The notes under the pieces were generated by a model. It saw only the letters and a list, made by a program, of their open reading frames with translations, had not been told where the DNA came from and searched no databases. 64,000 nucleotides of DNA from Devosia sp. Root413D1 (GTDB taxonomy: Bacteria > Pseudomonadota > Alphaproteobacteria > Rhizobiales > Devosiaceae), in assembly GCF_001425235.1 (NCBI RefSeq), contig NZ_LMEA01000001.1, positions 248,001 through 312,000 on the forward strand, written 5' to 3'. Shown here one piece after another: positions 1 through 64,000 of the stretch; the stretch's first letter is position 1, and each line of letters opens with the position of its first letter. The position numbers and the translations under genes were made by a program.

Positions 1-840
1 GGCCAGCCGGTCGGTATCGGCCAGCACCTCGATCTCGGTCACCCGCTCGCCGCTGACGGTGAAGCGCAGCACGCGGAACGGCGCGCCATCGCGCAGCACC
101 ACCACGGCCATCGCGCCATTGACCAGCGCCAGCTGCGCCTCCGGCATGAAGCCGGTGAGCGCGCGGCGCGCCACCACCTCGGCGCCCCGCGCCACCAGCG
201 CCACCCCTGCCGGTACCGCACTGGCATCGGCGCGCAGCACCACCTCGGGGTCGAGCACCGCCAGCAGGGCCGCGAGATCGCCGCTCCGCGAGGCCCTCAG
301 ATACGCCTCCACTACCGTGCGATGCCGCTCCCGGCTCGGCTCGATAGTGTCGCTGCCGCCCTTCACCCGTCGCCGCGCCCGGCTGGCCAGCTGCCGCGCC
401 GCATCGGTGGAGCGCCCGACGATCGGCGCAATCTCCTCGAACGGCAGGTCGAACATGTCATGCAGCACGAACGCCACCCGCTCCGGCGGCGGCAGCGTCT
501 CCAGCACCACCAGCAGCGCCACCCCCAGCGAGTCGGCCATCTCAAGCGTACGCTCCGGGTCGTCCGCATCGGCCAGCGCCTCAGCCGCCGGCTGCTCCAG
601 CGGCTCCTCGCGCCGCGCTTTGCGCGCCCGCAGCATGTCGAGGCACACCCGCGCCACCACCGTGGTCAACCAGCCCGAGAGATTGCCGACTGTGCCGGTA
701 TCCGACCGGCTGAGCCGCAGCCAGGCTTCCTGCACCGCATCCTCGGCTTCCGTCATCGAGCCGAGCATCCGGTAGGCCACTCGCTTCAGGTGCCTGCGAT
801 CCGTCTCGAATCGGCTGGCCAGAATTTTCTCGTCGTCCAT
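1..840 (-). CDS. ECF RNA polymerase sigma factor, SigJ/ECF41-like, 3' end outside window
   Basis: This open frame has no stop before the window edge, so at least 280 residues are coded and the C-terminus is missing. The N-terminal half reads as sigma-70 region 2 (YRMLGSMTEAEDAVQEAWLR, about residues 22-41) followed by a region 4 helix-turn-helix (LPFEEIAPIVGRS). The C-terminal part resembles the SnoaL-like domain of SigJ/ECF41 sigma factors, which controls activity in place of an anti-sigma factor. Near the edge the frame reads ADTDRL, at about the place of the family NPDKL motif; the DGGGK motif is not conserved. The adjacent divergent CMD genes are the usual ECF41 partners. The start is ATG at 840. 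Confidence 0.88.
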   Translation of the reverse strand, partial: MDDEKILASRFETDRRHLKRVAYRMLGSMTEAEDAVQEAWLRLSRSDTGTVGNLSGWLTTVVARVCLDMLRARKARREEPLEQPAAEALADADDPERTLEMADSLGVALLVVLETLPPPERVAFVLHDMFDLPFEEIAPIVGRSTDAARQLASRARRRVKGGSDTIEPSRERHRTVVEAYLRASRSGDLAALLAVLDPEVVLRADASAVPAGVALVARGAEVVARRALTGFMPEAQLALVNGAMAVVVLRDGAPFRVLRFTVSGERVTEIEVLADTDRLA

Positions 841-895
841 CGTCACATTCCCTGATCGCGCTCCGTCATAGCACTGACGAACGACGTCGGCCCGG

Positions 896-925
896 TGTGA
901 CAGCCCGGGCCGGAAATCCTCCGTC
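896..925 (+). promoter_or_regulatory. candidate ECF41-type promoter
   Basis: TGTGACA at 896-902 and CGTC at 922-925 resemble the TGTCACA/CGTC promoter elements described for ECF41 sigma factors, with one mismatch. The 19-base spacer is a little longer than I would expect. It sits 25 bases before the CMD gene that such sigma factors normally control. This is inference from motif and position. Confidence 0.35.
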
Positions 926-950
926 AGCACGAAAACCGGAGCACAACAAA

Positions 951-1418
951 ATGCAATCGCGTATGACCAACCCCGCCTTCGCCGTCCCCGGCGCCATGTC
1001 GGCGCTGCAGGCCATCAGCCAGGCCGCCCAGGCCAACCCTGCCGTCTCGCACCAGTTGCACGCCCTCGTTTACCTGCGCGCCAGCCAGATCAACGGCTGC
1101 AGCGTCTGCGTCGATATGCACGCGGCCGACCTGAAAAAGCTCGGCGATACCGACCGCCGCATCATCGCCGTCTCGGCCTGGCGTGAAACCTCGTGGTTCA
1201 CCGCCCCTGAGCGCGCCGCACTGGCCCTGACCGAAGCCGTCACCCGGCTCAGCGACCGCGCCGATCCGGTGCCCGACGCCATCTGGGACGAAGCCCGCGC
1301 CCATTTCGACGACGCGGCTTTGGCCTCGCTCGTCCTCTCGATCGGCATGATCAACATCTGGAACCGCCTCAACGCCGCCACCCGCCAGATCGCCGGCGCC
1401 TGGAAAGCCGCTGCCTAG
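951..1418 (+). CDS. carboxymuconolactone decarboxylase / AhpD-like peroxidase family protein
   Basis: The 155-residue product is one CMD/AhpD domain. The redox motif is intact: Cys50-x2-Cys53-x3-His57 in the context INGCSVCVDMH, as in alkylhydroperoxidase AhpD-type proteins that reduce peroxides through a thiol pair. An upstream in-frame start at 897 is possible, but ATG at 951 gives the same length as the paralogue at 1584. The gene is divergent from the ECF sigma factor; in ECF41 systems the CMD/AhpD gene is the usual regulatory target, probably in oxidative stress. The substrate is not known. Confidence 0.88.
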   Translation: MQSRMTNPAFAVPGAMSALQAISQAAQANPAVSHQLHALVYLRASQINGCSVCVDMHAADLKKLGDTDRRIIAVSAWRETSWFTAPERAALALTEAVTRLSDRADPVPDAIWDEARAHFDDAALASLVLSIGMINIWNRLNAATRQIAGAWKAAA

Positions 1419-1436
1419 CCAGGCAGCCCTCTTTCT

Positions 1437-1530
1437 TCACCTCCCCCATTGTGGGGGACTTCGAGCCGTCCCGTAGGGCAAATCGCTCCGGTGGAGCGAT
1501 TTGAGGTGAGAAGGCCATGAGAGCTACGCT
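1437..1530. repeat. palindromic intergenic repeat between the CMD paralogues
   Basis: A CCTCCCCCATTGTGGGGG-type stem-loop is followed by a perfect 10-bp inverted repeat, AAATCGCTCC/GGAGCGATTT, with a three-base loop (1480-1502). The G-rich arm style matches other intergenic elements in this window, for example at 17031 and 28941. It may act as a transcript-stabilising or terminating structure. Confidence 0.6.
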
Positions 1531-1583
1531 CGAATGGCGAGGGAGGGGCCGTCCGCTTCAGTCATCACCCAAGGAAACCCGAA

Positions 1584-2051
1584 ATGCCCCGCATCGCCCA
1601 CCCCGCCTTCGCCGTTCCCGGCGCCATGGACAGCCTCGTCGCCCTCAGCAAGGCCAGCAAAGCCGTCCCCGGCCTGCCGCTGGCCCTGCTCGAGCTGATG
1701 CATCTGCGCGCCAGCCAGATCAACGGCGACGGCAACAACGTCAACCTCCACCCGCGCCTCGCCCGTGCCGCCGGCGAGACCTCGGAGGATCGCATCATCT
1801 CGGTTGCCTCATGGCGCAACACGCCGTGGTTCAGCGAACCCGAGCGGGCCGCCCTGGCGCTGACCGAGGCCGTCACCCGCCTCGACGACCGCGCCGATCC
1901 GGTGCCCGACGAGGTCTGGAACGAAGCCCGCCGCCACTATGACGAGCCGGTGCTGGCCGCCATGGTGCTGTCACTCGGCCTCGTCAACCTCTGGAACCGG
2001 CTCCACGTCGCCACTGGCCAGGTGGCCGAGCCGGTGAAGCCGGCTGCCTGA
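1584..2051 (+). CDS. CMD/AhpD-like paralogue lacking the redox cysteines
   Basis: The 155-residue product has exactly the length of the neighbour at 951 and shares the same backbone, including an AVPGAM segment, LRASQING, the PWF/SWF-PERAALALTEAVTRL block and the RADPVPD loop. At the active site CSVC is replaced by DGNN, so both redox cysteines are lost (Asp49 and Asn52), while the following His56 is kept. It is therefore a tandem duplicate that probably cannot act as a thiol peroxidase. It could be a regulatory or heteromer partner, a differently acting decarboxylase, or a decaying copy; the frame is intact and the family core is well kept. A start at ATG 1584 follows an AAGGAAA ribosome binding site. 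Confidence 0.85.
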   Translation: MPRIAHPAFAVPGAMDSLVALSKASKAVPGLPLALLELMHLRASQINGDGNNVNLHPRLARAAGETSEDRIISVASWRNTPWFSEPERAALALTEAVTRLDDRADPVPDEVWNEARRHYDEPVLAAMVLSLGLVNLWNRLHVATGQVAEPVKPAA

Positions 2052-2095
2052 ACCGCGCCACTCGGCAGTCCTACAGACGGCGCCCCAAACTCGGT

Positions 2096-2202
2096 GTCAT
2101 CCCTGCGAAAGCAGGGACCCAAACCCCCGGCGAGGGCTCTGCCCTCGTCCGACATCGCAGCGCAAGTGGGTAGATGGGTCCCTGAGCTTTCGCTGGGATG
2201 AC
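2096..2202. repeat. REP-like inverted pair, GTCATCCC family
   Basis: Two imperfectly matching arms, 2096-2120 (GTCATCCCTGCGAAAGCAGG and the next five bases) and 2176-2202, face each other. Each arm is itself a hairpin. The same family recurs at 20881, 30658 and 56566. Outside it, 2052-2320 shows no gene. Confidence 0.75.
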
Positions 2203-2320
2203 AGCCGGTGGATGGGGCACGACCATAACTTAGCGCATACAGGCTGGCGCCCAGGCCAGGCTGTATCTGGCCCGTGATGATCGTTGCGCCCGGCCCCACT
2301 TCGCCGTTTGCTGTTGTGCC

Positions 2321-2461
2321 CTACATCCGGAAATCCGGCGGCAGCCCGATATCGCTTAGCACCCGGGACGACAGCGGGGCGACTCCGCTGCGGCGGTACG
2401 GTCGGAGCGTGCGCCGAAGCAGCGCGTCGGCGCGACGCCGCGCGATGAACCAGCGCAACAC
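2321..2461 (-). CDS. possible small DUF1127/YjiS-like protein
   Basis: A GTG start at 2461 gives 46 residues rich in arginine, ending in LSSRVLSDIGLPPDFRM. The SxRxLxDIGL pattern is typical of DUF1127 (YjiS-like) small proteins, which are widespread in Hyphomicrobiales. A GAGGAG sequence lies about 15 bases upstream of the start, which is rather far. A longer reading of the frame (to 2680) has a composition unlike a protein and overlaps the next gene. This is a tentative call based on the C-terminal pattern. Confidence 0.35.
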   Translation of the reverse strand: MLRWFIARRRADALLRRTLRPYRRSGVAPLSSRVLSDIGLPPDFRM

Positions 2462-2610
2462 GCTGAGGAGCCCGCCTTTCTCCTCACCAGGATCGGCGGC
2501 CGGCGCGCGGCCCGGGTCTCCGACCAGGCTCGTCTCTAGGACCGGAAATGTCCCGCCCCCCCGATGAGGCCCCCGGAGATAACGGCGTGACCGTCCCATC
2601 CTGCCGCATC

Positions 2611-3642
2611 TCACGCCACCTGCGGCCGCGTGGCGATGATGCCTTCGGTGCGCGCCCGCACTTCGGGCGTCGCAAGGCATGTCGCCACCGCCTCATAGCC
2701 GGTCGCCCCGGGATAGGGCGCCACCAGCGTCGGCGGGCTGTGGTTCGCCGGGCAGAGGATGATCGCCTCGTCCGGTCCCACCGCCGCGAGATCGAGGACG
2801 GCGTTTGACCGCGTCATCGCAAACACCGGTCGCGCCCCCGGCCCGCGATGTCTCAAATGCGCGACCACCGCCTCCTGCGACGACTGTTCGAGCCCCTGCT
2901 CGAGCATGTCGATCACCAGCACCGTCGGCCACGCGGCCTCGAGCCCGGCGACCAGCGCCGTCAGCGCGTCGGACGCCGATGCGCCATCCTCGATCAGCCA
3001 GCCGAGCGTCCGCTCGACCCGCTCGCGCAGCGCTGCATCGGCGTCCATCCGCGCCTCCGCCGCCACGCCATCCACCAGCCGGTCGAGACCCAGGAACAGC
3101 GCACCCGGCAGTGCTTCGGTGAGCTTCTGCGCCAGCCGCGTCTTGCCGCTGCCCAGCGGTCCGATGATGTAGCTGAGCGGCTTGATCTGCCGCAGTTCGA
3201 ACGTCTCGCCGCCCCACGGCCACGGCAGTTCGAACGACAGGCTGATCGGCGCCTCGGCCCCGAGCAACTCCGCCAGCGCGCCCGTCCCCGGCACCTCGCC
3301 ACGCGACAGACTCTCGCGCAGTTGCCGCACCCGGTCGAGCATTCCCGCCAACTGCTGCAGCCGCCCCTCCAGCACGCCCTGATGCGCCGCGAGCGACGCC
3401 TCGAGCCCGCGCGGATCGCCCGCCAGCACCCGCTGCACCTGCGCGAGGCTCAGTCCCAGCGCCCGCATCGCCACGATCTCGCCGGCCCGAGCCATTTGCT
3501 CGGGCCCGTATGTTCGCCATCCCGCCGCCGTGCGCACCGGCACGATCAGCCCGCGCTGCTCATAGAGCCGCAGCGCCTTGGCGGAAACGCCGAGCCGGCT
3601 CGCGGCATCGGATGCGTTCAGAAACTCAGTCGAGGAACCCAT
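2611..3642 (-). CDS. MerR-type regulator fused to a P-loop ATPase-like domain
   Basis: The 343-residue protein starts with a MerR winged-helix domain (residues about 8-75; LGVSAKALRLYEQRGLI then GWRTY), followed by a helical linker (about 80-115) as in MerR dimerisation helices. Instead of a short effector domain it continues with a nucleotide-binding domain. Walker A is GPLGSGKT (161-168), and TVLVID (240-245) is a plausible Walker B with Asp245. The tail (about 270-330) has AMTRSN and IILCPANHSPP segments resembling ABC/AAA-type ATPase ends. I infer a DNA-binding sensor whose activity could depend on nucleotide binding. The regulated genes are unknown; no operator was identified. Confidence 0.75.
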   Translation of the reverse strand: MGSSTEFLNASDAASRLGVSAKALRLYEQRGLIVPVRTAAGWRTYGPEQMARAGEIVAMRALGLSLAQVQRVLAGDPRGLEASLAAHQGVLEGRLQQLAGMLDRVRQLRESLSRGEVPGTGALAELLGAEAPISLSFELPWPWGGETFELRQIKPLSYIIGPLGSGKTRLAQKLTEALPGALFLGLDRLVDGVAAEARMDADAALRERVERTLGWLIEDGASASDALTALVAGLEAAWPTVLVIDMLEQGLEQSSQEAVVAHLRHRGPGARPVFAMTRSNAVLDLAAVGPDEAIILCPANHSPPTLVAPYPGATGYEAVATCLATPEVRARTEGIIATRPQVA

Positions 3643-3713
3643 GAATCACCCCGTCATTGCTTGACCGCATCCCTTATCGGGGCGGCCCCATGGGCCGAGT
3701 CAACAGGGCATGC

Positions 3714-4397
3714 TCATCCCAGCGCTTCCAGCACCAGCCTGGCCACCAGCGCCGTCGAGGCCGGGTTCTGCCCGGTCACCAGCCGCCCGTCGGCCACTGC
3801 GAAGGGCTGGAAATCGGCGCCCTTCTCGTAGCGCCCGCCAAGTTGCTTGAGCCGGCTCTCGAGCAGGAACGGCACCGTCTTGTCGAGCCCGGCCGCCACT
3901 TCCTCGCTGTCAGTGAACCCCGCGACGCGCTTGCCTTGAACCAGCGGCGCACCTGAGGGATCGGTGACCGCCACCAGCCCCGCCGGCCCGTGGCACACCG
4001 CCGACACCACCTTGCCCGCGGCATAGGCGGCGCTCAGCCCCGTTGCCAGCGCCGCGCTGCCCGGCAGGTCCCACACCGTACCGTGCCCGCCCGGCAGGAA
4101 CACCGCGTCGTAGCTCGCGACATCGACCGCATCGATCGCCGGGGTCACTGCCACCGCGCGCTGCGCCTCGGGATCGGCGAGGAAGCGCTGCACACTCTGA
4201 GGCAACTCGCCGCCTAGGCTCGACGGATCGACCGGCACCTTGCCGCCTTTGATCGAGGCAATGGTCACCTCGGCCCCCGCATCGCGGAACGCATAATAGG
4301 GCGTCGCCAGTTCTTCGAGCCACACGCCGGTCGGCTTGCCGGTGCTGCCGATACGGTCGTGCGAGGTGGTGACGATCAGGATGGAACGATTGGGCAT
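3714..4397 (-). CDS. DJ-1/PfpI (type 1 glutamine amidotransferase-like) protein
   Basis: The 227-residue protein matches the Hsp31/PfpI-like branch of the class I glutamine amidotransferase-like superfamily. The nucleophile elbow is AVCHGPAG with Cys135-His136, preceded by the LPGGHGTVWDLP segment (101-112), and Glu28/Glu29 lies in WLEEL near the N-terminus. Family members include glyoxalase III-like and chaperone-like proteins, so a role in handling reactive aldehydes is plausible but not shown. It is transcribed away from the LysR gene at 4489 with a 91-base shared gap, a common regulator-target arrangement. Confidence 0.88.
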   Translation of the reverse strand: MPNRSILIVTTSHDRIGSTGKPTGVWLEELATPYYAFRDAGAEVTIASIKGGKVPVDPSSLGGELPQSVQRFLADPEAQRAVAVTPAIDAVDVASYDAVFLPGGHGTVWDLPGSAALATGLSAAYAAGKVVSAVCHGPAGLVAVTDPSGAPLVQGKRVAGFTDSEEVAAGLDKTVPFLLESRLKQLGGRYEKGADFQPFAVADGRLVTGQNPASTALVARLVLEALG

Positions 4398-4488
4398 CTG
4401 AGCCTCCGCTGTTTCAACTGCCAGCTATCTGGGGCTCCATCCGTGCATTGGGAAATTGCATGTTCTTGCCTGAGTGATAAGATTTTTT

Positions 4489-5394
4489 ATGAGTTACCTC
4501 GATCACCTGCGCAGCTTCGTGGCTGTCCACCGGCTGGCCTCGGTCACGGCAGCCGCCCGCAGCCTCGGGCTGACCCAGCCGGCGGTCAGCGGCCATCTCA
4601 AGGCACTTGAAGCCCGGCTCGGCCGTCCGCTGTTCGAGCGCGCCGGCCGCGGCATCGTGCCGACCGCCAGTGCCGATGCGCTGGCCGCCCGCATCGGCAA
4701 CCACATCGATGCGCTGGAGACAGTGCTTGATGGCGTCGCCACCCGCGGCAGCGAGCTCACCGGCACCGTCACCATCGGCGGCCCGGCCGAGTTCATGACC
4801 GAGCGCGGCCTCCCCGCCCTCGCCCCGCTCGCCAGCCGGCACATCGCCGTGCACGCCCGCTTCGGCCTCGCCCGCGACCTTATCGGCCAGCTCGAGCGCG
4901 GTGATTTCGAGCTGGTGGTGGCGGCACAGCGCATCCCCCGCCCCGCCATCGCCTACCAGCAGCTCTTCACCGAACGTTTCCTGCTGGTCGGCGCGCCATC
5001 CTTCGGCGACCTGATCCCGGCCACTGCATCGGCCGAAACCATTGCTGCCACCCTGGAAGTCGCGCCCTGGGTCGCCTACGCGGCCGACCTGCCGATGATC
5101 CGCCGCTTCTTCCGGGCTGGCCTCGAGCGCGACCTCGCGCCGCCGGAAACCTCGATCGCCCCCGACCTCCGCGCCGTCCGCGCCATGGTCGCGGCAGGTG
5201 CCGGCATCAGCGTGCTGCCCGATTATCTGTGCGCCCGCGCCATCGCCATGGGCGAACTCGTCGAGCTGTGGCGTCCCGCCGTCCCGGTCACCAATACCGT
5301 CTGGCTCGCGACCGGCAAATCGGGCCGGCACCCGCGCGTCTCGCTGGCCATCGACCTGTTGCGCCAGGCCGCCACCAGCTGGGGCGACGCCTAG
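4489..5394 (+). CDS. LysR-family transcriptional regulator
   Basis: The 301-residue product has the N-terminal LysR helix-turn-helix (residues about 3-60, with ASVTAAARSLGLTQPAVSGH) and a periplasmic-binding-like effector domain (about 90-295). I chose ATG 4489 (MSYLDHLRSF), which fits LysR N-termini better than the GTG at 4474. It is divergent from the DJ-1/PfpI gene, so that gene is the likely target along with autoregulation. The 3' end overlaps the 3' end of the convergent DUF4239 gene by four bases. Confidence 0.9.
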   Translation: MSYLDHLRSFVAVHRLASVTAAARSLGLTQPAVSGHLKALEARLGRPLFERAGRGIVPTASADALAARIGNHIDALETVLDGVATRGSELTGTVTIGGPAEFMTERGLPALAPLASRHIAVHARFGLARDLIGQLERGDFELVVAAQRIPRPAIAYQQLFTERFLLVGAPSFGDLIPATASAETIAATLEVAPWVAYAADLPMIRRFFRAGLERDLAPPETSIAPDLRAVRAMVAAGAGISVLPDYLCARAIAMGELVELWRPAVPVTNTVWLATGKSGRHPRVSLAIDLLRQAATSWGDA

Positions 5395-6161
5395 CTCTCC
5401 GCCAGGAGCTTTGCCGCCAGCGTCTGCAACGGCCCCGGTTGCAGCTCGGCCGGCGGGCTGTAGGGGTTGGAGAAGCCGAAGATCAGGAACAGGATGGCGC
5501 CGGTATAGGCGCTGAACAGCCCCAGCAGCACCAGGTTGTGCCGCTCCGGGGTGTAGATGTAGTGCCCGAAGGCGATCAGCACGACGCCGGACAGCGCCGC
5601 GATCCAGAAGAAATGCGCCACCGAGGTGATCGCCTCGCTCTGCCGCATGTCGCGCGAGGCGGAGATCGCGTGCAGACTCGCCAGCATGTGGTCGCGCAGG
5701 CTGACCTGCCGCGGCGTCTGCGGTATCAGGTCGAGCACCCGGTCGTAGGCCGTCGACCAGATCGCCCAGGCCGCGTCGCTGAGCCCGTTCCCGGCCCCGA
5801 GCTGCTCCCACTCGGTGTCGATCACTGCCCGCAGGTACCCGCGCATGTCCTGCTGCAACGGCCCGAGCAGCGTGGCGTCGTAGCGCGCCGCATCGTTGAA
5901 CACGTCGGCGATGGCGCTCGCCTCGGCCGCGGTCTGGGTTTCGAGCCGCTGGTACGAGGTCATTTCCTGGGCGAACACCAGCGCGATGATCAGCCCGTGC
6001 AGCGCGGCGATGCGCGTCACCATCGCCCCGGCCATTTCCTTGTGCCGCTCATACGGCCCGCGCCCGGCGAACCAGCGGGCCAGCATGTAGCTGCCCAGCG
6101 ACAGCGTGACCGTAGCGATCACGAAAAGCAGCCCGAACGCTATGTCGGTTACGATCCCCAC
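5391..6161 (-). CDS. DUF4239 (bestrophin-like) membrane protein
   Basis: From a GTG at 6161, preceded by GAGGGTGG, the frame codes 256 residues. Membrane segments are at about 5-27, 45-65, 183-205 and 210-235, with a soluble loop between the second and third. The C-terminal FGFSNPYSPP motif and overall layout match DUF4239, annotated in databases as bestrophin-like. Function is unknown. An ATG at 6239 would add 26 residues of low membrane-protein character and is less likely. It converges with the LysR gene. Confidence 0.75.
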   Translation of the reverse strand: MGIVTDIAFGLLFVIATVTLSLGSYMLARWFAGRGPYERHKEMAGAMVTRIAALHGLIIALVFAQEMTSYQRLETQTAAEASAIADVFNDAARYDATLLGPLQQDMRGYLRAVIDTEWEQLGAGNGLSDAAWAIWSTAYDRVLDLIPQTPRQVSLRDHMLASLHAISASRDMRQSEAITSVAHFFWIAALSGVVLIAFGHYIYTPERHNLVLLGLFSAYTGAILFLIFGFSNPYSPPAELQPGPLQTLAAKLLAES

Positions 6162-6304
6162 CGGCCGCCCACCCTCGTCGCTGCACCCAGTTCTTCTGCT
6201 AGCAAACTTGCGCACGCCCGTCCAAGCAACCACCTCCATCCGACGGCGGTTTCCGTTCGGCGCCGATATGCGTTACCCATTCGCCCCCAACCTCGGATTC
6301 CCCC

Positions 6305-7639
6305 ATGAGTCCCTTCCACCAGATCCTCGGCAACACCCTCGTTGCCAACGTCACCAACTTCACCGTCTGGTTCGCGCTCACCTTCTGGGTCTATCTCGAG
6401 ACCCATTCGGTGTTCGCGACGGGCATGATCGCCGGCGTCTATCTGGTGTTCACCGCCGCCTTCGGCATCTGGTTCGGCTCGATCGTCGATCACAACTCAA
6501 AGAAGCTGGCGATGCTCGGCTCGAGCGTCGTCTCCGCCGTCTTCTATGCCCTGGCGCTGGCGGTGCTGCTGCTCTCGCCACCGGAGAGTTTCACCAACCC
6601 CTACAATGCCTTCCTCTGGATCTTCGTCTTCCTCGTCATGCTCGGCGTCATCGCCGGCAATATCCGCTCGATCGCGCTGCCCACCCTCGTCACCGTGCTG
6701 ATCCCCGAGGATCGCCGCGACAAGGCCAACGGCCTCGTCGGCATGGTCAGCGGCATCGGCTTTCTCACCACCTCGGTGATCTCAGGCTTCCTCGTCGCCT
6801 GGGGCGGCATGCTGGCGGTGATGGTACTGGCGCTGCTGACGACCGCCCTGGCCTTTGCCCACCTCAGTTTCGTGCAGATCGACGAGGGCCGGGCCGCGCC
6901 TGACCCGGAAACCCCGGCCGAGCCTAAGCGCGTCGATCTCAAGGGCACCATCAAGGTGGTCGGCGCCGTCCCGGGCCTGTTCGCGTTGATCCTGTTTGCG
7001 GCGCTCAACAACTTCCTCGGCGGCATCTTCATGGCGCTGCTCGATGCCTACGGCCTGTCGCTGGTCTCGGTGGAAGTCTGGGGCCTGTTGTTCGGCGTGC
7101 TCTCCACCGCCTTCATCATCTCGGGTCTCGTTATCGCCAAGACCGGGCTGGGCAAGAAGCCGCTCCGCACCCTCTTGCTGGTCAACCTGATCACCTGGGC
7201 GGTGTGCTGCATCTTCACCATCCAGTCCTCGATCTGGCTGCTGGCTGCTGGCATGTTCGTCTGGATGCTGCTCGGCCCCTATGCCGAGGCCGCCGAACAC
7301 ACCACGCTGCAGAAGGTGGTGCCGCCGGAGCGGCAGGGCCGCGTCTTCGGCTTCGCCCAGTCGGTCGAGCAGTCCGCCTCGCCGCTTACCGCCTTCCTCA
7401 TCGGCCCGCTCGCCGAGTTCGTCTTCATCCCGTTCATGACCGCCGGGCTGGGCGCCGAGCTGATCGGCAGCTGGTTCGGCACCGGTCCGGCCCGCGGTAT
7501 CGCCCTGGTCTTTACCCTCGCCGGCCTGTTCGGCGTGGCGATCACCATCATCGCCTTCCGCTCAAAGTACTATCGCCAGCTTTCCGCCGCCTATGCCCGC
7601 CCCAGCGAGGGCCAACCCGAACCCGCGCCAGCCCAGTAG
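6305..7639 (+). CDS. MFS transporter
   Basis: The 444-residue protein is hydrophobic throughout, with about twelve membrane segments in two bundles separated by a hydrophilic loop near residues 195-215 (QIDEGRAAPDPETPAEPKRV). The loop after helix 2 reads GSIVDHNSKK, matching the MFS motif-A region. The C-terminal half contains the PERQGRVFGFAQS segment typical of the DHA3/macrolide-efflux-like MFS branch. Substrate is not evident. The next gene begins 33 bases downstream and may be cotranscribed. Confidence 0.87.
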   Translation: MSPFHQILGNTLVANVTNFTVWFALTFWVYLETHSVFATGMIAGVYLVFTAAFGIWFGSIVDHNSKKLAMLGSSVVSAVFYALALAVLLLSPPESFTNPYNAFLWIFVFLVMLGVIAGNIRSIALPTLVTVLIPEDRRDKANGLVGMVSGIGFLTTSVISGFLVAWGGMLAVMVLALLTTALAFAHLSFVQIDEGRAAPDPETPAEPKRVDLKGTIKVVGAVPGLFALILFAALNNFLGGIFMALLDAYGLSLVSVEVWGLLFGVLSTAFIISGLVIAKTGLGKKPLRTLLLVNLITWAVCCIFTIQSSIWLLAAGMFVWMLLGPYAEAAEHTTLQKVVPPERQGRVFGFAQSVEQSASPLTAFLIGPLAEFVFIPFMTAGLGAELIGSWFGTGPARGIALVFTLAGLFGVAITIIAFRSKYYRQLSAAYARPSEGQPEPAPAQ

Positions 7640-7672
7640 CCCGGCGTCCCCACCACAGGAACCGACAGCGTC

Positions 7673-8458
7673 ATGTCCACGCCCGCCTCCACTCGCGTCA
7701 TCGACCGCCTGAAGACTGAGTTCAGTTTCCAGATCTCGGTCGATACCGACAGCCTGCCGCTCGGGCTCACGGTCGCCGAGGCCGCCCTCGCCGCCGGCGT
7801 CGATCTCGTCGAAATGGGCACCCCGCTGCTGAAGACCGAGGGGGTGAAGCACGTCGTTCCCGCCTTCCGCGCCCGCTTCCCCGATGCGCTGCTGCTCGCC
7901 GACATGAAGACCATGGATGGCGGCAGCTTCGAAGCCCGCTCGGTGTTCGAAGGCGGCGGCAACATCATCGATTTCCTCGCCATTGCCGGCGTGCCGAGCG
8001 CCAAGGGCATCTGCGGCGTGCGCGACGAATACCGCCGCGCCAACCCGGAACTGCCGCGCCTGGTGTTCGCCGATATCCTGCTGCCGCATCAGGGCCCGGC
8101 CGACACCGCCATCGAGGTGGCGCTGCGCATGCTCGACGCCGGCGTCGACGGCATCGGCGCCCACCTGCAGCTCGATGCTCGCCGCGCCGACCCCAGCCTC
8201 TTCCACTCGAGCTACCTCGCCGACGTGGTCGGCGCCGTGCACCACCGCGTCGGCGCACTCGCCTCGGTGCAGGTGGTCGGCGGCCTCTATCTCGAGCAGG
8301 CCGTCGCGCTCGCCAAGACGGGGCTCCGCGCCTTCGTCATCAGCGGCAATCTCGGCCTCCCCGACGCCCAGGCCCGCTACGGCAACCCGCCCGGCGAAAT
8401 CCGCGAGCACATCGCCGCCTTCATTGCCGGGGTGTCGCAGACCAGCACCGCGCCGTGA
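7673..8458 (+). CDS. HUMPS/OMP decarboxylase-superfamily protein (hexulose-phosphate synthase-like)
   Basis: The 261-residue protein has the (beta-alpha)8 signatures of the orotidine-monophosphate decarboxylase superfamily: Glu47 in VEMGTPLLK, then Asp77-x-Lys79-x2-Asp82 in ADMKTMDGG. This DxKxxD set is shared by 3-hexulose-6-phosphate synthase and 3-keto-L-gulonate-6-phosphate decarboxylase, which use Mg2+ and an enediolate intermediate. At 261 residues it is about 50 longer than typical members. No hexulose-phosphate isomerase gene is adjacent, so the physiological substrate is open. Its stop overlaps the GTG start of the next gene (GTGA). Confidence 0.78.
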   Translation: MSTPASTRVIDRLKTEFSFQISVDTDSLPLGLTVAEAALAAGVDLVEMGTPLLKTEGVKHVVPAFRARFPDALLLADMKTMDGGSFEARSVFEGGGNIIDFLAIAGVPSAKGICGVRDEYRRANPELPRLVFADILLPHQGPADTAIEVALRMLDAGVDGIGAHLQLDARRADPSLFHSSYLADVVGAVHHRVGALASVQVVGGLYLEQAVALAKTGLRAFVISGNLGLPDAQARYGNPPGEIREHIAAFIAGVSQTSTAP

Positions 8459-9225
8459 GCAAGCGCAAGGAGCTGCTTCTACCGGTCCTCATCGGATGCT
8501 TCCTCGCCTGGCTTGGCTATGCCTCTGCAGCCGAGCGACAGCAGTTCGTCATTCACGCATCAGGCGAGGACATCCTGGTCGAGACCTTCCTGAGCAGGTC
8601 CGGCGAGTCGCCTCCGGCAGTCATCGTCCTGAGCGGCAGCAGGGGATTTGCGGCGACGGCCTACGATGAGATCGGAGCGAGCTTTGCCGCGGCGGGCCTC
8701 GACACCTTCCTGGTTCACGTCCTCTCCCCGGCTGACCTGAACGCCATCGCCGGCGCCGGAAGCGCCGAGGCTCGCATCCGCTACCACGAACGCCGCCTGA
8801 CCCAGTGGACGGCGAGCGTTCTGACTGTCGCTGCCCACCTCAACGCCAAGCCCGGCTACAGCGGCCGGATCGGTATCATGGGGATCTCTCTCGGTGCCCA
8901 GATCGCCTCGGCCGCCACTGCGAACCGGCAGGACGTGGCCGCGCTGGTGCTCGTCGATGGCGGGCTCCCCAACGGCTACGAGGAACCGCTCGCTTCGCTG
9001 CCACCGCTACGCCTGATCTGGGGCGGCGCGGATCGAACCTTTCCTCCGGCCATCGCGCAGGCGCTGCAGAAGACGGTACAAGGCCTGGGCGGATCGGCCG
9101 AGCTTGATATCTACCCGGGCGGCGCGCACGACTTCTTCCTGAAGCCAGGATCGCAGCAAGCGACCGAAGCCCGTCGGAGCGCCGCCGATTTCCTTACCGG
9201 GCAGTTGCAGTCAACTCACCCCTGA
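8455..9225 (+). CDS. secreted alpha/beta hydrolase, dienelactone-hydrolase-like
   Basis: The 256-residue product begins with a signal peptide (about residues 1-26, LLLPVLIGCFLAWLGYASA). An alpha/beta-hydrolase triad is visible: Ser145 in GISLG, Asp193 in GGADRTFPP and His225 in GGAHDFF. The layout matches dienelactone-hydrolase-type esterases. The GTG start at 8455 overlaps the preceding stop, implying translational coupling with the HUMPS-type gene. The substrate is unknown. Confidence 0.82.
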   Translation: MSKRKELLLPVLIGCFLAWLGYASAAERQQFVIHASGEDILVETFLSRSGESPPAVIVLSGSRGFAATAYDEIGASFAAAGLDTFLVHVLSPADLNAIAGAGSAEARIRYHERRLTQWTASVLTVAAHLNAKPGYSGRIGIMGISLGAQIASAATANRQDVAALVLVDGGLPNGYEEPLASLPPLRLIWGGADRTFPPAIAQALQKTVQGLGGSAELDIYPGGAHDFFLKPGSQQATEARRSAADFLTGQLQSTHP

Positions 9226-9248
9226 TCCGCCCGACTCGGAGCCACCTC

Positions 9249-9455
9249 TTGTCCAAACGCCTGTCGAAAACCCTCGCCGCTGAGATCGCCACGCGCACCC
9301 TCGAAGTCATCAACCCCGCCAACCGCGCCGTGGCGCTGGCCGCGACGCTCCGCCGCCACGGCTTCGACCCGGCTGCCGCCGAACTGCCCGCGGCGCCGGC
9401 CGATCGGGCCGATCTGGTGGCGTGGCTGCTCGCTACCTACGCGCCGCGGGAGTAA
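9249..9455 (+). CDS. small conserved-looking hypothetical protein
   Basis: A TTG start at 9249, preceded by GGAG eight bases upstream, gives 68 residues. The sequence is amphipathic and Ala/Leu/Arg-rich (LSKTLAAEIATRTLEVI at 5-21), with no signal peptide, membrane segment or recognisable domain. It lies in the same direction as its neighbours, between the hydrolase and the cupin gene. I do not recognise it; codon use resembles the neighbours. Confidence 0.45.
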   Translation: MSKRLSKTLAAEIATRTLEVINPANRAVALAATLRRHGFDPAAAELPAAPADRADLVAWLLATYAPRE

Positions 9456-9498
9456 GCTGCCGGGGTCCGGCCGCTGGGCCGTTGCGAGGAGGATCGCC

Positions 9499-9903
9499 AT
9501 GCAGACCCGGCCGTTTCCGCCCGTTCCGCATGGCCGCTCTCCCGCCGGCGCCGAGGTCCGCCTGCTGGTCGACGGGATGACGGGCGGCATGATCCATTCC
9601 ACCGTTCCGCCCGGTCAGGTGAACCGGGCGACCATCCACGCCACGGTGAGCGAGTTCTGGTTCGTGCTCTCGGGCGAGGGACAGATCTGGCGCCGCGACG
9701 ACACCGGCGAGCAAACCACCGCGCTGACGCGCGGCGTCTCCATCGACATCCCGGTCGGCACCGCCTTCCAGTATCGCTGCAATGGCGCCGCGCCGCTCGA
9801 GTTCATCTGCATCTCCATGCCGCCCTGGCCCGGCAGCCACGAGGCGACGATCATTGCCGGCCCCTGGGAGCCCAACGCCCCCGAGGGTTGGCCGCCGGCG
9901 TAG
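9499..9903 (+). CDS. cupin-domain protein
   Basis: The 134-residue protein is a single small beta-barrel of the cupin type. The segment VSEFWFVLSGEGQIWRRDD (50-68) is cupin motif 1, and VSIDIPVGTAFQYR leads into motif 2. The metal-binding histidines of classical cupins are only partly kept (His48, with Glu52), so metal binding is uncertain. An AGGAGG ribosome binding site precedes the ATG by six bases. Role unknown; a sugar-binding or small-molecule isomerase function would suit the neighbourhood. Confidence 0.75.
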   Translation: MQTRPFPPVPHGRSPAGAEVRLLVDGMTGGMIHSTVPPGQVNRATIHATVSEFWFVLSGEGQIWRRDDTGEQTTALTRGVSIDIPVGTAFQYRCNGAAPLEFICISMPPWPGSHEATIIAGPWEPNAPEGWPPA

Positions 9904-9941
9904 CGAGGCTGGAGGCAGGATGTCGCGTCGGGTTTGCGCCC

Positions 9942-10694
9942 CTACATGGTGATGCCGCCATCCACCACGAAGTTCGACCCGGTCGCATAGGCGCTCTCGT
10001 CGCTCGCGAGATAGACCAGGAGGTGCGCCATTTCTTCGGGCTGCGCCATGCGGCCCATCGGCTGGCGGGCGACGAAGGTCTTCCACACCTCGTCGTGGTC
10101 GCCCAGCGCGTGCGCCCGTTCGTGCAATGACGGCGAGTCGACGCTGCCGGGGCAGATGGTGTTGGCCCGGATGCCGTTCTTCATGTAGTCGAACGCCACC
10201 GACTTGGTGAAGCCGATCACCGCCGCCTTCGACGACATGTAGCCGACACGGTTCGGCACGCCCTTCATCGACGAAGCGACCGACGCCACGTTGATGATAT
10301 TGGCGCCGCCCTGCGCAATGAAGGCCGGCAGGAAGGCCTGCGTCAGCACGAACATCGGCGTCACGTTGATATCGAAGCTGAGCTGCCATTCTTCGAGCGT
10401 GGTGGTGCCCAGCATGCCCTGATGCACCCAGCCGGCGCCATTGTAGAGCACGTTCACCCCATGATGCCGCGCCGCCGCCTCGCGCAGCGCCAGATGGTCG
10501 GTGACATCGAGCGCATAGGTCTCGTGCCCGGGCGAGATCGCCCTGAGCTCCTCGCCCTTGCGCGCAATCCCCTGGGCATCGCGGTCGGTGGCGATCACCC
10601 GTGCTCCCTCGCGTGCGAATGCCGTGGCTGCCGCCCCGCCGATCCCCGCCGCTGCCGCGGTCATGAAGATGGTTTTCCCCTCGAGCCGTCCCAT
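9942..10694 (-). CDS. SDR oxidoreductase, DHRS6 / 2-keto-3-deoxy-L-fuconate dehydrogenase-like
   Basis: The 250-residue classical short-chain dehydrogenase starts at ATG 10694 (MGRLEGKTIF). The cofactor motif is TAAAAGIG (12-19), with Asp37 at the end of strand 2 favouring NAD. The catalytic site is Ser138 with Tyr152-x3-Lys156. The N-terminus, the VASS-KGVPNRVGY block and the CPGSVDSPSLHER segment are strikingly close to human DHRS6 (BDH2). In bacteria this subfamily includes 2-keto-3-deoxy-L-fuconate dehydrogenase. That role would fit the nearby dehydratase and divergent kinase operon, but the substrate is inferred. Confidence 0.82.
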   Translation of the reverse strand: MGRLEGKTIFMTAAAAGIGGAAATAFAREGARVIATDRDAQGIARKGEELRAISPGHETYALDVTDHLALREAAARHHGVNVLYNGAGWVHQGMLGTTTLEEWQLSFDINVTPMFVLTQAFLPAFIAQGGANIINVASVASSMKGVPNRVGYMSSKAAVIGFTKSVAFDYMKNGIRANTICPGSVDSPSLHERAHALGDHDEVWKTFVARQPMGRMAQPEEMAHLLVYLASDESAYATGSNFVVDGGITM

Positions 10695-10766
10695 TTTCTC
10701 CCTTTCCGTCCAGTTCGGTGTTTGACCAAAGGCCAACCCTCTGGTCGTTGTCCCATTTCGCCTGTG

Positions 10767-10779
10767 TGGTACCATACCA
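10767..10779. promoter_or_regulatory. candidate operator TGGTACCATACCA
   Basis: TGGTA-CCA-TACCA is a perfect inverted repeat of five bases around a three-base centre, lying in the 108-base gap between the divergent SDR and kinase genes. TGGT-N-ACCA palindromes are typical of FadR-type GntR regulators of sugar-acid and hydroxy-acid catabolism. No GntR gene is in the window; the nearby LacI protein would be expected to use a different site. Confidence 0.5.
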
Positions 10780-10802
10780 GCCTTGCAAGGGGGACCAGCA
10801 CT

Positions 10803-11813
10803 ATGGATGAATTGACCTGGGAAGCGCTGCTTCCCCCGATCTTTGCGACTGCCGGCATCGACGCCGGTGGAGCGCTGGAAATCGCCCCGCTCACTGGCGG
10901 CGTTTCATCCGATATTGTGCGCATCCGCCTGCCCGATGGCCGCCAATACTGCGCCAAGCGCGCCCTCGGTAAGCTCAAGGTCGCCACCGACTGGCAGGCG
11001 CCGCTCGAGCGCAACCAGTATGAGGTGGCCTGGCTGCGCCGCGCCAACGCCATCGTCCCCGGCGCCGCGCCCGAAGTGATCGGCGAGGACCGCGCGCACG
11101 GCATCGCGCTGCTCGAATACCTGCCGGCCGAAGACTATTTGCTGTGGAAGGCCGAGCTGCTGGCCGGCCGCGCCGATCCGTCGGTTGCCACCGCCGTCGC
11201 CGAGGCGCTCGGGCGCATCCACGCCGCGACGCTCAACGATCCCTCGGCCGCCGCCGAGTTCCCCACCGACCACCTGATCGATGCCCTGCGGCTCGACCCC
11301 TATCTGCGCTTCACCGCCGGACGCCACCCGGAGCTTGCCGATCGGATCCTCGCCGTGCTGACGACCACCGCGAACACCAAACTGGCGCTGGTGCACGGCG
11401 ATGTCAGCCCCAAGAACATCCTCATTGCGAAGCGCGACGGCCACCCGGTGCTGCTCGATGCCGAGTGCGCCTGGTACGGCGATCCGGCCTTCGACGCTGC
11501 CTTCTGCCTCAACCACCTGGTGCTGAAGTCCATCCACCTGCCGGCACTGCGCGATGCCCTGCTGGCTCAGGCGTCTGCCTTCGCCGCCACCTGGCTCGGA
11601 CATTTCCCCGCGCAACTGCGTGCCAGCACCGAGGCACGCGCCGCCGCCCTCCTGCCCTGCCTGATGCTGGCGCGGGTCGATGGCAAATCGCCGGTCGAGT
11701 ACCTCAGCGAGGCCAGTCGCCAGCTGGTGCGCGATCGGGCCATTCCACATATCCAACACCCGCCAGTAGCCATCGCCGAGCTGCTCGACAGCCTTAGTTC
11801 ACCTCAGGATTGA
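10803..11813 (+). CDS. APH-family phosphotransferase (small-molecule kinase)
   Basis: The 336-residue product has the aminoglycoside-phosphotransferase/choline-kinase fold. The catalytic loop is HGDVSPKN (198-205; Asp200 and Asn205), and LLDAECA (Asp219) provides the Mg-binding residue of the DxE type. Start ATG 10803 follows AAGGGGGA by a good distance. It sits nine bases upstream of the enolase-like gene and is probably cotranscribed with it. The family phosphorylates many small alcohols; here a sugar acid or polyol is a reasonable guess from context only. It is unlikely to be an antibiotic-resistance gene. Confidence 0.8.
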   Translation: MDELTWEALLPPIFATAGIDAGGALEIAPLTGGVSSDIVRIRLPDGRQYCAKRALGKLKVATDWQAPLERNQYEVAWLRRANAIVPGAAPEVIGEDRAHGIALLEYLPAEDYLLWKAELLAGRADPSVATAVAEALGRIHAATLNDPSAAAEFPTDHLIDALRLDPYLRFTAGRHPELADRILAVLTTTANTKLALVHGDVSPKNILIAKRDGHPVLLDAECAWYGDPAFDAAFCLNHLVLKSIHLPALRDALLAQASAFAATWLGHFPAQLRASTEARAAALLPCLMLARVDGKSPVEYLSEASRQLVRDRAIPHIQHPPVAIAELLDSLSSPQD

Positions 11814-11822
11814 TAACGCGTT

Positions 11823-13109
11823 ATGTCAGCCATCAAGACCATTCTCGGCCGCCAGGTGTGGGACTCGCGCGGCCGCCCCACCGTCGAAGTCGAGGTCACG
11901 CTGGAGAGCGGCGCCAGCGGTCGCGCCATCGCCCCGTCCGGCGCCTCCACCGGCAGCCGCGAGGCGCTCGATAAGCGCGATGGCGGCAAGCGGCTGGGGG
12001 GTTTCGGCGTCAACGCCGCGCTGGCCGCGGTGAACGGCGAAATCCAGAACCGGCTCGTTGGCCTCGATGCCCTCGACCAGGTCGCCGCCGATCGCGCCAT
12101 GATCGAACTCGACGGCACCCCGCAGAAGACCCGGCTGGGCGGCAACGCCATCGTCGCCACGTCCTCCGCCATCGCCTGGGCGGCTGCGACAGAGCAGCGG
12201 ATCCCGCTCTGGCAACATTTGCGGCGCCTCAGCAACCTCGATCCCGAGGCCCAGCACATCCCCGCCCCGATGATCCAGATTTTCGGCGGCGGCCGCCATG
12301 CCGGCAATCGCATCGACATCCAGGATTTTCTCATTCTCGCCGTCGGCGCCCAGAGCTTCGCCGAGGCCACCGAGCAGATCGCCGAAGTCTACATGGCCGC
12401 CAGCAAGGCCATGGTCCAAAAGGGCAAGCTCAACGGCGTCGCCGACGAGGGCGGCGTCTGGCCCGATTTCACCGCCAATGAGGACGGGCTCGAACTGCTC
12501 ACCCGCGCCATCGAGGCGGCCGGGCTTCGCCCCGGCGCCGATATCGGTATCGCGCTCGACGTCGCGGCCACCTCGTTCTACGCCGATGGCGCCTATCGCC
12601 TGGCGCTCGAAGGCAGGGCGCTCTCGACGCTCGAGATGATCGAGCAGCTGCAATCCTGGGTCAGCGCCTACCCGATCGTCTCGCTCGAGGACCCCCTTGC
12701 GGAGGACGATGACGAAGGCTTTGCCGAGATCACTCGGCGGCTCGGCAAGTCCATTCAGATCGTTGGTGACGATTATCTGACCAGCTCAGAGTCCCGTGTT
12801 GCCCTCGCCGCAGCACAGGGATGCTGCAATTCGGTGTTGCTCAAATCGAACCAGTGCGGCACCCTGACCGAACTGATTGCAGCAAGCACGCGCGCCCGCG
12901 CCGTCGGCTGGAATACCATCCAGTCCGGCCGCTCCGGCGAAAGTGAAGATGTGACGCTCAGTCATCTGGCGGTCGGCTTGATGTCAGACCAGATCAAAGT
13001 CGGCTCGATGACGCGCTCAGAACGGACTGCGAAGTGGAATGAAGTGATCCGCATAGAGGGTTACTACGTAGCGCCGCGCTACTGGCGTTTTACCATTCCG
13101 CGGCTGTAG
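11823..13109 (+). CDS. divergent enolase-family protein
   Basis: At 428 residues it spans a full enolase. The APSGAST loop (37-43), Glu209, metal ligands Asp246, Glu289 and Asp316, catalytic Lys341, Arg370-Ser371 and Lys392 are all present at nearly the same numbers as in E. coli enolase. Two changes stand out. The active-site His before Arg370 (E. coli His369) is Gly369, and the GGEHADN loop is GGRHAGN, keeping His159. This is probably not the housekeeping enolase; the altered phosphate end suggests a different substrate or reduced activity. It follows the kinase by nine bases, so it may dehydrate the kinase product. Confidence 0.82.
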   Translation: MSAIKTILGRQVWDSRGRPTVEVEVTLESGASGRAIAPSGASTGSREALDKRDGGKRLGGFGVNAALAAVNGEIQNRLVGLDALDQVAADRAMIELDGTPQKTRLGGNAIVATSSAIAWAAATEQRIPLWQHLRRLSNLDPEAQHIPAPMIQIFGGGRHAGNRIDIQDFLILAVGAQSFAEATEQIAEVYMAASKAMVQKGKLNGVADEGGVWPDFTANEDGLELLTRAIEAAGLRPGADIGIALDVAATSFYADGAYRLALEGRALSTLEMIEQLQSWVSAYPIVSLEDPLAEDDDEGFAEITRRLGKSIQIVGDDYLTSSESRVALAAAQGCCNSVLLKSNQCGTLTELIAASTRARAVGWNTIQSGRSGESEDVTLSHLAVGLMSDQIKVGSMTRSERTAKWNEVIRIEGYYVAPRYWRFTIPRL

Positions 13110-13139
13110 TCGAATGAAGGGCAGTTTGGGGGATTCAGT

Positions 13140-14165
13140 TTGGGGGACGCAGACAGACGCAGTGGCGCGGGCCGGCCGGTTCGCGTTGAAGATGTAGCAC
13201 GCGTCGCCGGTGTCTCGCCGATTACCGTCTCGCGCGCCCTGTCCTACCCCGACAAGGTCAAGGATGAGACCCGGGCCCGCATTCTCGAGGCCGTCGCCCA
13301 GACCGGCTACGTCGTCAACCGCTTCGCCTCCTCGCTGCGTTCCGGCCGCTCCAACGTTATCACCGTCTTCGTCTCGAGCCTGCTCAATCCGCACTTTGCC
13401 ACCTCGGTGCAGGGCATCGTCGATTCGGTCGAGGGCAGCGGTTACCATCTGATGTTCGCCCAGACCGGCTATTCCGAGATGCTGGAGATCGACGTCGTCG
13501 AATCAGTGCTGCCGTTCCGTCCCGCCGGCGTCGTCTTCACCGGCGTGGTTCGCGCTGACAAGACCCGCCAGGCGCTGCAGAAGCTCGGCATCCCGGTGAT
13601 GGAAATGTGGGGCAACCGCCCCGATCCGATCGACATGCTGGTCGGCTCGTCGAGCTACGATGCCGGCCGCCTGATGGGCGAGCATTTCGGCGAACGGGGC
13701 TTCCGCAAAATCGCCTATAGCGGCCACACCATCGAGCGCACCGCGCAGCGCATCGAGGGCTTCCGCCACGGCCTCGCCAAGCACCGCCTGACGCTGGAGC
13801 TGATCCACCCGATGGATGGCACCCGCACCTTCGCCGACGGCATGCATGCCTTCGACGCTATTCTCGAGCAACTGCCCGGCTGCGACGCCATTTTCTTCGG
13901 TACCGACGTGCTCGCCGCCGGCGCCATGACCCGGGCGCTCGACCGCGGCATCGCGGTGCCCGGCCAGGTCGCCATCGCCGGCTATGGCGACCTCGAGTTC
14001 ACCCAGCACGTCCGCCCCTCGCTCACCTCGCTGCAGGTTTCGAGCTACGAGATGGGCCGCGAGGCCGGCCGCATGCTGATCAAGCGGCTCAGTGGCGAAG
14101 CCATCGCCAATCCCATCGTACTGCAGCCGATCAGCCTCGAAGCCCGCTCCAGCACTCTGGGTTGA
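13140..14165 (+). CDS. LacI-family transcriptional regulator
   Basis: The frame from a TTG at 13140 codes 341 residues: a LacI helix-turn-helix (residues about 15-40, VEDVARVAGVSPITVSRALS) and a periplasmic-binding-like effector domain with GAMTRALDRGIAVPGQVAIAG in the usual place. It resembles GntR/gluconate-type LacI regulators. GGGGGA lies seven bases before the TTG; no in-frame ATG is available nearby. It lies between the kinase-enolase pair and the dehydratase gene and so probably controls one or both. The effector is not evident. Confidence 0.87.
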   Translation: MGDADRRSGAGRPVRVEDVARVAGVSPITVSRALSYPDKVKDETRARILEAVAQTGYVVNRFASSLRSGRSNVITVFVSSLLNPHFATSVQGIVDSVEGSGYHLMFAQTGYSEMLEIDVVESVLPFRPAGVVFTGVVRADKTRQALQKLGIPVMEMWGNRPDPIDMLVGSSSYDAGRLMGEHFGERGFRKIAYSGHTIERTAQRIEGFRHGLAKHRLTLELIHPMDGTRTFADGMHAFDAILEQLPGCDAIFFGTDVLAAGAMTRALDRGIAVPGQVAIAGYGDLEFTQHVRPSLTSLQVSSYEMGREAGRMLIKRLSGEAIANPIVLQPISLEARSSTLG

Positions 14166-14223
14166 GGCCCCCGGGCCGCTGGTTGGATATCGTGGCAACG
14201 CCGCTGACAGGCCGGTGCAGGAA

Positions 14224-14334
14224 GATACCCCTCCCCTGTCCCCTCCCCGCAAGGGGGAGGGAGACGCTCTCACCAGCGCCAGCGTTTTGGTCTCCTCCCC
14301 CCTTGCGGGGGAGGGACAGGGTGGGGGGTACTCT
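14224..14334. repeat. nested palindromic element, CTCCCC family
   Basis: Within the 358-base gap 14166-14523, two arms (about 14227-14264 and 14290-14330) form an inverted pair, each arm carrying its own hairpin (CCTCCCCGCAAGGGGGAGGG). The centre, with CCAGCGTTTTGGTCTCC, recurs in inverted orientation at 62305-62418. The rest of the gap holds the dehydratase leader, with no clear operator. Confidence 0.75.
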
Positions 14335-14523
14335 TCCCACACCGGCGGCGGAGGCCACAGTGACTCCGTCGGTGACCTACCCATCCCGCCCATTGCAACC
14401 CGACATCCCGATCTCTATCATCGCCTCCGGTACGATCCTCCCTCAATCGAAGGAATGCCTGCCCAGTCCGTCGGGATTGGGCTATGGATCGTCGGGACAG
14501 CCTGTTGATTTGAGGAGATCACT

Positions 14524-16335
14524 ATGAGTTCGGGTAAAGGCGAGACCGCGCAGGGCAAGAAGCTCCGGTCGCGCGCCTGGTTCGATAATCCGGAAAACCC
14601 GGACATGACTGCGCTCTACCTCGAGCGCTATTTGAACTACGGCATTTCGCGTGAAGAGCTGCAATCCGGTAAGCCGATCATCGGCATCGCTCAGACCGGC
14701 TCCGACATCTCGCCCTGTAACCGCCACCACCTCGAGCTGGCCAAGCGCGTGCGCGACGGCATCCGCGATGCCGGCGGCATCGCCATGGAGTTCCCGGTCC
14801 ACCCGATCCAGGAAACCGGCAAGCGTCCGACTGCCGGCCTCGACCGCAACCTCGCCTATCTCAGCCTTGTCGAAGTGCTGTACGGCTACCCGCTCGATGG
14901 CGTGGTGCTGACCATCGGCTGCGACAAGACCACCCCGGCCATGCTGATGGGCGCCGCCACCGTCAATATCCCGGCGATCGCCCTGTCGGTCGGCCCGATG
15001 CTCAACGGCTGGTTCCGCGGCGAGCGCACCGGTTCGGGCACCATCGTGTGGAAGGCGCGCCAGATGATGGCCGCCGGCGAAATCGGCTACGAGCAGTTCA
15101 TCGAGCTGGTGGCGTCCTCCGCCCCCTCGACCGGTTACTGCAACACCATGGGCACCGCCTCGACCATGAACTCGCTGGCCGAGTCGCTCGGCATGCAACT
15201 GCCCGGTTCGGCCGCCATCCCGGCGCCCTATCGCGATCGGCAGGAAATGGCCTGGCGCACCGGCATGCGCATCGTCGAGATGGTGCATGAGGACCTGAAG
15301 CCCTCCGACATCCTGACCAAGGACAATTTCATCAACACCATCGTCGTGAACTCGGCGATCGGCGGCTCGACCAACGCCCCCATCCACATCAACGCCATCG
15401 CCCGCCACATCGGCGTCGAGCTGAACATCGACGATTGGCAGACGCACGGCCACAAGGTGCCGCTGCTGGTCAACATGCAGCCGGCCGGCGAATACCTGGG
15501 TGAGGATTATTACCATGCCGGCGGCGTGCCGGCGGTGGTCAACGAGCTGATGAAGCAGGGCCTCATCCGCGAGAATGCCCCGACCGTCAACGGCAAGACC
15601 ATCGGCGAGAACTGCCGCACCACCACCATCCAGGACGACAAGGTGATCCGGCCGTTCACCAACCCGATGAAGGCCGAAGCCGGCTTCCTGGTGCTGCGCG
15701 GCAACCTGTTCGACAACGCCATCATGAAGACCTCGGTGATCTCCGAGGAGTTCCGCCTGCGCTACCTGAACAACCCCAACGACCTGGGCGCCTTCGAGGG
15801 CAAGGCCGTGGTGTTCGACGGCCCGGAGGATTACCACCACCGCATCGACGACCCGTCGCTCAATATCGACGAGCACACGCTGCTGTTCATGCGCGGCGCC
15901 GGCCCGATCGGCTATCCGGGTGCGGCGGAAGTGGTGAACATGCGGCCGCCTGATTACCTGATCAAGAAGGGCATCACCTCGCTCGCCTGCATCGGCGATG
16001 GCCGCCAGTCCGGCACATCCGGCTCGCCGTCCATCCTCAATGCCTCGCCGGAAGCGGCGGCGGGCGGCAACCTCGCCATCCTGAAGACCGGCGACCGCGT
16101 CCGCATCGACCTCAACAAGGGCGAGGCCGACATTCTCATCTCCGCCGAGGAGATCGAGCAGCGTCGCGCCGAACTGCATGCCGCCGGCGGCTACAAGTAT
16201 CCGGCGCATCAGACGCCATGGCAGGAAATCCAGCGCGGTATCGTCGACCAGCTCGGCGCCGGCGGCGTGTTGAAGAACGCCGTCAACTACCAGCGCCTGG
16301 CACAGACAGCCGGTCTGCCACGCGACAACCATTGA
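14524..16335 (+). CDS. IlvD/Edd-family sugar-acid dehydratase, D-xylonate dehydratase-like
   Basis: The 603-residue protein is closest in my recollection to Caulobacter D-xylonate dehydratase (XylD), with near-identical stretches such as [20 protein letters not shown] (48-67). The three [2Fe-2S] cysteines are present: Cys65, Cys133 (GCDKTTP) and Cys206 (YCNTMGT), with Lys135 as the expected carbamylated Mg ligand. The reaction removes water from a C5/C6 aldonate to give a 2-keto-3-deoxy acid. Other aldonates (L-arabonate, L-fuconate, gluconate) are possible substrates. No 2-keto-3-deoxyxylonate dehydratase or aldolase is adjacent. TTTGAGGAGATC precedes the ATG. Confidence 0.88.
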
Positions 16336-16343
16336 TCAAATCC

Positions 16344-16378
16344 AAAGGGGCCGGTGTTCACTGGCCCCTTTCTTCTTG
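16344..16378 (+). terminator. rho-independent terminator after the dehydratase gene
   Basis: AAAGGGGCC (16344-16352) pairs perfectly with GGCCCCTTT (16363-16371) and is followed by the U-rich run TCTTCTT. It begins eight bases after the dehydratase stop. Confidence 0.85.
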
Positions 16379-16476
16379 CGCCGGTCGCGCCGATGGGCCA
16401 ACAAGCCGCCGCAATGTTTGACGAACAAGTTAGGCTCAGCGCACTATCGAGGGCGCTTAAGGCGGGTGAGGGCTCG

Positions 16477-16947
16477 ATGTCTGATATTCTGGACTATTGC
16501 AAAGGGCGGGAGGCGCAGACCTTCAAGCCCGGCCAGGTGCTGATCCGTGAGGGCGGCCAGGAAGGCCAGTTGTTCGTCCTGATCGACGGCCAGGTCGAAG
16601 TGCTCCGCAAGGACACCCAGGTCAGCTACATCGACGAGCCCGGCTCGATATTCGGCGAGATGGCGGTGCTGCTCGACATGCCCTCGAGCGCCACGGTCAA
16701 GGCGCTCTCGACGGTCAAGGCCTACGCCATCGCCGACGCCATCAGCTTTCTCGGCGGCAACCCGGAAATCGCGCTCTATGTCGCAACGCTGCTGGCGCGC
16801 CGGCTCTACTACACCACCTCTTACCTGGTCGACCTGCAGCAGCAATCCGAAGGCAAGCGCGAAGACCTCGACCTGGTCGACAAGATCCTCGCCCAGCTGA
16901 TCGAAAAGCCCGACGAAGCCAAGCACGCCAAGCGCACGCGGAAGTAG
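16477..16947 (+). CDS. cyclic-nucleotide-binding-domain protein without DNA-binding domain
   Basis: From ATG 16477, preceded by GGGTGAGGG, the 156-residue product is a single CAP-like cyclic-nucleotide-binding domain (about 10-125). The phosphate-binding region reads IFGEMAVLLDMPSSATVKAL, equivalent to the GE...RSA cassette of Crp but lacking the usual Arg. No helix-turn-helix follows; the protein ends in a charged helix and a Lys/Arg-rich tail. It may be a stand-alone sensor or regulatory subunit. An adenylate cyclase gene lies 1.7 kb downstream, but a link is only suggested by proximity. Confidence 0.8.
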   Translation: MSDILDYCKGREAQTFKPGQVLIREGGQEGQLFVLIDGQVEVLRKDTQVSYIDEPGSIFGEMAVLLDMPSSATVKALSTVKAYAIADAISFLGGNPEIALYVATLLARRLYYTTSYLVDLQQQSEGKREDLDLVDKILAQLIEKPDEAKHAKRTRK

Positions 16948-17030
16948 TTCAAGCCCTCGAGCGTGTGGCACCCTCACCGTGTGGCGGTGCAGTGGCAGCC
17001 GAGCCATCGTGCCCTCAAGGACCCCCTCTC

Positions 17031-17217
17031 TTGCAAAATCTAAGGCTTAGCCAAACGGCTAAACCTAAGATTTTGCTTTCTCCCCCGCCGAGGGGGAGAT
17101 GATCCGTGCCTTCCACTTGCGCCTGAGTTTCAGTCGGGACTCTCCCCCTTGGCGGGGGAGAAAGCGAAAACTTGGGCTTAGCGCAGCTAAGTCCTTAGTT
17201 TTCGCCAGAGAGGGGGT
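17031..17217. repeat. long nested palindromic element in the 16948-17301 gap
   Basis: The 354-base gap is mostly one element. GCAAAATCTAAGGCTTAG.. and its partner CTAAGCC..TTTTCGCC flank two CTCCCCC/GGGGGAG hairpins, so the whole region can fold as a large nested inverted repeat. Smaller mirrored pieces are AAATCTAAGGCTTAGCC and GGCTAAACCTAAGATTT. I see no gene in it. Confidence 0.65.
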
Positions 17218-17301
17218 CTTGGGAGCCACCGGCAAGGCGAGGATCAAGGTGGGCGAGCCCACGCTCCAGCGGCTAGTAAGCCAGCTGGCTCACGACAGCC
17301 C

Positions 17302-17688
17302 CTACACCAGCCCCTTGCTCAGCAGCACGGCGTAGATAATCGCGGCATAGGTCAGCTGGTGGGTAATCTGATCGAGCCCGTGCAGGCTCCAGAACCGCCG
17401 TGGCTGCGTGTCGACATGGACGCCGCGCGAATAGTGGATCTTCGAATAGTCGAGCAGGTAGTGCACCACGAACTCGGCCACCACGATACCCGCGAGCCAT
17501 GGGAGCGGCGTGCCCGCCAGCAGCAGCAGCAGCGCCGTCAGCCCGGCATGCACGCCGGCATGCGCATAACCGCCTGGCTGGCGGAAATCGCCCTTACCGC
17601 CCAGCATCCATCCCGGCTGCAGAAAGTAATCCGCGATGTAGTGCTTGAGCTCCAGTCCGATGAACAGCAGAAAGAATAGTCCGACCAT
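17302..17688 (-). CDS. DUF3307 membrane protein
   Basis: Starting at ATG 17688, which has GGACAAG upstream, the protein has 128 residues and about three to four membrane segments. The HYIADYFLQPGWM (about 16-28), HAGVHAGLTALLL and VHYLLDYSKI blocks match DUF3307, an uncharacterised integral membrane family found near some phage-resistance and housekeeping genes. The function is unknown. An upstream ATG at 17721 would add 11 polar residues and is less likely. Confidence 0.75.
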   Translation of the reverse strand: MVGLFFLLFIGLELKHYIADYFLQPGWMLGGKGDFRQPGGYAHAGVHAGLTALLLLLAGTPLPWLAGIVVAEFVVHYLLDYSKIHYSRGVHVDTQPRRFWSLHGLDQITHQLTYAAIIYAVLLSKGLV

Positions 17689-17875
17689 TCGGTCTTGTCC
17701 TTGCGGGGGTGACGCCCCCACGGCCCATCCCCGGGAGCTGATGCTTGCAAGCTCCCGTTGTCTGAGGCAAGCGCAGAGTTTACTCCTGTGTTAGGTTCCC
17801 GTCAGCGCCGTTCAGCCGGCGTTCATGGGCGGCGTGGCAGGTGGTCCGCGCCGGACGTCTGTCCTGGAGGTTCCG

Positions 17876-18652
17876 ATGCTGCGGCTGCTTGCCTCGTTCA
17901 TTCTGCTGCTGTTGGTAGCGCAACCCGCCCTCGCCGCGTCCGGCAAGGCGATGGGCGTTGATCCTGCTGCCCGGCTCGAGGACAAATCCGGGACCAAGAC
18001 ACTGGTGGTCGGCACCGACGTCTTCATCGGTGATCGCGTCGTCACCGATGCCAAGGGCCTCGTCCAGATCCTGTTTTCCGACAGGACCAAGCTGGTGGTC
18101 GGCCCGCGATCGGCGCTGGTGATCGAGGATTACCTGCTGCGTGAGGATGGTTCGGGCGGCAAGTTCGCCATCAACGCACTGTCGGGGACGTTCCGCTTCG
18201 TCACCGGCGGCGCCCCCAAGGACCGCTACCTGATCACTACCCCCACCGGCACCGTCGGGGTGCGCGGCACCGCCTTCGACCTCAACGTCCATTCCGATCA
18301 CTATTCCCTGCTGCTGTTCCACGGCGCCGTGGTGATGTGCAACAAGGCCAATAAATGCATCACCGTCGATGATTTCTGCGATGTCGGCATGGCCGACCTG
18401 ACCGACGCTAAGCTGCTCGGCAACACCGAGGATTTCGTCGGCGCCGAGCGCACCTCGATGCGCGGCATGTTCCCCTGGGCCGTGTCGGAGAGCGACCTGC
18501 TCACGCCATTCTGGGTGGCGCAGGCCCGCGAGTGCCTCAACCGGTCCGTGCAGCCCAACGACACCGACGCCGGCGGCGCCAGCCCTGACGGCGAGCCGCC
18601 GCGGTCACAACGGTCGCCCGGCAACGGCCTGCAGACGGGCCCCAACGGCTAA
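17876..18652 (+). CDS. secreted FecR-domain protein
   Basis: The 258-residue product has a signal peptide (about 1-21, ending QPALA) and then a FecR domain (about 45-160). The ITTPTGTVGVRGTAFDLNV segment is the family hallmark. The C-terminal third is Pro/Gly/Asp-rich and has several cysteines. ATG 17876 has CTGGAGG just upstream. It lies 24 bases before the CHASE2-adenylate cyclase gene; FecR-type secreted proteins paired with CHASE2 cyclases are a recurrent arrangement in alphaproteobacteria, suggesting periplasmic sensing feeding cAMP synthesis. Confidence 0.85.
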   Translation: MLRLLASFILLLLVAQPALAASGKAMGVDPAARLEDKSGTKTLVVGTDVFIGDRVVTDAKGLVQILFSDRTKLVVGPRSALVIEDYLLREDGSGGKFAINALSGTFRFVTGGAPKDRYLITTPTGTVGVRGTAFDLNVHSDHYSLLLFHGAVVMCNKANKCITVDDFCDVGMADLTDAKLLGNTEDFVGAERTSMRGMFPWAVSESDLLTPFWVAQARECLNRSVQPNDTDAGGASPDGEPPRSQRSPGNGLQTGPNG

Positions 18653-18676
18653 CCACACCAGGACTCGATCCCGCCG

Positions 18677-20842
18677 ATGCTCCGACGCCTGCTGCCGATC
18701 CTCGCTGGCCTCGTCATCGTGATCCTGTTGACGTTCCTGCGCATCGCCGACCCCTTCCCGGTGCAGGTGCTGCGTGAAATCGCCTTCGATTTCTACCAGC
18801 GCCTGCATCCCCGCCCGCAGGGGGAGTTCCCGGTCCGCGTCATCGATATCGACGAAGCCGCGCTTGCCGAATTCGGCCAATGGCCGTGGCCGCGCGATCG
18901 CCTCGCCGCACTCACCGATCGGCTGACCGAGCTCGGCGCTGCCGCCATCGGCTTCGACGTGCTGTTCCCCGAGGCCGACCGTATGTCGCCGAGCCGCATC
19001 GCGGCAGGCCTGCCCGGCGTCGATGCCGCGACGCTCCCCGACTACGACGCCATCTTCGCGGCCTCGCTGTCGCGCGCCCCCTCGATCCTCGGCTTCTCGC
19101 GCACCCCCTCCGGCAAGCCGCTGACCGGCAACCCCAAGGGCGGCTACGCCATTTCCGGGCCCGACCCTACCGAGCGCATCCCGTTCCTCACCGGCACCGC
19201 CGCGCCGATCCCGATCCTGCGCGATGCAGCACCCGGCCTCGCCGCCCTCAGCCTCAATTCCGAGCTCTCGGCCGGCGCCGTCCGCCGCATCCCCATGCTG
19301 TGGACCAATGGCAGCCAGCTGTTCCCCACCCTCTCGGTTGAGGCCCTGCGCCTCGCCATGGGCATCAGCACCGTGGTGGTGTTCGGCGATACCGCCGCCG
19401 AGGGCTATGTCGACAGCATCCGGCTCGGCGATTTCACCGTGCCGCTGACCTCCGAGGGCGACCTCTGGCTCTATTACAGCCGCCCCAGCCCGGATCTGCT
19501 GGTCTCGGCCGCGGACCTGCTCGGGCCGAATTACCAGCAGCTGAGCGATCGGATCGCCGGCAATATCGTGCTGGTCGGCACGTCTGCGTCGGGCCTGCTC
19601 GACCTCCACAACACCACGCTGGGCGACAACGTCGCCGGCGTCACCATCCACGCCCAAGCCATCGAGCAGATCCTCTCGGGCACCTATCTCAGCCGCCCCG
19701 ACTGGGTGGCGGGGCTCGAGATCGTCGGCTTCCTGGCGCTCGGCGCTTTCATGGTGGTGGTGGTGCTGCTGCTCGGCCCGCTTGTCGGTATTGCTGCCGG
19801 TGCGCTCTCGCTCACCGCCGCCATCGGCTTTTCGTGGTGGATGTTCACCACCAGCGGCATCATGCTCGATCCGAGCTACCCGCTGATCGGTCTGACCCTG
19901 CTCTACCTGGCGCTGGTGTTCTTCCGCTTCGTGACCACCGAGCGCGCCAAAAAGCAGATCCGCCGTGCCTTCGGCTACTACGTCGCCCCCTCATTGCTGA
20001 GCGAGATCGAAAAGAACGGCGACCGGCTGAAGCTCGGTGGCGAAGTGCGCCGCATCACCGTGCTGTTCTCCGATATGCGCGGCTTCACCTCGCTGAGCGA
20101 GAAGCTCGAGCCCAGGCGTATTCTCGCCATTCTCAACACCCTGTTCGGCGCCCTGGGCCACGAGATCATCGGCCGCATGGGCACCATCGACAAGTTCATC
20201 GGCGACGCCATCATGGCGTTCTGGAACGCGCCCGTCGACGTCCCCGACCATGAACGCAAAGCCCTGCGCTCGGCACTGGGCATGCGCCAGAAGCTCGCCG
20301 AACTGAACCATACCGATGCCTTCCACCTCAGGGCGGACAAGGCCGCGGTAGGGGAACTCGGTATCGGCATCGGCATCTCCACCGGCGAAGCGCTGGTGGG
20401 CAATATGGGTCTCGAAACCCGCTTCGATTATTCCGCCCTCGGCGACACCGTGAACGTCGCGAGCCGGGTCGAAAGCGCCTGCAAGGAGGTCGGCTACGAT
20501 ATCCTCGTCGCCGATCCGGTCCGCGTCATCGTCTCCGATTTCGCCTTCCTCGAAGCCGGCGCGCTGGCGCTGAAGGGCAAGGCCGAGCGCGTCGTCATCT
20601 ACCTCCTGGTCGGCGATGCCGAGCTCGCCAAATCCGGCGCGTTCCACCTGCTGCGCGTTACCCACGCCGAAGCGCTCGAAGCGCTCCGCACCGGCCGCGA
20701 CACCCGCGGCGCCATCGCCGAGTGTATCGCCCTATCGGCCAAGCTCGAGCCCGGCCTCAAGAAATTCTACGAACTGCTCCCCGGCCGCCGCATGGATTTT
20801 GTGTCGACCGAGACCGTCGTGCCGATCACCCCGGCGGCGTGA
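18677..20842 (+). CDS. CHASE2-domain class III adenylate/guanylate cyclase
   Basis: The 721-residue protein has an N-terminal membrane anchor (about 5-22), a periplasmic CHASE2 sensor (about 25-330), three membrane helices (about 345-425) and a cytoplasmic class III cyclase domain (about 450-640). Catalytic elements are intact: the first metal Asp in LFSDMRGFT, DKFIGDAIMAFWNAP with the base-selecting Lys and the second metal Asp, and NVASRVE with the transition-state Asn and Arg. A Lys in DKF points to ATP, hence cAMP. The FecR gene is immediately upstream and probably cotranscribed. Confidence 0.9.
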   Translation: MLRRLLPILAGLVIVILLTFLRIADPFPVQVLREIAFDFYQRLHPRPQGEFPVRVIDIDEAALAEFGQWPWPRDRLAALTDRLTELGAAAIGFDVLFPEADRMSPSRIAAGLPGVDAATLPDYDAIFAASLSRAPSILGFSRTPSGKPLTGNPKGGYAISGPDPTERIPFLTGTAAPIPILRDAAPGLAALSLNSELSAGAVRRIPMLWTNGSQLFPTLSVEALRLAMGISTVVVFGDTAAEGYVDSIRLGDFTVPLTSEGDLWLYYSRPSPDLLVSAADLLGPNYQQLSDRIAGNIVLVGTSASGLLDLHNTTLGDNVAGVTIHAQAIEQILSGTYLSRPDWVAGLEIVGFLALGAFMVVVVLLLGPLVGIAAGALSLTAAIGFSWWMFTTSGIMLDPSYPLIGLTLLYLALVFFRFVTTERAKKQIRRAFGYYVAPSLLSEIEKNGDRLKLGGEVRRITVLFSDMRGFTSLSEKLEPRRILAILNTLFGALGHEIIGRMGTIDKFIGDAIMAFWNAPVDVPDHERKALRSALGMRQKLAELNHTDAFHLRADKAAVGELGIGIGISTGEALVGNMGLETRFDYSALGDTVNVASRVESACKEVGYDILVADPVRVIVSDFAFLEAGALALKGKAERVVIYLLVGDAELAKSGAFHLLRVTHAEALEALRTGRDTRGAIAECIALSAKLEPGLKKFYELLPGRRMDFVSTETVVPITPAA

Positions 20843-20880
20843 TTGGTGCGAAGGGCACACACCCTCCATACCCACCGGCC

Positions 20881-20905
20881 GTCATCCCTGCGAAAGCAGG
20901 GACCC
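20881..20905. repeat. single REP-like arm, GTCATCCC family
   Basis: The 25-base hairpin GTCATCCCTGCGAAAGCAGG plus GACCC is identical to the arm at 2096. It lies between the convergent cyclase and SelO genes and may help to separate their transcripts. Confidence 0.8.
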
Positions 20906-20945
20906 AACTATCCCCTTGGGCGCCTTCGGCTCAAATGAACGCCCC

Positions 20946-22355
20946 TCACTCCCCCGCATAGGCCTCGCGCATTTCCTCGATCTCGCCCATTGCCTCGTAG
21001 AGCGGGCGCCAGTCGTCGCGCTCGGCAATCGGCGCCCACAGCGCCTCCATCTCGTCGATCAGCATGGTCCGCGGCACATCGCGCTTGAAATACGGGTGGT
21101 CGAGATTGGCATCCGGCGACGCCGGGTGCGCAGTCAACAGGCCGGCCAGCGTCTCGAAAGCCGAACCGCGATAGTGGTCGGCCGCCGGGCTCCGCATCGC
21201 CCGCGCTCCATCGCCACCGCGCCAATCGAAGAAGAACTGCTCGAACGGCATCTGCGTTTCGCGCAGGAAGTTGAACACCTCCTGCACCAGCAGCGCATCC
21301 GCTTCCACCCCGAGCGACGCGAGCCCCAGACGCTCCAGCACCGCCGACCACACCGAACGCTGGAACGCCGGCCAGAACTGGTTCAGCGCCGCTTCCATCT
21401 CGGCATGCTCACCCAGCGGCAGCAGCACTTCGGCGAGCCGCGTCAGGTTCCAGGCCAGCGTGTCCGGTTGCTTGCCGAAGGCATAAAGCCCCCACTCGTC
21501 GAAATAGGCCGCGGTGAAACTCGGATCATAGGTCGGCAGGAACCGCCACGGTCCGTAGTCGAAACTCTCGCCGGTGATGTTGATATTGTCGGTATTGAGC
21601 ACCCCGTGCACGAACCCCGCCGCGATCCACCGCGCCCCGGTTTCGGCGACATGTTCGCTCACCGCGCCAAGGAACTTTGCTGCCCGGCCGTTATCGCCCT
21701 CGACCCACAGCTCGGGGTAATAGGCGCGCACCGAGTGGTCGAGCAGCGCCCGCAGCCGCTCGTCTTCCTTCAAATAGCTCAGCCGCTGGAACGAACCGAT
21801 CCGCGTGTGCCCGTGCGATAGCCGCACCAGCACCGACGAGCGCGTCGGCGACGGCTCGTCGCCGCGCTGCAGCTCCTCGCCGGTTTCGATCAGCGACAGC
21901 GATTTGGAGGTGTTCACCTGAAGCGCCTCGAGCATGGCCGTCGCCAGCACCTCGCGCACTCCACCCTTCAGCGTCAGCCGTCCATCCCCGGCCCGCGACC
22001 ACGGCGTCCGCCCCGATCCCTTGGTGCCCAGGTCCATCAGCCGGCCGTCATTGAGATCCTCGAGTTGCGCATAGAGAAAGCCGCGCCCGTCGCCGAGATC
22101 GGGGTTGTAGGTCTGGAACTGATGCCCGTGATAGCGCAGCGCCAAAGGCTCCGGGAACGACCCCGGCAGCGGCTCGAACTTGCCGAAGTAATTCACCCAG
22201 TCGTCGTCGCTGAGCCCATCGAGCCCCACCGACGCCGCCGCCCGCTGGTTGCGATAGCGCAGGGTATGCTCAGGAAACTGTGCCGCCCGAACCTTGTCGA
22301 AATAGCCCTCGCCAAGCTCGGCATGGGTGGTGCGGGGTTTGAAGGGATGGGTCAT
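20946..22355 (-). CDS. selO: SelO-family protein adenylyltransferase (YdiU)
   Basis: The 469-residue product matches SelO/YdiU pseudokinases, which transfer AMP to Ser, Thr or Tyr residues of proteins and are linked to redox stress. Family blocks seen include LGDGRGFLYAQLEDLN (87-102), KGSGRTPWSRAGDGR (112-126) with nucleotide-binding Lys112, and GVLNTDNINI (251-260) with the catalytic Asp256-Asn257. The fold binds ATP in a flipped orientation. The C-terminus (REAYAGE) is short and lacks the terminal Cys/Sec motif seen in some members. Start ATG 22355 (MTHPF) is preferred over upstream ATGs inside the repeat. Confidence 0.9.
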   Translation of the reverse strand: MTHPFKPRTTHAELGEGYFDKVRAAQFPEHTLRYRNQRAAASVGLDGLSDDDWVNYFGKFEPLPGSFPEPLALRYHGHQFQTYNPDLGDGRGFLYAQLEDLNDGRLMDLGTKGSGRTPWSRAGDGRLTLKGGVREVLATAMLEALQVNTSKSLSLIETGEELQRGDEPSPTRSSVLVRLSHGHTRIGSFQRLSYLKEDERLRALLDHSVRAYYPELWVEGDNGRAAKFLGAVSEHVAETGARWIAAGFVHGVLNTDNINITGESFDYGPWRFLPTYDPSFTAAYFDEWGLYAFGKQPDTLAWNLTRLAEVLLPLGEHAEMEAALNQFWPAFQRSVWSAVLERLGLASLGVEADALLVQEVFNFLRETQMPFEQFFFDWRGGDGARAMRSPAADHYRGSAFETLAGLLTAHPASPDANLDHPYFKRDVPRTMLIDEMEALWAPIAERDDWRPLYEAMGEIEEMREAYAGE

Positions 22356-22365
22356 AGCCAGCCGC

Positions 22366-22495
22366 ATCCCCCTCCCCAACCCTCCCCGCAAGGGGGAGGG
22401 TGCCGCATCCAGTCCGAGGCGCTATCAAGCCACAGCCACCGGCCGGCACCTCCCCCTAGACGGGGGAGGTTGGGAGGGGGGGCGCCCCATGCGCC
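22366..22495. repeat. nested palindromic element, CTCCCC family
   Basis: Two inverted arms, CCTCCCCGCAAGGGGGAGGG (22379-22398) and ACCTCCCCCTAGACGGGGGA.. (from 22448), fill the gap between the SelO and RNA methyltransferase genes. Confidence 0.75.
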
Positions 22496-22509
22496 AAGGC
22501 CAGTAACCC

Positions 22510-23703
22510 TCACCGCCGAAACACCCCGACCACCTCGACATGCGTCGACCATGCGAACTGATCCACCGGCACCACGCTCTCGAGCCGATATCCGCCGGCG
22601 ATCAGGATCGCCGCGTCGCGTGCAAAGGTCTTGGGCTCGCAGGATACCGCCACCACAGTCTTCACGGTGCTGCGCGCCAGCTCCTTCGCCTGCGCTTCGG
22701 CGCCGGCGCGTGGCGGGTCGAACACCACCGCATCGAACGGGTTGAGCTCGATCGGGGCCAGCGGGTCGCGGAACAGGTCGCGCACTTTCGCCTCGACCGG
22801 CTTCAGCCCCTGCACGTGGTTGACTGCCTTGACCAGCGCCGCGATGCCCGCCCGGTCGCTGTCGGCCGCGAACACTCGCGCGCCCTCGGCCAGCCGCAGC
22901 GCGAACGGCCCGACGCCCGAGAACAGGTCGGCCACCGACTTCACCTTGCCAACACCTTCGCTGACCAGCCGGGCCAGCGTTTCTTCCGCCGCCGCCGTCG
23001 CCTGCAGGAAGCTCGCCGGTGGAATCTCCACCAAGGCCTTACCCATCTTCACCGCCGGCGGGCGCGCCATATAGACCGCATCGCCGTTGAAGGTCAGCCG
23101 CGCCAGTTTTTGCGCCCGCGCGAACTCCGCCAACGCCACCGACTTCAGCTTCCGTTCCGACTTGATGCTGAGGTCGATGCCGGTATCGGTGAGGGTAAAC
23201 GAGACGTCGCAATCGCCGGCCAGCGGCTGCAGCGCCCGGGCGATCCGCGGCGCGTGCTTCGACAGCGTCGGCATCAGGATCGGGCAGGCGTCGATATCGA
23301 GCACTTCGTGGCTTTTCGCCCGCATGTAGCCCGCGCCGGTCTTGCGCACATGCAGGGTGGCCCGCCGTCGCCCGGCGCCGGTCGCATCGATCAGCGGCTG
23401 CACCACGGTCTCGACCTCGGCATGCTGCAAGGCGATCTCGACCAGGCCGCGCTTGAAGCTCGCGTAGGTCTCACGATTGAGGTGCTGCAGCGAACAGCCG
23501 CCGCAGGTACCGAAATACGGGCTGATCGGCTCGGCCCGCTCGGCGCTCGGCGCGATGATGCTGATGAGCGTGCCGCGCTCACCGTCCCGCGCGATCTCCA
23601 CCCGCTCGCCCGGCAGCGTGAACGGCACAAACACCCGCTCGCCGCCGATCTCGCCGATGCCGTCGCCGTGCTGCCCGATACTGTCGATGGTAACTTCTGT
23701 CAT
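22510..23703 (-). CDS. class I SAM-dependent RNA m5U methyltransferase, TrmA/RlmD family
   Basis: The 397-residue protein has an N-terminal TRAM-like region, an Fe-S region with FGTCGGCSLQH (65-75; Cys67, Cys70) and ACPIL further on, a SAM fold with DLFSGVGPFALRLA, a DPPRAG loop, and the catalytic VSCEPKTFARD cysteine. This fits uridine-5 methylation of rRNA or tRNA. The first ligand cysteine of the usual C-x5-C-x2-C motif is Ser61 here, so a cluster would lack a standard ligand. ATG 23703 (MTEVTI) is the best start. Exact target (U747/U1939 of 23S or tRNA U54) cannot be told. Confidence 0.85.
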   Translation of the reverse strand: MTEVTIDSIGQHGDGIGEIGGERVFVPFTLPGERVEIARDGERGTLISIIAPSAERAEPISPYFGTCGGCSLQHLNRETYASFKRGLVEIALQHAEVETVVQPLIDATGAGRRRATLHVRKTGAGYMRAKSHEVLDIDACPILMPTLSKHAPRIARALQPLAGDCDVSFTLTDTGIDLSIKSERKLKSVALAEFARAQKLARLTFNGDAVYMARPPAVKMGKALVEIPPASFLQATAAAEETLARLVSEGVGKVKSVADLFSGVGPFALRLAEGARVFAADSDRAGIAALVKAVNHVQGLKPVEAKVRDLFRDPLAPIELNPFDAVVFDPPRAGAEAQAKELARSTVKTVVAVSCEPKTFARDAAILIAGGYRLESVVPVDQFAWSTHVEVVGVFRR

Positions 23704-23757
23704 GGGGAACGCACTAACAGGCGAGCGGGGCTTTGGCACGCGTTTCCCGACTGATAG

Positions 23758-23882
23758 AGACGGCCCCCTCCCATCCTCCCCCATAAAGGGGGAGGTGCTC
23801 CGCCGGTGTGCTTGGCACGATCGAAGACAGGGCCTCGACTCTTCACCTCCCCCTTTATGGGGGAGGCCGGGAGGGGGCCGTC
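23758..23882. repeat. nested palindromic element, CTCCCC family
   Basis: GACGGCCCCCTCCC at 23758-23772 is mirrored by GGGAGGGGGCCGTC at its far end, and each arm encloses a CTCCCCC/GGGGGAG hairpin. It is the most symmetrical copy in the window and fills the gap between two co-directional genes. Confidence 0.8.
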
Positions 23883-23920
23883 TGCTTCGGTTCTTGCACC
23901 CAGAGACATGGCCCAGTGCC

Positions 23921-26788
23921 TCAATGCACCGGCTGGCTCACCAATTCCAGCAGGCTGGCAATCGACACGAACGGGATTCCCATCCGCTCGCTGAGCCCGG
24001 TGGCGCAGGTCGAGACCGTCGACAGCCCGATCTCACATCCCTCGGGGATCTGGGCCTTGGCAAAGCGCGTCGCATGGGCGTTGAGCTCGGGCACATAGAG
24101 CCCCTTGTCGCCGGCATAGCCGCAGCAGGTGATGGCATCGAGCACCACTACCTTCTCGGCAATCACCGCCGCCAGCGCCTCGATGGCGCCCTGCTCCTTC
24201 AGCCGCTGCGCCGAGCAGTTGTGATGCACCGCCACGGCCGGCAGCGGCTTGGTAATGGTCAACCGCGGCAGGATTTCCTTGAGCAGGAACTCCGCCGAAT
24301 CCATCACCGCGGCCTCGCCCGGATGTTCGCGCATGTGCTTGGCACAGGTCGAGGCATCGGTCACCACCGGCAGCGCCCCGGCTCGGCTCAGCCCATCGAG
24401 TTCGCGCCGCGTCGACCCGCCGACGCGCTCGGCCTCCTCGGGAAAGCCTTTCGACAGGAACGGCTGGCCGCAGCATTGTCCGTCGAGCTTTTCCGGCACC
24501 ACCGGGTCGAACCCCGCCCGCCGCATCAGTGCGATCATCGCATCGGTGGTCGGCAGCAACCCGTTCTCGCGCGTCGGCGCCCCGAACATCCGCGTCGCGC
24601 AGGATGGGAAATACACCACCTGGCCGTTCGGCGCGTTGCGCGCCGGCACCGGCTTCGGCGCCCCCGGCCCCGGCCGCAGCGCCGGCGATACCCGCGGCAC
24701 GGCCTTGGGCGCCAGCGCATGCATGGCGCCCGCCACGGCATCCACTACGCCATTGCCGACGATCCGGCGGCCCAGCGCCTGCGCCCCGACTCCCAGCTTC
24801 ATGCCGGTCTCGAGCGCCGCGGTATGCCCGCTGACCCAATGCGCCACGTTGCGATCGCCATCCGACCGCCGCCTGCCACGTTCGCCGATCACCATGGTGC
24901 CGGTTTCGATCCCCACCGGGCAGCGCAGCGAACAGAGATTGCACGCCGCACAGGTATCGAGCCCCACATATTGGAAGCCCTCGTCCATGGCCTTGAGCCG
25001 CTCCGGATCTTCGCCGGTTTGCCTGAGCCGCGCCCGCTCGCGCGTCACCGCGATGCGCTGGCGCGGGCTGAGCGTCATGTGATGGCTCGGACAGGCCGGC
25101 TCGCAGAAGCCGCACTCGATGCAGAGGTCGACGATCTCGTCGGCCAGCGGCATCAGCTTCAGGTTCTTGATGTGGATGTCGGGATCGGGGTTGAGCAGCA
25201 CGCCCGGATTGAGCAGCCCCTCCGGGTCGAACAGGTGCTTGATCTCATGCATGATGAGATAGGCCTTGGTGCCCCACTCGGCCTCGACGAACGGCGCGAT
25301 GGCGCGCCCGGTGCCGTGCTCGGCCTTCAGCGAGCCGCCATAGCGGACCGACACCAGCTCCGACAGTTCCTTCGAAAAGTGATCGAACTTCACCGCCGCA
25401 TCCGGGTCCATGAAGTTGTCGCTCATCTGGAAATGCAGGTTGCCGGCCAGCGCGTGCCCGAAAATGATCGCATCCTCATAGCCGCAATCGTCGAGCAGCT
25501 TCCGCATATCGATGACGAAATCGGCCAGCCGGTCGATCGGCGCCGCCACGTCCTCGGTCAGCATCGAGGTGCCCTTCGGCCGCGCCGCGCCGCCGGTAGC
25601 GAAAAAGCCTTTCCGCACGTCCCACAGCCCATGCGAAATGTGCTCGTCGGCCGAGAACGTGATGTCCGTCGCCCCCTCGGAGGCAAGGATCGCCGAGGCC
25701 TTCGCGGTCTCCGCCTCGAGCGTCGCCTGGTCGGGCGCCGTCACGTCGATCAGGATCACCGGCGAAGTCTCGGTGAAGAACTTCACATAAGGCTGGATGG
25801 CCGGCAGGTGCTCTACCGTCGCCAGGGCTCGCCGCTCGATATACTCGGCGGCGGTAACGCCGGTCGTCACCTGCACCCCGCCATTGGCCAGCTTCGAGAT
25901 GGCGCGGGCGCAGGAATAGGGATCGGGGAACGGGATCAGCCCAGTCACCTTGTAGGGGTGCTCGGGAATGGTGTTGTAGGTCACCTCGGAGACGAAGCCG
26001 AGCGTCCCCTCCGAACCGACGATCAGGTGGATCAGGATGTCGATCGGATCGTGGAAATCGAGCAGCGCATTGATCGAGTAGCCGACGGTGTTCTTGATCC
26101 GGTATTTTTTGCGGATCAGCTCGACCAGCGCCGGATCGGCCTTGACCTTCTGGTGCAACGCCTTGAGCTCATCGAGCAGGTGCGCATGCGACGCCCGGAA
26201 CGCCGCGACCGACGCCGGATCGCCCGAATCGAGCACCGTGCCGTCGACCAGCATCACCCGCAGCCGGTGCATGGTGTGATAGGTGTTGTAGGCGACGCCA
26301 CAGCACATGCCCGACGAGTTGTTGTTCACCACCCCGCCGATCTTGCAGGTGGCCTGGCTCGCCGGATCCGGCCCCAGCTTGGCCCCGAACGGCTTCAGCG
26401 CCTTGTTGGCATTGGCGACGATCACCGCCGGCCCCAGCGTCACCCGCTGCCCGGCCTCGTGGATCTCGAGCTTCTTCCAGCCGTCGCCGAGCACCGCGAG
26501 CACCCCGTCGGTGATCGCCTGGCCGGAGAGCGACGTCCCCGCCGCGCGGAAGGTCAACGGCAGCTTTTCGGCGCGGGCGGCTTCGATCACCGCGCGCACT
26601 TCGTCCTCGGTATTGACGATCACCACCACTGCCGGGATCAGCCGGTAGGAGCTGGCATCGCCCGAATAGGCATAGGTCATCACCGGGTCGGTCATGATCC
26701 GGTCCTTGCGGATCAGATCCTTGAGCCGCGCCACAATCCCTTGCGTCGCCGCAGCCCGGTCCACCCCGATCGGGGCCATCTCGTTCAC
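23921..26788 (-). CDS. FAD-linked oxidase / Fe-S fusion dehydrogenase (D-lactate/D-2-hydroxyacid type)
   Basis: This 955-residue protein joins a GlcD-like FAD-binding domain (about 35-500; the PP-loop FRAAGTSLSGQA and GGVVNNNSSGM) to an Fe-S domain with two CxxCxxCxxxCP clusters (CIECGFCEPACP and CAACNLCSLRCP, about 540-630) and CCG motifs (GQCCGQPFLSKG and TCCGYAGDKGL) towards the C-terminus. The layout matches YdiJ/Dld-II-type quinone-linked D-2-hydroxyacid or D-lactate dehydrogenases at the inner membrane. Start is GTG 26788, or ATG 26779. The exact substrate is not evident. Confidence 0.88.
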   Translation of the reverse strand: MNEMAPIGVDRAAATQGIVARLKDLIRKDRIMTDPVMTYAYSGDASSYRLIPAVVVIVNTEDEVRAVIEAARAEKLPLTFRAAGTSLSGQAITDGVLAVLGDGWKKLEIHEAGQRVTLGPAVIVANANKALKPFGAKLGPDPASQATCKIGGVVNNNSSGMCCGVAYNTYHTMHRLRVMLVDGTVLDSGDPASVAAFRASHAHLLDELKALHQKVKADPALVELIRKKYRIKNTVGYSINALLDFHDPIDILIHLIVGSEGTLGFVSEVTYNTIPEHPYKVTGLIPFPDPYSCARAISKLANGGVQVTTGVTAAEYIERRALATVEHLPAIQPYVKFFTETSPVILIDVTAPDQATLEAETAKASAILASEGATDITFSADEHISHGLWDVRKGFFATGGAARPKGTSMLTEDVAAPIDRLADFVIDMRKLLDDCGYEDAIIFGHALAGNLHFQMSDNFMDPDAAVKFDHFSKELSELVSVRYGGSLKAEHGTGRAIAPFVEAEWGTKAYLIMHEIKHLFDPEGLLNPGVLLNPDPDIHIKNLKLMPLADEIVDLCIECGFCEPACPSHHMTLSPRQRIAVTRERARLRQTGEDPERLKAMDEGFQYVGLDTCAACNLCSLRCPVGIETGTMVIGERGRRRSDGDRNVAHWVSGHTAALETGMKLGVGAQALGRRIVGNGVVDAVAGAMHALAPKAVPRVSPALRPGPGAPKPVPARNAPNGQVVYFPSCATRMFGAPTRENGLLPTTDAMIALMRRAGFDPVVPEKLDGQCCGQPFLSKGFPEEAERVGGSTRRELDGLSRAGALPVVTDASTCAKHMREHPGEAAVMDSAEFLLKEILPRLTITKPLPAVAVHHNCSAQRLKEQGAIEALAAVIAEKVVVLDAITCCGYAGDKGLYVPELNAHATRFAKAQIPEGCEIGLSTVSTCATGLSERMGIPFVSIASLLELVSQPVH

Positions 26789-26956
26789 GTCACTATCCGC
26801 CCTTTAGGCCCGGAACGAGAAATCTCGCAGCCGGGCAAGATGTTTGGCAGGCATGTTAGAGACATTCGCAGCTGGGCGGTAGTGAGGCATTGGTCGTGGG
26901 CAATCGCCCGACTGATCGCCGGGCCGCCGGTCCCACCGAGACCAGTTTGCCATAAT

Positions 26957-26998
26957 GAAAACTCCCGCCTGCCGGAAAGCAGCCGGCCAGACGGGAGC
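26957..26998 (-). terminator. rho-independent terminator after the PadR gene
   Basis: On the minus strand CTCCCG (26997-26992) pairs with CGGGAG (26967-26962), enclosing an inner GCCGGC/GCCGG stem, and is followed by TTTTCATTATGG. It lies just downstream of the PadR gene. The ending resembles that of the candidate sRNA terminator at 51203. Confidence 0.75.
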
Positions 26999-27020
26999 GC
27001 TTGTCACTCAGGCGGGACAA

Positions 27021-27866
27021 TTAGCCGAGATCGACTTCGGTCGTGTCTTCGTCATACCCCTCGCGGATCTCCTGTGCCGCGCGGCGCAGGATTTCCGCCA
27101 CCCGGCGATCCTCTTCGGGGTCGCGCCGGATCGCTTCCTTGATCGCCTTCTTCAGCGCCTTGCGCGCGTCGTTCACTTCCGGCGCCACGTCGTCGAGATC
27201 ACGGTCGGGCCGGCCCGAGTAGCGTTCCTGGGGCCGTTCGGGCCGCTCCGGTCGCTCGGGGTGTTCGGGATGATCCGGGTGCGGCGGAGCACCGCCGCGA
27301 TCACCGAACCAGCCATGCCGGCCAAATTCCCGCCCCATGCCGCGAAATCGCTCGCGGAACTGCTCCGCCTCCCCCGGCGTGAAGGGGAAATCCTGGCTCG
27401 CCATCCGCTCCCGCAAATGCTCCATCCCGGAGCCTGCCTTGGCGAGGAAGTCGAGCGTCGACTGGATCGCCTCGCGATTATCGTTGAGGTGCGTCCGGCC
27501 TTCCTCGGTGATGGTGTAGAGCTTCTTGTTGCCCTCGGCGGCCGAGGTCACGTAGCCCGCCTCCTCGAGATAGGTCAGCGCCGGATAGACGATGCCCGGG
27601 CTCGGCGAATAAAAGCCCTTCGAATGCTCCTCGATCGCCTTGATCAGGTCGTAGCCATGCCGCGGCTGCTGTTCGATCAAGAACAGCGCGACGAGCCGGA
27701 GGTCACCCGAGGCCAGCATCCGCCCGATGCGGAAATTGCCCCCGAAACCGCCCCAGTCACCAGGGTTGATGTTGGCTTCGAAGTTGCCGAATTTGCGGAA
27801 CCCGCGTCGCGCCATGGCTTCCATGCGCCGCCAGTTCCGGTCCCACCTGTGGTCGTGATCGTGCAT
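27021..27866 (-). CDS. PadR-family transcriptional regulator
   Basis: The 281-residue protein carries a central PadR winged-helix domain (about 52-125; HGYDLIKAIEEHSKGFYSPS, then YPALTYLEEAGYV and GNKKLYTITEEGR). It is flanked by a Gly/Arg/His-rich N-terminus (HDHDHRWDRNWRR), a Pro/His/Arg/Glu-rich stretch (about 190-225) and a charged helix. The long extensions are unusual for PadR and may bind metals or promote oligomerisation. Two identical AAGATATATCTT palindromes lie upstream, consistent with autoregulation. No cotranscribed target gene follows. Confidence 0.87.
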   Translation of the reverse strand: MHDHDHRWDRNWRRMEAMARRGFRKFGNFEANINPGDWGGFGGNFRIGRMLASGDLRLVALFLIEQQPRHGYDLIKAIEEHSKGFYSPSPGIVYPALTYLEEAGYVTSAAEGNKKLYTITEEGRTHLNDNREAIQSTLDFLAKAGSGMEHLRERMASQDFPFTPGEAEQFRERFRGMGREFGRHGWFGDRGGAPPHPDHPEHPERPERPERPQERYSGRPDRDLDDVAPEVNDARKALKKAIKEAIRRDPEEDRRVAEILRRAAQEIREGYDEDTTEVDLG

Positions 27867-27876
27867 CTTTCACTCC

Positions 27877-27950
27877 AAGATATATCTTACGATAGCCGGA
27901 AGATATGCCTCGACCATCGAGGCTTCAAGATAGCTCTCAAGATATATCTT
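27877..27950. promoter_or_regulatory. paired palindromic operator sites upstream of padR gene
   Basis: AAGATATATCTT occurs exactly twice, at 27877-27888 and 27939-27950, 62 bases centre to centre. Between them are two weaker relatives (GAAGATATGCC and CAAGATAGCTCTCAAG). The AT-rich block stands out in a GC-rich region and begins 11 bases upstream of the PadR start. PadR proteins bind such palindromes as dimers. Confidence 0.75.
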
Positions 27951-28051
27951 AAGTCAGCGATACTGCCTGTTTTTGCGCTCGGAGCTTATGAGGACCCTCG
28001 TCGCTGCCCCAAACGCGATGTCATCCCAGCGTAGGGAGAGCTTGGTGGAGA

Positions 28052-28858
28052 CTACCCCGCGATCGCCTTCACATACCGCTCCGCCGAAGCCTCTACCCGC
28101 GCCTTGGCGTCATGCGTCATCACCCGGTCCCACCAGCCGGCATAGATCCGGTCGTAGGCGAACGGCGCCACCGCCCCGACGATGCGGTTCACCTCGCGCG
28201 CCGGCAGCGGGATCAGGTTGGGATAGGAGTACATGAAGCTCACCCAGCGCGTATCCGGCACCACCATGATGGTATCGCCGGTCATCAGCACGCCCTTATT
28301 GTCCTCGCCGGCCCAATGCAGCGCGGTGGAGCCGACAAAATGTCCGCCGCAACGCACCAGCGTTACCCCCTGCCCGAGCTCGAGCGTCTCGCCGCTCCAG
28401 TAGTTCACGCGGTCCGACGGCCGCATCACGTACTGCCGGTTGGCCTCGTGGATATGGATCGGCACGCCGCCCAGCGCCTCCGACCAGTCGACCATGGAGG
28501 AATAGAAATGCGGATGCGAGATCGCCATCGCCCGCACCCCGCCCAGTTCCTTGATCCGCCTGACCGCCTCGTCGGTAACCAGCGGCGTGCAATCCCACAG
28601 CACCCCGCCACCTGCCTGCTGGATCAGCAGCATACGCTGTCCGATGGCGATCGACGGCGCCGACCCGATCCCCACCAGCCCCGGCTCCTGCTCCTTGAAC
28701 TCGATCGTATGCTTCTGCTGGAGCTCCGCCAGTGTCGTCCAGCGCTGCCCGGCGGCCGTCACATACTGCCGCTCGTCATCACAGATGACGCAGCGCTCGG
28801 GCGGCGCCTCGGACGGTGCATGGCCCACGCCACAGGTGACGCAGATAAAGGATTGCAT
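28052..28858 (-). CDS. zinc-ribbon plus metallo-beta-lactamase-fold hydrolase
   Basis: The 268-residue product has an N-terminal metal-binding segment (CVTCGVGHAPSEAPPERC with a further CVIC, residues about 6-27). It is followed by a metallo-beta-lactamase-like domain, in which SHPHFYSSMVDW (about 118-129) replaces the classic HxHxDH, GGHFVGSTALHW follows, and TGDTIMV carries a metal-ligand Asp. The first motif is degenerate (HPHFY), so a mononuclear site or altered chemistry is likely. ATG 28858 is well spaced. Substrate unknown. Confidence 0.8.
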   Translation of the reverse strand: MQSFICVTCGVGHAPSEAPPERCVICDDERQYVTAAGQRWTTLAELQQKHTIEFKEQEPGLVGIGSAPSIAIGQRMLLIQQAGGGVLWDCTPLVTDEAVRRIKELGGVRAMAISHPHFYSSMVDWSEALGGVPIHIHEANRQYVMRPSDRVNYWSGETLELGQGVTLVRCGGHFVGSTALHWAGEDNKGVLMTGDTIMVVPDTRWVSFMYSYPNLIPLPAREVNRIVGAVAPFAYDRIYAGWWDRVMTHDAKARVEASAERYVKAIAG

Positions 28859-28940
28859 CGAAAGTCTCCGGTCGTTGTGGTGCTGCCGGACGGTAATCTG
28901 GCGAATGCGCTGGGAAATGCAACCATGGCACCTGCTGCAC

Positions 28941-29071
28941 ACCCCTCCCCAACCCTCCCCGTCGAGGCCGGTGTCTCAGGCACAATCGCGCCACAGCGCA
29001 ACCTCCCCCTTGACAGGGGAGGCAAGCGCAGCTTGGGAGCAAAGCGACCTAGCGCAGCTCGGAGGGGGTGC
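28941..29071. repeat. palindromic intergenic element, CTCCCC family
   Basis: The gap between two minus-strand genes contains CCCCTCCCCAACCCTCCCC and, further on, ACCTCCCCCTTGACAGGGGA and GGAGGGGG arms, with a AGCGCAGCTTGGGAGC core similar to the 17031 and 38561 elements. Confidence 0.65.
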
Positions 29072-29098
29072 GCCACTCGCACAGACCGTCGGGCTTGG

Positions 29099-29713
29099 CT
29101 ACTGCGCCACCAGCCCCTTCCACACCTCGAGCTCGTCCAACGTCTCGCCGGCCCCGGCCAGGGCGAACTGGTAGATGTCGAAGCTGCCCACCATCACGCC
29201 GTAATAGCCCGGCCGCTCGCGCGCCTCGTGCTTGAGCCTGAGGATCAGGTCGCGGTCGCAGGCCGAGAGATCGGCCCGAAGGTTCGCATCGCGCGCCTGG
29301 CGCACCGCGAAATCGAACGGCTCCCAGCCCCAGATGTCGCATTTCCACGGGTTGCCGGCGTAATCCTTGAACTCGATGCCCCAGTAGAGCCCGGCGCCGA
29401 GCGGGTGCGGCTCGACATAATCGTTGAGGAAGCTCGCCTTGTGCAGCTGCAGCCCGGCCCGGTCGAACTGGATGGCGATATCGGCGGCGAGCCCGGCCCA
29501 TTCGGCCCAACGCTCTGCCTCGCACGGCATGTGGATGTCGATATCGCGCCACACCATCAGGTCATAGCCAGCGCTGCCGGTCACCACAGCCTCGCCGAAG
29601 CGGGCATTGAGCAGTTCGAGCAGGCCCGTTTCCACCAGCACGGTGCGGGCTTCCTCTCGGAGTTCCGCGGCGACGTGCCGCCTCTCTTCCGCGTCCTGAA
29701 GAGCTGCGTCCAT
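29099..29713 (-). CDS. nucleotidyltransferase-fold hypothetical protein
   Basis: From ATG 29713 (MDAALQDAEER), the 204-residue product has the segment VTGSAGYDLMVWRDIDIHM (about 42-60), reading as a GSxxYD..DID nucleotidyltransferase active-site pattern. The downstream part (NPWKCDIWGWEPFDF) fits the same fold. Such stand-alone proteins are common and mostly uncharacterised. No antitoxin-like partner is adjacent, so a toxin role is not indicated. An ATG upstream at 29791 would start inside the terminator hairpin. Confidence 0.65.
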   Translation of the reverse strand: MDAALQDAEERRHVAAELREEARTVLVETGLLELLNARFGEAVVTGSAGYDLMVWRDIDIHMPCEAERWAEWAGLAADIAIQFDRAGLQLHKASFLNDYVEPHPLGAGLYWGIEFKDYAGNPWKCDIWGWEPFDFAVRQARDANLRADLSACDRDLILRLKHEARERPGYYGVMVGSFDIYQFALAGAGETLDELEVWKGLVAQ

Positions 29714-29784
29714 TCCAATTTCCCCATAACGAGATCTCCGATCTCGCGTGCATAAAGACCGGAATACGGGGCATCCCAACCCCG

Positions 29785-29814
29785 GAATCAAAAGCCCGGC
29801 TCGTGAGCCGGGCT
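29785..29814 (-). terminator. rho-independent terminator for the rplS direction
   Basis: AGCCCGGCTC pairs perfectly with GAGCCGGGCT (29814-29793), loop two bases, followed on the minus strand by TTTTGATT. It ends transcription coming leftward from rplS (29926), beyond the palindromic repeat at 29857. Confidence 0.88.
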
Positions 29815-29856
29815 GAACTCTAGTCGCGCTCGTGCCGAAACTGTGGCACGGCCGGA

Positions 29857-29900
29857 GCGGGCGCAGGAAAAGTTGTGAGACTTTTCCGTTCGACGCCCGC
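29857..29900. repeat. GGAAAAGTTG..GACTTTTCC dispersed palindrome, copy 1
   Basis: The core AGGAAAAGTTGTGAGACTTT lies inside a GCGGGCG/CGCCCGC inverted repeat (29857-29863 and 29894-29900). The same core recurs at 35360, 43845, 53504 and 56826, with different flanking stems. This copy lies 26 bases beyond the rplS stop. Confidence 0.8.
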
Positions 29901-29925
29901 GACCACTTAACAGCGCTTCAACTGA

Positions 29926-30468
29926 TTACTCGGCCTTGGGCTCGGTCGCGGCGGCTGCCTCGGCAGCAGCAGCGGCGGCCTCAGCGGCGTCCTTCTCGGC
30001 GAGCTCCTTGGCCAGCGCCTCGGCGGCGGCGATCTTCTCGGCCTCGCGGGCGTTCTTGGCGTCAAGCGCTGCAACGCGCTCGCCGGCCTCGATCTTCTTG
30101 GTGCGGGCGCCGACGTTCTCGAAAATACGGGCGGCCTTACCGCGACGGTCGCGCAGGTAATAGAGCTTGGCGCGGCGGACCTTACCGCGCTTGATCACTT
30201 CGACGCGGTCGATATTGGGGGAGAGCACCGGGAACACGCGTTCCACGCCTTCGCCGTACGAAATCTTGCGCACAGTGAAGCTTTCCATGATGCCGGTGCC
30301 GGAGCGGGCGATAACCACGCCCTCATAGGCCTGCAGGCGTTCCTTGTCGCCTTCGCGGATCTTCACCCACACCTTGACGGTATCGCCGTGGGTAAATTCC
30401 GGATGGGCGCCCTTGGCGAGCAGCTTATCGTGCTGCTCCTGATTGAGCTGTTCGATGATCTTGGACAT
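29926..30468 (-). CDS. rplS: 50S ribosomal protein L19 with long Ala/Glu tail
   Basis: Residues 1-115 are a normal L19 ([72 protein letters not shown], cited in parts). L19 sits at the 30S-50S interface. The protein continues to 180 residues with an Ala/Glu/Lys-rich tail of about 60 residues ([20 protein letters not shown] and onward), likely helical. Similar tails occur in some alphaproteobacteria. It is separated from trmD by the hupE and copper genes, unlike the usual rpsP-rimM-trmD-rplS block. Confidence 0.95.
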
Positions 30469-30657
30469 CTGATGTTCCGTTCGTCTTTTTCAAAGGAGCG
30501 TTTCGCCGGCTTCACGCCGACCGCCCGGTCTTGGTTGCACGGATTTTTATGCATTATTGGCCGAGCCGAAGCTCAAGCGAGCGGGGCTATAAATCAAGAA
30601 TGCCCGGGAGTCTAGGGCTCGGGTCTAGGGTTTGCTCGACATCGCCTAAGCCACCGG

Positions 30658-30735
30658 GTCATTCCCGCGAAAGCGGGAACCTCCGTTTGCGATGCCGGCC
30701 CCAGAAACGGCGATCCCCGCTTTCGCGGGGATGAC
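30658..30735. repeat. REP-like inverted pair, GTCATTCC/GTCATCCC family
   Basis: Arms GGTCATTCCCGCGAAAGCGG (from about 30657) and CCGCTTTCGCGGGGATGACC (to about 30736) face each other in the gap between hupE and rplS. They match the 2096 and 56566 elements. Confidence 0.8.
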
Positions 30736-30761
30736 CAGTTTCCACTCATGCTGCGAGAGGC

Positions 30762-31346
30762 TTACAGCCAGCCGGCCAGCACCCCGATGCCGCCCAGCGC
30801 GAACACGCCACCGGCCACCTGCGCAGCGGTCTTGCCATACTTGCCGACCAGCTTGGTCACGCCCATTGCCGCGCCGATGCCGGCCGCATGCAGCAACGCG
30901 GTCGCAACGATGAAGCCCGCCGCATATTCGAAGCCCGAGGCATCGACCGGCATTTCGGCGCCGTGCGCGTGGCCGTGGAAGATCGCGAACACCCCGACCA
31001 ATGCCGAGGCTGCCACCACCGGCATCGGCCGACCCAGCGCCGCGGCGCCGCCGATCACCACGCTCGAGAGCGCAATGCCCAGTTCAACGAACGGCACGTC
31101 GATCTGCCCGACGCCCAGCAGGAACCCGACCGCCATCATGGCGACGAAGCTCAGCGGCACCAGCCACAGTGCCTTGCCGCCCAGCACATAGGCGAACACG
31201 CCCACCGCCACCATGGCGAGGATATGGTCGATCCCGCCGACCGGATGCATGAAGCCGTGCAGGAACCCCGAAGTGTCGCCGTGCCCGGTATGGGCAAAGG
31301 CCGCCGTCGGAACGGCGATGAGCAGAAGGGCCAGAAGCGCGCGCAT
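30762..31346 (-). CDS. hupE: HupE/UreJ-type metal transporter, probably cobalt
   Basis: The 194-residue membrane protein has a signal-like first helix ending AFAHTGHGD, then about five further helices. The HGFMHPVGGIDHILAMVAVG block (30-49) and FHGHAHGAE later carry the His/Asp residues typical of HupE/UreJ, linked to nickel or cobalt uptake. A cobalamin riboswitch lies directly upstream, so cobalt for B12 synthesis is the likely cargo. Start ATG 31346 has GGAGA five bases away; ATG 31358 (MEIFM) is a less likely alternative. Confidence 0.85.
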   Translation of the reverse strand: MRALLALLLIAVPTAAFAHTGHGDTSGFLHGFMHPVGGIDHILAMVAVGVFAYVLGGKALWLVPLSFVAMMAVGFLLGVGQIDVPFVELGIALSSVVIGGAAALGRPMPVVAASALVGVFAIFHGHAHGAEMPVDASGFEYAAGFIVATALLHAAGIGAAMGVTKLVGKYGKTAAQVAGGVFALGGIGVLAGWL

Positions 31347-31404
31347 AAATATCTCCATCTCGGGACCCGCCGTCCCGTAGCGTTTTTCATGTTCGATGGT
31401 CCCG

Positions 31405-31600
31405 GTTTGGGTCACCACCGGACGGCCGGTCTCCTGGCTCCGGGCACCTCTCACTCCACCTTCCCAGTCGCAAACCAGTGGCACGCTGAGTGAAAAGTCA
31501 GGCCCGTTACAGTCGCGGGGGCGGCGCCGGCATCGGCCAATGGCCTACCGGCTTCCCGTTTCACGCGGCCCCGAAAAGCGGGTCGCGCACCGTCGCGCTA
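31405..31600 (-). promoter_or_regulatory. cobalamin (B12) riboswitch upstream of hupE
   Basis: Reading leftward on the minus strand, the conserved pieces occur in order: AAACGGGAAGCCGGT, the B12-box-like GCCGCCCCCGCGACTGTAAC, GCCACTGG, CTGGGAAGG and AGCCAGGAGACC (31441-31428). About 60 bases then separate it from hupE. The order and sequences are those of AdoCbl-type riboswitches that repress genes when B12 is abundant. Boundaries are approximate. Confidence 0.9.
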
Positions 31601-31728
31601 TCTCTGTCAGGTTCCACCGGTGAGTTCAATCGCCCGCCCGCGCATTTGCCGCATGACGCGGCAGCCCCGGCTGCGCTAAAGGGTCTTGTCGTCCAACGGG
31701 GTCGTTGCCGGTGCTCAACGCGCGAAAC

Positions 31729-32058
31729 ATGGGAAGAGAGCTGCTGCACGCGCTTGTCGTGCTCGCCCTGGTTTTCCTCAGTTTCGCTCACGCCCCGGTG
31801 GCTACCGCATCCGCCGGCCCCGACACCCTCACCGCCGCGCTCGACATGAGCTATTGCGGGGACACCCCGGATGACCCCAAGGCGCACGCCCCCTGCCACG
31901 CCTGCCGCATCGGCGGGGCTGACCTGCCGCCGCCCTGCGACATCGCTATCCCGGTGGCGATGCTGGCAGATGTCGCCTATGGCGCGCTTCCCATCCTGCA
32001 TCTGCCGGCCGAGCCGCTGGGCACTGCCACCGCCCGCGGACCACCCGCCTCCGTCTGA
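31729..32058 (+). CDS. small secreted Cys/His protein (DUF2946-like)
   Basis: A start at ATG 31729 gives 109 residues; GTG 31711 is also possible. A signal peptide or anchor (ELLHALVVLALVFLSFAHAP) is followed by a mature region with SYCG, then HAPCHACRIGG and PPPCDIA, a Cys/His pattern suited to a metal site. This resembles DUF2946-type proteins that accompany copper genes. It lies 66 bases before the YcnI-PCuAC fusion and on the same strand, consistent with a role in copper handling, though the family call is tentative. Confidence 0.6.
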   Translation: MGRELLHALVVLALVFLSFAHAPVATASAGPDTLTAALDMSYCGDTPDDPKAHAPCHACRIGGADLPPPCDIAIPVAMLADVAYGALPILHLPAEPLGTATARGPPASV

Positions 32059-32124
32059 TCGATCGTAGCCCATTATCGATTTGCTGCGCGCCCGCTACGG
32101 CCGCAGCCAACAGACGAGAGTCAG

Positions 32125-33108
32125 ATGCACACCACATCCCGCATCGCCGCATTGGCGGCTTCTACCCTCATGCTCGCGAGCCCGGCCTTCGCCCATGCCA
32201 CGCTCACCCCGGCCAGCGCCGCCAACGGCGCGACCGTCAAGGTCGCCATTGCCATCCCGCATGGCTGCGATGGCGCCCCCACCGACACGGTCAGCATCGT
32301 GCTGCCCGAAGGTTTCGTATCGGCCAAGCCGATGGTGAAAGCCGGCTGGACCGTCGAGATCACCAAGGGCGACTACCAGAACAGCTACCAGGTGCATGGC
32401 CAGCCGGTGACCTCCGGCGCCCTCGCCGTCAGCTGGGCCGGTGGCTCGATCCCCGACGACCAGTTCGACGAATTCGTCGTCCAGGGCTCGCTACAAGGCT
32501 TTGACGCCGAAACCAGCCTGCCGTTCGTCGTGACGCAGAAATGCGGCGCCGCCTCGGTGGTCTGGGACCAGATCGCTGCCCCCGGCGAGAACGCCCACGC
32601 CCTCGAGCATCCGGCTCCCACCCTCGCCGTCACCACTGCGGCTGCCGGCGAGCATGACCACGGCGCCATGAGCATGGCCGCTCCGGCCGCGGTGAGCATC
32701 GGCAATCTCGAGATCAGCGGCGGCTTCTCTCGCGCCACCCTCCCCAATGCGCCGGTTGGCGGCGGCTATCTCACCATCACCAACAAGGGCGGCGAAGCCG
32801 ATCGCCTGGTCAGCGCTGCCTCGCCGGTCACCGGCGTGGTCCAGATCCATCAGATGAAGATGGAGGGCGACCTGATGAAGATGAACGAGTTGCCCGAGGG
32901 CGTCGAAATCCCGGCCGGCGAAACCGTCACCCTGGCGCCGGGCGGCCTCCACATCATGTTCATGCAGCTCGCCCAGCCGCTGGTGGAGGGGACAAAGATC
33001 CCGTTGACCCTCAACTTCGAGAAGGCCGGCAGCGTCGAGGTGGAACTCAGCGTCGAGAGCCCGGCCGCCAAGGGTCCGGCTGAAGACCACTCGATGCACG
33101 GTGGCTGA
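32125..33108 (+). CDS. YcnI (DUF1775) - PCu(A)C copper chaperone fusion
   Basis: The 327-residue secreted protein has a signal peptide (about 1-23) and its mature N-terminus begins HATL, with the histidine that binds copper in YcnI. DUF1775 covers about 24-170. A His/Met linker (EHDHGAMSM, about 175-185) leads into a PCu(A)C domain (about 190-310). The copper site there is read as HQM..M and the HIMFM of GGLHIMFM. The product ends in DHSMHGG, another possible copper ligand set. The two domains occur as separate genes in many bacteria. SCO follows after two bases, so the set likely metallates cytochrome oxidase. Confidence 0.9.
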   Translation: MHTTSRIAALAASTLMLASPAFAHATLTPASAANGATVKVAIAIPHGCDGAPTDTVSIVLPEGFVSAKPMVKAGWTVEITKGDYQNSYQVHGQPVTSGALAVSWAGGSIPDDQFDEFVVQGSLQGFDAETSLPFVVTQKCGAASVVWDQIAAPGENAHALEHPAPTLAVTTAAAGEHDHGAMSMAAPAAVSIGNLEISGGFSRATLPNAPVGGGYLTITNKGGEADRLVSAASPVTGVVQIHQMKMEGDLMKMNELPEGVEIPAGETVTLAPGGLHIMFMQLAQPLVEGTKIPLTLNFEKAGSVEVELSVESPAAKGPAEDHSMHGG

Positions 33109-33110
33109 CC

Positions 33111-33710
33111 ATGAGCGCCATAACCTCGCGCCTCCGCCTCGCGCTCTGGGCTCTGGTCGCGCTGGCGGCAGTGGCGGCAACGCTGCTGTTCTTCGTCACG
33201 CGGCCCGCCCCGGAAAGCGGCGGCATCGGCGGCGGCAGCTATGCCCTCGTCGATCAACGCGGCAACCCGGTCGATCAGTCCATGCTGGTCGGCCAGCCCT
33301 CGCTGCTGTTCTTCGGCTATACCCATTGCCCCGACGTCTGCCCCACCACCATGGGCGAGATGGCGGGCTGGTTCGCCGACCTCGGCGACGAGGCCGAGAA
33401 CCTCAAGGCCTTCTTCGTCACGGTCGATCCCGAGCGCGACACCCCCGAAATCCTCAATGGCTATGTCAGCTGGGTGTCCGACCGGGTGACCGGCGTCACC
33501 GGCAAGCCCGAGGAGATCGCCAGGATGGTCAAGGCCTGGAAGGTGCTGGGCCAGAAGGTGCCGGGAGAAGGCTCCGATTACACCATGAACCACACCGCTT
33601 CGGTGTTCCTCGTCAACGCCCAGGGCGGCTTCGAAGGCACCATCGCCTACCAGGAGGACGCGACCACCGCCCTCGCCAAGATCAGGAAGCTGCTCGGCAA
33701 GTCGGCCTGA
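33111..33710 (+). CDS. SCO family protein (copper delivery / thiol oxidoreductase)
   Basis: The 199-residue protein has an N-terminal anchor (about 8-28) and a thioredoxin-fold SCO domain. The copper site is complete: CPDVCPTTM gives Cys-x3-Cys (about 75-79) and NHTASVFLV supplies the later His. SCO proteins load the CuA site of cytochrome c oxidase. It begins two bases after the preceding stop and is surely cotranscribed with the YcnI-PCuAC fusion. It converges directly on trmD with no gap. Confidence 0.93.
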   Translation: MSAITSRLRLALWALVALAAVAATLLFFVTRPAPESGGIGGGSYALVDQRGNPVDQSMLVGQPSLLFFGYTHCPDVCPTTMGEMAGWFADLGDEAENLKAFFVTVDPERDTPEILNGYVSWVSDRVTGVTGKPEEIARMVKAWKVLGQKVPGEGSDYTMNHTASVFLVNAQGGFEGTIAYQEDATTALAKIRKLLGKSA

Positions 33711-34391
33711 TCAGGTGAGCAAATCCGGCCGGCGCGCCCGTGTGAGCCTCTCGCTCTCGGCGCGCCGCCACTTCTCTACCTTGCCGTGGTCGCCCGAGGT
33801 CAGCACCTCAGGGATCTCGCGCCCCTCAAACAGCTGCGGCCGGGTGTATTGCGGGTATTCCAGCAGCCCATTCTCAAAACTCTCGTCGGCATGGCTTTCC
33901 GCCGCTCCCAGCACCCCGGGAAGCAGCCGCACCACCGCTTCGAGCAGCACCATGGCGGCGACTTCGCCGCCGGCCAGCACATAGTCGCCGATCGAGATTT
34001 CCTCGAGTTGCCTCGCCTCGATCACCCGCTGGTCGATCCCCTCGAACCGCCCGCAGACGATCACCGCCCCCGGTCCCGCCGCCAGCTCGCGTACCTTGGC
34101 CTGCGTCAGCGGTGTGCCGCGCGGCGACATCAGCAGCCGCGGCCGCGCGTCGCCTTCCGGCGACACCGCATCGATCGCCTTGGCGAGGATATCCGGTTTC
34201 AGCACCATGCCGGCGCCGCCGCCCGATGGGGTATCGTCCACCGTCCGGTGCCGGTCGGTGGCGAAATCCCTGAGCTGGGTGGTCTCGAGGCTCCACCGCC
34301 CATCCGCCATGCCACGGCCGATCACCGAGGCGCCGAGCGGGCCTGGGAACAGTTCCGGAAACAGCGTGATGATCGAAGCCGAAAAGCTCAA
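33711..34391 (-). CDS. trmD: tRNA (guanine-N1)-methyltransferase
   Basis: The 226-residue product is TrmD, which methylates G37 of tRNA with SAM and forms a trefoil-knot dimer. Visible blocks are [22 protein letters not shown] near the N-terminus (cited in part), [30 protein letters not shown] and the knot segment [14 protein letters not shown]. It is cotranscribed with rimM and rpsP and overlaps rimM by four bases. Confidence 0.96.
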
Positions 34392-34924
34392 TCGGGTTCT
34401 TCTTCGCCCGGCTCCGCCTCGATCGGCGGATCGATCAAGAGGTACCCATCGGCGACCCGCACCTCCGGCACCACGGCCTTCGAGAACGGATAGAGATAGG
34501 TATCGCCCGAGCGGGGGTCGCGGATTTCGAGCAGGTCACCGGCGCCGAAATTCGGCACCGCCATCACCTCGCCGATCTCCGAGCCGTCGGCCAGCCGGGC
34601 TTTCAGCCCGATCAGGTCGGCATGGTAGAAATCGTCGTCGTCGGTGTCGGGCAGCAGCGCGCGGTCGACATAGAGTTCGACCCCGTTCAGCTTTTCCGCC
34701 GCGTTGCGGTCGTTGACCCCCTCGAGCCGCGCCACGAGCACATTGGTCGTGGTGCGAGCCGCGAGGATCTTGATGGTGAGGCCCGGCTTGTTGGTCGAAA
34801 GCGGGCCATAGGACGCCAGCGCCAGCGGGTCCTCGGTAAAGGACTGGATGCGCACTTCGCCCTTGATCCCATGGGCCGCGCCGATGCGGCCCATGAGGAG
34901 CTTGTTGTCGCCCGCTTGCGCCAC
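34388..34924 (-). CDS. rimM: ribosome maturation factor RimM
   Basis: This 178-residue protein has the RimM N-terminal domain ([20 protein letters not shown] at 11-30) and a PRC-barrel C-terminal domain (about 95-165; [18 protein letters not shown]). It assists 30S head assembly near S19. It lies between rpsP (three-base gap) and trmD (four-base overlap), the normal operon order. The C-terminal [10 protein letters not shown] tail is acidic. Confidence 0.95.
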
Positions 34925-34927
34925 GGC

Positions 34928-35323
34928 TTACTCGGACGCGGCTGCTTCGGCGGCGGCCGGCGCCGGCGCAGCGTCGGCAGCGGCCTTGTCGGCGACAGCC
35001 TTGGCCTTGGCTTCGGCGCGCTCGGTCGCCTTCTTGCCCGGCACGGCCTTCTCGGGGTTGTTGCGCGCTTCGCGCTTCAACAGGCCGGCGGCGTCGAAGA
35101 AGCGCGCCACGCGGTCGGTCGGCTGGGCGCCGACGCTCAGCCAATGCTGCACGCGCTCGGTCACCAGAGTGACGCGCTTGTCCTTGTCGGCGAGCTTGGG
35201 ATCGTAGTTGCCGATCTTCTCGATGAAGCGGCCGTCACGCGGCGAACGGGCGTCGGCGACGACGACGTGGTAGTAGGGGCGCTTCTTGGTGCCGGCGCGG
35301 GCAAGGCGGAGTTTCAGCGACAT
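34928..35323 (-). CDS. rpsP: 30S ribosomal protein S16 with Ala-rich extension
   Basis: Residues 1-80 are canonical S16 ([55 protein letters not shown]). The protein then continues to 131 residues with an Ala/Lys/Glu-rich tail, about 45 residues beyond the usual length. The tail parallels the L19 tail. It is the first gene of the rpsP-rimM-trmD operon. Confidence 0.95.
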
Positions 35324-35359
35324 TCTTCAGTCCTTCGTATGATCAGTCGTTTCGTTTGG

Positions 35360-35408
35360 TCGCGCTCTCGAACCGCAAAAGTCTGCAACTTTTGCTGATC
35401 ACGCTTCC
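35360..35408. repeat. dispersed palindrome, copy 2
   Basis: The core in inverted orientation (CAAAAGTCTGCAACTTTTG) is flanked by CGCTCTCGAACC and ATCACGCTTCC. It lies seven bases after the ffh stop, upstream of it in the rpsP-ffh gap, and resembles the cores at 29857, 43845, 53504 and 56826. Confidence 0.75.
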
Positions 35409-35415
35409 GGTGGGG

Positions 35416-37020
35416 TTATTTCTTTTTCGGCACGAAGCCGCCGCCGAGGCCGGGAAGGCCAGGGAAGCGCGCCGCGCCGCCAAGCCCGGGAAGTCCCGAG
35501 CCGGATTTCAGCAGCTGGCCGACATCGGTCGGCAGCTTGTTCTGGGTGAGCTGTTTCGGCACCTCGGCCTGCTGCGGCATCGATGCGGGGTCGATCCCCA
35601 TGCGCCGCGCCAGCTGCTCGAGTTCCTTGGGGTCCATGGTCGAGGGGTCGGGCATGTTGCCGAGCCCCGGCATCATGCCGCCCATCTTGCCGCCGAACAT
35701 GCCGGCGAGCGAGCCCATGCCGCCCTTCGACACCTTCTTCATCATGTCCGCCATCTGGCGGTGCTGCTTCATCAGCTTGTTGACGTCTTCGACCTTGGTG
35801 CCCGAGCCATTGGCGATGCGGATGCGCCGCTTGGCGTTCAACAGTTCCGGGTTCGCCCGCTCCGCCTTGGTCATCGAGTTGATGACGGCGATCTGCCGGT
35901 CGAACACCTTCTCATCGACATTGGCGCCCGCCATCGCCTTCTTCATCTGGTTCATGCCGGGCATCATGTTCATGAGCGAGCCCATGCCGCCCATCTTCTT
36001 CATCTGCAGCAGCTGATTGCGCAGGTCCTCGAGGTCGAAGACGCCCTTCTTGAGCTTCTTGGCCATCTTGGCCGCATCTTCGGCCGTGACGTTCTGCGCC
36101 GCCTTCTCGACCAGGCTGACGATGTCGCCCATGCCGAGGATGCGGTCGGCGATACGCGAGGGATGGAAATCCTCGAGCGCATCGAGCTTTTCACCGGTAC
36201 CGATCAGCTTGATCGGCTTGCCGGTGGCGGCCCGCATCGACAGCGCCGCGCCGCCACGGCCATCGCCGTCGACACGGGTGAGCACGATTCCGGTGATATC
36301 GACGCGCGCATCGAACGAGCGCGCCAGGTTCACCGCGTCCTGGCCGGTCAGCGCATCGGCGACGAGCAGGATTTCATGCGGATCGGTCGCGGCCTTCACC
36401 GCTGCCGTCTCTTCCATCAGCTCTTCGTCGATATGGGTGCGACCCGCCGTATCGAGGATCAGCACGTCGTAGCCGCCGAGCTTGCCCTCGCGCTGCGCGC
36501 GTTTGGCAATATCGACCGGCTTTTCGTTCAACTGGATCGGCAGGGTATCGACGCCGATCTGCTCGCCGAGCACGCGCAGCTGCTCTTTCGCCGCCGGACG
36601 GCGATCGTCGAGCGAGGCCATCAGGACCTTCTTGCCCTGCCGCTCCTTCATGCGCTTGGCGAGCTTGGCCGAAAGCGTCGTCTTGCCGGCGCCCTGCAGG
36701 CCCACCATCAGCATGGTCATCGGCGGAGTGGTCGAGAAGTCGATCGGCACCTGCGTCTCGCCGAGCACCTTGACCAGCTCGTCGTGGACGATCTTGACCA
36801 CCTGCTGGCCCGGCGTCACCGAACGGGTGACCTCGGCGCCGACGGCGCGCTCGCGCACCTGCTCGACAAAGGCCTTCACCACCTCGAGCGAAACGTCGGC
36901 CTCGAGCAGCGCCCGGCGCACTTCGCGCAGCGCCGCATCCACGTCGCTCTCGTTAAGTGCGCCGCGGCCCCGAAGACCCTCGAAGATTTTCCCAAGCCGG
37001 TCGCTAAGGCTTTCGAACAT
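35416..37020 (-). CDS. ffh: signal recognition particle protein Ffh
   Basis: The 534-residue GTPase has N-terminal N domain (MFESLSDRLGKIFEGLRGRG), G domain with GLQGAGKTT (about 105-113), DTAGR and TRVDGDGRGGAALS, and a methionine-rich M domain (about 300-440; MKKMGGMGSLMNMMPGM) that binds SRP RNA and signal peptides. The C-terminal tail has LPGLGG repeats and KKK. Start ATG 37020; a longer frame reaching 37140 lacks support. Confidence 0.96.
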   Translation of the reverse strand: MFESLSDRLGKIFEGLRGRGALNESDVDAALREVRRALLEADVSLEVVKAFVEQVRERAVGAEVTRSVTPGQQVVKIVHDELVKVLGETQVPIDFSTTPPMTMLMVGLQGAGKTTLSAKLAKRMKERQGKKVLMASLDDRRPAAKEQLRVLGEQIGVDTLPIQLNEKPVDIAKRAQREGKLGGYDVLILDTAGRTHIDEELMEETAAVKAATDPHEILLVADALTGQDAVNLARSFDARVDITGIVLTRVDGDGRGGAALSMRAATGKPIKLIGTGEKLDALEDFHPSRIADRILGMGDIVSLVEKAAQNVTAEDAAKMAKKLKKGVFDLEDLRNQLLQMKKMGGMGSLMNMMPGMNQMKKAMAGANVDEKVFDRQIAVINSMTKAERANPELLNAKRRIRIANGSGTKVEDVNKLMKQHRQMADMMKKVSKGGMGSLAGMFGGKMGGMMPGLGNMPDPSTMDPKELEQLARRMGIDPASMPQQAEVPKQLTQNKLPTDVGQLLKSGSGLPGLGGAARFPGLPGLGGGFVPKKK

Positions 37021-37256
37021 TTTGGTTCCTTTGGTTCCGCAGCATCCCTGCCCCGGACCCGGAGATAGGTAGTCTTGGCCGTTCCTGCCATCCGAAGGTG
37101 GCAGCATCCGCGCAAACGCCAAACCCACCCGAGGGCGCATCGCGCTGTCGGGTGTTAGCCTCCGGGATCTCTTTATACCTTTGCGGGTCCCGGTCGGCAG
37201 TCAGGCGTTTGAACCTGATGAAGTGCGGCGGTCGATAGAGCGGAAATGCGGCCGAG

Positions 37257-37742
37257 TCAAGGAACGCGCTCGGCGCGCACCGCCACCATGCCCTGTCCCA
37301 GTTCGGTGTCGACGCGGAAGCCGACGCCCGCGAGAGCCGCAGCGGCCGCCATGGCGAAACGGTCTGCCGTGCGGATCGCCGGCGCTTCCAGCACCAGCAC
37401 CACCCGGCCACCCGGCTTGATCACGTCGCCGAGCTTTCTGGCCCAGCCGCGATCCGCATGGCGCGGAAAATCGACGTTCACTGCGAAGGCCGCATCCAGC
37501 GTGCCAAGATCGAGCGTCTCGAAATCGCTCTCGAACGCGGTCAGCCGCCCAACCCCCTCGTTCCGCTTGATGCAGGCCGCCACCATCTTGCCCGACCGGT
37601 CGACGGCCACGACATCGGCGCCCGCCGCCAGCACCAGCCCGGTGGCGATGCCGTGCCCGCAGCCGATCTCCAGCACGGCTTCGCCGGCCTTCGGGGCCAG
37701 CAGTTCCACCGCCCAGCGATGACGTCTCGCGATTTCCGCCAA
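37257..37742 (-). CDS. class I SAM-dependent methyltransferase
   Basis: From a TTG at 37742, preceded by AAGGGGGAGTCGC, the protein has 161 residues. SAM motif I is VLEIGCGHGIATG (about 24-36), followed by VVAVDRSGKM, and a FPRHADRGWARKLGDVIKPGGRV-like segment (given in parts) as the later motifs. The fold is a small Rossmann methyltransferase of unknown target. A longer reading to ATG 37853 is open but has weak composition. Runs in the same direction as ffh. Confidence 0.75.
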   Translation of the reverse strand: MAEIARRHRWAVELLAPKAGEAVLEIGCGHGIATGLVLAAGADVVAVDRSGKMVAACIKRNEGVGRLTAFESDFETLDLGTLDAAFAVNVDFPRHADRGWARKLGDVIKPGGRVVLVLEAPAIRTADRFAMAAAAALAGVGFRVDTELGQGMVAVRAERVP

Positions 37743-37984
37743 GCGACTCCCCCTTCGTACCCGCCCAGAACTAGCCCGCCCGAAGGTGACCTGAACATGG
37801 CCGTTGCCGGCTTTCCCCAGCAGCGCTACATCTTGGCCGGGTCCGCAGTTCACCCAGGCGTCGCCGCCCCATCCGGGGAGCTAAACCTGCCTCATAGCCG
37901 AGATCAGCACTTATCCCCGTGCCGCCTCGCAAGCCGGCGACCGCGAACCTTCCTCCGGGGAGTTCGGCACGACGAGGATGAGTT

Positions 37985-38533
37985 GTGATGACCAGAACTG
38001 CTGTCCCCCTGCGGGTGGATGACCTCTCCCCCTTCGCCAAGACGCTCCGCCACGCGCTGACCCAGCACGAGGGCGTACCGAGCCATGTCGAACTCCTGAA
38101 CCTCATCGCCAAGGCGGCGGGGTTCGCCAACTACCAGCACCTGCGCGCCGATGCCGGCACCGCCGGCCGCCTCGCCGCCGCCGCCGAGCCCACGCCGCCG
38201 GCCGACCTCAGCCAGGTCGAAAAGGCGGCGCGCCATTTCGATGCCGAGGGCGTGCTGATGAGCTGGCCGGCGCGGCTCAACCTCCAGACCCTCAGCCAAT
38301 GGGTGTTCTGGTCGCGTATCCCGCCCGAGACGGTGTTTTCCGAGCGCGAGATCAGCGAACTGATCCGCCACTGGCACGATTTCGGCGACCACGCCCTGAT
38401 CCGCCGCGCCATGGTCGATGCGAAAATGCTCGAACGCACCGTCGATGGCCGCGAATACCGCCGCATCGAACGCGCCCCGCCCCCGGAACTGAAACCGCTG
38501 CTGGCGCATCTGGCGGCACGGGTAGGCGCCTGA
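37985..38533 (+). CDS. DUF2087-domain protein
   Basis: The 182-residue protein has a helical N-terminus (about 10-60, LRHALTQHEGVPSHVELLNL) and a C-terminal DUF2087 domain (about 85-170). FSEREISELIRHWHDFGDHA and the terminal REYRRI match that family, often fused to regulators and perhaps nucleic-acid-binding. The GTGATG start region follows GAGGATGAG. Function not established. Confidence 0.78.
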   Translation: MMTRTAVPLRVDDLSPFAKTLRHALTQHEGVPSHVELLNLIAKAAGFANYQHLRADAGTAGRLAAAAEPTPPADLSQVEKAARHFDAEGVLMSWPARLNLQTLSQWVFWSRIPPETVFSEREISELIRHWHDFGDHALIRRAMVDAKMLERTVDGREYRRIERAPPPELKPLLAHLAARVGA

Positions 38534-38560
38534 CGCAACCACCGGCGCACGTGGCCCCAC

Positions 38561-38660
38561 CCCACCCTTGATCCCTCCCCATCGAGGGGAGGGAGACGCG
38601 CTGGATGGTTTAGTGAACCGGCCCCCTCCCTCCCCTCTGATGGGGAGGGTAGTGCAGCTT
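38561..38660. repeat. nested palindromic element, CTCCCC family
   Basis: The region upstream of dapF contains CCTTGATCCCTCCCCATCGA with its hairpin partner and, inverted, CCCTCCCTCCCCTCTGATGG. The leading CCTTGATCCCTCCCC is shared with the element at 43328. Confidence 0.72.
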
Positions 38661-38803
38661 GGCGCTCGCAATCGCGAGGGCCTAGCGGAACTGGGTGGGG
38701 TGGGGCTGCTTGCACCATATATCCGGGACTCACCCCCGCCACTGGCAATTTCGTGTCAGTTCCGCCATATACAGCCTCAACTGAGACCCAGCAGGTCAGG
38801 CCC

Positions 38804-39706
38804 ATGTCCACCGCCCCATTCCTCAAGATGAACGGGCTCGGCAACGAGATCATCGTCGCCGACATGCGCGGCCGTGCCGATCGCATCACCCCGGCGGCTG
38901 CCGTCGCCCTCAATGCCGACCCGGCTACCAAGTACGATCAGATCATGGCCATCCATGATCCACGCACCCCCGGCACCGCCCACTATATCGAGATCATCAA
39001 CTCCGATGGCTCGCTGGCCCAGGCCTGCGGCAACGGCATGCGCTGCGTCGTCCAGGCGCTGAGCGCCGAGACGGGAGAAAAGCACTTCGTCTTCGAGACC
39101 CTCGCCGGCATCCTCACCGGTGACGAGCATCCGGATGGCTCAATCACCGTCGATATGGGCAAGCCCCGCTTCGGCTGGGAAGAGATCCCGCTGGCCGAGG
39201 AATTCTACGATACCACCGGCATCGAGCTGCAGATCGGACCGATCGATGCGCCGATCCTCCACACCCCGTCGGTCGCCTCGATGGGCAACCCGCACGCCAC
39301 CTTCTGGGTCGAGGACGATGTCGGCAACTACGCGCTCGATCGCTTCGGCCCGCTGCTCGAGAACCATCCGATCTTCCCCGAGCGCGCCAATATCTCGATC
39401 GCCCAGGTGGTGGCGCCCGATCACATTATCCTCAGGACCTGGGAGCGCGGCGCCGGCCTGACCCGGGCCTGCGGCACCGCCGCCTGCGCCGCGCTGGTCA
39501 ACGGCGCCCGTACCCATCGCACCGGCCGCAAGGCCACGGTGACCCTGCCCGGCGGCGATCTCGTCATCGAATGGCGCGCCGACGACCACGTGCTGCTCAC
39601 CGGCCCGGCCGAGTTCGAATTCTCCGGCAGCTTCGAGCCGTTCACCGGTAGCTGGCGGCGCGATCAGGACTCCAGCCAGATTTCGACCGCTCAGGTCTCG
39701 GCCTGA
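38804..39706 (+). CDS. dapF: diaminopimelate epimerase
   Basis: The 300-residue protein has the two catalytic cysteines of DapF: Cys75 in QACGNGMRC and Cys223 in TRACGTAAC. It interconverts LL- and meso-diaminopimelate for peptidoglycan and lysine synthesis. N-terminal [10 protein letters not shown] is a family mark. ATG 38804 follows a weak ribosome binding site; a longer frame from 38753 is less likely. Its stop overlaps the ATG of mtaB by one base. Confidence 0.96.
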
Positions 39707-40971
39707 TGTCCATCGAAACCCTGACCTTCGGCTGCCGCCTCAACGCCTATGAAGGCGAAGTGATGAAGGCCGAGGCGGAAAAGGCCGGACTCGACAACAC
39801 CATCATCATCAACACCTGCGCCGTAACCTCCGAAGCGGTCAGGCAGGCCAAGCAAGCCATCCGCAAGGCCAAGCGCGACAATCCCGAGCGCCGCATCATC
39901 GTCACCGGCTGCGCCGCGCAGACCGAGGCCCGCAGCTTCGGCGATATGGCCGAGGTCGACCTGGTCATCGGCAATGCCGACAAGCTGAAGGCGGAAAGCT
40001 ATGCTCCCATAGCATTCGGCTTGCCGCTCAACGACAAGGTGCAGGTCAACGACATCATGAGCGTGCGCGAAACCGCCGCGCACCTGATCGAGGGCATGGA
40101 TGGCCGGGCCCGCGCCTTCGTCCAGGTGCAGAACGGCTGCGACCATCGCTGCACCTTCTGCATCATCCCGTTTGGCCGCGGGCCGTCGCGCTCGGTGCCG
40201 ATGGGTCTCGTGGTCGAGCAGATCAAGAAGCTGGTCGGCAACGGTTATCGCGAGGTCGTGCTCACCGGCGTCGATATCACCTCTTACGGCCCCGACCTGC
40301 CGGGCACCCCGACGCTGGGCAAGCTCACCCAGCAGATCCTCCGCCACGTCCCCGACCTGCCGCGGCTGCGCATTTCGTCGATCGATTCGATCGAGGCCGA
40401 CCCGGCCTTCTATGACGCCATAGCGTCCGACCGCCGACTGATGCCGCATCTGCATCTCAGCCTGCAGTCCGGCGACGACATGATTTTGAAGCGCATGAAG
40501 CGCCGCCACTCGCGCAGCGAGGCGCTGGAGGTGGTGGCAAAGCTCCGCTCGCTCCGCCCCGATATCGTCTTCGGCGCCGACATCATCGCCGGCTTCCCCA
40601 CCGAGACCGACGAGATGTTCGAGAACTCGCTGAGCTTCGTCACCGAGGCCGAACTCACTTACCTGCACGTCTTCCCCTATAGCCCGCGTCCCGGCACGCC
40701 TGCGGCGCGCATGCCGCAGGTCGATGGACGGACCGCCAGGGCGCGCGCCGCGCAGCTCCGCGCCGTCGGTGAAACCCAGTACGAGAAGCTGGCGCTGTCC
40801 CGCATCGGCATGGTCGAGAACGTGCTGATCGAAAAGGACGGCATCGGCCGGCAGGAGCAGTTCGTCACCTGTTCATTGCCGGGTCATCTGCCGGGAGAAA
40901 TCGTACCCGCCCGTATTACCCATTTCGCCAATGGCAACCTCGTCGGCGAAGCACTGAGGTCCGCAGCCTGA
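39706..40971 (+). CDS. mtaB: tRNA t6A37 methylthiotransferase MtaB
   Basis: The 421-residue radical-SAM enzyme carries an N-terminal methylthiotransferase domain (Cys10 in TFGCRLN, NTCAVT, TGCAAQ), a radical-SAM CxxxCxxC (GCDHRCTFCIIP, about 143-154) and a C-terminal TRAM-like region. It adds a methylthio group to t6A37 in ANN-decoding tRNAs. It is coupled to dapF and ftsY by one-base overlaps; this dapF-mtaB-ftsY order is typical of Hyphomicrobiales. Confidence 0.94.
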   Translation: MSIETLTFGCRLNAYEGEVMKAEAEKAGLDNTIIINTCAVTSEAVRQAKQAIRKAKRDNPERRIIVTGCAAQTEARSFGDMAEVDLVIGNADKLKAESYAPIAFGLPLNDKVQVNDIMSVRETAAHLIEGMDGRARAFVQVQNGCDHRCTFCIIPFGRGPSRSVPMGLVVEQIKKLVGNGYREVVLTGVDITSYGPDLPGTPTLGKLTQQILRHVPDLPRLRISSIDSIEADPAFYDAIASDRRLMPHLHLSLQSGDDMILKRMKRRHSRSEALEVVAKLRSLRPDIVFGADIIAGFPTETDEMFENSLSFVTEAELTYLHVFPYSPRPGTPAARMPQVDGRTARARAAQLRAVGETQYEKLALSRIGMVENVLIEKDGIGRQEQFVTCSLPGHLPGEIVPARITHFANGNLVGEALRSAA

Positions 40972-42608
40972 TGGCCGAGCAAAAGAAAAAAGGCTTCTTC
41001 CAGCGCCTGTTCGGCGGCGGCGACAAGCCAGCTCCGACCCCGCCGCCGGAGCACAGCGTCGCCGAGGAACTTGAAGCCGACATCGTCCTCGACGAAGTGG
41101 TCGAAGCCGCTCCGCTGGTGCTGCCGCCCGATCAGGAGATCGCTCTCGAAGAGGCGATGCACGAGGCCGGCCTGCTGATCACGCCGGACGCGCCGCCGGC
41201 GCCGCCGGAGCCGCCTGCCGAGCCCGAGCCCACCGTCGAGGACGAGCTGGTCGCCGACATCATCCTCGACGACATCGTCGAGGCCGCGCCGCTGGTCCTG
41301 CCACCCGACCAAGAGATCGCTCTCGAGGAGGCGATGCACGAGGCCGGCGAGCTGGTCACGCCCGAGGCGCCGCCGGCCCCGCCCGAGCCGCCGGCTGAGC
41401 CCGAGCCGTCCGTCGAAGACGAACTCGTCGCCGACATCATCCTCGATGACATCGTCGAGGCCGCGCCACTCGTCCTGCCGCCCGATCAGGAGATCGCCCT
41501 CGAGGAGGCGCTGCACGAAGCCGGCCAGACCATTGAAGGTCCACCGACCGATACCGGCTCCGAGCCGCCGGCCGGCCCACCTGAGGCCACCCCCGCTTAT
41601 ATCGAAGAGGTCGAGGAGCAGCAGGCGCCCGAACCGGCGCCGGTTCTGCCGGTCCCGGTCCCCGCCGCTCCCGCCGAACCGCCGAAAAAGCAGAATTGGC
41701 TGCAGCGCCTCGCCTCCGGGCTGAAGCGTTCCTCCGATCAGCTCACCGGTTCGATCGCCGCGGTCTTCACCAAGAAGAAGCTCGATCAGGCGATGCTCGA
41801 TGACCTCGAGGACATCCTGATCCAGTCCGATTTCGGCGTCGACATGGCGACCGACGTCACCGAGGCGCTGCGCCGCGACCGCTTCGATCGCGACATCAGT
41901 TCCGACGAAGTGCGCGACGTGCTGGCGACTGAGATCGTCAAGGTGCTGGAGCCGGTGGCCCAGCCGCTGCTCATCGATGCCGGCACCAAACCCTACGTCA
42001 TCCTGATGGTCGGAGTGAACGGCACCGGCAAGACCACCACCATCGGCAAGCTCGCGAGCCTCTATGGCGCGCAAGGCAAGAGGGTGATGCTCGCCGCCGG
42101 CGATACCTTCCGCGCCGCGGCCATCGAGCAGCTGCAGGTCTGGGGCGAGCGCACCGGCGCTCCGGTCGTCACCAAGCCCGCCGGCTCCGACGCCTCCGGC
42201 CTCGCCTACGAGGCAGTGGAGCGCGCTAAGGCCGAGGGCGCCGACATCCTGATCATCGATACCGCCGGCCGGCTGCAGAACCGCGACGAGCTGATGAGCG
42301 AGCTCGAAAAGATCATCCGCGTCATCAAGAAGGTCGAACCGTCGGCGCCGCATGCGACGCTTCTCACCCTCGACGCTACTACCGGCCAGAACGCCCTTAA
42401 TCAGGTCGAAATCTTCGGCAAACGTGCCGGCGTCACCGGCCTGGTGATGACCAAGCTCGATGGCACGGCGCGCGGCGGCATTCTCGTCGCCATTGCTCGC
42501 AAGTTCGCCCTGCCCGTGCACTTCATCGGTGTCGGTGAAGGCGTCGACAATCTAGAGGCGTTCGCAGCGCGCGACTTCGCCGCCGCGATCGCAAGGACCG
42601 CAGAATGA
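40971..42608 (+). CDS. ftsY: signal recognition particle receptor FtsY with repeated acidic N-domain
   Basis: The 545-residue protein has a basic N-terminal tip (KKKGFFQRLFGGG), then an acidic A-domain made of nearly three copies of a 59-residue unit (30-88, 89-147, 148 to about 185), a linker rich in Pro/Glu, and an NG GTPase domain (about 235-545) with VGVNGTGKTT (about 345) and DTAGRLQN. It receives SRP-ribosome complexes at the inner membrane. Coupled by overlap to mtaB and to yciB downstream. Confidence 0.95.
   Translation: MAEQKKKGFFQRLFGGGDKPAPTPPPEHSVAEELEADIVLDEVVEAAPLVLPPDQEIALEEAMHEAGLLITPDAPPAPPEPPAEPEPTVEDELVADIILDDIVEAAPLVLPPDQEIALEEAMHEAGELVTPEAPPAPPEPPAEPEPSVEDELVADIILDDIVEAAPLVLPPDQEIALEEALHEAGQTIEGPPTDTGSEPPAGPPEATPAYIEEVEEQQAPEPAPVLPVPVPAAPAEPPKKQNWLQRLASGLKRSSDQLTGSIAAVFTKKKLDQAMLDDLEDILIQSDFGVDMATDVTEALRRDRFDRDISSDEVRDVLATEIVKVLEPVAQPLLIDAGTKPYVILMVGVNGTGKTTTIGKLASLYGAQGKRVMLAAGDTFRAAAIEQLQVWGERTGAPVVTKPAGSDASGLAYEAVERAKAEGADILIIDTAGRLQNRDELMSELEKIIRVIKKVEPSAPHATLLTLDATTGQNALNQVEIFGKRAGVTGLVMTKLDGTARGGILVAIARKFALPVHFIGVGEGVDNLEAFAARDFAAAIARTAE
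41058..41525. repeat. 177-bp tandem repeat inside ftsY
   Basis: Unit starts are at 41058, 41235 and 41412. The third copy is partial. Each unit codes VEDELVADIILDD-like, then AAPLVLPPDQEIALEEAMHE, then a Pro/Glu-rich spacer. Copies 2 and 3 are nearly identical in protein; DNA differences at third codon positions show that they are not a very recent duplication. Confidence 0.93.
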
Positions 42609-43306
42609 CCGAAGAGACCAAAGACGCCGAAGTGAACTGGGCGGAGCTGCGTCCGCAGCTGATCCGCATCGGGCTGGAGATCGGCCCGCTGCTGATCTTC
42701 TTTATCTGCACCACGTTCGGTGAGAGCTGGCTCGATGCCAGCCCGGCGCTGCGCTCGATGTTTGCGAGCCCGATCATCTTCGCCACCGCGCCGTTCATGG
42801 TCGCCATGGTGATCTCGCTGGGGATTTCCTGGCTGGTGTTCAAGCGCGTCGCGGTGATGCCGCTGGTGACGCTGATCGTCGTCCTGATCTTCGGCACGCT
42901 GACCCTGCTGCTGCAGGATTCGATGTTCATCAAGATCAAGCCGACCATCGTCAACTCGCTGTTCGGCGCCACCCTGCTCGGCGGGCTGGTGTTCGGCCAG
43001 TCGCTGCTGAAATACGTGTTCGGCGAGGTCTACCACCTGCAGCCCAAGGGCTGGCAGGTGATGACCATGCGCTGGGGGCTGTTCTTCTTCCTCCTCGCTG
43101 CGCTGAACGAGTTCGCCTGGCGCGGCTCGAGCCTGTTCTTCACCGACCCTGACGCGGCCGACAAGTTCTATGCCGGCTTCAAGCTCTGGGCGGTGATGCC
43201 GATCACCATCGTCTTCTCGATGATGCAGCTGCCGCTCCTCACCAAGTATGCCGCCGACCCCAAGCAGCCCATCGAGGTCATCCCCCCGATGGACCCGCTG
43301 CCTTGA
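42605..43306 (+). CDS. yciB: inner-membrane-spanning protein YciB (IspZ, septation protein A family)
   Basis: The 233-residue protein has about six membrane helices, and the motifs ELGP-type EIGPLLIFFI near the N-terminus and NEFAWRGS (about 164-171) fit YciB/IspZ. It acts in envelope integrity and cell shape and is conventionally linked to septation. It starts within the last four bases of ftsY, so translation is coupled. Confidence 0.92.
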   Translation: MTEETKDAEVNWAELRPQLIRIGLEIGPLLIFFICTTFGESWLDASPALRSMFASPIIFATAPFMVAMVISLGISWLVFKRVAVMPLVTLIVVLIFGTLTLLLQDSMFIKIKPTIVNSLFGATLLGGLVFGQSLLKYVFGEVYHLQPKGWQVMTMRWGLFFFLLAALNEFAWRGSSLFFTDPDAADKFYAGFKLWAVMPITIVFSMMQLPLLTKYAADPKQPIEVIPPMDPLP

Positions 43307-43327
43307 TTTCTCAGACGCCGGTGGCTG

Positions 43328-43372
43328 TGGCCCCCCACCCTTGATCCCTCCCCGCAAGGGGGAGGGAGGAGT
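43328..43372. repeat. single arm of the CTCCCC repeat family
   Basis: ACCCTTGATCCCTCCCCGCA forms a hairpin with AGGGGGAGGGAGG. The same lead-in is found at 38561. Confidence 0.7.
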
Positions 43373-43412
43373 ACGATGCATTGCTGAAAGTCGACCCGAC
43401 CGCTTGCTTCCA

Positions 43413-43825
43413 CTATGCATCAGGCACGCGCTCCTGCTGCGGCTCGGAATCCGCGTCATAGATCGGATCGCCCGACAGCGTGGTGATGCGGGTGATGCCA
43501 TAGGCCGGGGTCTTGTAGCCGTCTGCTCCGGCATGACGTAGCGATCCGCGGCGAACAGCCCGTCGGCATCGATCCTGACGAAGCCCTGGTGCACCAGGCG
43601 GTCGCGGACCTCCTCGGGCACATTGTCGTCGGTGAAGGCTCGAGCGATCACGTCGAACAGCGTATCGTCGGTCCGCCGGCCGGAGGTCCCGCTCGCCTCG
43701 ACTTCCGGGGTATCGGGATCATCGTCACCGAACTGCACCCAATCGACCTTGCCGATCTCATGGTGCTCGCGGTCGAACACGCGCATGCCCTGCTCGACGA
43801 AACGCAGGCTGGAACTGGTTTGCAT
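43413..43825 (-). pseudogene. DUF2171/PRC-barrel-like gene with a single-base frameshift
   Basis: From ATG 43825 the frame reads MQTSSSLRFVEQGMRVFDRE and then a DUF2171-type segment (GKVDWVQFGDD..). It runs well as far as AADRYVMPEQ, then loses coherence. The adjacent frame resumes exactly there with DGYKTPAYGITRITTLSGDP and ends naturally at TAG (43413-43415). One missing base near 43521-43530 explains both halves. If it is genuine, the gene is broken near residue 100 of about 137; a sequencing error is equally possible. DUF2171 proteins of this type are common stress-related small proteins. Confidence 0.7.
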
Positions 43826-43844
43826 GGTGTCTCTCCTCAGTTGA

Positions 43845-43887
43845 GCGCTTTCAGGAAAAGTTGCAGACTTTTCCGGTTCGAAAGCGC
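43845..43887. repeat. dispersed palindrome, copy 3
   Basis: GCGCTTTC (43845-43852) pairs with GAAAGCGC (43880-43887) around AGGAAAAGTTGCAGACTTTT. This copy has the most regular outer stem and lies between the frameshifted gene and ccmG. Confidence 0.85.
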
Positions 43888-44010
43888 GATGAATCAAAGA
43901 CGTGGAGCGTTTCGTCGTTCACCAGAACGTCGAAATGCTCCTGCGCCGCTTGAGGCGGTAGAGGAAGAATGTGCGTTGGTCGGCGGAAGTTCCCGACCTT
44001 AGCCGTTGGT

Positions 44011-44550
44011 TCAGCCCGCTTTGGCCTTCTCGATCGCCGGGATCACTTCCCTTTCCAGCGAATCCGGCGAGATCGGCCCGACGTGCTTGAAGGTGATCAC
44101 CCCCGCCGCATTGACGACGAAGGTCTCCGGCACGCCATAGACGCCCCAGTCGATCGACACCCGGTTGTCGGCGTCACCGCCGATCCGCTGGTACGGGTTG
44201 CCCAGTTCGGTGAGGAACGCCACCGCGTTTTCCGGCGCATCCTTCTGGTTGATGCCGAAGATGCGCACTCCGGTCTCGGCCTTGAGCCGCTCGAGCAGCG
44301 GATGTTCCTCGCGGCACGGAATACACCAGCTGGCGAACACGTTGACCACTGTCACCTCGCCCTCGAGCGTGGCGGTATCGAACCCCTCGACCCCGGTGCC
44401 GGCCACCGCCGGCAAGGCAAAGGCCGGCGCTGGCTTGTTGATCAGCACCGAGCGCACCAGGCTGGGGTCGCGATCCATGTTCAGCGCGAACACCGCAACC
44501 AATCCCACCAGCAGCAGCAGCGGCAAGACCGCGAGGAGAATACGCTTCAA
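44011..44550 (-). CDS. ccmG: CcmG/DsbE cytochrome c maturation thiol oxidoreductase
   Basis: The 179-residue protein has an N-terminal anchor (about 4-22) and a thioredoxin fold with FASWCIPC (about 73-80) and YGVPETFVV, the cis-Pro loop typical of CcmG. It reduces apocytochrome c cysteines for haem attachment in the periplasm. Start is a TTG at 44550 overlapping the ccmD stop (TTGA), which implies coupling. Last gene of the ccmABCDG run. Confidence 0.92.
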   Translation of the reverse strand: MKRILLAVLPLLLLVGLVAVFALNMDRDPSLVRSVLINKPAPAFALPAVAGTGVEGFDTATLEGEVTVVNVFASWCIPCREEHPLLERLKAETGVRIFGINQKDAPENAVAFLTELGNPYQRIGGDADNRVSIDWGVYGVPETFVVNAAGVITFKHVGPISPDSLEREVIPAIEKAKAG

Positions 44551-44720
44551 CGCTTGCTCTCGTCCGAACGGCGGCGGATGCCCGCCTTGTCGAGCGCCTT
44601 GAGCCGGGCATCGACCCTGACCGAGTCCCAGACCACATAGGCGACCAGCGCCACTGTCAGCACTGCCACCCCGACATAGGCCCAGGCGATGAATTCGATA
44701 TGCGCGCCATCTCCGATCAC
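44547..44720 (-). CDS. ccmD: haem exporter subunit CcmD
   Basis: The 57-residue product has one membrane helix (about 7-30, EFIAWAYVGVAVLTVALVAY) and a basic C-terminal tail, the size and layout of CcmD, which helps to release holo-CcmE from CcmABC. GTG 44720 overlaps the ccmC stop by four bases, and its own stop overlaps the ccmG start. Most gene finders would need the non-ATG starts. Confidence 0.88.
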   Translation of the reverse strand: MIGDGAHIEFIAWAYVGVAVLTVALVAYVVWDSVRVDARLKALDKAGIRRRSDESKR

Positions 44721-45481
44721 TTGGCAACCCCTTGCAAGGCAGCCTGCCGGCTCAACGTCTCGGCCCGGCGGCGCAATATCTCGGTCCGCATCCGCACCAC
44801 CTGCAAGAGGGCGAACAGCAGCGTGAAGGCCAGCATCATCACCAAGAGCGGCGTCAGGATCGAGCCCGGCATCTTCGGGCCATCCTTGGTGAAGACGCTC
44901 GCCGGCTGGTGCAGGGTGTTCCACCAATCGACCGAGAACTTGATCACCGGGATGTTCAGCGCCCCCACCAGCGTCACGATGGCGATGATCCGCCCGGCCT
45001 TCAGCTGGTCGTCGAACGCCCGCCACAGCGCGATGATGCCGAGATAGATCAACAGCAGCACCAAGGTCGAGGTCATCCGCCCGTCCCATTCCCAGAACGT
45101 GCCCCAGGTCGGCCGGCCCCAGAGCGAGCCGGTGTAGAGCGCCAGTGCGGTAAACACGGCACCAAGCGGCGCCGCCGCCTTGTTGGCGACATCGGCCAGC
45201 GGGTGCCGCCACACCAGGGTGCCGAGCGCCGAAACCGCCATCACCCCATAGACCAGCTGGCTCAGCCAGGCGTTCGGCACGTGCACGTACATGACGCGCA
45301 CCATGTCGCCCATCTGGTAGTCCTCGGGCGAGTTGAAGAAGGCGAACCAGAGGCCGATGGCAAAGCTGAGCCCGGTGGCGATGGCCAACGGCCAGATCAG
45401 GTAACGCGACCAGGCGAGAAACTGCCCCGGATGCGCCAGGCGGCTGAACCAGTTGGGTTGTTTGACGGTATCGACAGACAT
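44717..45481 (-). CDS. ccmC: haem exporter protein CcmC
   Basis: The 254-residue membrane protein has six helices and the haem-handling WWD motif WGTFWEWDGRMTS (about 128-140) flanked by conserved histidines (YVHVP upstream; NTLHQPAS downstream). It binds haem on the periplasmic side and passes it to CcmE. Start ATG 45481 (MSVDTVKQ). Ten bases separate it from ccmB. Confidence 0.94.
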   Translation of the reverse strand: MSVDTVKQPNWFSRLAHPGQFLAWSRYLIWPLAIATGLSFAIGLWFAFFNSPEDYQMGDMVRVMYVHVPNAWLSQLVYGVMAVSALGTLVWRHPLADVANKAAAPLGAVFTALALYTGSLWGRPTWGTFWEWDGRMTSTLVLLLIYLGIIALWRAFDDQLKAGRIIAIVTLVGALNIPVIKFSVDWWNTLHQPASVFTKDGPKMPGSILTPLLVMMLAFTLLFALLQVVRMRTEILRRRAETLSRQAALQGVAK

Positions 45482-45491
45482 GGCGTTCGCT

Positions 45492-46145
45492 CTATTCCCC
45501 GGCCACGCGCAAGGCAAGCGCAGCCGCGAAAGGTGAGAAGGCCGTCACCACGAGGCTCAAGGCAATGAGGAACAATGTCGCGCCACTGCCGGCGAGCGGA
45601 TCCATCATCCCCACCCCGAAGATCATGATCGGGATCGACAGCGGCAGGATCAGCACCGGCGCGATCAGCCCGCCGCGCCTCAGCCCCACCGTTACCGCGG
45701 CGCCCAGCGCCCCAAAGCTCACCAGCGCCGGCGTGCCGATCAGCAAAGCCAGCACCGTCTGCCCCCATTGCGCCCATGACATCGACAGCAGCAGCGCCAG
45801 CACCGGCGTCGCCAAGAGCAGCGGCAGCGCCGTCATCAGCCAATGCGCAATCACTTTTGCGGCAACCACCGCTTCGAGCGGCAGGCCGGCGTGCCGCAGC
45901 AGGGTGAGCGAACCATCCTCGTCATCGTTGCGGAACAACCGGTCGAGCCCCAGCAGCATCGAGAGGAACGCCGCGATCCACACGATCCCCGGCGCCAGCC
46001 GGGTCAGCTGCGGCCGGTCCGGCCCGATGGCGAACGGCACGATCACCGCCACCATGACGAAGAACAGCACCAGCGTCAGCGCCTCGCCGCCAGCCCGGAA
46101 CGCCAGCTTGAGGTCGCGCCCGATCAGGGCCCGGAAGGCGCTCAT
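45492..46145 (-). CDS. ccmB: haem exporter protein CcmB
   Basis: This 217-residue protein has six membrane helices and the N-terminal FRALIGRDLKLAFRAGGEAL pattern (4-23) of CcmB, the permease half of the CcmAB ABC complex that drives release of haem-loaded CcmE. It overlaps ccmA by four bases and precedes ccmC by ten. Confidence 0.93.
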   Translation of the reverse strand: MSAFRALIGRDLKLAFRAGGEALTLVLFFVMVAVIVPFAIGPDRPQLTRLAPGIVWIAAFLSMLLGLDRLFRNDDEDGSLTLLRHAGLPLEAVVAAKVIAHWLMTALPLLLATPVLALLLSMSWAQWGQTVLALLIGTPALVSFGALGAAVTVGLRRGGLIAPVLILPLSIPIMIFGVGMMDPLAGSGATLFLIALSLVVTAFSPFAAALALRVAGE

Positions 46146-46780
46146 GCCGCGCCTCCGAGGATCAGCGTCTCGACCCCGGCCTGGTCGGTGAGCGGCAGGT
46201 CATGGTGGGTTGCGACCACCGCGATGCCGCCACGCCCCCGATGCGCATCGATCAGCCGGCCGAGCAGCGCCTCGCCCTCGGCGTCGAGCGCCGCGCTCGG
46301 CTCATCCAGCAACCAGATCGGCCGCGCGCTGACCAAGAGCCGCGCCAGCGCCAGGCGCCTCAGCTGCCCCGATGAGAGGTACCCCGCCTCCAGCACGCCG
46401 AGCCCGCCGATGCCGACGGCGTCCAGCGCCGCTGCGACCGTCAGGCCGTTCGCCCCGTTCATCGCCTGCCAGAATTTGAGGTTCTCGCTGACCGTCAGGC
46501 GCCCCTTGAGCCCGCTCTGGTAGTTGAGGAGGTGCAACTCGGTGCGCTCCGCCCCGGCGATCGTCCCCGCGTCCGGCCGCACGATTCCGGCCAGCGCCAG
46601 CAGCAGTGTCGACTTGCCCACCCCGTTCGGGCCGCGCAGCAGCAGCACCCCGCCGGGCCGAAGCTCGAACTGCAGATCGGCGAACAGCAGCCGCTCGCCA
46701 CGCCGCACGGTGAGGCCGCTGACGCTCAGCTGCGGGTGAAAGGCCTCGGAAACGGGCAGCGGCTGGTTCATGGCCGCCAT
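46142..46780 (-). CDS. ccmA: haem exporter ATP-binding protein CcmA
   Basis: From ATG 46780 (or 46771) the protein has about 212 residues. ABC ATPase elements are complete: Walker A GPNGVGKST, signature LSSGQLRRLALAR and Walker B WLLDEPSAALD, with the switch His in ATHHD. The energy released by CcmA is used by CcmABCD to free holo-CcmE. First gene of the ccm run and divergent from acnA. Confidence 0.93.
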   Translation of the reverse strand: MAAMNQPLPVSEAFHPQLSVSGLTVRRGERLLFADLQFELRPGGVLLLRGPNGVGKSTLLLALAGIVRPDAGTIAGAERTELHLLNYQSGLKGRLTVSENLKFWQAMNGANGLTVAAALDAVGIGGLGVLEAGYLSSGQLRRLALARLLVSARPIWLLDEPSAALDAEGEALLGRLIDAHRGRGGIAVVATHHDLPLTDQAGVETLILGGAA

Positions 46781-46952
46781 GCCTAATGAACCCAAGTGAC
46801 CACTGGCAAGCGTCATGTAGTTTCTCTATAAGCCAGCGCTAGATTGGAATGCTTCCAGTCAGACGACCTCTGCCCCCGGTCTCCCGGGCCTTTACGGTCC
46901 GGCGTCAGGACCGGGCGGCGCCTTGCAACACCAGCGCGTGAAGGCGACACCC

Positions 46953-49718
<2,766 letters not shown>

Positions 49719-49747
49719 GCAGCGGCGACCACGAACGGCGCCCCATC

Positions 49748-49895
49748 GTCCCCTCTCCCCTCTGGGGAGAGGGTCAGGGTGAGGGGTAGCCAAGCACACC
49801 GGCCTATCCGCTGCTACACCCATCCCAGCGCTTGGCGCCCCTCACCCCGCGGATGAGGCCTTCAGCCTCATCCGCCGCCCTCTCCCCAGAGGGGC
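49748..49895. repeat. palindromic repeats in the gap 49719-50036
   Basis: The 318-base gap holds CCCCTCTCCCCTCTGGGGAG (49751 on) with its own hairpin, and, from about 49838, CCTCACCCCGCGGATGAGGC and CCCTCTCCCCAGAGGGGCGA, again hairpins. Together they form an inverted pair around 49800. No gene is seen in the gap apart from the leader of the DUF1223 gene. Confidence 0.7.
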
Positions 49896-50036
49896 GAGGG
49901 GGCGATTGGGGCGCGGCCGGTGCATCCACACGCTCGATACGTCCAATCCGCAGCTTATCGCCCCCCTTTTCCCTATCACGGCAAGTCGCGCCGATTTGAC
50001 TCGCGCGGGACAACCCGCCTGCCTACAAACGTCGCC

Positions 50037-50768
50037 ATGCTTTTTCGTTCGATCCTTTGCGGCGTCTCCCTTTCGTTTGCCCTGATCTCCGCAGCCCTCG
50101 CCGGGGAGATCAAGCTTGCGCCCAAAGCCGTGCTCGAGCTGTTCACCTCGCAGGGCTGCAAGTCCTGCCCGAAGGCCGATGCCATGCTCGATGAGATGGG
50201 CAAGCGCCCCGATGTCGTCGCGCTCGCCTACCACGTCGACTACTGGGACTATATCGGCTGGGAGGACACTTTCGGCACCAAGGAGAACTCCGACCGGCAG
50301 CGCGATTACGCCGAGAGCTGGGGTTCCTCACGCATCTTCACCCCGCAGCTGGTGATCAACGGCAAGGGCGGCCTCGTCGGCTCGAAGCGCGACGCGGTCA
50401 ACACCGCTCTCGGTGGCGCCAGCCTGCCGCTCGACGTCAAGCTCACCGAGGCGTCCGACGACATGCTGCAGGTGTCGGTGCCGCCAAAGGCCGGCGAGGC
50501 CGACGCGATGATCTGGCTCATCACCTTCCTCGATCGGGCCGATGTCACCATCGAGCGCGGCGAGAACGAGGGCAAACAGGTGGCCTACACGCAGATCGTC
50601 ACCGGTCGCCAGGTGCTGGGGATGTGGAAAGCCGATGCCGGAGCCGAACTCACCCTGCCGCTCGCCGAAGTGCTGACCGGCCGCTCCAACGGCGCCGTCA
50701 TCCTCATCCAGCAGGATCACGCCGGCCTGCCCGGCCCGATCGTCGGCGCCGCCAGCTTCACCCGCTGA
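50037..50768 (+). CDS. secreted DUF1223 (thioredoxin-like) protein
   Basis: The 243-residue product has a signal peptide (about 1-20, ending SAALA) and a DUF1223 domain. ELFTSQGCKSCPKAD (about 32-46) supplies a Cys-x2-Cys as in thioredoxin-like folds, and the HVDYWDYIGWEDTF block (about 64-77) is a family hallmark. Cellular role is unknown, probably periplasmic redox. ATG 50037 gives the cleanest signal peptide. It converges directly on the next minus-strand gene. Confidence 0.85.
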   Translation: MLFRSILCGVSLSFALISAALAGEIKLAPKAVLELFTSQGCKSCPKADAMLDEMGKRPDVVALAYHVDYWDYIGWEDTFGTKENSDRQRDYAESWGSSRIFTPQLVINGKGGLVGSKRDAVNTALGGASLPLDVKLTEASDDMLQVSVPPKAGEADAMIWLITFLDRADVTIERGENEGKQVAYTQIVTGRQVLGMWKADAGAELTLPLAEVLTGRSNGAVILIQQDHAGLPGPIVGAASFTR

Positions 50769-51119
50769 TCAGCCCTCGACCTCTTCGGGGTCGAGCAGCG
50801 GCGTGAACAGCGCCAGGTCTCTTTCTCGGCTGTCGTCAACCAGCGGACGGAAACGCTCGATGCGGTAGGGCACGACCATGCCGGTCATTCCGCCGGGCTC
50901 ACGGTTGATTTCCATCAGGTGCACACCGAGGAAATCTCCCACCCATGGCAGGCCCGACACATGCCAGACGACTGACTCGATAGTGTAGATCTGCCCGGTA
51001 ACGGGGAACGTGCCGCCGACCTCTATTGGCGGCTTGCCGGGAAACACCGACGCCATCGGTCGTGAACCGTCGACGCAGACACACTTCACCCCCGGCCGCG
51101 CCCAGACGCTGTCGATCAC
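50769..51119 (-). CDS. conserved-looking hypothetical protein
   Basis: A GTG at 51119 gives 116 residues. The protein is beta-rich: VKCVCVDGSRP near the N-terminus, PFPGKPPIEVGGTFPVTGQIYTI-like pattern (cited loosely) and FLGVHLMEINREPGG. It resembles short alphaproteobacterial or phage-associated proteins that begin with a VCVDD-type strand. No function can be assigned. A longer frame reaching 51269 runs through the candidate sRNA and is rejected. Confidence 0.55.
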   Translation of the reverse strand: MIDSVWARPGVKCVCVDGSRPMASVFPGKPPIEVGGTFPVTGQIYTIESVVWHVSGLPWVGDFLGVHLMEINREPGGMTGMVVPYRIERFRPLVDDSRERDLALFTPLLDPEEVEG

Positions 51120-51202
51120 CAGAGCCTCCCTTGCTGTCCGGCAGCGTAGTTGGGGGGCTTTGCAGCTCCGTTTGCACAATCGATCAAATTGCTCGCCGCC
51201 AT

Positions 51203-51322
51203 AACAAAACTCCCGCCAGCTTGCGCAGGCGGGAGGAGAATGACTGTGCATGTAAGAGGCGGCCGGCAAACGAGCATCGTGGTTTGGGGGCTCGGTCAGC
51301 CCGCTTGCCGGCCACTGGAGGC
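51203..51322 (-). ncRNA. candidate trans-acting sRNA, about 120 nt
   Basis: In the 386-base gap 51120-51505 an intrinsic terminator on the minus strand (CTCCCGCC/GGCGGGAG at 51235-51210, then TTTTGTTATGG) has no gene in front of it. Upstream lies a perfect 9-bp stem GGCCGGCAA/TTGCCGGCC (51261-51269 and 51305-51313), and just before it a promoter at 51329-51357. The RNA would contain CCTCC and CTCCTCCC, anti-Shine-Dalgarno-like motifs seen in known alphaproteobacterial sRNAs. I do not recognise the exact family. Confidence 0.5.
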
Positions 51323-51328
51323 AATGGA

Positions 51329-51357
51329 GCTAAGGTGCCGGGTCAATCTGGCGTCAA
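51329..51357 (-). promoter_or_regulatory. candidate promoter for the sRNA
   Basis: On the minus strand TTGACG (51357-51352) and CTTAGC (51334-51329) are separated by exactly 17 bases, matching the alphaproteobacterial housekeeping consensus (TTGACG..). Transcription would begin near 51322. Confidence 0.5.
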
Positions 51358-51505
51358 CTGGGAGGGATTGTGACCGAAATAGGGATTTTGCGTTAATCTC
51401 TGCGGCGGATGCCTGGGCCCCCGGTCCGTCGTTGCAATGTATCCGACTGGCTTGCCAAGCGTTGCGAATGACGCGATCATGACAACGAGGTGACGAGGCC
51501 GATCA

Positions 51506-51904
51506 ATGGTGGATGAACCCGAGCAGTCTGGATCAGGGCTACTCATCGATTTCGCGGCAGCCGCGAGCCCTGGTCCCGCCGATCTTCAGCCGGCCAATCA
51601 TAACCGCTTCGTGCCTGCGGTCACCTTCGACCGCAAGGAACTCCAGACCATCCTCAACCTCTATGGCCGCAAGGTCGTCGATGGTGAGTGGCGCGACTAT
51701 GCGATCGACTTCCTGCGCGACCGCGCGCTGTTCTCGATCTACAAGCGCGCCTCCGAGCGCCCGCTCTACGTGGTCGAGAAGAACCCCAGGCTGCGCCTCA
51801 AGCAGGGCCAGTACATGGTATTGAGCCAGGATGGCCGCATCCTGAAGCGCGGCCACGACCTCACGACCGTACTCCGCGTCCTGGAGCTCGCGCTGGTCAA
51901 ATGA
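51506..51904 (+). CDS. DUF2794 domain protein
   Basis: The 132-residue product matches DUF2794 over residues about 30-130: FDRKELQTILNLYGRKVVDG and EWRDYAIDFLRDRALFSIYK. It is a small alphaproteobacterial family of unknown function. It is translationally coupled to the next gene (ATGA). Confidence 0.85.
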   Translation: MVDEPEQSGSGLLIDFAAAASPGPADLQPANHNRFVPAVTFDRKELQTILNLYGRKVVDGEWRDYAIDFLRDRALFSIYKRASERPLYVVEKNPRLRLKQGQYMVLSQDGRILKRGHDLTTVLRVLELALVK

Positions 51905-52365
51905 TCACCATCCGCCCGGCCGTGCCGGCGGACGCCGCGGCGATGAGCGCCGTGCTCACCGCCTCGATCCGCGACCTCTGCACTGCCGACCACCGCGACG
52001 ATGCCGAAATCCTCGCCGGGTGGCTCCGCAACAAGACGCCCGAGATGGTGCTGAAAATGCTCGAACGCCCCGGCGCCCGGTTCCTTGTCGCAGAGCGCGA
52101 TGGCGAGATCGCCGCGGTCGGCTGCTTAACCGGCCCTGATGAGATCGGCCTCAACTACGTCGCCCCGGCCCACCGCTTCCGCGGCGTCAGCAAGGCCCTG
52201 CTCGCCGCTCTCGAGGAGCACATCCGCCAATCCGGCGCCAACGTCGCGAGGCTCACCAGCACAGGCACCGCCCACCGCTTCTACCTCGCCAATGGCTGGC
52301 AGGATGCCGCCCCGGCGGAAGCCGACCGCGGCATGCTGTGCTACCCGATGGAGAAGCGGCTCTAA
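51901..52365 (+). CDS. GNAT-family acetyltransferase
   Basis: The ATG at 51901 overlaps the DUF2794 stop and gives 154 residues. The GNAT fold is indicated by FLVAERDGEIAAVGCL (about 61-76) and the acetyl-CoA loop region LNYVAPAHRFRGVSKALLAA (about 83-102), which departs from the RxxGxG/A consensus but keeps R..G..K. C-terminal AHRFYLANGW is typical of motif B. Acceptor unknown. Confidence 0.85.
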   Translation: MITIRPAVPADAAAMSAVLTASIRDLCTADHRDDAEILAGWLRNKTPEMVLKMLERPGARFLVAERDGEIAAVGCLTGPDEIGLNYVAPAHRFRGVSKALLAALEEHIRQSGANVARLTSTGTAHRFYLANGWQDAAPAEADRGMLCYPMEKRL

Positions 52366-52426
52366 CCCAGCCGTTATCCGACTAGCCCCGAGCTTCCCCC
52401 ACCGTGGGTGGGCGGGTGTGGTGCCC

Positions 52427-52906
52427 TCAAAAAGACCCAGCGGCCCGCGCGGCTACGTCGTAAGAGGCGCTGCCGTAGCGCAAAACATGCAGGTAGCGGC
52501 TCAGGCTGCGCAGATGCCCCATCCAGTGGAAGGCGAGCAAATGCAAATGGTAGAGCGCGTCATCCGCCCCCAGCTCGTCGCGGATCCAAAGCAGGTCCTG
52601 CATCTGGCCGGCAATATCGACCAGATCGTCGATGCCATCGCCGACCAGTTCGGTGAAGTCGAAATCCATGGGATCTGCGTCGACGTACAGCCCAAGCGAA
52701 AATCTCGCAGCGATCGGTTCTCTCAGCTCTTGCGAGGGTCGTTCCGTAGCGTTGTCGGTGAACTCACCCGCCGGCGCGTCTGCGTATGCGACGGCCAGCC
52801 GATCCAGCACTTCGGCCAGGTCCTTGAGCGTCGGCGAGGGCTGCTCGAGGATCACCCACAGCACGTCGCGCGCACACTGGAAGATCCGTTCCTCGCCGGT
52901 CGTCAC
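52427..52906 (-). CDS. DUF5063-like hypothetical protein
   Basis: A GTG at 52906 gives 159 residues that look mostly helical and acidic (TLKDLAEVLDRLAVAYADAP; DFTELVGDGIDDLVDIAGQM; DDALYHLHLLAFHWMGHLR). The pattern resembles DUF5063 proteins. The gene ends near the repeat-free gap after a GNAT gene and starts six bases after the neighbouring GNAT gene, so it is probably cotranscribed with it. Function unknown. Confidence 0.65.
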   Translation of the reverse strand: MTTGEERIFQCARDVLWVILEQPSPTLKDLAEVLDRLAVAYADAPAGEFTDNATERPSQELREPIAARFSLGLYVDADPMDFDFTELVGDGIDDLVDIAGQMQDLLWIRDELGADDALYHLHLLAFHWMGHLRSLSRYLHVLRYGSASYDVAARAAGSF

Positions 52907-52912
52907 GAAGCC

Positions 52913-53410
52913 TCACAGCGCCTTCTGCAGGTGCACGATATCCAGCCAGCGGTCGAACTTGTAGCCCACCGCCTCGTAGCGCCCGACATGACGGAAGCCG
53001 GCTTTCTCGTGCAGGCGCACCGAATTGGCGCGCTCGGCGGTGATCACCGCGATCATCTGCTTGAACCCGGCGGCCCGGCTCTGCGCCATTAGCTCATCCA
53101 GCAGCCGCCCACCGATCCCCTGCCCGACCGCATCCTGCCGCAGGTAGATCGAATCCTCGCAGGTGAAGCGGTAAGCCGCCCGCGGCCGGTAGAACGAGGC
53201 ATAGGCATAGCCCAGCACCTCGCCGGCCCGCTCGGCGACGATCAGCGGGTGACCCAGCGCCTTGAGCTTGCCGAAGCGCTCGGCCATATCGGTCTCTGAG
53301 GGCACCTCGGTCTCGAAGGTGATCACTGTCTCCTCGACATAGGGCCGGTAGATGGCGGTGATCTCAGGTACGTCGGACCACGCAAAGGGGCGGAAAACCA
53401 CGTCGGACAT
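52913..53410 (-). CDS. GNAT acetyltransferase, phosphinothricin-acetyltransferase-like
   Basis: The 165-residue protein begins as in Pat/Bar-type enzymes (ITAIYRPYVEETVITFETEV, 17-36) and has FYRPRAAYRFTCEDSIYL with the acetyl-CoA loop GQGIGGRLL. These enzymes N-acetylate phosphinothricin, methionine sulfoximine or similar amino acids; housekeeping roles are common, so resistance should not be assumed. It is followed after six bases by the DUF5063-like gene. Confidence 0.88.
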   Translation of the reverse strand: MSDVVFRPFAWSDVPEITAIYRPYVEETVITFETEVPSETDMAERFGKLKALGHPLIVAERAGEVLGYAYASFYRPRAAYRFTCEDSIYLRQDAVGQGIGGRLLDELMAQSRAAGFKQMIAVITAERANSVRLHEKAGFRHVGRYEAVGYKFDRWLDIVHLQKAL

Positions 53411-53432
53411 CAGAAGCTCGCTACAAACGAAA

Positions 53433-53461
53433 GGGCCGCGATCTCTAGTAGATCGCGGCCC
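53433..53461 (-). terminator. terminator for the Bax-inhibitor-1 gene
   Basis: GGGCCGCGATCT pairs perfectly with AGATCGCGGCCC (29 bases in all, loop of five), and on the minus strand it is followed by TTTCGTTTG. It ends transcription from 53554. Confidence 0.85.
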
Positions 53462-53503
53462 CTCAAACTTCCAATCAGACTTGCTGATTCCTTCTATCAG
53501 TCA

Positions 53504-53545
53504 CGCTTTCGAACCAGAAAAGTCTCACAACTTTTCCCGAAAGCG
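53504..53545. repeat. dispersed palindrome, copy 4
   Basis: CGCTTTC (53504-53510) and GAAAGCG (53539-53545) flank AGAAAAGTCTCACAACTTTT. It lies eight bases beyond the Bax-inhibitor gene stop. Confidence 0.85.
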
Positions 53546-53553
53546 CTCGGCGA

Positions 53554-54327
53554 TTACTCCCGGTTACCGAACAGGCGCAGCAGCATCAGGAACAGGTTGA
53601 TGAAGTCGAGGTAGAGGCTAAGCGCGCCCATCACCGCGGTCTTCTGCAGCACCTCGGCGCCCATACCCTGGTCGTAGCTTTCCTTGACCTTCTGCGTGTC
53701 GTAGGCGGTGAGGCCCACGAAGATCAGCACACCGATCGCCGAGATGGCGAAGTCGAGCATGCTGGATGCCAGGAAGATGTTGACGATCGAGGCGATGATC
53801 AGGCCGATCAGGCCCATGATCAGGAAGTTGCCGATACCCGTCAGGTCACGCTTGGTGGTGTAGCCGTAAAGGCTCATCGCACCGAACGTGGCTGCCGAGA
53901 TGAAGAACACCTTGGCGATCGAGGCGTCGGTATAGACCATGAAGATCGACGAGAGGCTGAGGCCCATGACGGCCGCAAACACCCAGAACAGCAGCTGCGC
54001 GGTGGCGCCGGAGAGCCGGTTGATGCCGAAGCTCAGCACCAGGACGAAGGCCAGCGGCGCAAACATGATGACCCACTGCAGCGGCGAGTCATAGATCAGG
54101 GCGCCCCACTGGGTGACCAGCGTGCCATTGGCCAGCTGACCCACCGCCTGCGAGGCGTCGGTCGTTGTGGACCATGCATTGGCGAAGTAGGCGACGACAC
54201 CCGTCACCACCAGGCCAATGCCCATGTAGTTGTAGACCTTCAGCATATAGCTGCGCAGGCCCTCATCGATGGCCGCGGCGGTTCCGGCCCGCTGAGCGGC
54301 GATAGTCGGACGGTCGAATTCAGCCAT
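53554..54327 (-). CDS. Bax inhibitor-1/YccA family membrane protein
   Basis: The 257-residue protein has seven membrane segments and the family pattern ASSMLDFAISAIGVLIFVGL, then TAYDTQKVKE (about 210-219) with the conserved Asp. These proteins form pH-sensitive calcium-leak channels or modulate membrane proteases. Start ATG 54327 (MAEFDRPT). It is followed by palindrome copy 4 and a strong terminator. Confidence 0.92.
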   Translation of the reverse strand: MAEFDRPTIAAQRAGTAAAIDEGLRSYMLKVYNYMGIGLVVTGVVAYFANAWSTTTDASQAVGQLANGTLVTQWGALIYDSPLQWVIMFAPLAFVLVLSFGINRLSGATAQLLFWVFAAVMGLSLSSIFMVYTDASIAKVFFISAATFGAMSLYGYTTKRDLTGIGNFLIMGLIGLIIASIVNIFLASSMLDFAISAIGVLIFVGLTAYDTQKVKESYDQGMGAEVLQKTAVMGALSLYLDFINLFLMLLRLFGNRE

Positions 54328-54612
54328 GACGAATAAATCCCTTTCCTGGCGACGTGACGGGCGCTCCTCCGAGCCTCTGCCGTCGATCACACAATATGAG
54401 GGCACACCTCGGACAATACAAGACTTCGGGATCTCACCTTAACGTTCCCTAATGTCGCAGTTCTTCAACGGTTTATCCAAAGCTCTTCGCCTCACGAGGC
54501 AGGCGCAGCGGCGATGCGCGTCCGCCGTCTTGCAGCAGCCATCCGGCGTCGCTACGTTTCAGACGGAGATGAGCGCGAATCACGTAGCTCACCGCGGCAA
54601 AGGGAGGGTCGG

Positions 54613-55152
54613 ATGCCCAGGCTCTTTACCGGAATCGAGGTCCCGCCAGAGGTGGGGCTCGCCCTCTCGCTCAAGCGGGGCGGCCTGTTCGGTGCCCGCT
54701 GGATCGACACCGAGAATTATCACATTACCTTGCGCTTCATCGGCGACGTCGATCACCATGTGGCGAGCGAAGTCACCGACATGCTGGACCGGCTGGCCGA
54801 CAGCGAGGCCTTCACCATCAAGCTCGATCACCTCGGCTCGTTCGGCGGCAACACCCCGCGCGCCCTGTTCGCCGGTTGCTCATCCAATGCCGCGCTGCTG
54901 CGCCTGCAGGCAGCGCAGGAGCGCGTGCTGCAGCGTTGCGGCCTCGCCCCGGAAGGCCGGAAATTCGTGCCGCACGTGGCGCTGGCGCGGCTGCGCGGCG
55001 TCTCCGCCGAAGAGGTGGCGCGCTTTATCGCCTTCTCCGGCCGGTTCGAGCCGCTCGAGTTCAAGGTCGGCCGCTTCGTCTTGTTCTCGTCGCGCGATTC
55101 CGTGGGCGGCGGCCCCTACCTGGTGGAACAGAGCTATCCGCTGGCAGCCTGA
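54613..55152 (+). CDS. thpR: RNA 2',3'-cyclic phosphodiesterase ThpR
   Basis: From ATG 54613 (MPRLFTGIEVP) the 179-residue product is a 2H phosphoesterase of the ThpR/LigT family. The first motif is HITL (37-40); the second is HVAL (121-124), where the usual Thr/Ser is Ala. Such enzymes hydrolyse 2',3'-cyclic phosphates or seal tRNA halves, but the physiological RNA is not settled. The second-motif change may lower activity. Confidence 0.87.
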   Translation: MPRLFTGIEVPPEVGLALSLKRGGLFGARWIDTENYHITLRFIGDVDHHVASEVTDMLDRLADSEAFTIKLDHLGSFGGNTPRALFAGCSSNAALLRLQAAQERVLQRCGLAPEGRKFVPHVALARLRGVSAEEVARFIAFSGRFEPLEFKVGRFVLFSSRDSVGGGPYLVEQSYPLAA

Positions 55153-55350
55153 CGCACGGGTCGGCGTTAACGCTTCCTTCACCATGCGGGCCCAAACAGG
55201 ATTTTCGGCGATTTGGCACGTCAAATTGCCGACACGATTGCCGCTAAGGTCGCCACTAAGTCAAAATGCGCGGCCGGTTTGAGACCTTGGTAACCATGCC
55301 GTGGCACCATGCTCGGGTGCTGGTTGCGCAACTTCAAGGATGTTAGGGCG

Positions 55351-55890
55351 ATGACATCATCTCGTTTGGCACTGGCTGCTCTGGTTGCCGGAAGTGTCTT
55401 TGTCGCACTGGCGGCTGCGCCTGCCGGCGCACAGGAAATCAAACAGCTGGGCACCTTCAAGGCGTGGACCGCCTGGACCGGCGCCGATGCCAATGGCGCC
55501 ATGTGCTACATCTCGGCCCAGCCGGATGACTGGAGCCCCAAGGAAGTGAACGGCAGCCCGGTGCGGCGCAGCCCGATCCACTTCCTGGTGATCAACCGCA
55601 AGGGCCTCGGCACCAAGAACGAAGTGCAGACGCAGGTCGGTTACCCGTTCCACCCCAGCAATGCCAACGTCACCGCCACCGTCGACGGCAAGACCTTCCC
55701 GATGGTCACCGAGGGTGAGGCTGCCTGGCTCGCCGTCGAGGCCGACGAGGCGACCTTCGTCGAAGCGCTGAAGGCGGGCACCAAGCTCACCGTCAACGGC
55801 ACCTCGCAGAAGGGCAACAAGATGTCGGACAGCTACAGCCTGTCGGGCGTCACCGCCGCCCTCGGCGAGATCAGCAAGGCCTGTACCTGA
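55351..55890 (+). CDS. secreted IalB-family protein (first of two)
   Basis: The 179-residue product has a signal peptide (about 1-26, ending AGAQ) and an invasion-associated-locus-B domain. TFKAWTAWTGADANGAMCYI, then SAQPDD and the later SYSLSGVTAALGEISKAC are the family marks, with two cysteines probably bridging. IalB-like proteins are periplasmic in Bartonella and common in harmless Hyphomicrobiales; virulence should not be inferred. A paralogue follows 107 bases downstream. Confidence 0.85.
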   Translation: MTSSRLALAALVAGSVFVALAAAPAGAQEIKQLGTFKAWTAWTGADANGAMCYISAQPDDWSPKEVNGSPVRRSPIHFLVINRKGLGTKNEVQTQVGYPFHPSNANVTATVDGKTFPMVTEGEAAWLAVEADEATFVEALKAGTKLTVNGTSQKGNKMSDSYSLSGVTAALGEISKACT

Positions 55891-55997
55891 TACCAGGCTC
55901 GACACGAGGGCGCGAACTTACCGCCCTTCCGAACGTTCGGCGATTGATGCCATCAGGCTTTGCCTGCTACCAACCGCCGAACCTCTGAGGCCCGCCT

Positions 55998-56507
55998 ATG
56001 AAATTCCGCGCTCTTGCTGTCATCGCCACGGTGCTAGTCCCCACCTTGTCGGGCGCGGCCATGGCGCAGTCGGTGAAGCTGCTCGGCGAGTTTCGCGATT
56101 GGACCGCCTACACCGCCACCGAGTCGACCGGCCCGGTCTGTTTCGCGCTGAGTAAGCCCACCGAGGTCTCGCCCAGCCCCGACGAATTCACCGAAGCCTG
56201 GCTCTACCTGACCAACCGCCCGTCCGAGAGCGTGCGCAACGAGCTGAACCTCGTCGCCGGCTTCATCTTTGCGCCCGACACCCCGGCGACCGCCACGGTC
56301 AGCGGCCAGACCTTCGAGCTGTTCACCGACAAGGACGCCGCCTGGCTGCTGGATCCCAACCAGAACGACAACCTGGCGGGCGCCCTGCGCGCCGGCTCCT
56401 CGGTGGTCATCGAGGGCACCAGCGACAAGGGCATCCGCATCGTCGAGACCTTCTCGCTCTCAGGCGCCACCGCCGCCAGCCGCGCCATCGAAGGCTGCAC
56501 CGGCTGA
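55998..56507 (+). CDS. secreted IalB-family protein (second of two)
   Basis: The 169-residue protein has a signal peptide (about 1-23, ending AAMAQS) and an IalB domain like its neighbour (GEFRDWTAYTATESTGPVCF; ETFSLSGATAASRAIEGC). Identity between the two is moderate, so the duplication is old. The different charged loops suggest that the two may bind different partners. Confidence 0.83.
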   Translation: MKFRALAVIATVLVPTLSGAAMAQSVKLLGEFRDWTAYTATESTGPVCFALSKPTEVSPSPDEFTEAWLYLTNRPSESVRNELNLVAGFIFAPDTPATATVSGQTFELFTDKDAAWLLDPNQNDNLAGALRAGSSVVIEGTSDKGIRIVETFSLSGATAASRAIEGCTG

Positions 56508-56565
56508 TCCAGGACCGCGTCGGGGTTGGGCTCATTGCGGGCATGATCTAGTACCCCCACAGGTC

Positions 56566-56704
56566 GTCATCCCGGCGAAGGCCGGGACCCACTGCTTGGA
56601 GGGTTGGTGGTCCACGACCCTGTCCGGTCCATCACAGCAAGCTCCGCGAGATATGAACGGGTGGCACGGCCAAAGCACTGGGTCCCGACTTTCGTCGGGA
56701 TGAC
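56566..56704. repeat. REP-like inverted pair in the gap 56508-56911
   Basis: The 404-base gap contains GTCATCCCGGCGAAGGCCGG plus GACCC (56566-56590) and its inverted partner (56680-56704). Both are hairpins of the 2096 family. Copy 5 of the second palindrome family follows at 56826. No gene is seen. Confidence 0.8.
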
Positions 56705-56825
56705 GGCCGGTGTGGAAGGCAAGAAAGTACCGCCCACCACGCCGCCGCCCACCCCACGCAAGCCAGCCTCCCGCCCCCGTGTTTTGCGCAAACTCTGCGA
56801 CTATGTTACAGGCCGCGCCCTAAGG

Positions 56826-56870
56826 AGCGTGGTCAGGAAAAAGTTGTGAGACTTTTCGGGTTCGACCGCG
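56826..56870. repeat. dispersed palindrome, copy 5
   Basis: GCGTGGTC/GACCGCGC flank CAGGAAAAAGTTGTGAGACT. It is in the leader of rlmN, 42 bases before the start. Confidence 0.8.
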
Positions 56871-56911
56871 CGACCACCAAACATGCGCACGCTGAGAGAG
56901 CCGCCCGCACC

Positions 56912-58138
56912 ATGAGTATTGCCCTCGACCTCGATCATCACGCCCATGCCGAGCGCCCGAAATCCGGGCGGACGTCGCTGGTCGGCCTGATGAAGCCCGA
57001 GCTGCGCGATACCTTGATGGGCATCGGCCTCGACGAGCGCGAAGCGAAAATGCGCGCCAGCCAACTGTGGAACTGGATCTACCACAACGGCGTCACCGAC
57101 TTCGACCGGATGACCAACATCCAGAAGGGGTTCCGGCAGAAGCTCGCCGACACCTTCCTGCTCGACCGCCCCGAGATCGTCACCGAACAGATCTCGATCG
57201 ATGGCACCCGCAAGTGGCTGTTCCGCTTCCGCGATCCCAAGAACCCGCTGCTGCCGCCCGTCGAGGTCGAGACCGTCTACATCCCCGAGGAAGATCGCGG
57301 GACACTGTGCGTCTCTTCCCAGGTGGGCTGCACCCTCACTTGCTCGTTCTGCCACACCGGCACGCAGAAGCTGGTGCGCAACCTCACCGCCGGCGAGATC
57401 CTCGGCCAGATCCTGATGGCGCGTGAGCGGCTGGGCGATTTCCCCGGCGGCGTGCGCCCCAATGACGGCGGCCTGGTGCCGGCGCCGCGCGGCTCGGGTG
57501 GTTCGGAAGGCGACAGCCGCGCCATCACCAATGTGGTGATGATGGGCATGGGCGAGCCGCTCTACAATTACGACAACGTCAAGCAGGCGCTGCTGATCGC
57601 TTCCGACGAAGCCGGCATTTCGCTGTCGAAGCGCCGCATCACCCTCTCGACCTCGGGCGTCGTGCCGTTCATCGAGCCGACCGGCCGCGAGATCGGCGTC
57701 ATGCTGGCGATCTCGCTGCACGCGGTGCGCGACGAACTGCGCGACATGCTGGTGCCGATCAACAAGAAGTATCCGCTGAAAGAGCTGATCCAGGCCTGCC
57801 GCGACTACCCCGGCCTTTCCAATGCTCGCCGCATCACCTTCGAATATGTGATGCTCAAGGACATCAACGATTCCGACGCCGATGCGCGCGAGTTGGTGCG
57901 GCTGCTCGCCGGCATTCCGGCCAAGATCAACCTGATCCCGTTCAACCCGTGGCCCGGCACCAACTACGATTGCTCGAGCTCGTCGCGCATCGAGCGCTTC
58001 GCCGACATCGTCAACAATGCCGGCTATGCCAGCCCCGTCCGCACCCCGCGCGGCCGCGATATCTTCGCCGCCTGCGGGCAGCTGAAGAGCGAAACCGAGC
58101 GGCTGACCAAGAAAGAGCGCGACGCGCTCACGGCTTGA
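56912..58138 (+). CDS. rlmN: dual-specificity RNA methyltransferase RlmN
   Basis: The 408-residue radical-SAM enzyme, from ATG 56912 (MSIALDL), carries the CxxxCxxC cluster motif (Cys140, Cys144, Cys147 in [12 protein letters not shown]) and the downstream [12 protein letters not shown] block. It methylates C2 of A2503 in 23S rRNA and A37 in some tRNAs. An insertion (about 168-190, [18 protein letters not shown]) is typical of alphaproteobacterial members. A start at 56846 would overlap palindrome copy 5. Confidence 0.95.
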
Positions 58139-58268
58139 CGGCTTGGCGGGGTGCCAAACCCCGTCTAGGATCGGTCTGCCGCGGACAATACGCGGCAATC
58201 CCGGCGCGGTGCCCCATGGCACGTCTGATCCGATCCCCAATCGGTGACGCCTCCCAGGAGTCCAGCCG

Positions 58269-58688
58269 ATGGCTATCCAATTGAAGCGCATGCAACCCGG
58301 CGACGAGCTCGATTTTGCCGAGATCGCGCCGGACGTGTTCGACGAACCCATCCATCCCGAGCGGCTCGAAGCCTACCTGCTCGAGCCCGGCCACCTGATG
58401 CTGCTCGCCCTCGACAATGGCGTGGTGGTCGGCCAGTGCGCCGCGGTCATCCACCGCCACCCCGACAAGCTCACCGAGCTCTATATCGACGAGGTCGGCA
58501 CTGCCTCGACCCATCTGCGCCAGGGCATTGCCACCCGGATGGTCGAAGCGATGTTCGCCTGGGGCCGCGAGCTCGGCTGCCGCGAAGCCTGGCTCGGCAC
58601 CGAGCTCGACAACCTCGAGGCCAACGGGCTCTACATCAAGGTCGGCGGCAAGGGTGAGAAGATGATCTATTATGAGTTCGAGCTCTGA
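58269..58688 (+). CDS. GNAT-family acetyltransferase
   Basis: The 139-residue protein has the compact fold of aminoglycoside (3)-N- or (6')-type GNATs: LYIDEVGTASTHLRQGIATR (71-90), with RQGIAT as the acetyl-CoA loop, and EAWLGTELDNLEANGLYIKVG. Host metabolites are the likely acceptors. It has a good AGGAG site before ATG 58269. Confidence 0.84.
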   Translation: MAIQLKRMQPGDELDFAEIAPDVFDEPIHPERLEAYLLEPGHLMLLALDNGVVVGQCAAVIHRHPDKLTELYIDEVGTASTHLRQGIATRMVEAMFAWGRELGCREAWLGTELDNLEANGLYIKVGGKGEKMIYYEFEL

Positions 58689-58731
58689 GAGCTGCACCTT
58701 TTCCTGAGGCGCTCCAGCTGAGGAGAACGCG

Positions 58732-59022
58732 ATGTACCTTCTGCGTATCGAGCATTCGGTTCCCGACTACGAGGCGTGGCGCCGTAACGGCTTCGACAGC
58801 GACCCGCTTGGCCGCCGCCAGATGGGCGTGGTGCGGCACCGGGTCGGCCGGCGGGCGGACGACCCCAACCACGTGATGATCGATCTCGAGTTCGCAACGG
58901 AAGAGGCGGCCCAGCGGATGGCGGCGGCGCTCAAACAGATGTGGGTCGGCGCACAGGCGCGCGGCCTGATCAATGCGCCGCAGCTGACGAGCTTCGAGCT
59001 GGTCGACAGCGTCGACTACTGA
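58732..59022 (+). CDS. small dimeric alpha/beta-barrel-like hypothetical protein
   Basis: The 96-residue product begins YLLRIEHSVPDYEAWRRN and ends SFELVDSVDY, with two beta-alpha-beta units, like the antibiotic-biosynthesis-monooxygenase or ferredoxin-like barrel proteins. I cannot name a substrate. It lies 43 bases after the GNAT gene, with AGGAGA before ATG, and is possibly cotranscribed with it. It converges on rlmJ with no gap. Confidence 0.6.
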   Translation: MYLLRIEHSVPDYEAWRRNGFDSDPLGRRQMGVVRHRVGRRADDPNHVMIDLEFATEEAAQRMAAALKQMWVGAQARGLINAPQLTSFELVDSVDY

Positions 59023-59874
59023 TCAGTCCTCGCCGCGCAGCCATTCGAGCTTGTGCCGGCCCTGGCCAGGGTCGCCGAGCAGTTGCGCCAGCGCCGGCAG
59101 CAGGATGCGCAACTCGCCCTCGAGCGTGAAGGGCGGGTTGACGAGGATCATCCCCGAGCCATGCAGCCGCGGCGGGTTGGAGGCCGGGCGGATGCTGAGT
59201 TCGGCCCTCAGCATCCTCTGGATGCCGGTATCGCGCAGCGCCGAGATGAAATCGTGCACGGCGCGGGTATCCTTCAGCGGATACCACAGCGCGTAAACGC
59301 CGGTGGCGAACTTGCCATGCGCCTTGACCAGCCCATCGACCAGCCGCTCGAACTCGCCCCGCTCCTCGAACGGCGGATCGACCAGCACCAGGCCGCGCTT
59401 CTCCTTGGGCGGCACATGGGCATTGAGCGACAGCCAGCCATCGAGGTGGATCACCCGCACCTGCACGTCGCCCTCGAACAGCTTGCCGAGCCGCTCGGCA
59501 TATTCGGGGTGCAGCTCCAGCGCCGACAGCCGGTCCTGCGGCCGGAACAGTTTTCGAACCAGCAAAGGCGAACCCGGATAGGTCTCGAGCTTATCGTTGG
59601 GGTTCAGCTCGGCGATCACCTTGAGATAGGGCTCGGCCAACACCTGCGCCTTCTGCGGCAGGCCGCCCTGCAGCAGCTTGCCGATGCCATCAGCCCATTC
59701 CGGCGAGCGCTTGGCGATCGCGCCGGTCAGGTCGTATCTGCCGATCCCGGCATGCGTATCGATCACCCGGAACGCCGCGTCCTTCTTTTTCAGGTACTCG
59801 ACCAGCCGGGTGACGATGAGATGTTTCATCACATCGGCAAAATTTCCGGCATGGAAGGCGTGGGAATAGTTCAT
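59023..59874 (-). CDS. rlmJ: 23S rRNA (adenine-2030-N6)-methyltransferase RlmJ
   Basis: The 283-residue protein matches RlmJ: MNYSHAFHAGNFADVMKH at the N-terminus, DTHAGIGRYDLTG (39-51) as the SAM site and catalytic DPPFE (166-170). It makes m6A2030 in 23S rRNA. It is the first gene of a minus-strand run with the next hypothetical gene starting upstream. Confidence 0.94.
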   Translation of the reverse strand: MNYSHAFHAGNFADVMKHLIVTRLVEYLKKKDAAFRVIDTHAGIGRYDLTGAIAKRSPEWADGIGKLLQGGLPQKAQVLAEPYLKVIAELNPNDKLETYPGSPLLVRKLFRPQDRLSALELHPEYAERLGKLFEGDVQVRVIHLDGWLSLNAHVPPKEKRGLVLVDPPFEERGEFERLVDGLVKAHGKFATGVYALWYPLKDTRAVHDFISALRDTGIQRMLRAELSIRPASNPPRLHGSGMILVNPPFTLEGELRILLPALAQLLGDPGQGRHKLEWLRGED

Positions 59875-59883
59875 TGGACCGTC

Positions 59884-60441
59884 TCAGCGCTGGATGCGCA
59901 GCTTCAGGATGGAATAGCCGGGACAGTCGAGGAAAGCGATGTCCGGCGATGGATCATCGAAGAAGCCGGAATGCATGCCCCGCACCTGCGGATAGGCTGA
60001 CAAGCGTTCAGTATAGGTCATGCTGTGCGCGGTGCGGAGCCTGTCGGCCATCTCTTGCCCGGTCCCCGAACCGCTCGCGTATAGAAGAGCATCCAGCGTC
60101 GGGTTTGTGAACGGCAAGTCGCGATGGACGTAGACCTCGCTATGGACGGGTTCGCACATAGATGCCACGGCGCCCTGTACCGGCATCTCAACACCATCGG
60201 CGACCTTGCCGTGCGCGCAGCTGAAATACTCTGCGATGTTGTCGTCATAGCGCCGACCAGGGACGGGGATGCAGCTTGCCCGTATGCCGTCGACAGGACC
60301 ATAGGCTGCGGTGAGGATCGCTTCGGGCGCCATACCATCATAAATGACAGCGTTCATGGTGACACCGCCCAATAGCCAGTCCAACCCCAGAACGATCAGC
60401 AACAGCGCTCCGGCACCGACCCCGAGCGCGATCTTGCTCAT
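59884..60441 (-). CDS. hypothetical membrane-anchored protein
   Basis: The 185-residue protein has one N-terminal membrane segment (about 5-25, ALGVGAGALLLIVLGLDWLL) and a soluble remainder with Cys at about 57, 74, 95 and 170, suggesting disulfides outside the cytoplasm. I do not recognise the domain. It follows directly after the LysE-type gene (the two share an end at 60441/60442) and precedes rlmJ by nine bases, so it may be transcribed with both. Confidence 0.7.
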   Translation of the reverse strand: MSKIALGVGAGALLLIVLGLDWLLGGVTMNAVIYDGMAPEAILTAAYGPVDGIRASCIPVPGRRYDDNIAEYFSCAHGKVADGVEMPVQGAVASMCEPVHSEVYVHRDLPFTNPTLDALLYASGSGTGQEMADRLRTAHSMTYTERLSAYPQVRGMHSGFFDDPSPDIAFLDCPGYSILKLRIQR

Positions 60442-61089
60442 TCAATGCCGCGCCTGGGCGGTGAGGATGGTCGCGGCGAAGGCGGTGAAGATCGCGGCAA
60501 AGCTCCAGTTGAGCGCCCGCTCGACCCATTTGCTGCGCTTGAAGGCGTCGGCCAGCTTTTCGGCGGCAAACACGATCAGGAAACCCAGCGGGATCGACAG
60601 CACCACGAACTGCGCCCCGAGGAACAACAGCTTCCCTGCGGCGGCCGGGTCATGCGCCTCGACGAATTGCGGCAGGAAGGTCACGAAGAACAGCACCACC
60701 TTGGGGTTGAGCAGGTTGATGCCGAGCCCGGTGGCAAAGCTCTGCCACAGCGTCGGGACTTTCTTCGCCGCTTCGGTGAGCCGCAACCCACCGCCATGCG
60801 CGATCGCCTGCCAGGCCAGCCAGATCAGGTAGACGGCGCCGGCGATCTTCAGCGCCATGAACAGCGGCGGCGCCGCGAGGATCAGCACCGAAATGCCGAA
60901 GGCCACCAGCGTCGTATGCACCATGATGCCGGTCATCGCCCCGAACATCGCGGCCAGCCCATGCGCCCGGCCATAGTTGATGGCGCGGCTCATCTGCAGC
61001 GCCATGTCGGGCCCAGGCGTGATCATCAGCACGAAGGTGGCGACGGCAAAGCCGAGCAGCACCGGCAGGTCGGGGACGAAACTTGGCAT
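60442..61089 (-). CDS. LysE/RhtB-family amino-acid exporter
   Basis: The 215-residue protein has six membrane helices and the LysE/RhtB marks FVLMITPGPDMALQMSRAIN (19-38) and GLGINLLNPKVVLFFVTFLP (about 118-137). Such proteins export lysine, homoserine, threonine or related compounds. ATG 61089 is used; an upstream ATG at 61155 is less likely. Divergent from the Coq7 gene. Confidence 0.9.
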   Translation of the reverse strand: MPSFVPDLPVLLGFAVATFVLMITPGPDMALQMSRAINYGRAHGLAAMFGAMTGIMVHTTLVAFGISVLILAAPPLFMALKIAGAVYLIWLAWQAIAHGGGLRLTEAAKKVPTLWQSFATGLGINLLNPKVVLFFVTFLPQFVEAHDPAAAGKLLFLGAQFVVLSIPLGFLIVFAAEKLADAFKRSKWVERALNWSFAAIFTAFAATILTAQARH

Positions 61090-61172
61090 GGCGCTTTCCA
61101 ACGAGGTTGGCTGTTGCCTATCATCTCCCGAGGTTGCGGCCAACGGGGGCGGCAAAGGAGACGGACTTCGGC

Positions 61173-61745
61173 ATGGCGTTTTGGGAACCGCGATCGGCTG
61201 CGCTGACCGTCAGGCGCATCCTGAAGGTCAATCATGCCGGCGAGTTCGGCGCCATCCGCATCTACGATGCTCAGCTCGCCCTGGCCCGGCAGCTCTATCC
61301 CGACATCGTGCCGGCGCTGACCGAAATGCGGGATGACGAGATCGAACACTGCCGGCTGTTCCTCGAGGCCATGCCGGCGCGCGGGGCAAGGCCCTCCCGG
61401 GTCATGGCGTTCTGGAGTCTTGGCGGCTACGTCCTCGGCTTCGTCACTGCCCTCATGGGACGCAACATGATCTGGGTCTGCACCGAAGCCGTCGAGGCGA
61501 CCGTGCATCGGCACCTCGAAGACCAGATCGCCTTTCTGCGCGGCCGCGACCGGCCGCTGCACCACCAGATCGGCTCGATCCAGGCGCAGGAGCTGGCGCA
61601 TCTGCAGCACGCGGTCGACCACCAGCCGCGGCGCGGTCTGGTGCGCGCCGTGACCCTGCCGCTCATCGGCCTCGCTACGGAATCGCTGATCTGGCTCTCC
61701 ACCTGGGGCGACTCCACCAGCATGCGCAGCGAGATCGCCAGCTAG
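61173..61745 (+). CDS. coq7: demethoxyubiquinone hydroxylase Coq7
   Basis: The 190-residue di-iron enzyme has ligands Glu24 (VNHAGEFGA), Glu56-x2-His59 (DEIEHC), Glu108 (TEAVEATVHRH) and Glu140-x2-His143 (QELAHLQ). It performs the C6 hydroxylation in ubiquinone synthesis. AAAGGAGAC precedes ATG 61173 by nine bases. Coq7 is the less common bacterial alternative to UbiF and occurs in several alphaproteobacteria. Confidence 0.93.
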   Translation: MAFWEPRSAALTVRRILKVNHAGEFGAIRIYDAQLALARQLYPDIVPALTEMRDDEIEHCRLFLEAMPARGARPSRVMAFWSLGGYVLGFVTALMGRNMIWVCTEAVEATVHRHLEDQIAFLRGRDRPLHHQIGSIQAQELAHLQHAVDHQPRRGLVRAVTLPLIGLATESLIWLSTWGDSTSMRSEIAS

Positions 61746-61785
61746 CCCGCTTGCCAGCCGCAGCGTCGGCGCGCCACAACGAGGC

Positions 61786-62274
61786 ATGTCCACGTCGCTG
61801 ATTTTCCCGATCGCCGCCGATGCCCTGCCGCGGGTCGCGGCGCTCGCTTATCGCATCTGGCCCGAGGCCTTTGCCGGCATCCTGCCGGCCGACCGCATCC
61901 CCGGCATGCTCGCCGAGATCTATGCGCTCGAGACGCTCGAGGCCGATATCGCCGAGCGCGGCCACCAGTACTGGCTCGTCACCCATGACGGCCGCGACGT
62001 CGGTTTCGCCTCGGCCTATCGCGCCGATGGCCTGGTCTGGATCAAGAAGCTCTATTTGCTCGCCGAAACCCGCGGGCTGGGGCTCGGCAAGGCGCTGATC
62101 GCTACCGCCCGCGCGCATTTCGGTGCCGAATTGCCCGTCGCGCTTTACGTCAACGACGGCAACGCCGCCGCCATCGCCTTCTACCGCGCACAGGGCTTTG
62201 CGGTCGAACAGCACGTGCCGGTGCAGATGGGGCCGTATCAGTTCAGCGACTACCTGATGGTGAAGCGGGCCTGA
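61786..62274 (+). CDS. GNAT-family acetyltransferase
   Basis: The 162-residue product has the GNAT core: GFASAYRADGLVWIKKLYLL (64-83), the acetyl-CoA loop TRGLGLGKALI (about 87-97), ALYVNDGNAAAIAFYRAQGF and the C-terminal strand. It is 41 bases after coq7 and on the same strand. Substrate unknown. Confidence 0.87.
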   Translation: MSTSLIFPIAADALPRVAALAYRIWPEAFAGILPADRIPGMLAEIYALETLEADIAERGHQYWLVTHDGRDVGFASAYRADGLVWIKKLYLLAETRGLGLGKALIATARAHFGAELPVALYVNDGNAAAIAFYRAQGFAVEQHVPVQMGPYQFSDYLMVKRA

Positions 62275-62304
62275 GCCGCTGAGCCGCAGACCCGGTGCGA
62301 GCTG

Positions 62305-62418
62305 ACCCCCGCCCCTGTCCCCTCCCCCTAAACATGGGGAGGGAGACCAAAACGCTGGCTTTCCTGTGAGCGTCTCCCGCCCCCTTCTTAGGGGGAGGGA
62401 TCGAGGGTGGGGGTCAGC
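62305..62418. repeat. nested palindromic element in the gap 62275-62659
   Basis: In this 385-base gap, CCCCTGTCCCCTCCCCCTAA and its inverted partner CCCCTTCTTAGGGGGAGGGA form a pair. The centre GAGACCAAAACGCTGGC recurs, inverted, at 14290-14300. The remaining 240 bases before the next gene are AT-richer and hold its promoter. Confidence 0.75.
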
Positions 62419-62621
62419 CCGCGCCGGCGCCTGAGTGTTACCCCAACGGCAGTTCGCCTCCAGGCGTCCGGCCTCTCACCCGCCACGTATGCGCATGCGC
62501 GTTTGTGCGCGGTATCGGCACAAGCATTCCTTCGCCTTGCGCGCGTCGCGACTGTACTGATTTGCGCACTAACGCCTAATCAGTTCGGAATTTAGTACTC
62601 GTTAACCATAAGATACTGACA

Positions 62622-62649
62622 CTGATCCGCATGTACCAATGCGTATCAG
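62622..62649 (+). promoter_or_regulatory. leader hairpin overlapping a ribosome binding site
   Basis: CTGATCCGCAT (62622-62632) can pair with ATGCGTATCAG (62639-62649), ten of eleven positions matching, with a six-base loop. The AGGAG ribosome binding site at 62648-62652 begins within the second arm, so the fold could mask it. The first pilin-like gene starts at 62660. Confidence 0.5.
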
Positions 62650-62659
62650 GAGTATTTCC

Positions 62660-63151
62660 ATGCGTGTACTTGTGTTGAGCGTCCTGGCGATCCTGCCCTT
62701 CGCCGTACCGGCCGTCGCTGAGGACGTGTTCTTCGATGGCGACGTGCTCACCAGTTGCTCGATCGAGGGGCACACCAATGGCGCCCTTGGCATCGATCTC
62801 ACCAGCGGCGGCACCATCCTGACCTCGTCGACGCCCTACGGCACCGCCGGTACGGTCACCATTCGCGCCACCGGCAGCAATTTCATCAATGTCAGCGCGC
62901 CAACCCGGACCGCCCAGGCTGGCGGCTACAATGCGGCAAGCGAGGTGCTTCAGGTCTCCTACCAGGGCGTCGGCACGCTCAGCGGCGTCACCCAGGCCTT
63001 CACCAATGTCGGCACCAGCAAGCCCGCCACGACACTGCTGGCGGCCATCCTCAACGTCAACAACCGGATCACCAACACCGCCAACGGCTTCCCGCTCGGG
63101 ACTTACCAAACCAAGACCACCGTCACATGCACGCCCACGGCAGAGTTCTGA
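62660..63151 (+). CDS. secreted pilin-like/DUF4402-like protein (first of two)
   Basis: From ATG 62660 the 163-residue product has a signal peptide (about 1-20, ending VAE). The mature protein is beta-rich, with Gly/Thr/Asn-dense strands: GTAGTVTIRATGSNFINVSA, then LNVNNRITNTANGFPLGTYQ and a terminal TTVTCTP. The cysteine at about 31 (TSCSIEG) and the terminal one may bridge. The pattern resembles secreted fimbrial or spore-coat-U-like and DUF4402-like adhesins. It overlaps its paralogue by 25 bases. Confidence 0.75.
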   Translation: MRVLVLSVLAILPFAVPAVAEDVFFDGDVLTSCSIEGHTNGALGIDLTSGGTILTSSTPYGTAGTVTIRATGSNFINVSAPTRTAQAGGYNAASEVLQVSYQGVGTLSGVTQAFTNVGTSKPATTLLAAILNVNNRITNTANGFPLGTYQTKTTVTCTPTAEF

Positions 63152-63597
63152 GGCTGCTCGCATCGCTTGCGGCGGCGCTGGCGCCATTGCCGGCGCTGGC
63201 CTGCACCTTGTCGATCACCAATAACGGCGCGCTCGGCATGGCCGTCGGCAACAATACGCAACTGGGCTCGCAACTGGGCACCGGCAGCGCCGCGACGCTC
63301 ACGACGATTCTGCCGCTGCTCAGCGGCGTCACCATCGATATCGGCGCCCCGACTTTGGTGCAGCAGCCCGCCGGCTATAGCTTCGGCACCAGCACGCCCG
63401 AAGTTGCCTACACCGCTGGCGTGCTCAATCTGGTCCCGATTAAGACCCAGCCGTACACCGCCAGTGCCAGCAGCTTCCCCACCGGCCTGCTCGGCATCGT
63501 CACCGTCACCATCGTGATGCAGAACCGCGTCACCAACACCGCCGGTTTTCCGGCCGGCCACTACCGCACGAGGACCGTCGTCACATGTCATCCCTGA
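63127..63597 (+). CDS. secreted pilin-like protein (second of two)
   Basis: The 156-residue protein begins inside the end of the preceding gene, at ATG 63127, and carries a signal peptide (about 1-24, LASLAAALAPLPALAC). The mature part again ends MQNRVTNTAGFPAGHYRTRT and TVVTCHP, matching the terminal block of its neighbour. The two are diverged paralogues, likely subunits of one structure. It overlaps the next start (ATG 63585) by thirteen bases. Confidence 0.72.
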   Translation: MHAHGRVLRLLASLAAALAPLPALACTLSITNNGALGMAVGNNTQLGSQLGTGSAATLTTILPLLSGVTIDIGAPTLVQQPAGYSFGTSTPEVAYTAGVLNLVPIKTQPYTASASSFPTGLLGIVTVTIVMQNRVTNTAGFPAGHYRTRTVVTCHP

Positions 63598-64000
63598 AGG
63601 TCGCCCACCTCGTCCCGCTGCTCGCCCTGCTGCTCGGGCTGGGGCTCGCGGCTCCGGCCGCCGCGCAATCGCTCAGCCCGCTGGAAAAGACCGGCGTCAC
63701 CCCATCCGACCGCAAGGCCTTCCGGCTGGTGGTCGGCAATCCCTACAAACAGAAGATGACCTTCGACGTCATTCCGATGCAACCCGACTACCAGACCCCG
63801 GCCACTGGCGCGAAGGTCAACTACCCCAGGATCACCATGGGCCCGGGCATCTCGCGCCAGATCATCTTCACCTTCGATATCGACCCCAAAGTAAAGGAGA
63901 GGAAGATTGCTCTCTGCATCCAGCCTGCCTCGCTCGATGGCCCGATTCTGCCGCGTGTGTGCGGTCTCTATGTTGGCCGTATGGCCGGCCGCGGCAGCTG
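63585..64000 (+). CDS. secreted protein of the pilin-like locus, possibly chaperone-like, truncated by window
   Basis: The first 138 residues are seen, with a signal peptide (about 1-28, LVPLLALLLGLGLAAPAAAQ). The mature part has FRLVVGNPYKQKMTFDVIPM (47-66) and PRITMGPGISRQIIFTFDID, a strand pattern recalling periplasmic immunoglobulin-like chaperones of pilus assembly. It starts within the preceding gene, so it is translationally coupled to it. The call is based on pattern and context only. Confidence 0.5.
   Translation, partial: MSSLKVAHLVPLLALLLGLGLAAPAAAQSLSPLEKTGVTPSDRKAFRLVVGNPYKQKMTFDVIPMQPDYQTPATGAKVNYPRITMGPGISRQIIFTFDIDPKVKERKIALCIQPASLDGPILPRVCGLYVGRMAGRGS

Follow-up and report, generated by a model that had tools for sequence, protein, structure and literature searches.

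What would a bacterium do with a second, divergent enolase placed directly behind a small-molecule kinase and among genes for sugar acids? The question is raised by a locus of Devosia sp. Root413D1, found in a window (the whole stretch of DNA that was analysed) of 64,000 nucleotides, contig NZ_LMEA01000001.1, positions 248,001-312,000. The locus contains the following features, in window coordinates.

9942..10694, minus strand: DHRS6-type SDR, probable 2-keto-3-deoxy-hexonate 4-dehydrogenase, probable start ATG at 10694
10767..10779, no strand: inverted repeat TGGTA-CCA-TACCA, possible operator, between the divergent SDR and kinase genes
10803..11813, plus strand: APH-fold small-molecule kinase, adjoining the divergent enolase
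11823..13109, plus strand: divergent enolase (E168->D, H373->G, N155->G), starting 9 bases after the kinase stop
13140..14165, plus strand: LacI-family regulator, nearest to the GntR/IdnR models, TTG start
14524..16335, plus strand: IlvD/Edd sugar-acid dehydratase, XylD-like, by profile match

An earlier note on this DNA had described the five genes, and their open reading frames were confirmed at these places; the nine bases that it gave between kinase and enolase agree with the coordinates (11813/11823). Its family labels are upheld: DHRS6 (2ag5) is the top solved relative of the SDR, followed by 8xwk/8y11/8y4j, the enolase exceeds the cut-off of TIGR01060 (453 bits vs 300), and the dehydratase is nearest to 7m3k (deposited as galactonate dehydratase) and 5oyn among solved structures. 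The enolase is correctly called divergent, with 47% identity to the other enolase of the same genome. The earlier note inferred that the kinase could phosphorylate a hydroxy acid, which the enolase homologue would dehydrate to a phosphoenol product, and the linkage of the two genes is in favour of this idea; a single pathway of all five genes is weaker, considering that the pair mostly has other neighbours outside the Devosia clade. The kinase and enolase are a broadly conserved unit, which the SDR, LacI and IlvD genes accompany in the Devosia clade and partly elsewhere. We presume, with a probability of about 0.4, that the pair is a two-step catabolic unit, for which the likeliest acid is glycerate arising by a hexonate Route III, with L-glycerate favoured.

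The linkage was considered first among the 297 genomes of the order. Of the 27 that have the kinase, 26 also carry the divergent enolase, scoring at least 422 bits, and in the remaining one (G283) the contig end cuts it. In the 270 genomes without the kinase, the top enolase match is a canonical enolase (386 bits), and none of them gave a match as high as those of the divergent enolase. The Fisher p for this co-occurrence is about 2e-36, relatedness being ignored here as in our trees and other p-values. The earlier note had proposed a search for conserved neighbourhoods of the two genes, and the outcome is favourable: they lie at most 250 bp apart in 96 of 116 loci, and in 11 more the enolase is elsewhere on the same stretch (107 loci with the pair on one stretch). 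After near-duplicates were merged, the strand is the same in 94/94 adjacent groups and the kinase is first in 88. Nine loci have no counted enolase; six end at a contig edge (L050, L073, L087, L106, L129 and L135, the last with a truncated enolase under the counting threshold) and three are interior (L117, L131, L139). Among the matches listed, the hosts are Alpha-, Beta- and other Pseudomonadota, Rhodococcus, Opitutaceae, Acidobacteria-labelled assemblies and one haloarchaeon, the named loci being the best 80 of at least 559. The plasmid matches examined (14 of 32) include an Enterobacter plasmid with an APH protein 35% identical to the kinase and no annotated enolase within 9 kb, which was left outside the linkage count. 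Sphingobium and Haladaptatus records that carry the pair, and three other records opened alongside them that have no gene table, also stand outside it. A literature search, with most subscription journals outside its range, found no paper on such a kinase-enolase pair.

The divergent enolases split from the canonical ones as a clade of their own (FastTree support 1.0). We take residue numbers and roles from yeast enolase, with Lys345 as the base, Glu211 as the acid and D246/E295/D320 as the metal ligands; a literature search on yeast enolase by residue name found no paper. In all 94 groups with an enolase of more than 380 residues after trimming, E168 is replaced by D, H373 by A or G and N155 by G or S; Glu168 and His373 are present in 23/23 canonical control rows (22 distinct genes, three of these being more than 97% alike). 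The divergent clade shares with enolase (EC 4.2.1.11) the whole fold (model pLDDT 91.9, TM 0.94 to canonical enolases), the metal ligands, base and acid, and the phosphate- and carboxylate-binding residues. K345, E211, D246, E295, D320, S42, H159, R374, S375 and K396 are constant in all ungapped rows, with one X at 396; for base, acid, metal ligands and K396 the rows are those of 107 sequences. The differences from enolase are the changes at 168, 373 and 155, the separate clade and, within the order, occurrence only in kinase genomes. In M. tuberculosis enolase, Glu163 and Glu204 are held responsible for adding water to PEP at its terminal carbon, with Glu163 also touching the carboxylate (PMC10619443). 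Equating that Glu163 with Glu168, one may ask what the fixed changes, at residues thought to act near the substrate C3, are for. One proposal is a larger 2,3-dihydroxy acid of four or more carbons (a tetronate or aldonate), for which Asp168 and Ala/Gly373 would make room for a C3 group and the product would be a substituted phosphoenol acid instead of PEP. Arg163 on the active-site loop (90/94 sequences) and the diversity of the neighbours, which include a galactarate-dehydratase-like protein, MR/MLE proteins in haloarchaea and a ring-cleavage-type dioxygenase, agree with this proposal. However, Arg163 is not universal, the ATP spent would presumably be hard to regain from a substituted enol phosphate, the PEP carboxylase of the Rhizobium sets fits PEP, and hexonate Route III yields glycerate; we consider the larger acid rather unlikely, together with the room made for its C3 group. 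A substrate-shifted enolase paralogue exists in the carboxyphosphonoenolpyruvate synthase of bialaphos biosynthesis, in a biosynthetic, phosphonate context; it is likened here by description only.

The kinase matches PF01636 (APH) at 73.3 bits vs a cut-off of 23.2, and H198, D200, N205 and D219 (HGDxxxxN motif) and most of ARVDGKSPVEY are invariant in 22 homologues. It shares the motif and the fold with S-methyl-5-thioribose kinase and other APH-fold kinases (model pLDDT 94.3; closest in fold to methylthioribose kinase 2pyw, with a query-length TM of 0.84), but differs from the former in its enolase partner, in an identity of 15% and in a TIGR01767 score of 47.6 bits, under the cut-off of 275. 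In a Pfam search no MOFRL domain was found on it, the matches being APH and, weakly, fructosamine kinase. The proposed reaction, glycerate to 2-phosphoglycerate, is that of the D-glycerate kinase classes I-III (PMC2063504), and the protein is unrelated to them. A separate MOFRL-type glycerate kinase (PF05161) is encoded in the window's own genome and occurs in 22/27 kinase genomes vs 234/270 others (p 0.40); the kinase was rejected as a replacement for it because those 22 hold both. A further enolase is present in 25/27 kinase genomes, the exceptions (G032, G078) being fragmented assemblies. With a D-glycerate 2-kinase and an enolase already at hand in most of these genomes, a different substrate is probable for the pair.

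The same counts weigh on a further explanation, an ordinary but separately regulated isozyme pair, in which an unrecognised D-glycerate 2-kinase and an enolase would make PEP from 2-phospho-D-glycerate. Such isozymes would have no need for two active-site changes in 94/94 sequences either, and we hold this explanation to be improbable, although the retained catalytic residues are in keeping with it. So is the commonest third partner within 8 kb of the pair, a D-2-hydroxyacid dehydrogenase, found in 31 of 111 groups and in the same operon in 23. The PEP carboxylase adjoining the pair in six groups, all of Rhizobium type, also resembles a segment of the serine cycle; in these Rhizobium sets 4-8 kb separate the enolase from the kinase, and the two are on opposite strands.

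Other neighbours within 8 kb in the 111 groups are the main SDR cluster (26), an ABC ATPase (26), FAH (10), a divergent LacI (10) and IlvD (6), the clusters being named by eye and from ten proteins. These are too varied to give a narrow substrate, which was attempted and abandoned. Paracoccus has an LRA6-like hydrolase adjoining the enolase (352 bits vs a cut-off of 500); in 40 kb of the Paracoccus and Roseibium sets no annotated sugar-acid dehydratase was found, the PLSDB tables being incomplete. By eye, five loci (L041, L043, L051, L074, L076) show no obviously catabolic neighbours, as would be the case for a biosynthetic or regulatory pair with sugar-acid genes as incidental neighbours. We give this little credence: the recurrent neighbours are catabolic, namely transporters, dehydrogenases, FAH hydrolases and dehydratases.

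The source of the presumed glycerate is suggested by the SDR. The earlier note connected DHRS6-type SDRs with 2-keto-3-deoxy-L-fuconate dehydrogenase, and the residues support this: the window copy retains the Arg triad R148/R192/R214 and Ser-Tyr-Lys of the type 1 L-2-keto-3-deoxyfuconate 4-dehydrogenase (PMC11199699), of which 8xwk/8y11/8y4j are apparently the structures. It differs in T183->S and in having Ile for Trp252, which packs on the C6 methyl. Type 1 is defined by Trp252 (or Met, Phe, Leu), and all 13 linked SDRs have Ile. An SDR divergent from the kinase, 80-98% identical, is found in six Devosia-clade loci (L068-L073). The Arg triad and Ile252 occur in 12/12 kinase-linked SDRs, or 13 with L055, where the third ligand position is Leu in the pairwise and Arg in the multiple alignment; the L117 SDR (R-R-R-T and Phe) was left out of the count. 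The window copy and those of its clade have the ligand pattern R-S-R-R, and the other linked SDRs R-T-R-R. Among 29 unlinked SDRs (the best-scoring with a stored locus, with linkage assessed over some 3.7 kb or less), Ile252 is present in 2 and Trp, Met or Leu in 27, the residue being read just beyond the alignment end in 13. The second SDR copy of the Devosia genome has Trp252 and, by eye, lies near FAH and MR/MLE genes; no kinase or enolase was seen in its 18-kb stretch. The H. huttiense 4-dehydrogenase has a kcat/Km of 1480 for L-KDGal vs 7900 for L-KDF and accepts D-2-keto-3-deoxygluconate weakly (75) (PMC11199699).

The dehydratase matches NF009560 at 1042 bits vs a cut-off of 684 and is 88-99% identical in L068 (where the ORF is split), L070, L071 and L072. 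Its Cys of GYCNTMG and of one further segment align with Cys of 5oyn, and we take them to be cluster cysteines. XylD-type dehydratases act on D-xylonate and D-gluconate.

We return to glycerate with the following proposal for Devosia and related sets. The dehydratase would convert a non-deoxy hexonate to 2-keto-3-deoxy-hexonate, the DHRS6-type SDR would oxidise its C4, and a FAH-family hydrolase would cleave the oxidised product to pyruvate and glycerate, as in the oxidative Route III. The kinase would then phosphorylate this or another short 2,3-dihydroxy acid at the 2-hydroxyl, after which loss of the 3-hydroxyl on the enolase would leave a phosphoenol acid, most likely phosphoenolpyruvate. 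What we observe is the linkage and co-occurrence of the pair, its fixed active-site changes and the signature of the SDR; the acids, their stereochemistry, the order of the steps and the activities in this route are all inferred. With the non-phosphorylative Route III known for L-fucose, L-rhamnose and pentoses (PMC6336799), the proposed route has in common the dehydratase and the C4 dehydrogenase, joined by the FAH hydrolase in four related sets; the kinase and the enolase are additions to it. L-fucose and L-rhamnose themselves are disfavoured as the sugar, since their Route III product, lactate, has no 3-hydroxyl to lose; the genome also has the second SDR with Trp described above. No description of Route III that includes these two added enzymes is known to us. 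The preference for L-glycerate, by way of 2-phospho-L-glycerate, follows from the D-glycerate 2-kinase and ordinary enolase already held by most kinase genomes, and hydrolysis after oxidation of L-KDGal would give L-glycerate. Against it, D-acids are the usual products of a D-2-hydroxyacid dehydrogenase, which would speak for D-glycerate, as would the D-substrates of XylD together with the weak use of D-2-keto-3-deoxygluconate by the H. huttiense SDR.

Several observations count against the glycerate route as a whole. The C4-dehydrogenase-type SDR is present in only 12-13 of 111 groups and never together with the D-2-hydroxyacid dehydrogenase; of 13 groups with it, four have the FAH hydrolase, six IlvD and one (L055) both. 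No hydrolase was found in the window, its nearest relatives being elsewhere in the genome. The pairs without obviously catabolic neighbours, the dehydratase not found in the Paracoccus and Roseibium sets and the distant Rhizobium enolase are also unfavourable. So is the origin of the Ile-bearing SDRs: the Devosia clade supplies seven of the 13 linked ones, and of the two that are unlinked one sits in a kinase genome (G051).

That kinase and enolase keep together in many bacteria, and also in some archaea, points to an undescribed pathway of two steps, by which central metabolism would receive an unusual acid, perhaps glycerate in its mirror-image form. It is doubtful, if attractive, that this enolase subfamily and its own kinase take L-glycerate to phosphoenolpyruvate via 2-phospho-L-glycerate, as a mirror image of the end of glycolysis on plasmids and chromosomes of bacteria and haloarchaea. 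If true, this would provide a bacterial route for L-glycerate and explain the cellular use of that formed from L-hexonates; a larger acid would mean that sugar acids can be dehydrated by a phosphorylating route. Textbooks credit enolase with a single job; the present clade of it has two fixed active-site changes and, in 107 of 116 loci, its own kinase on the same stretch. Metabolic models would be led astray by the names used in the nine annotated plasmid records that have both genes, phosphopyruvate hydratase or enolase for the one and (aminoglycoside) phosphotransferase for the other.

As for regulation, the palindrome noticed between the divergent genes is indeed present, TGGTACCATACCA at 10767-10779, with TGGTA/TACCA around CCA. 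If up to two mismatches are allowed, the window has two occurrences vs 0.16 expected. The repeat is unaltered in L068 and L069, which are close relatives within Devosia; in L070-L073 none was found by pattern search, and none is seen in the stretches upstream of the kinase. A perfect palindrome, ATAACGCGTTAT, spans the kinase stop and enolase start and has four sites in the genome. It was rejected as a LacI operator and is probably due to chance, since its counterpart in L068 reads ATAACTCGTTAT and the full site was not found by pattern search in L070-L072. Both palindromes are weakly conserved. The LacI regulator scores 269.6 bits with NF052440 (GntR/IdnR), under the cut-off of 400, and 164.3 with IdnR. 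A relative of it stands at the equivalent place in L068 (ORF split), L070 and L071 and, weakly (94 bits), in L072.

The window contains the five genes described in the earlier note, including the nine-base gap between the kinase and the enolase homologue:
9942-10694, minus strand, DHRS6-type SDR, transcribed away from the kinase
10803-11813, plus strand, APH-fold kinase
11823-13109, plus strand, enolase homologue, nine bases downstream of the kinase
13140-14165, plus strand, LacI regulator
14524-16335, plus strand, IlvD/Edd dehydratase

Another contig of the 5.85-Mb genome carries a second enolase (47% identical). The closest fold match of the predicted kinase structure is methylthioribose kinase, and the closest kinase locus among the matches listed is that of Devosia sp. 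66-14 (89% identical). The SDR, LacI and IlvD genes remain beside the pair in the Devosia clade, where SDR identity is 80-98% across six loci.

The kinase-enolase pair is the conserved unit. A kinase search of 297 genomes of the order (limit 1e-15) found it in 27 of them, the weakest match being 3.4e-73; it is absent from all 12 other sampled genomes of the window's family. An enolase search of the same 297 genomes, with matches listed down to about 362 bits, gave 27 matches of at least 422 bits in 26 genomes, the next being 389.7, so that two groups are seen. All 26 are kinase genomes, and in the 27th kinase genome the enolase is interrupted by the contig end. Among 116 loci, which include the window and 80 further loci from a scan of named genomes (the best 80 of 559 listed), 96 have the enolase within 250 bp of the kinase and 11 have it at another place on the stretch; the nine with no counted enolase comprise six that end at a contig edge and three that are interior. 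The linkage in relatives on which the earlier note depended is thus supported. Merging near-duplicates leaves 94 adjacent groups, all on the same strand, with the kinase first in 88. Both genes also occur in plasmid records of Rhizobium, Rhodococcus, Methylobacterium, Paracoccus, Roseibium, Sphingobium and haloarchaea; an Enterobacter plasmid with a 35% identical kinase has no annotated enolase nearby.

One branch (FastTree support 1.0) separates the 94 family enolases from the canonical ones, which make up 23 rows and 22 distinct genes. With residue numbers and roles that we take to be those of yeast enolase, the alignment indicates that the family retains the base Lys345, the acid Glu211, the metal ligands and the phosphate-binding residues. 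Glu168 is replaced by Asp in 94 of 94, and His373 by Ala in 86 and Gly in 8, the window's copy having Gly; every canonical row keeps both. PMC10619443 assigns Glu163 and Glu204 of the M. tuberculosis enolase to water addition at the terminal carbon, and states that Glu163 touches the carboxylate too. If Glu163 corresponds to Glu168, as we take it to, the fixed changes are probably close to the leaving hydroxyl. A comparison of structure models finds the predicted fold of the window's enolase homologue otherwise enolase-like. By sequence and fold the protein is a member of the enolase family; its being a phosphopyruvate hydratase is not assured, because two residues of the active site are altered.

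Ordinary 2-phosphoglycerate is disfavoured by the enzymes already present. Of the 297 genomes, 256 have a MOFRL-type glycerate kinase; these include 22 of the 27 kinase genomes, one of the 22 being the genome of the window. Another enolase besides the paired one is present in 25 of the 27, and the remaining two are fragmented assemblies. To a cell that has both enzymes, a second pair for one and the same acid would bring little benefit, and such a duplicate would not need two changed residues. On this argument from economy, we therefore think that the pair acts on a different acid.

The neighbours suggest which acid this may be. On Paracoccus and Roseibium plasmids the pair accompanies an FAH-family hydrolase, a sugar ABC transporter and SDRs. 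The model closest to the Paracoccus hydrolase is that of the L-rhamnonate-pathway enzyme, and the score is under its cut-off. In Route III, as described in PMC6336799, a 2-keto-3-deoxy acid is oxidised at C4 and then hydrolysed to pyruvate and a hydroxy acid; by analogy, this is the chemistry of these neighbours. With a non-deoxy hexonate the released hydroxy acid would be glycerate, which the kinase and then the enolase could convert to phosphoenolpyruvate. PEP carboxylase in the Rhizobium sets fits such a product, but in those sets 4-8 kb separate the enolase from the kinase.

The SDR bears on the hexonate. The arginine triad of 2-keto-3-deoxyfuconate 4-dehydrogenase type 1 is conserved in the window's SDR, but Trp252 of that enzyme, which lies nearest the C6 methyl of its 6-deoxy substrate (PMC11199699), is Ile here. 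The triad is present in twelve kinase-linked SDRs, all with Ile; a thirteenth (locus L055) also has Ile, with the triad in the multiple alignment and Leu for one Arg in the pairwise alignment. Twenty-nine unlinked SDRs of the same order have Trp (23), Met (3), Leu (1) or Ile (2). In the genome's other SDR copy the residue is Trp; FAH and MR/MLE genes are close by, and neither kinase nor enolase is there. If the Trp-to-Ile change is read as a shift in substrate, the window's SDR should favour the non-deoxy acids more than this Trp-bearing paralogue does. The H. huttiense enzyme uses L-2-keto-3-deoxygalactonate (kcat/Km 1480 versus 7900 for L-2-keto-3-deoxyfuconate; same source); were this the SDR substrate, L-glycerate would be released.

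Several observations speak against Route III and L-glycerate. Most often the third partner is not the C4-dehydrogenase-type SDR but a D-2-hydroxyacid dehydrogenase (31 of 111 groups). The presence of the latter points to D-acids, and it never occurs together with the SDR among these groups. The 13 SDR sets include a hydrolase in 4 and a dehydratase in 6, with both only in L055. No sugar-acid dehydratase is annotated within 40 kb in the Paracoccus and Roseibium sets, and the window lacks an FAH hydrolase. Elsewhere in the window's genome, a pentonate-type cluster includes a relative (53%) of the Paracoccus enzyme. A XylD-type dehydratase would be compatible with D-gluconate too, which would give D-glycerate, and some pairs have neighbours without an obvious catabolic role. 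We believe that the coupling of a kinase with an altered enolase is new, its substrate being putative; a literature search, mostly outside subscription journals, found no account of the gene pair or of this locus type.

The pair has another recurrent setting (L059, L066, L060 and L181, in Rhizobium, Rhodococcus and Sphingobium), in which it is accompanied by a D-2-hydroxyacid dehydrogenase, a cupin and an alcohol dehydrogenase; a VOC/ring-cleavage dioxygenase, an acyl-CoA dehydrogenase and a PEP carboxylase are variable members. On the haloarchaeal plasmids L064 and L182 the pair adjoins a cupin, an IlvC-like protein and several MR/MLE-family proteins. The Acidobacteria-labelled contig L117 carries the kinase and an SDR with an R-R-R-T/Phe pattern, with no enolase on its 21 kb. 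The pentonate-type set L191 (G000:C10:154000-173500), at another place in the window's genome, comprises genes that were named by eye as those of a sugar ABC transporter, an FAH hydrolase, a UxaA-type dehydratase, an SMP-30 lactonase-like protein and an aldehyde dehydrogenase.

A perfect 12-bp palindrome, ATAACGCGTTAT (11813-11824), spans the kinase stop and the enolase start; it has four genome copies and no intact copy in the relatives' loci searched. An inverted repeat at 14228-14327, between the LacI and dehydratase genes, has 38-nt arms that are 84% complementary and separated by 24 nt, and contains CCCTCCCC/GGGGAGGG runs; it resembles a dispersed palindromic repeat element. The gene at 7673-8458, upstream of a dienelactone-hydrolase-like gene and a cupin, encodes an OMPdecase/HUMPS-family protein (3-hexulose-6-phosphate synthase models at 72-77 bits, below cut-offs) with a 70% relative near the pair in L071. 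An ORF at 20946-22391, minus strand, resembles selenoprotein O (SelO), as judged by eye.
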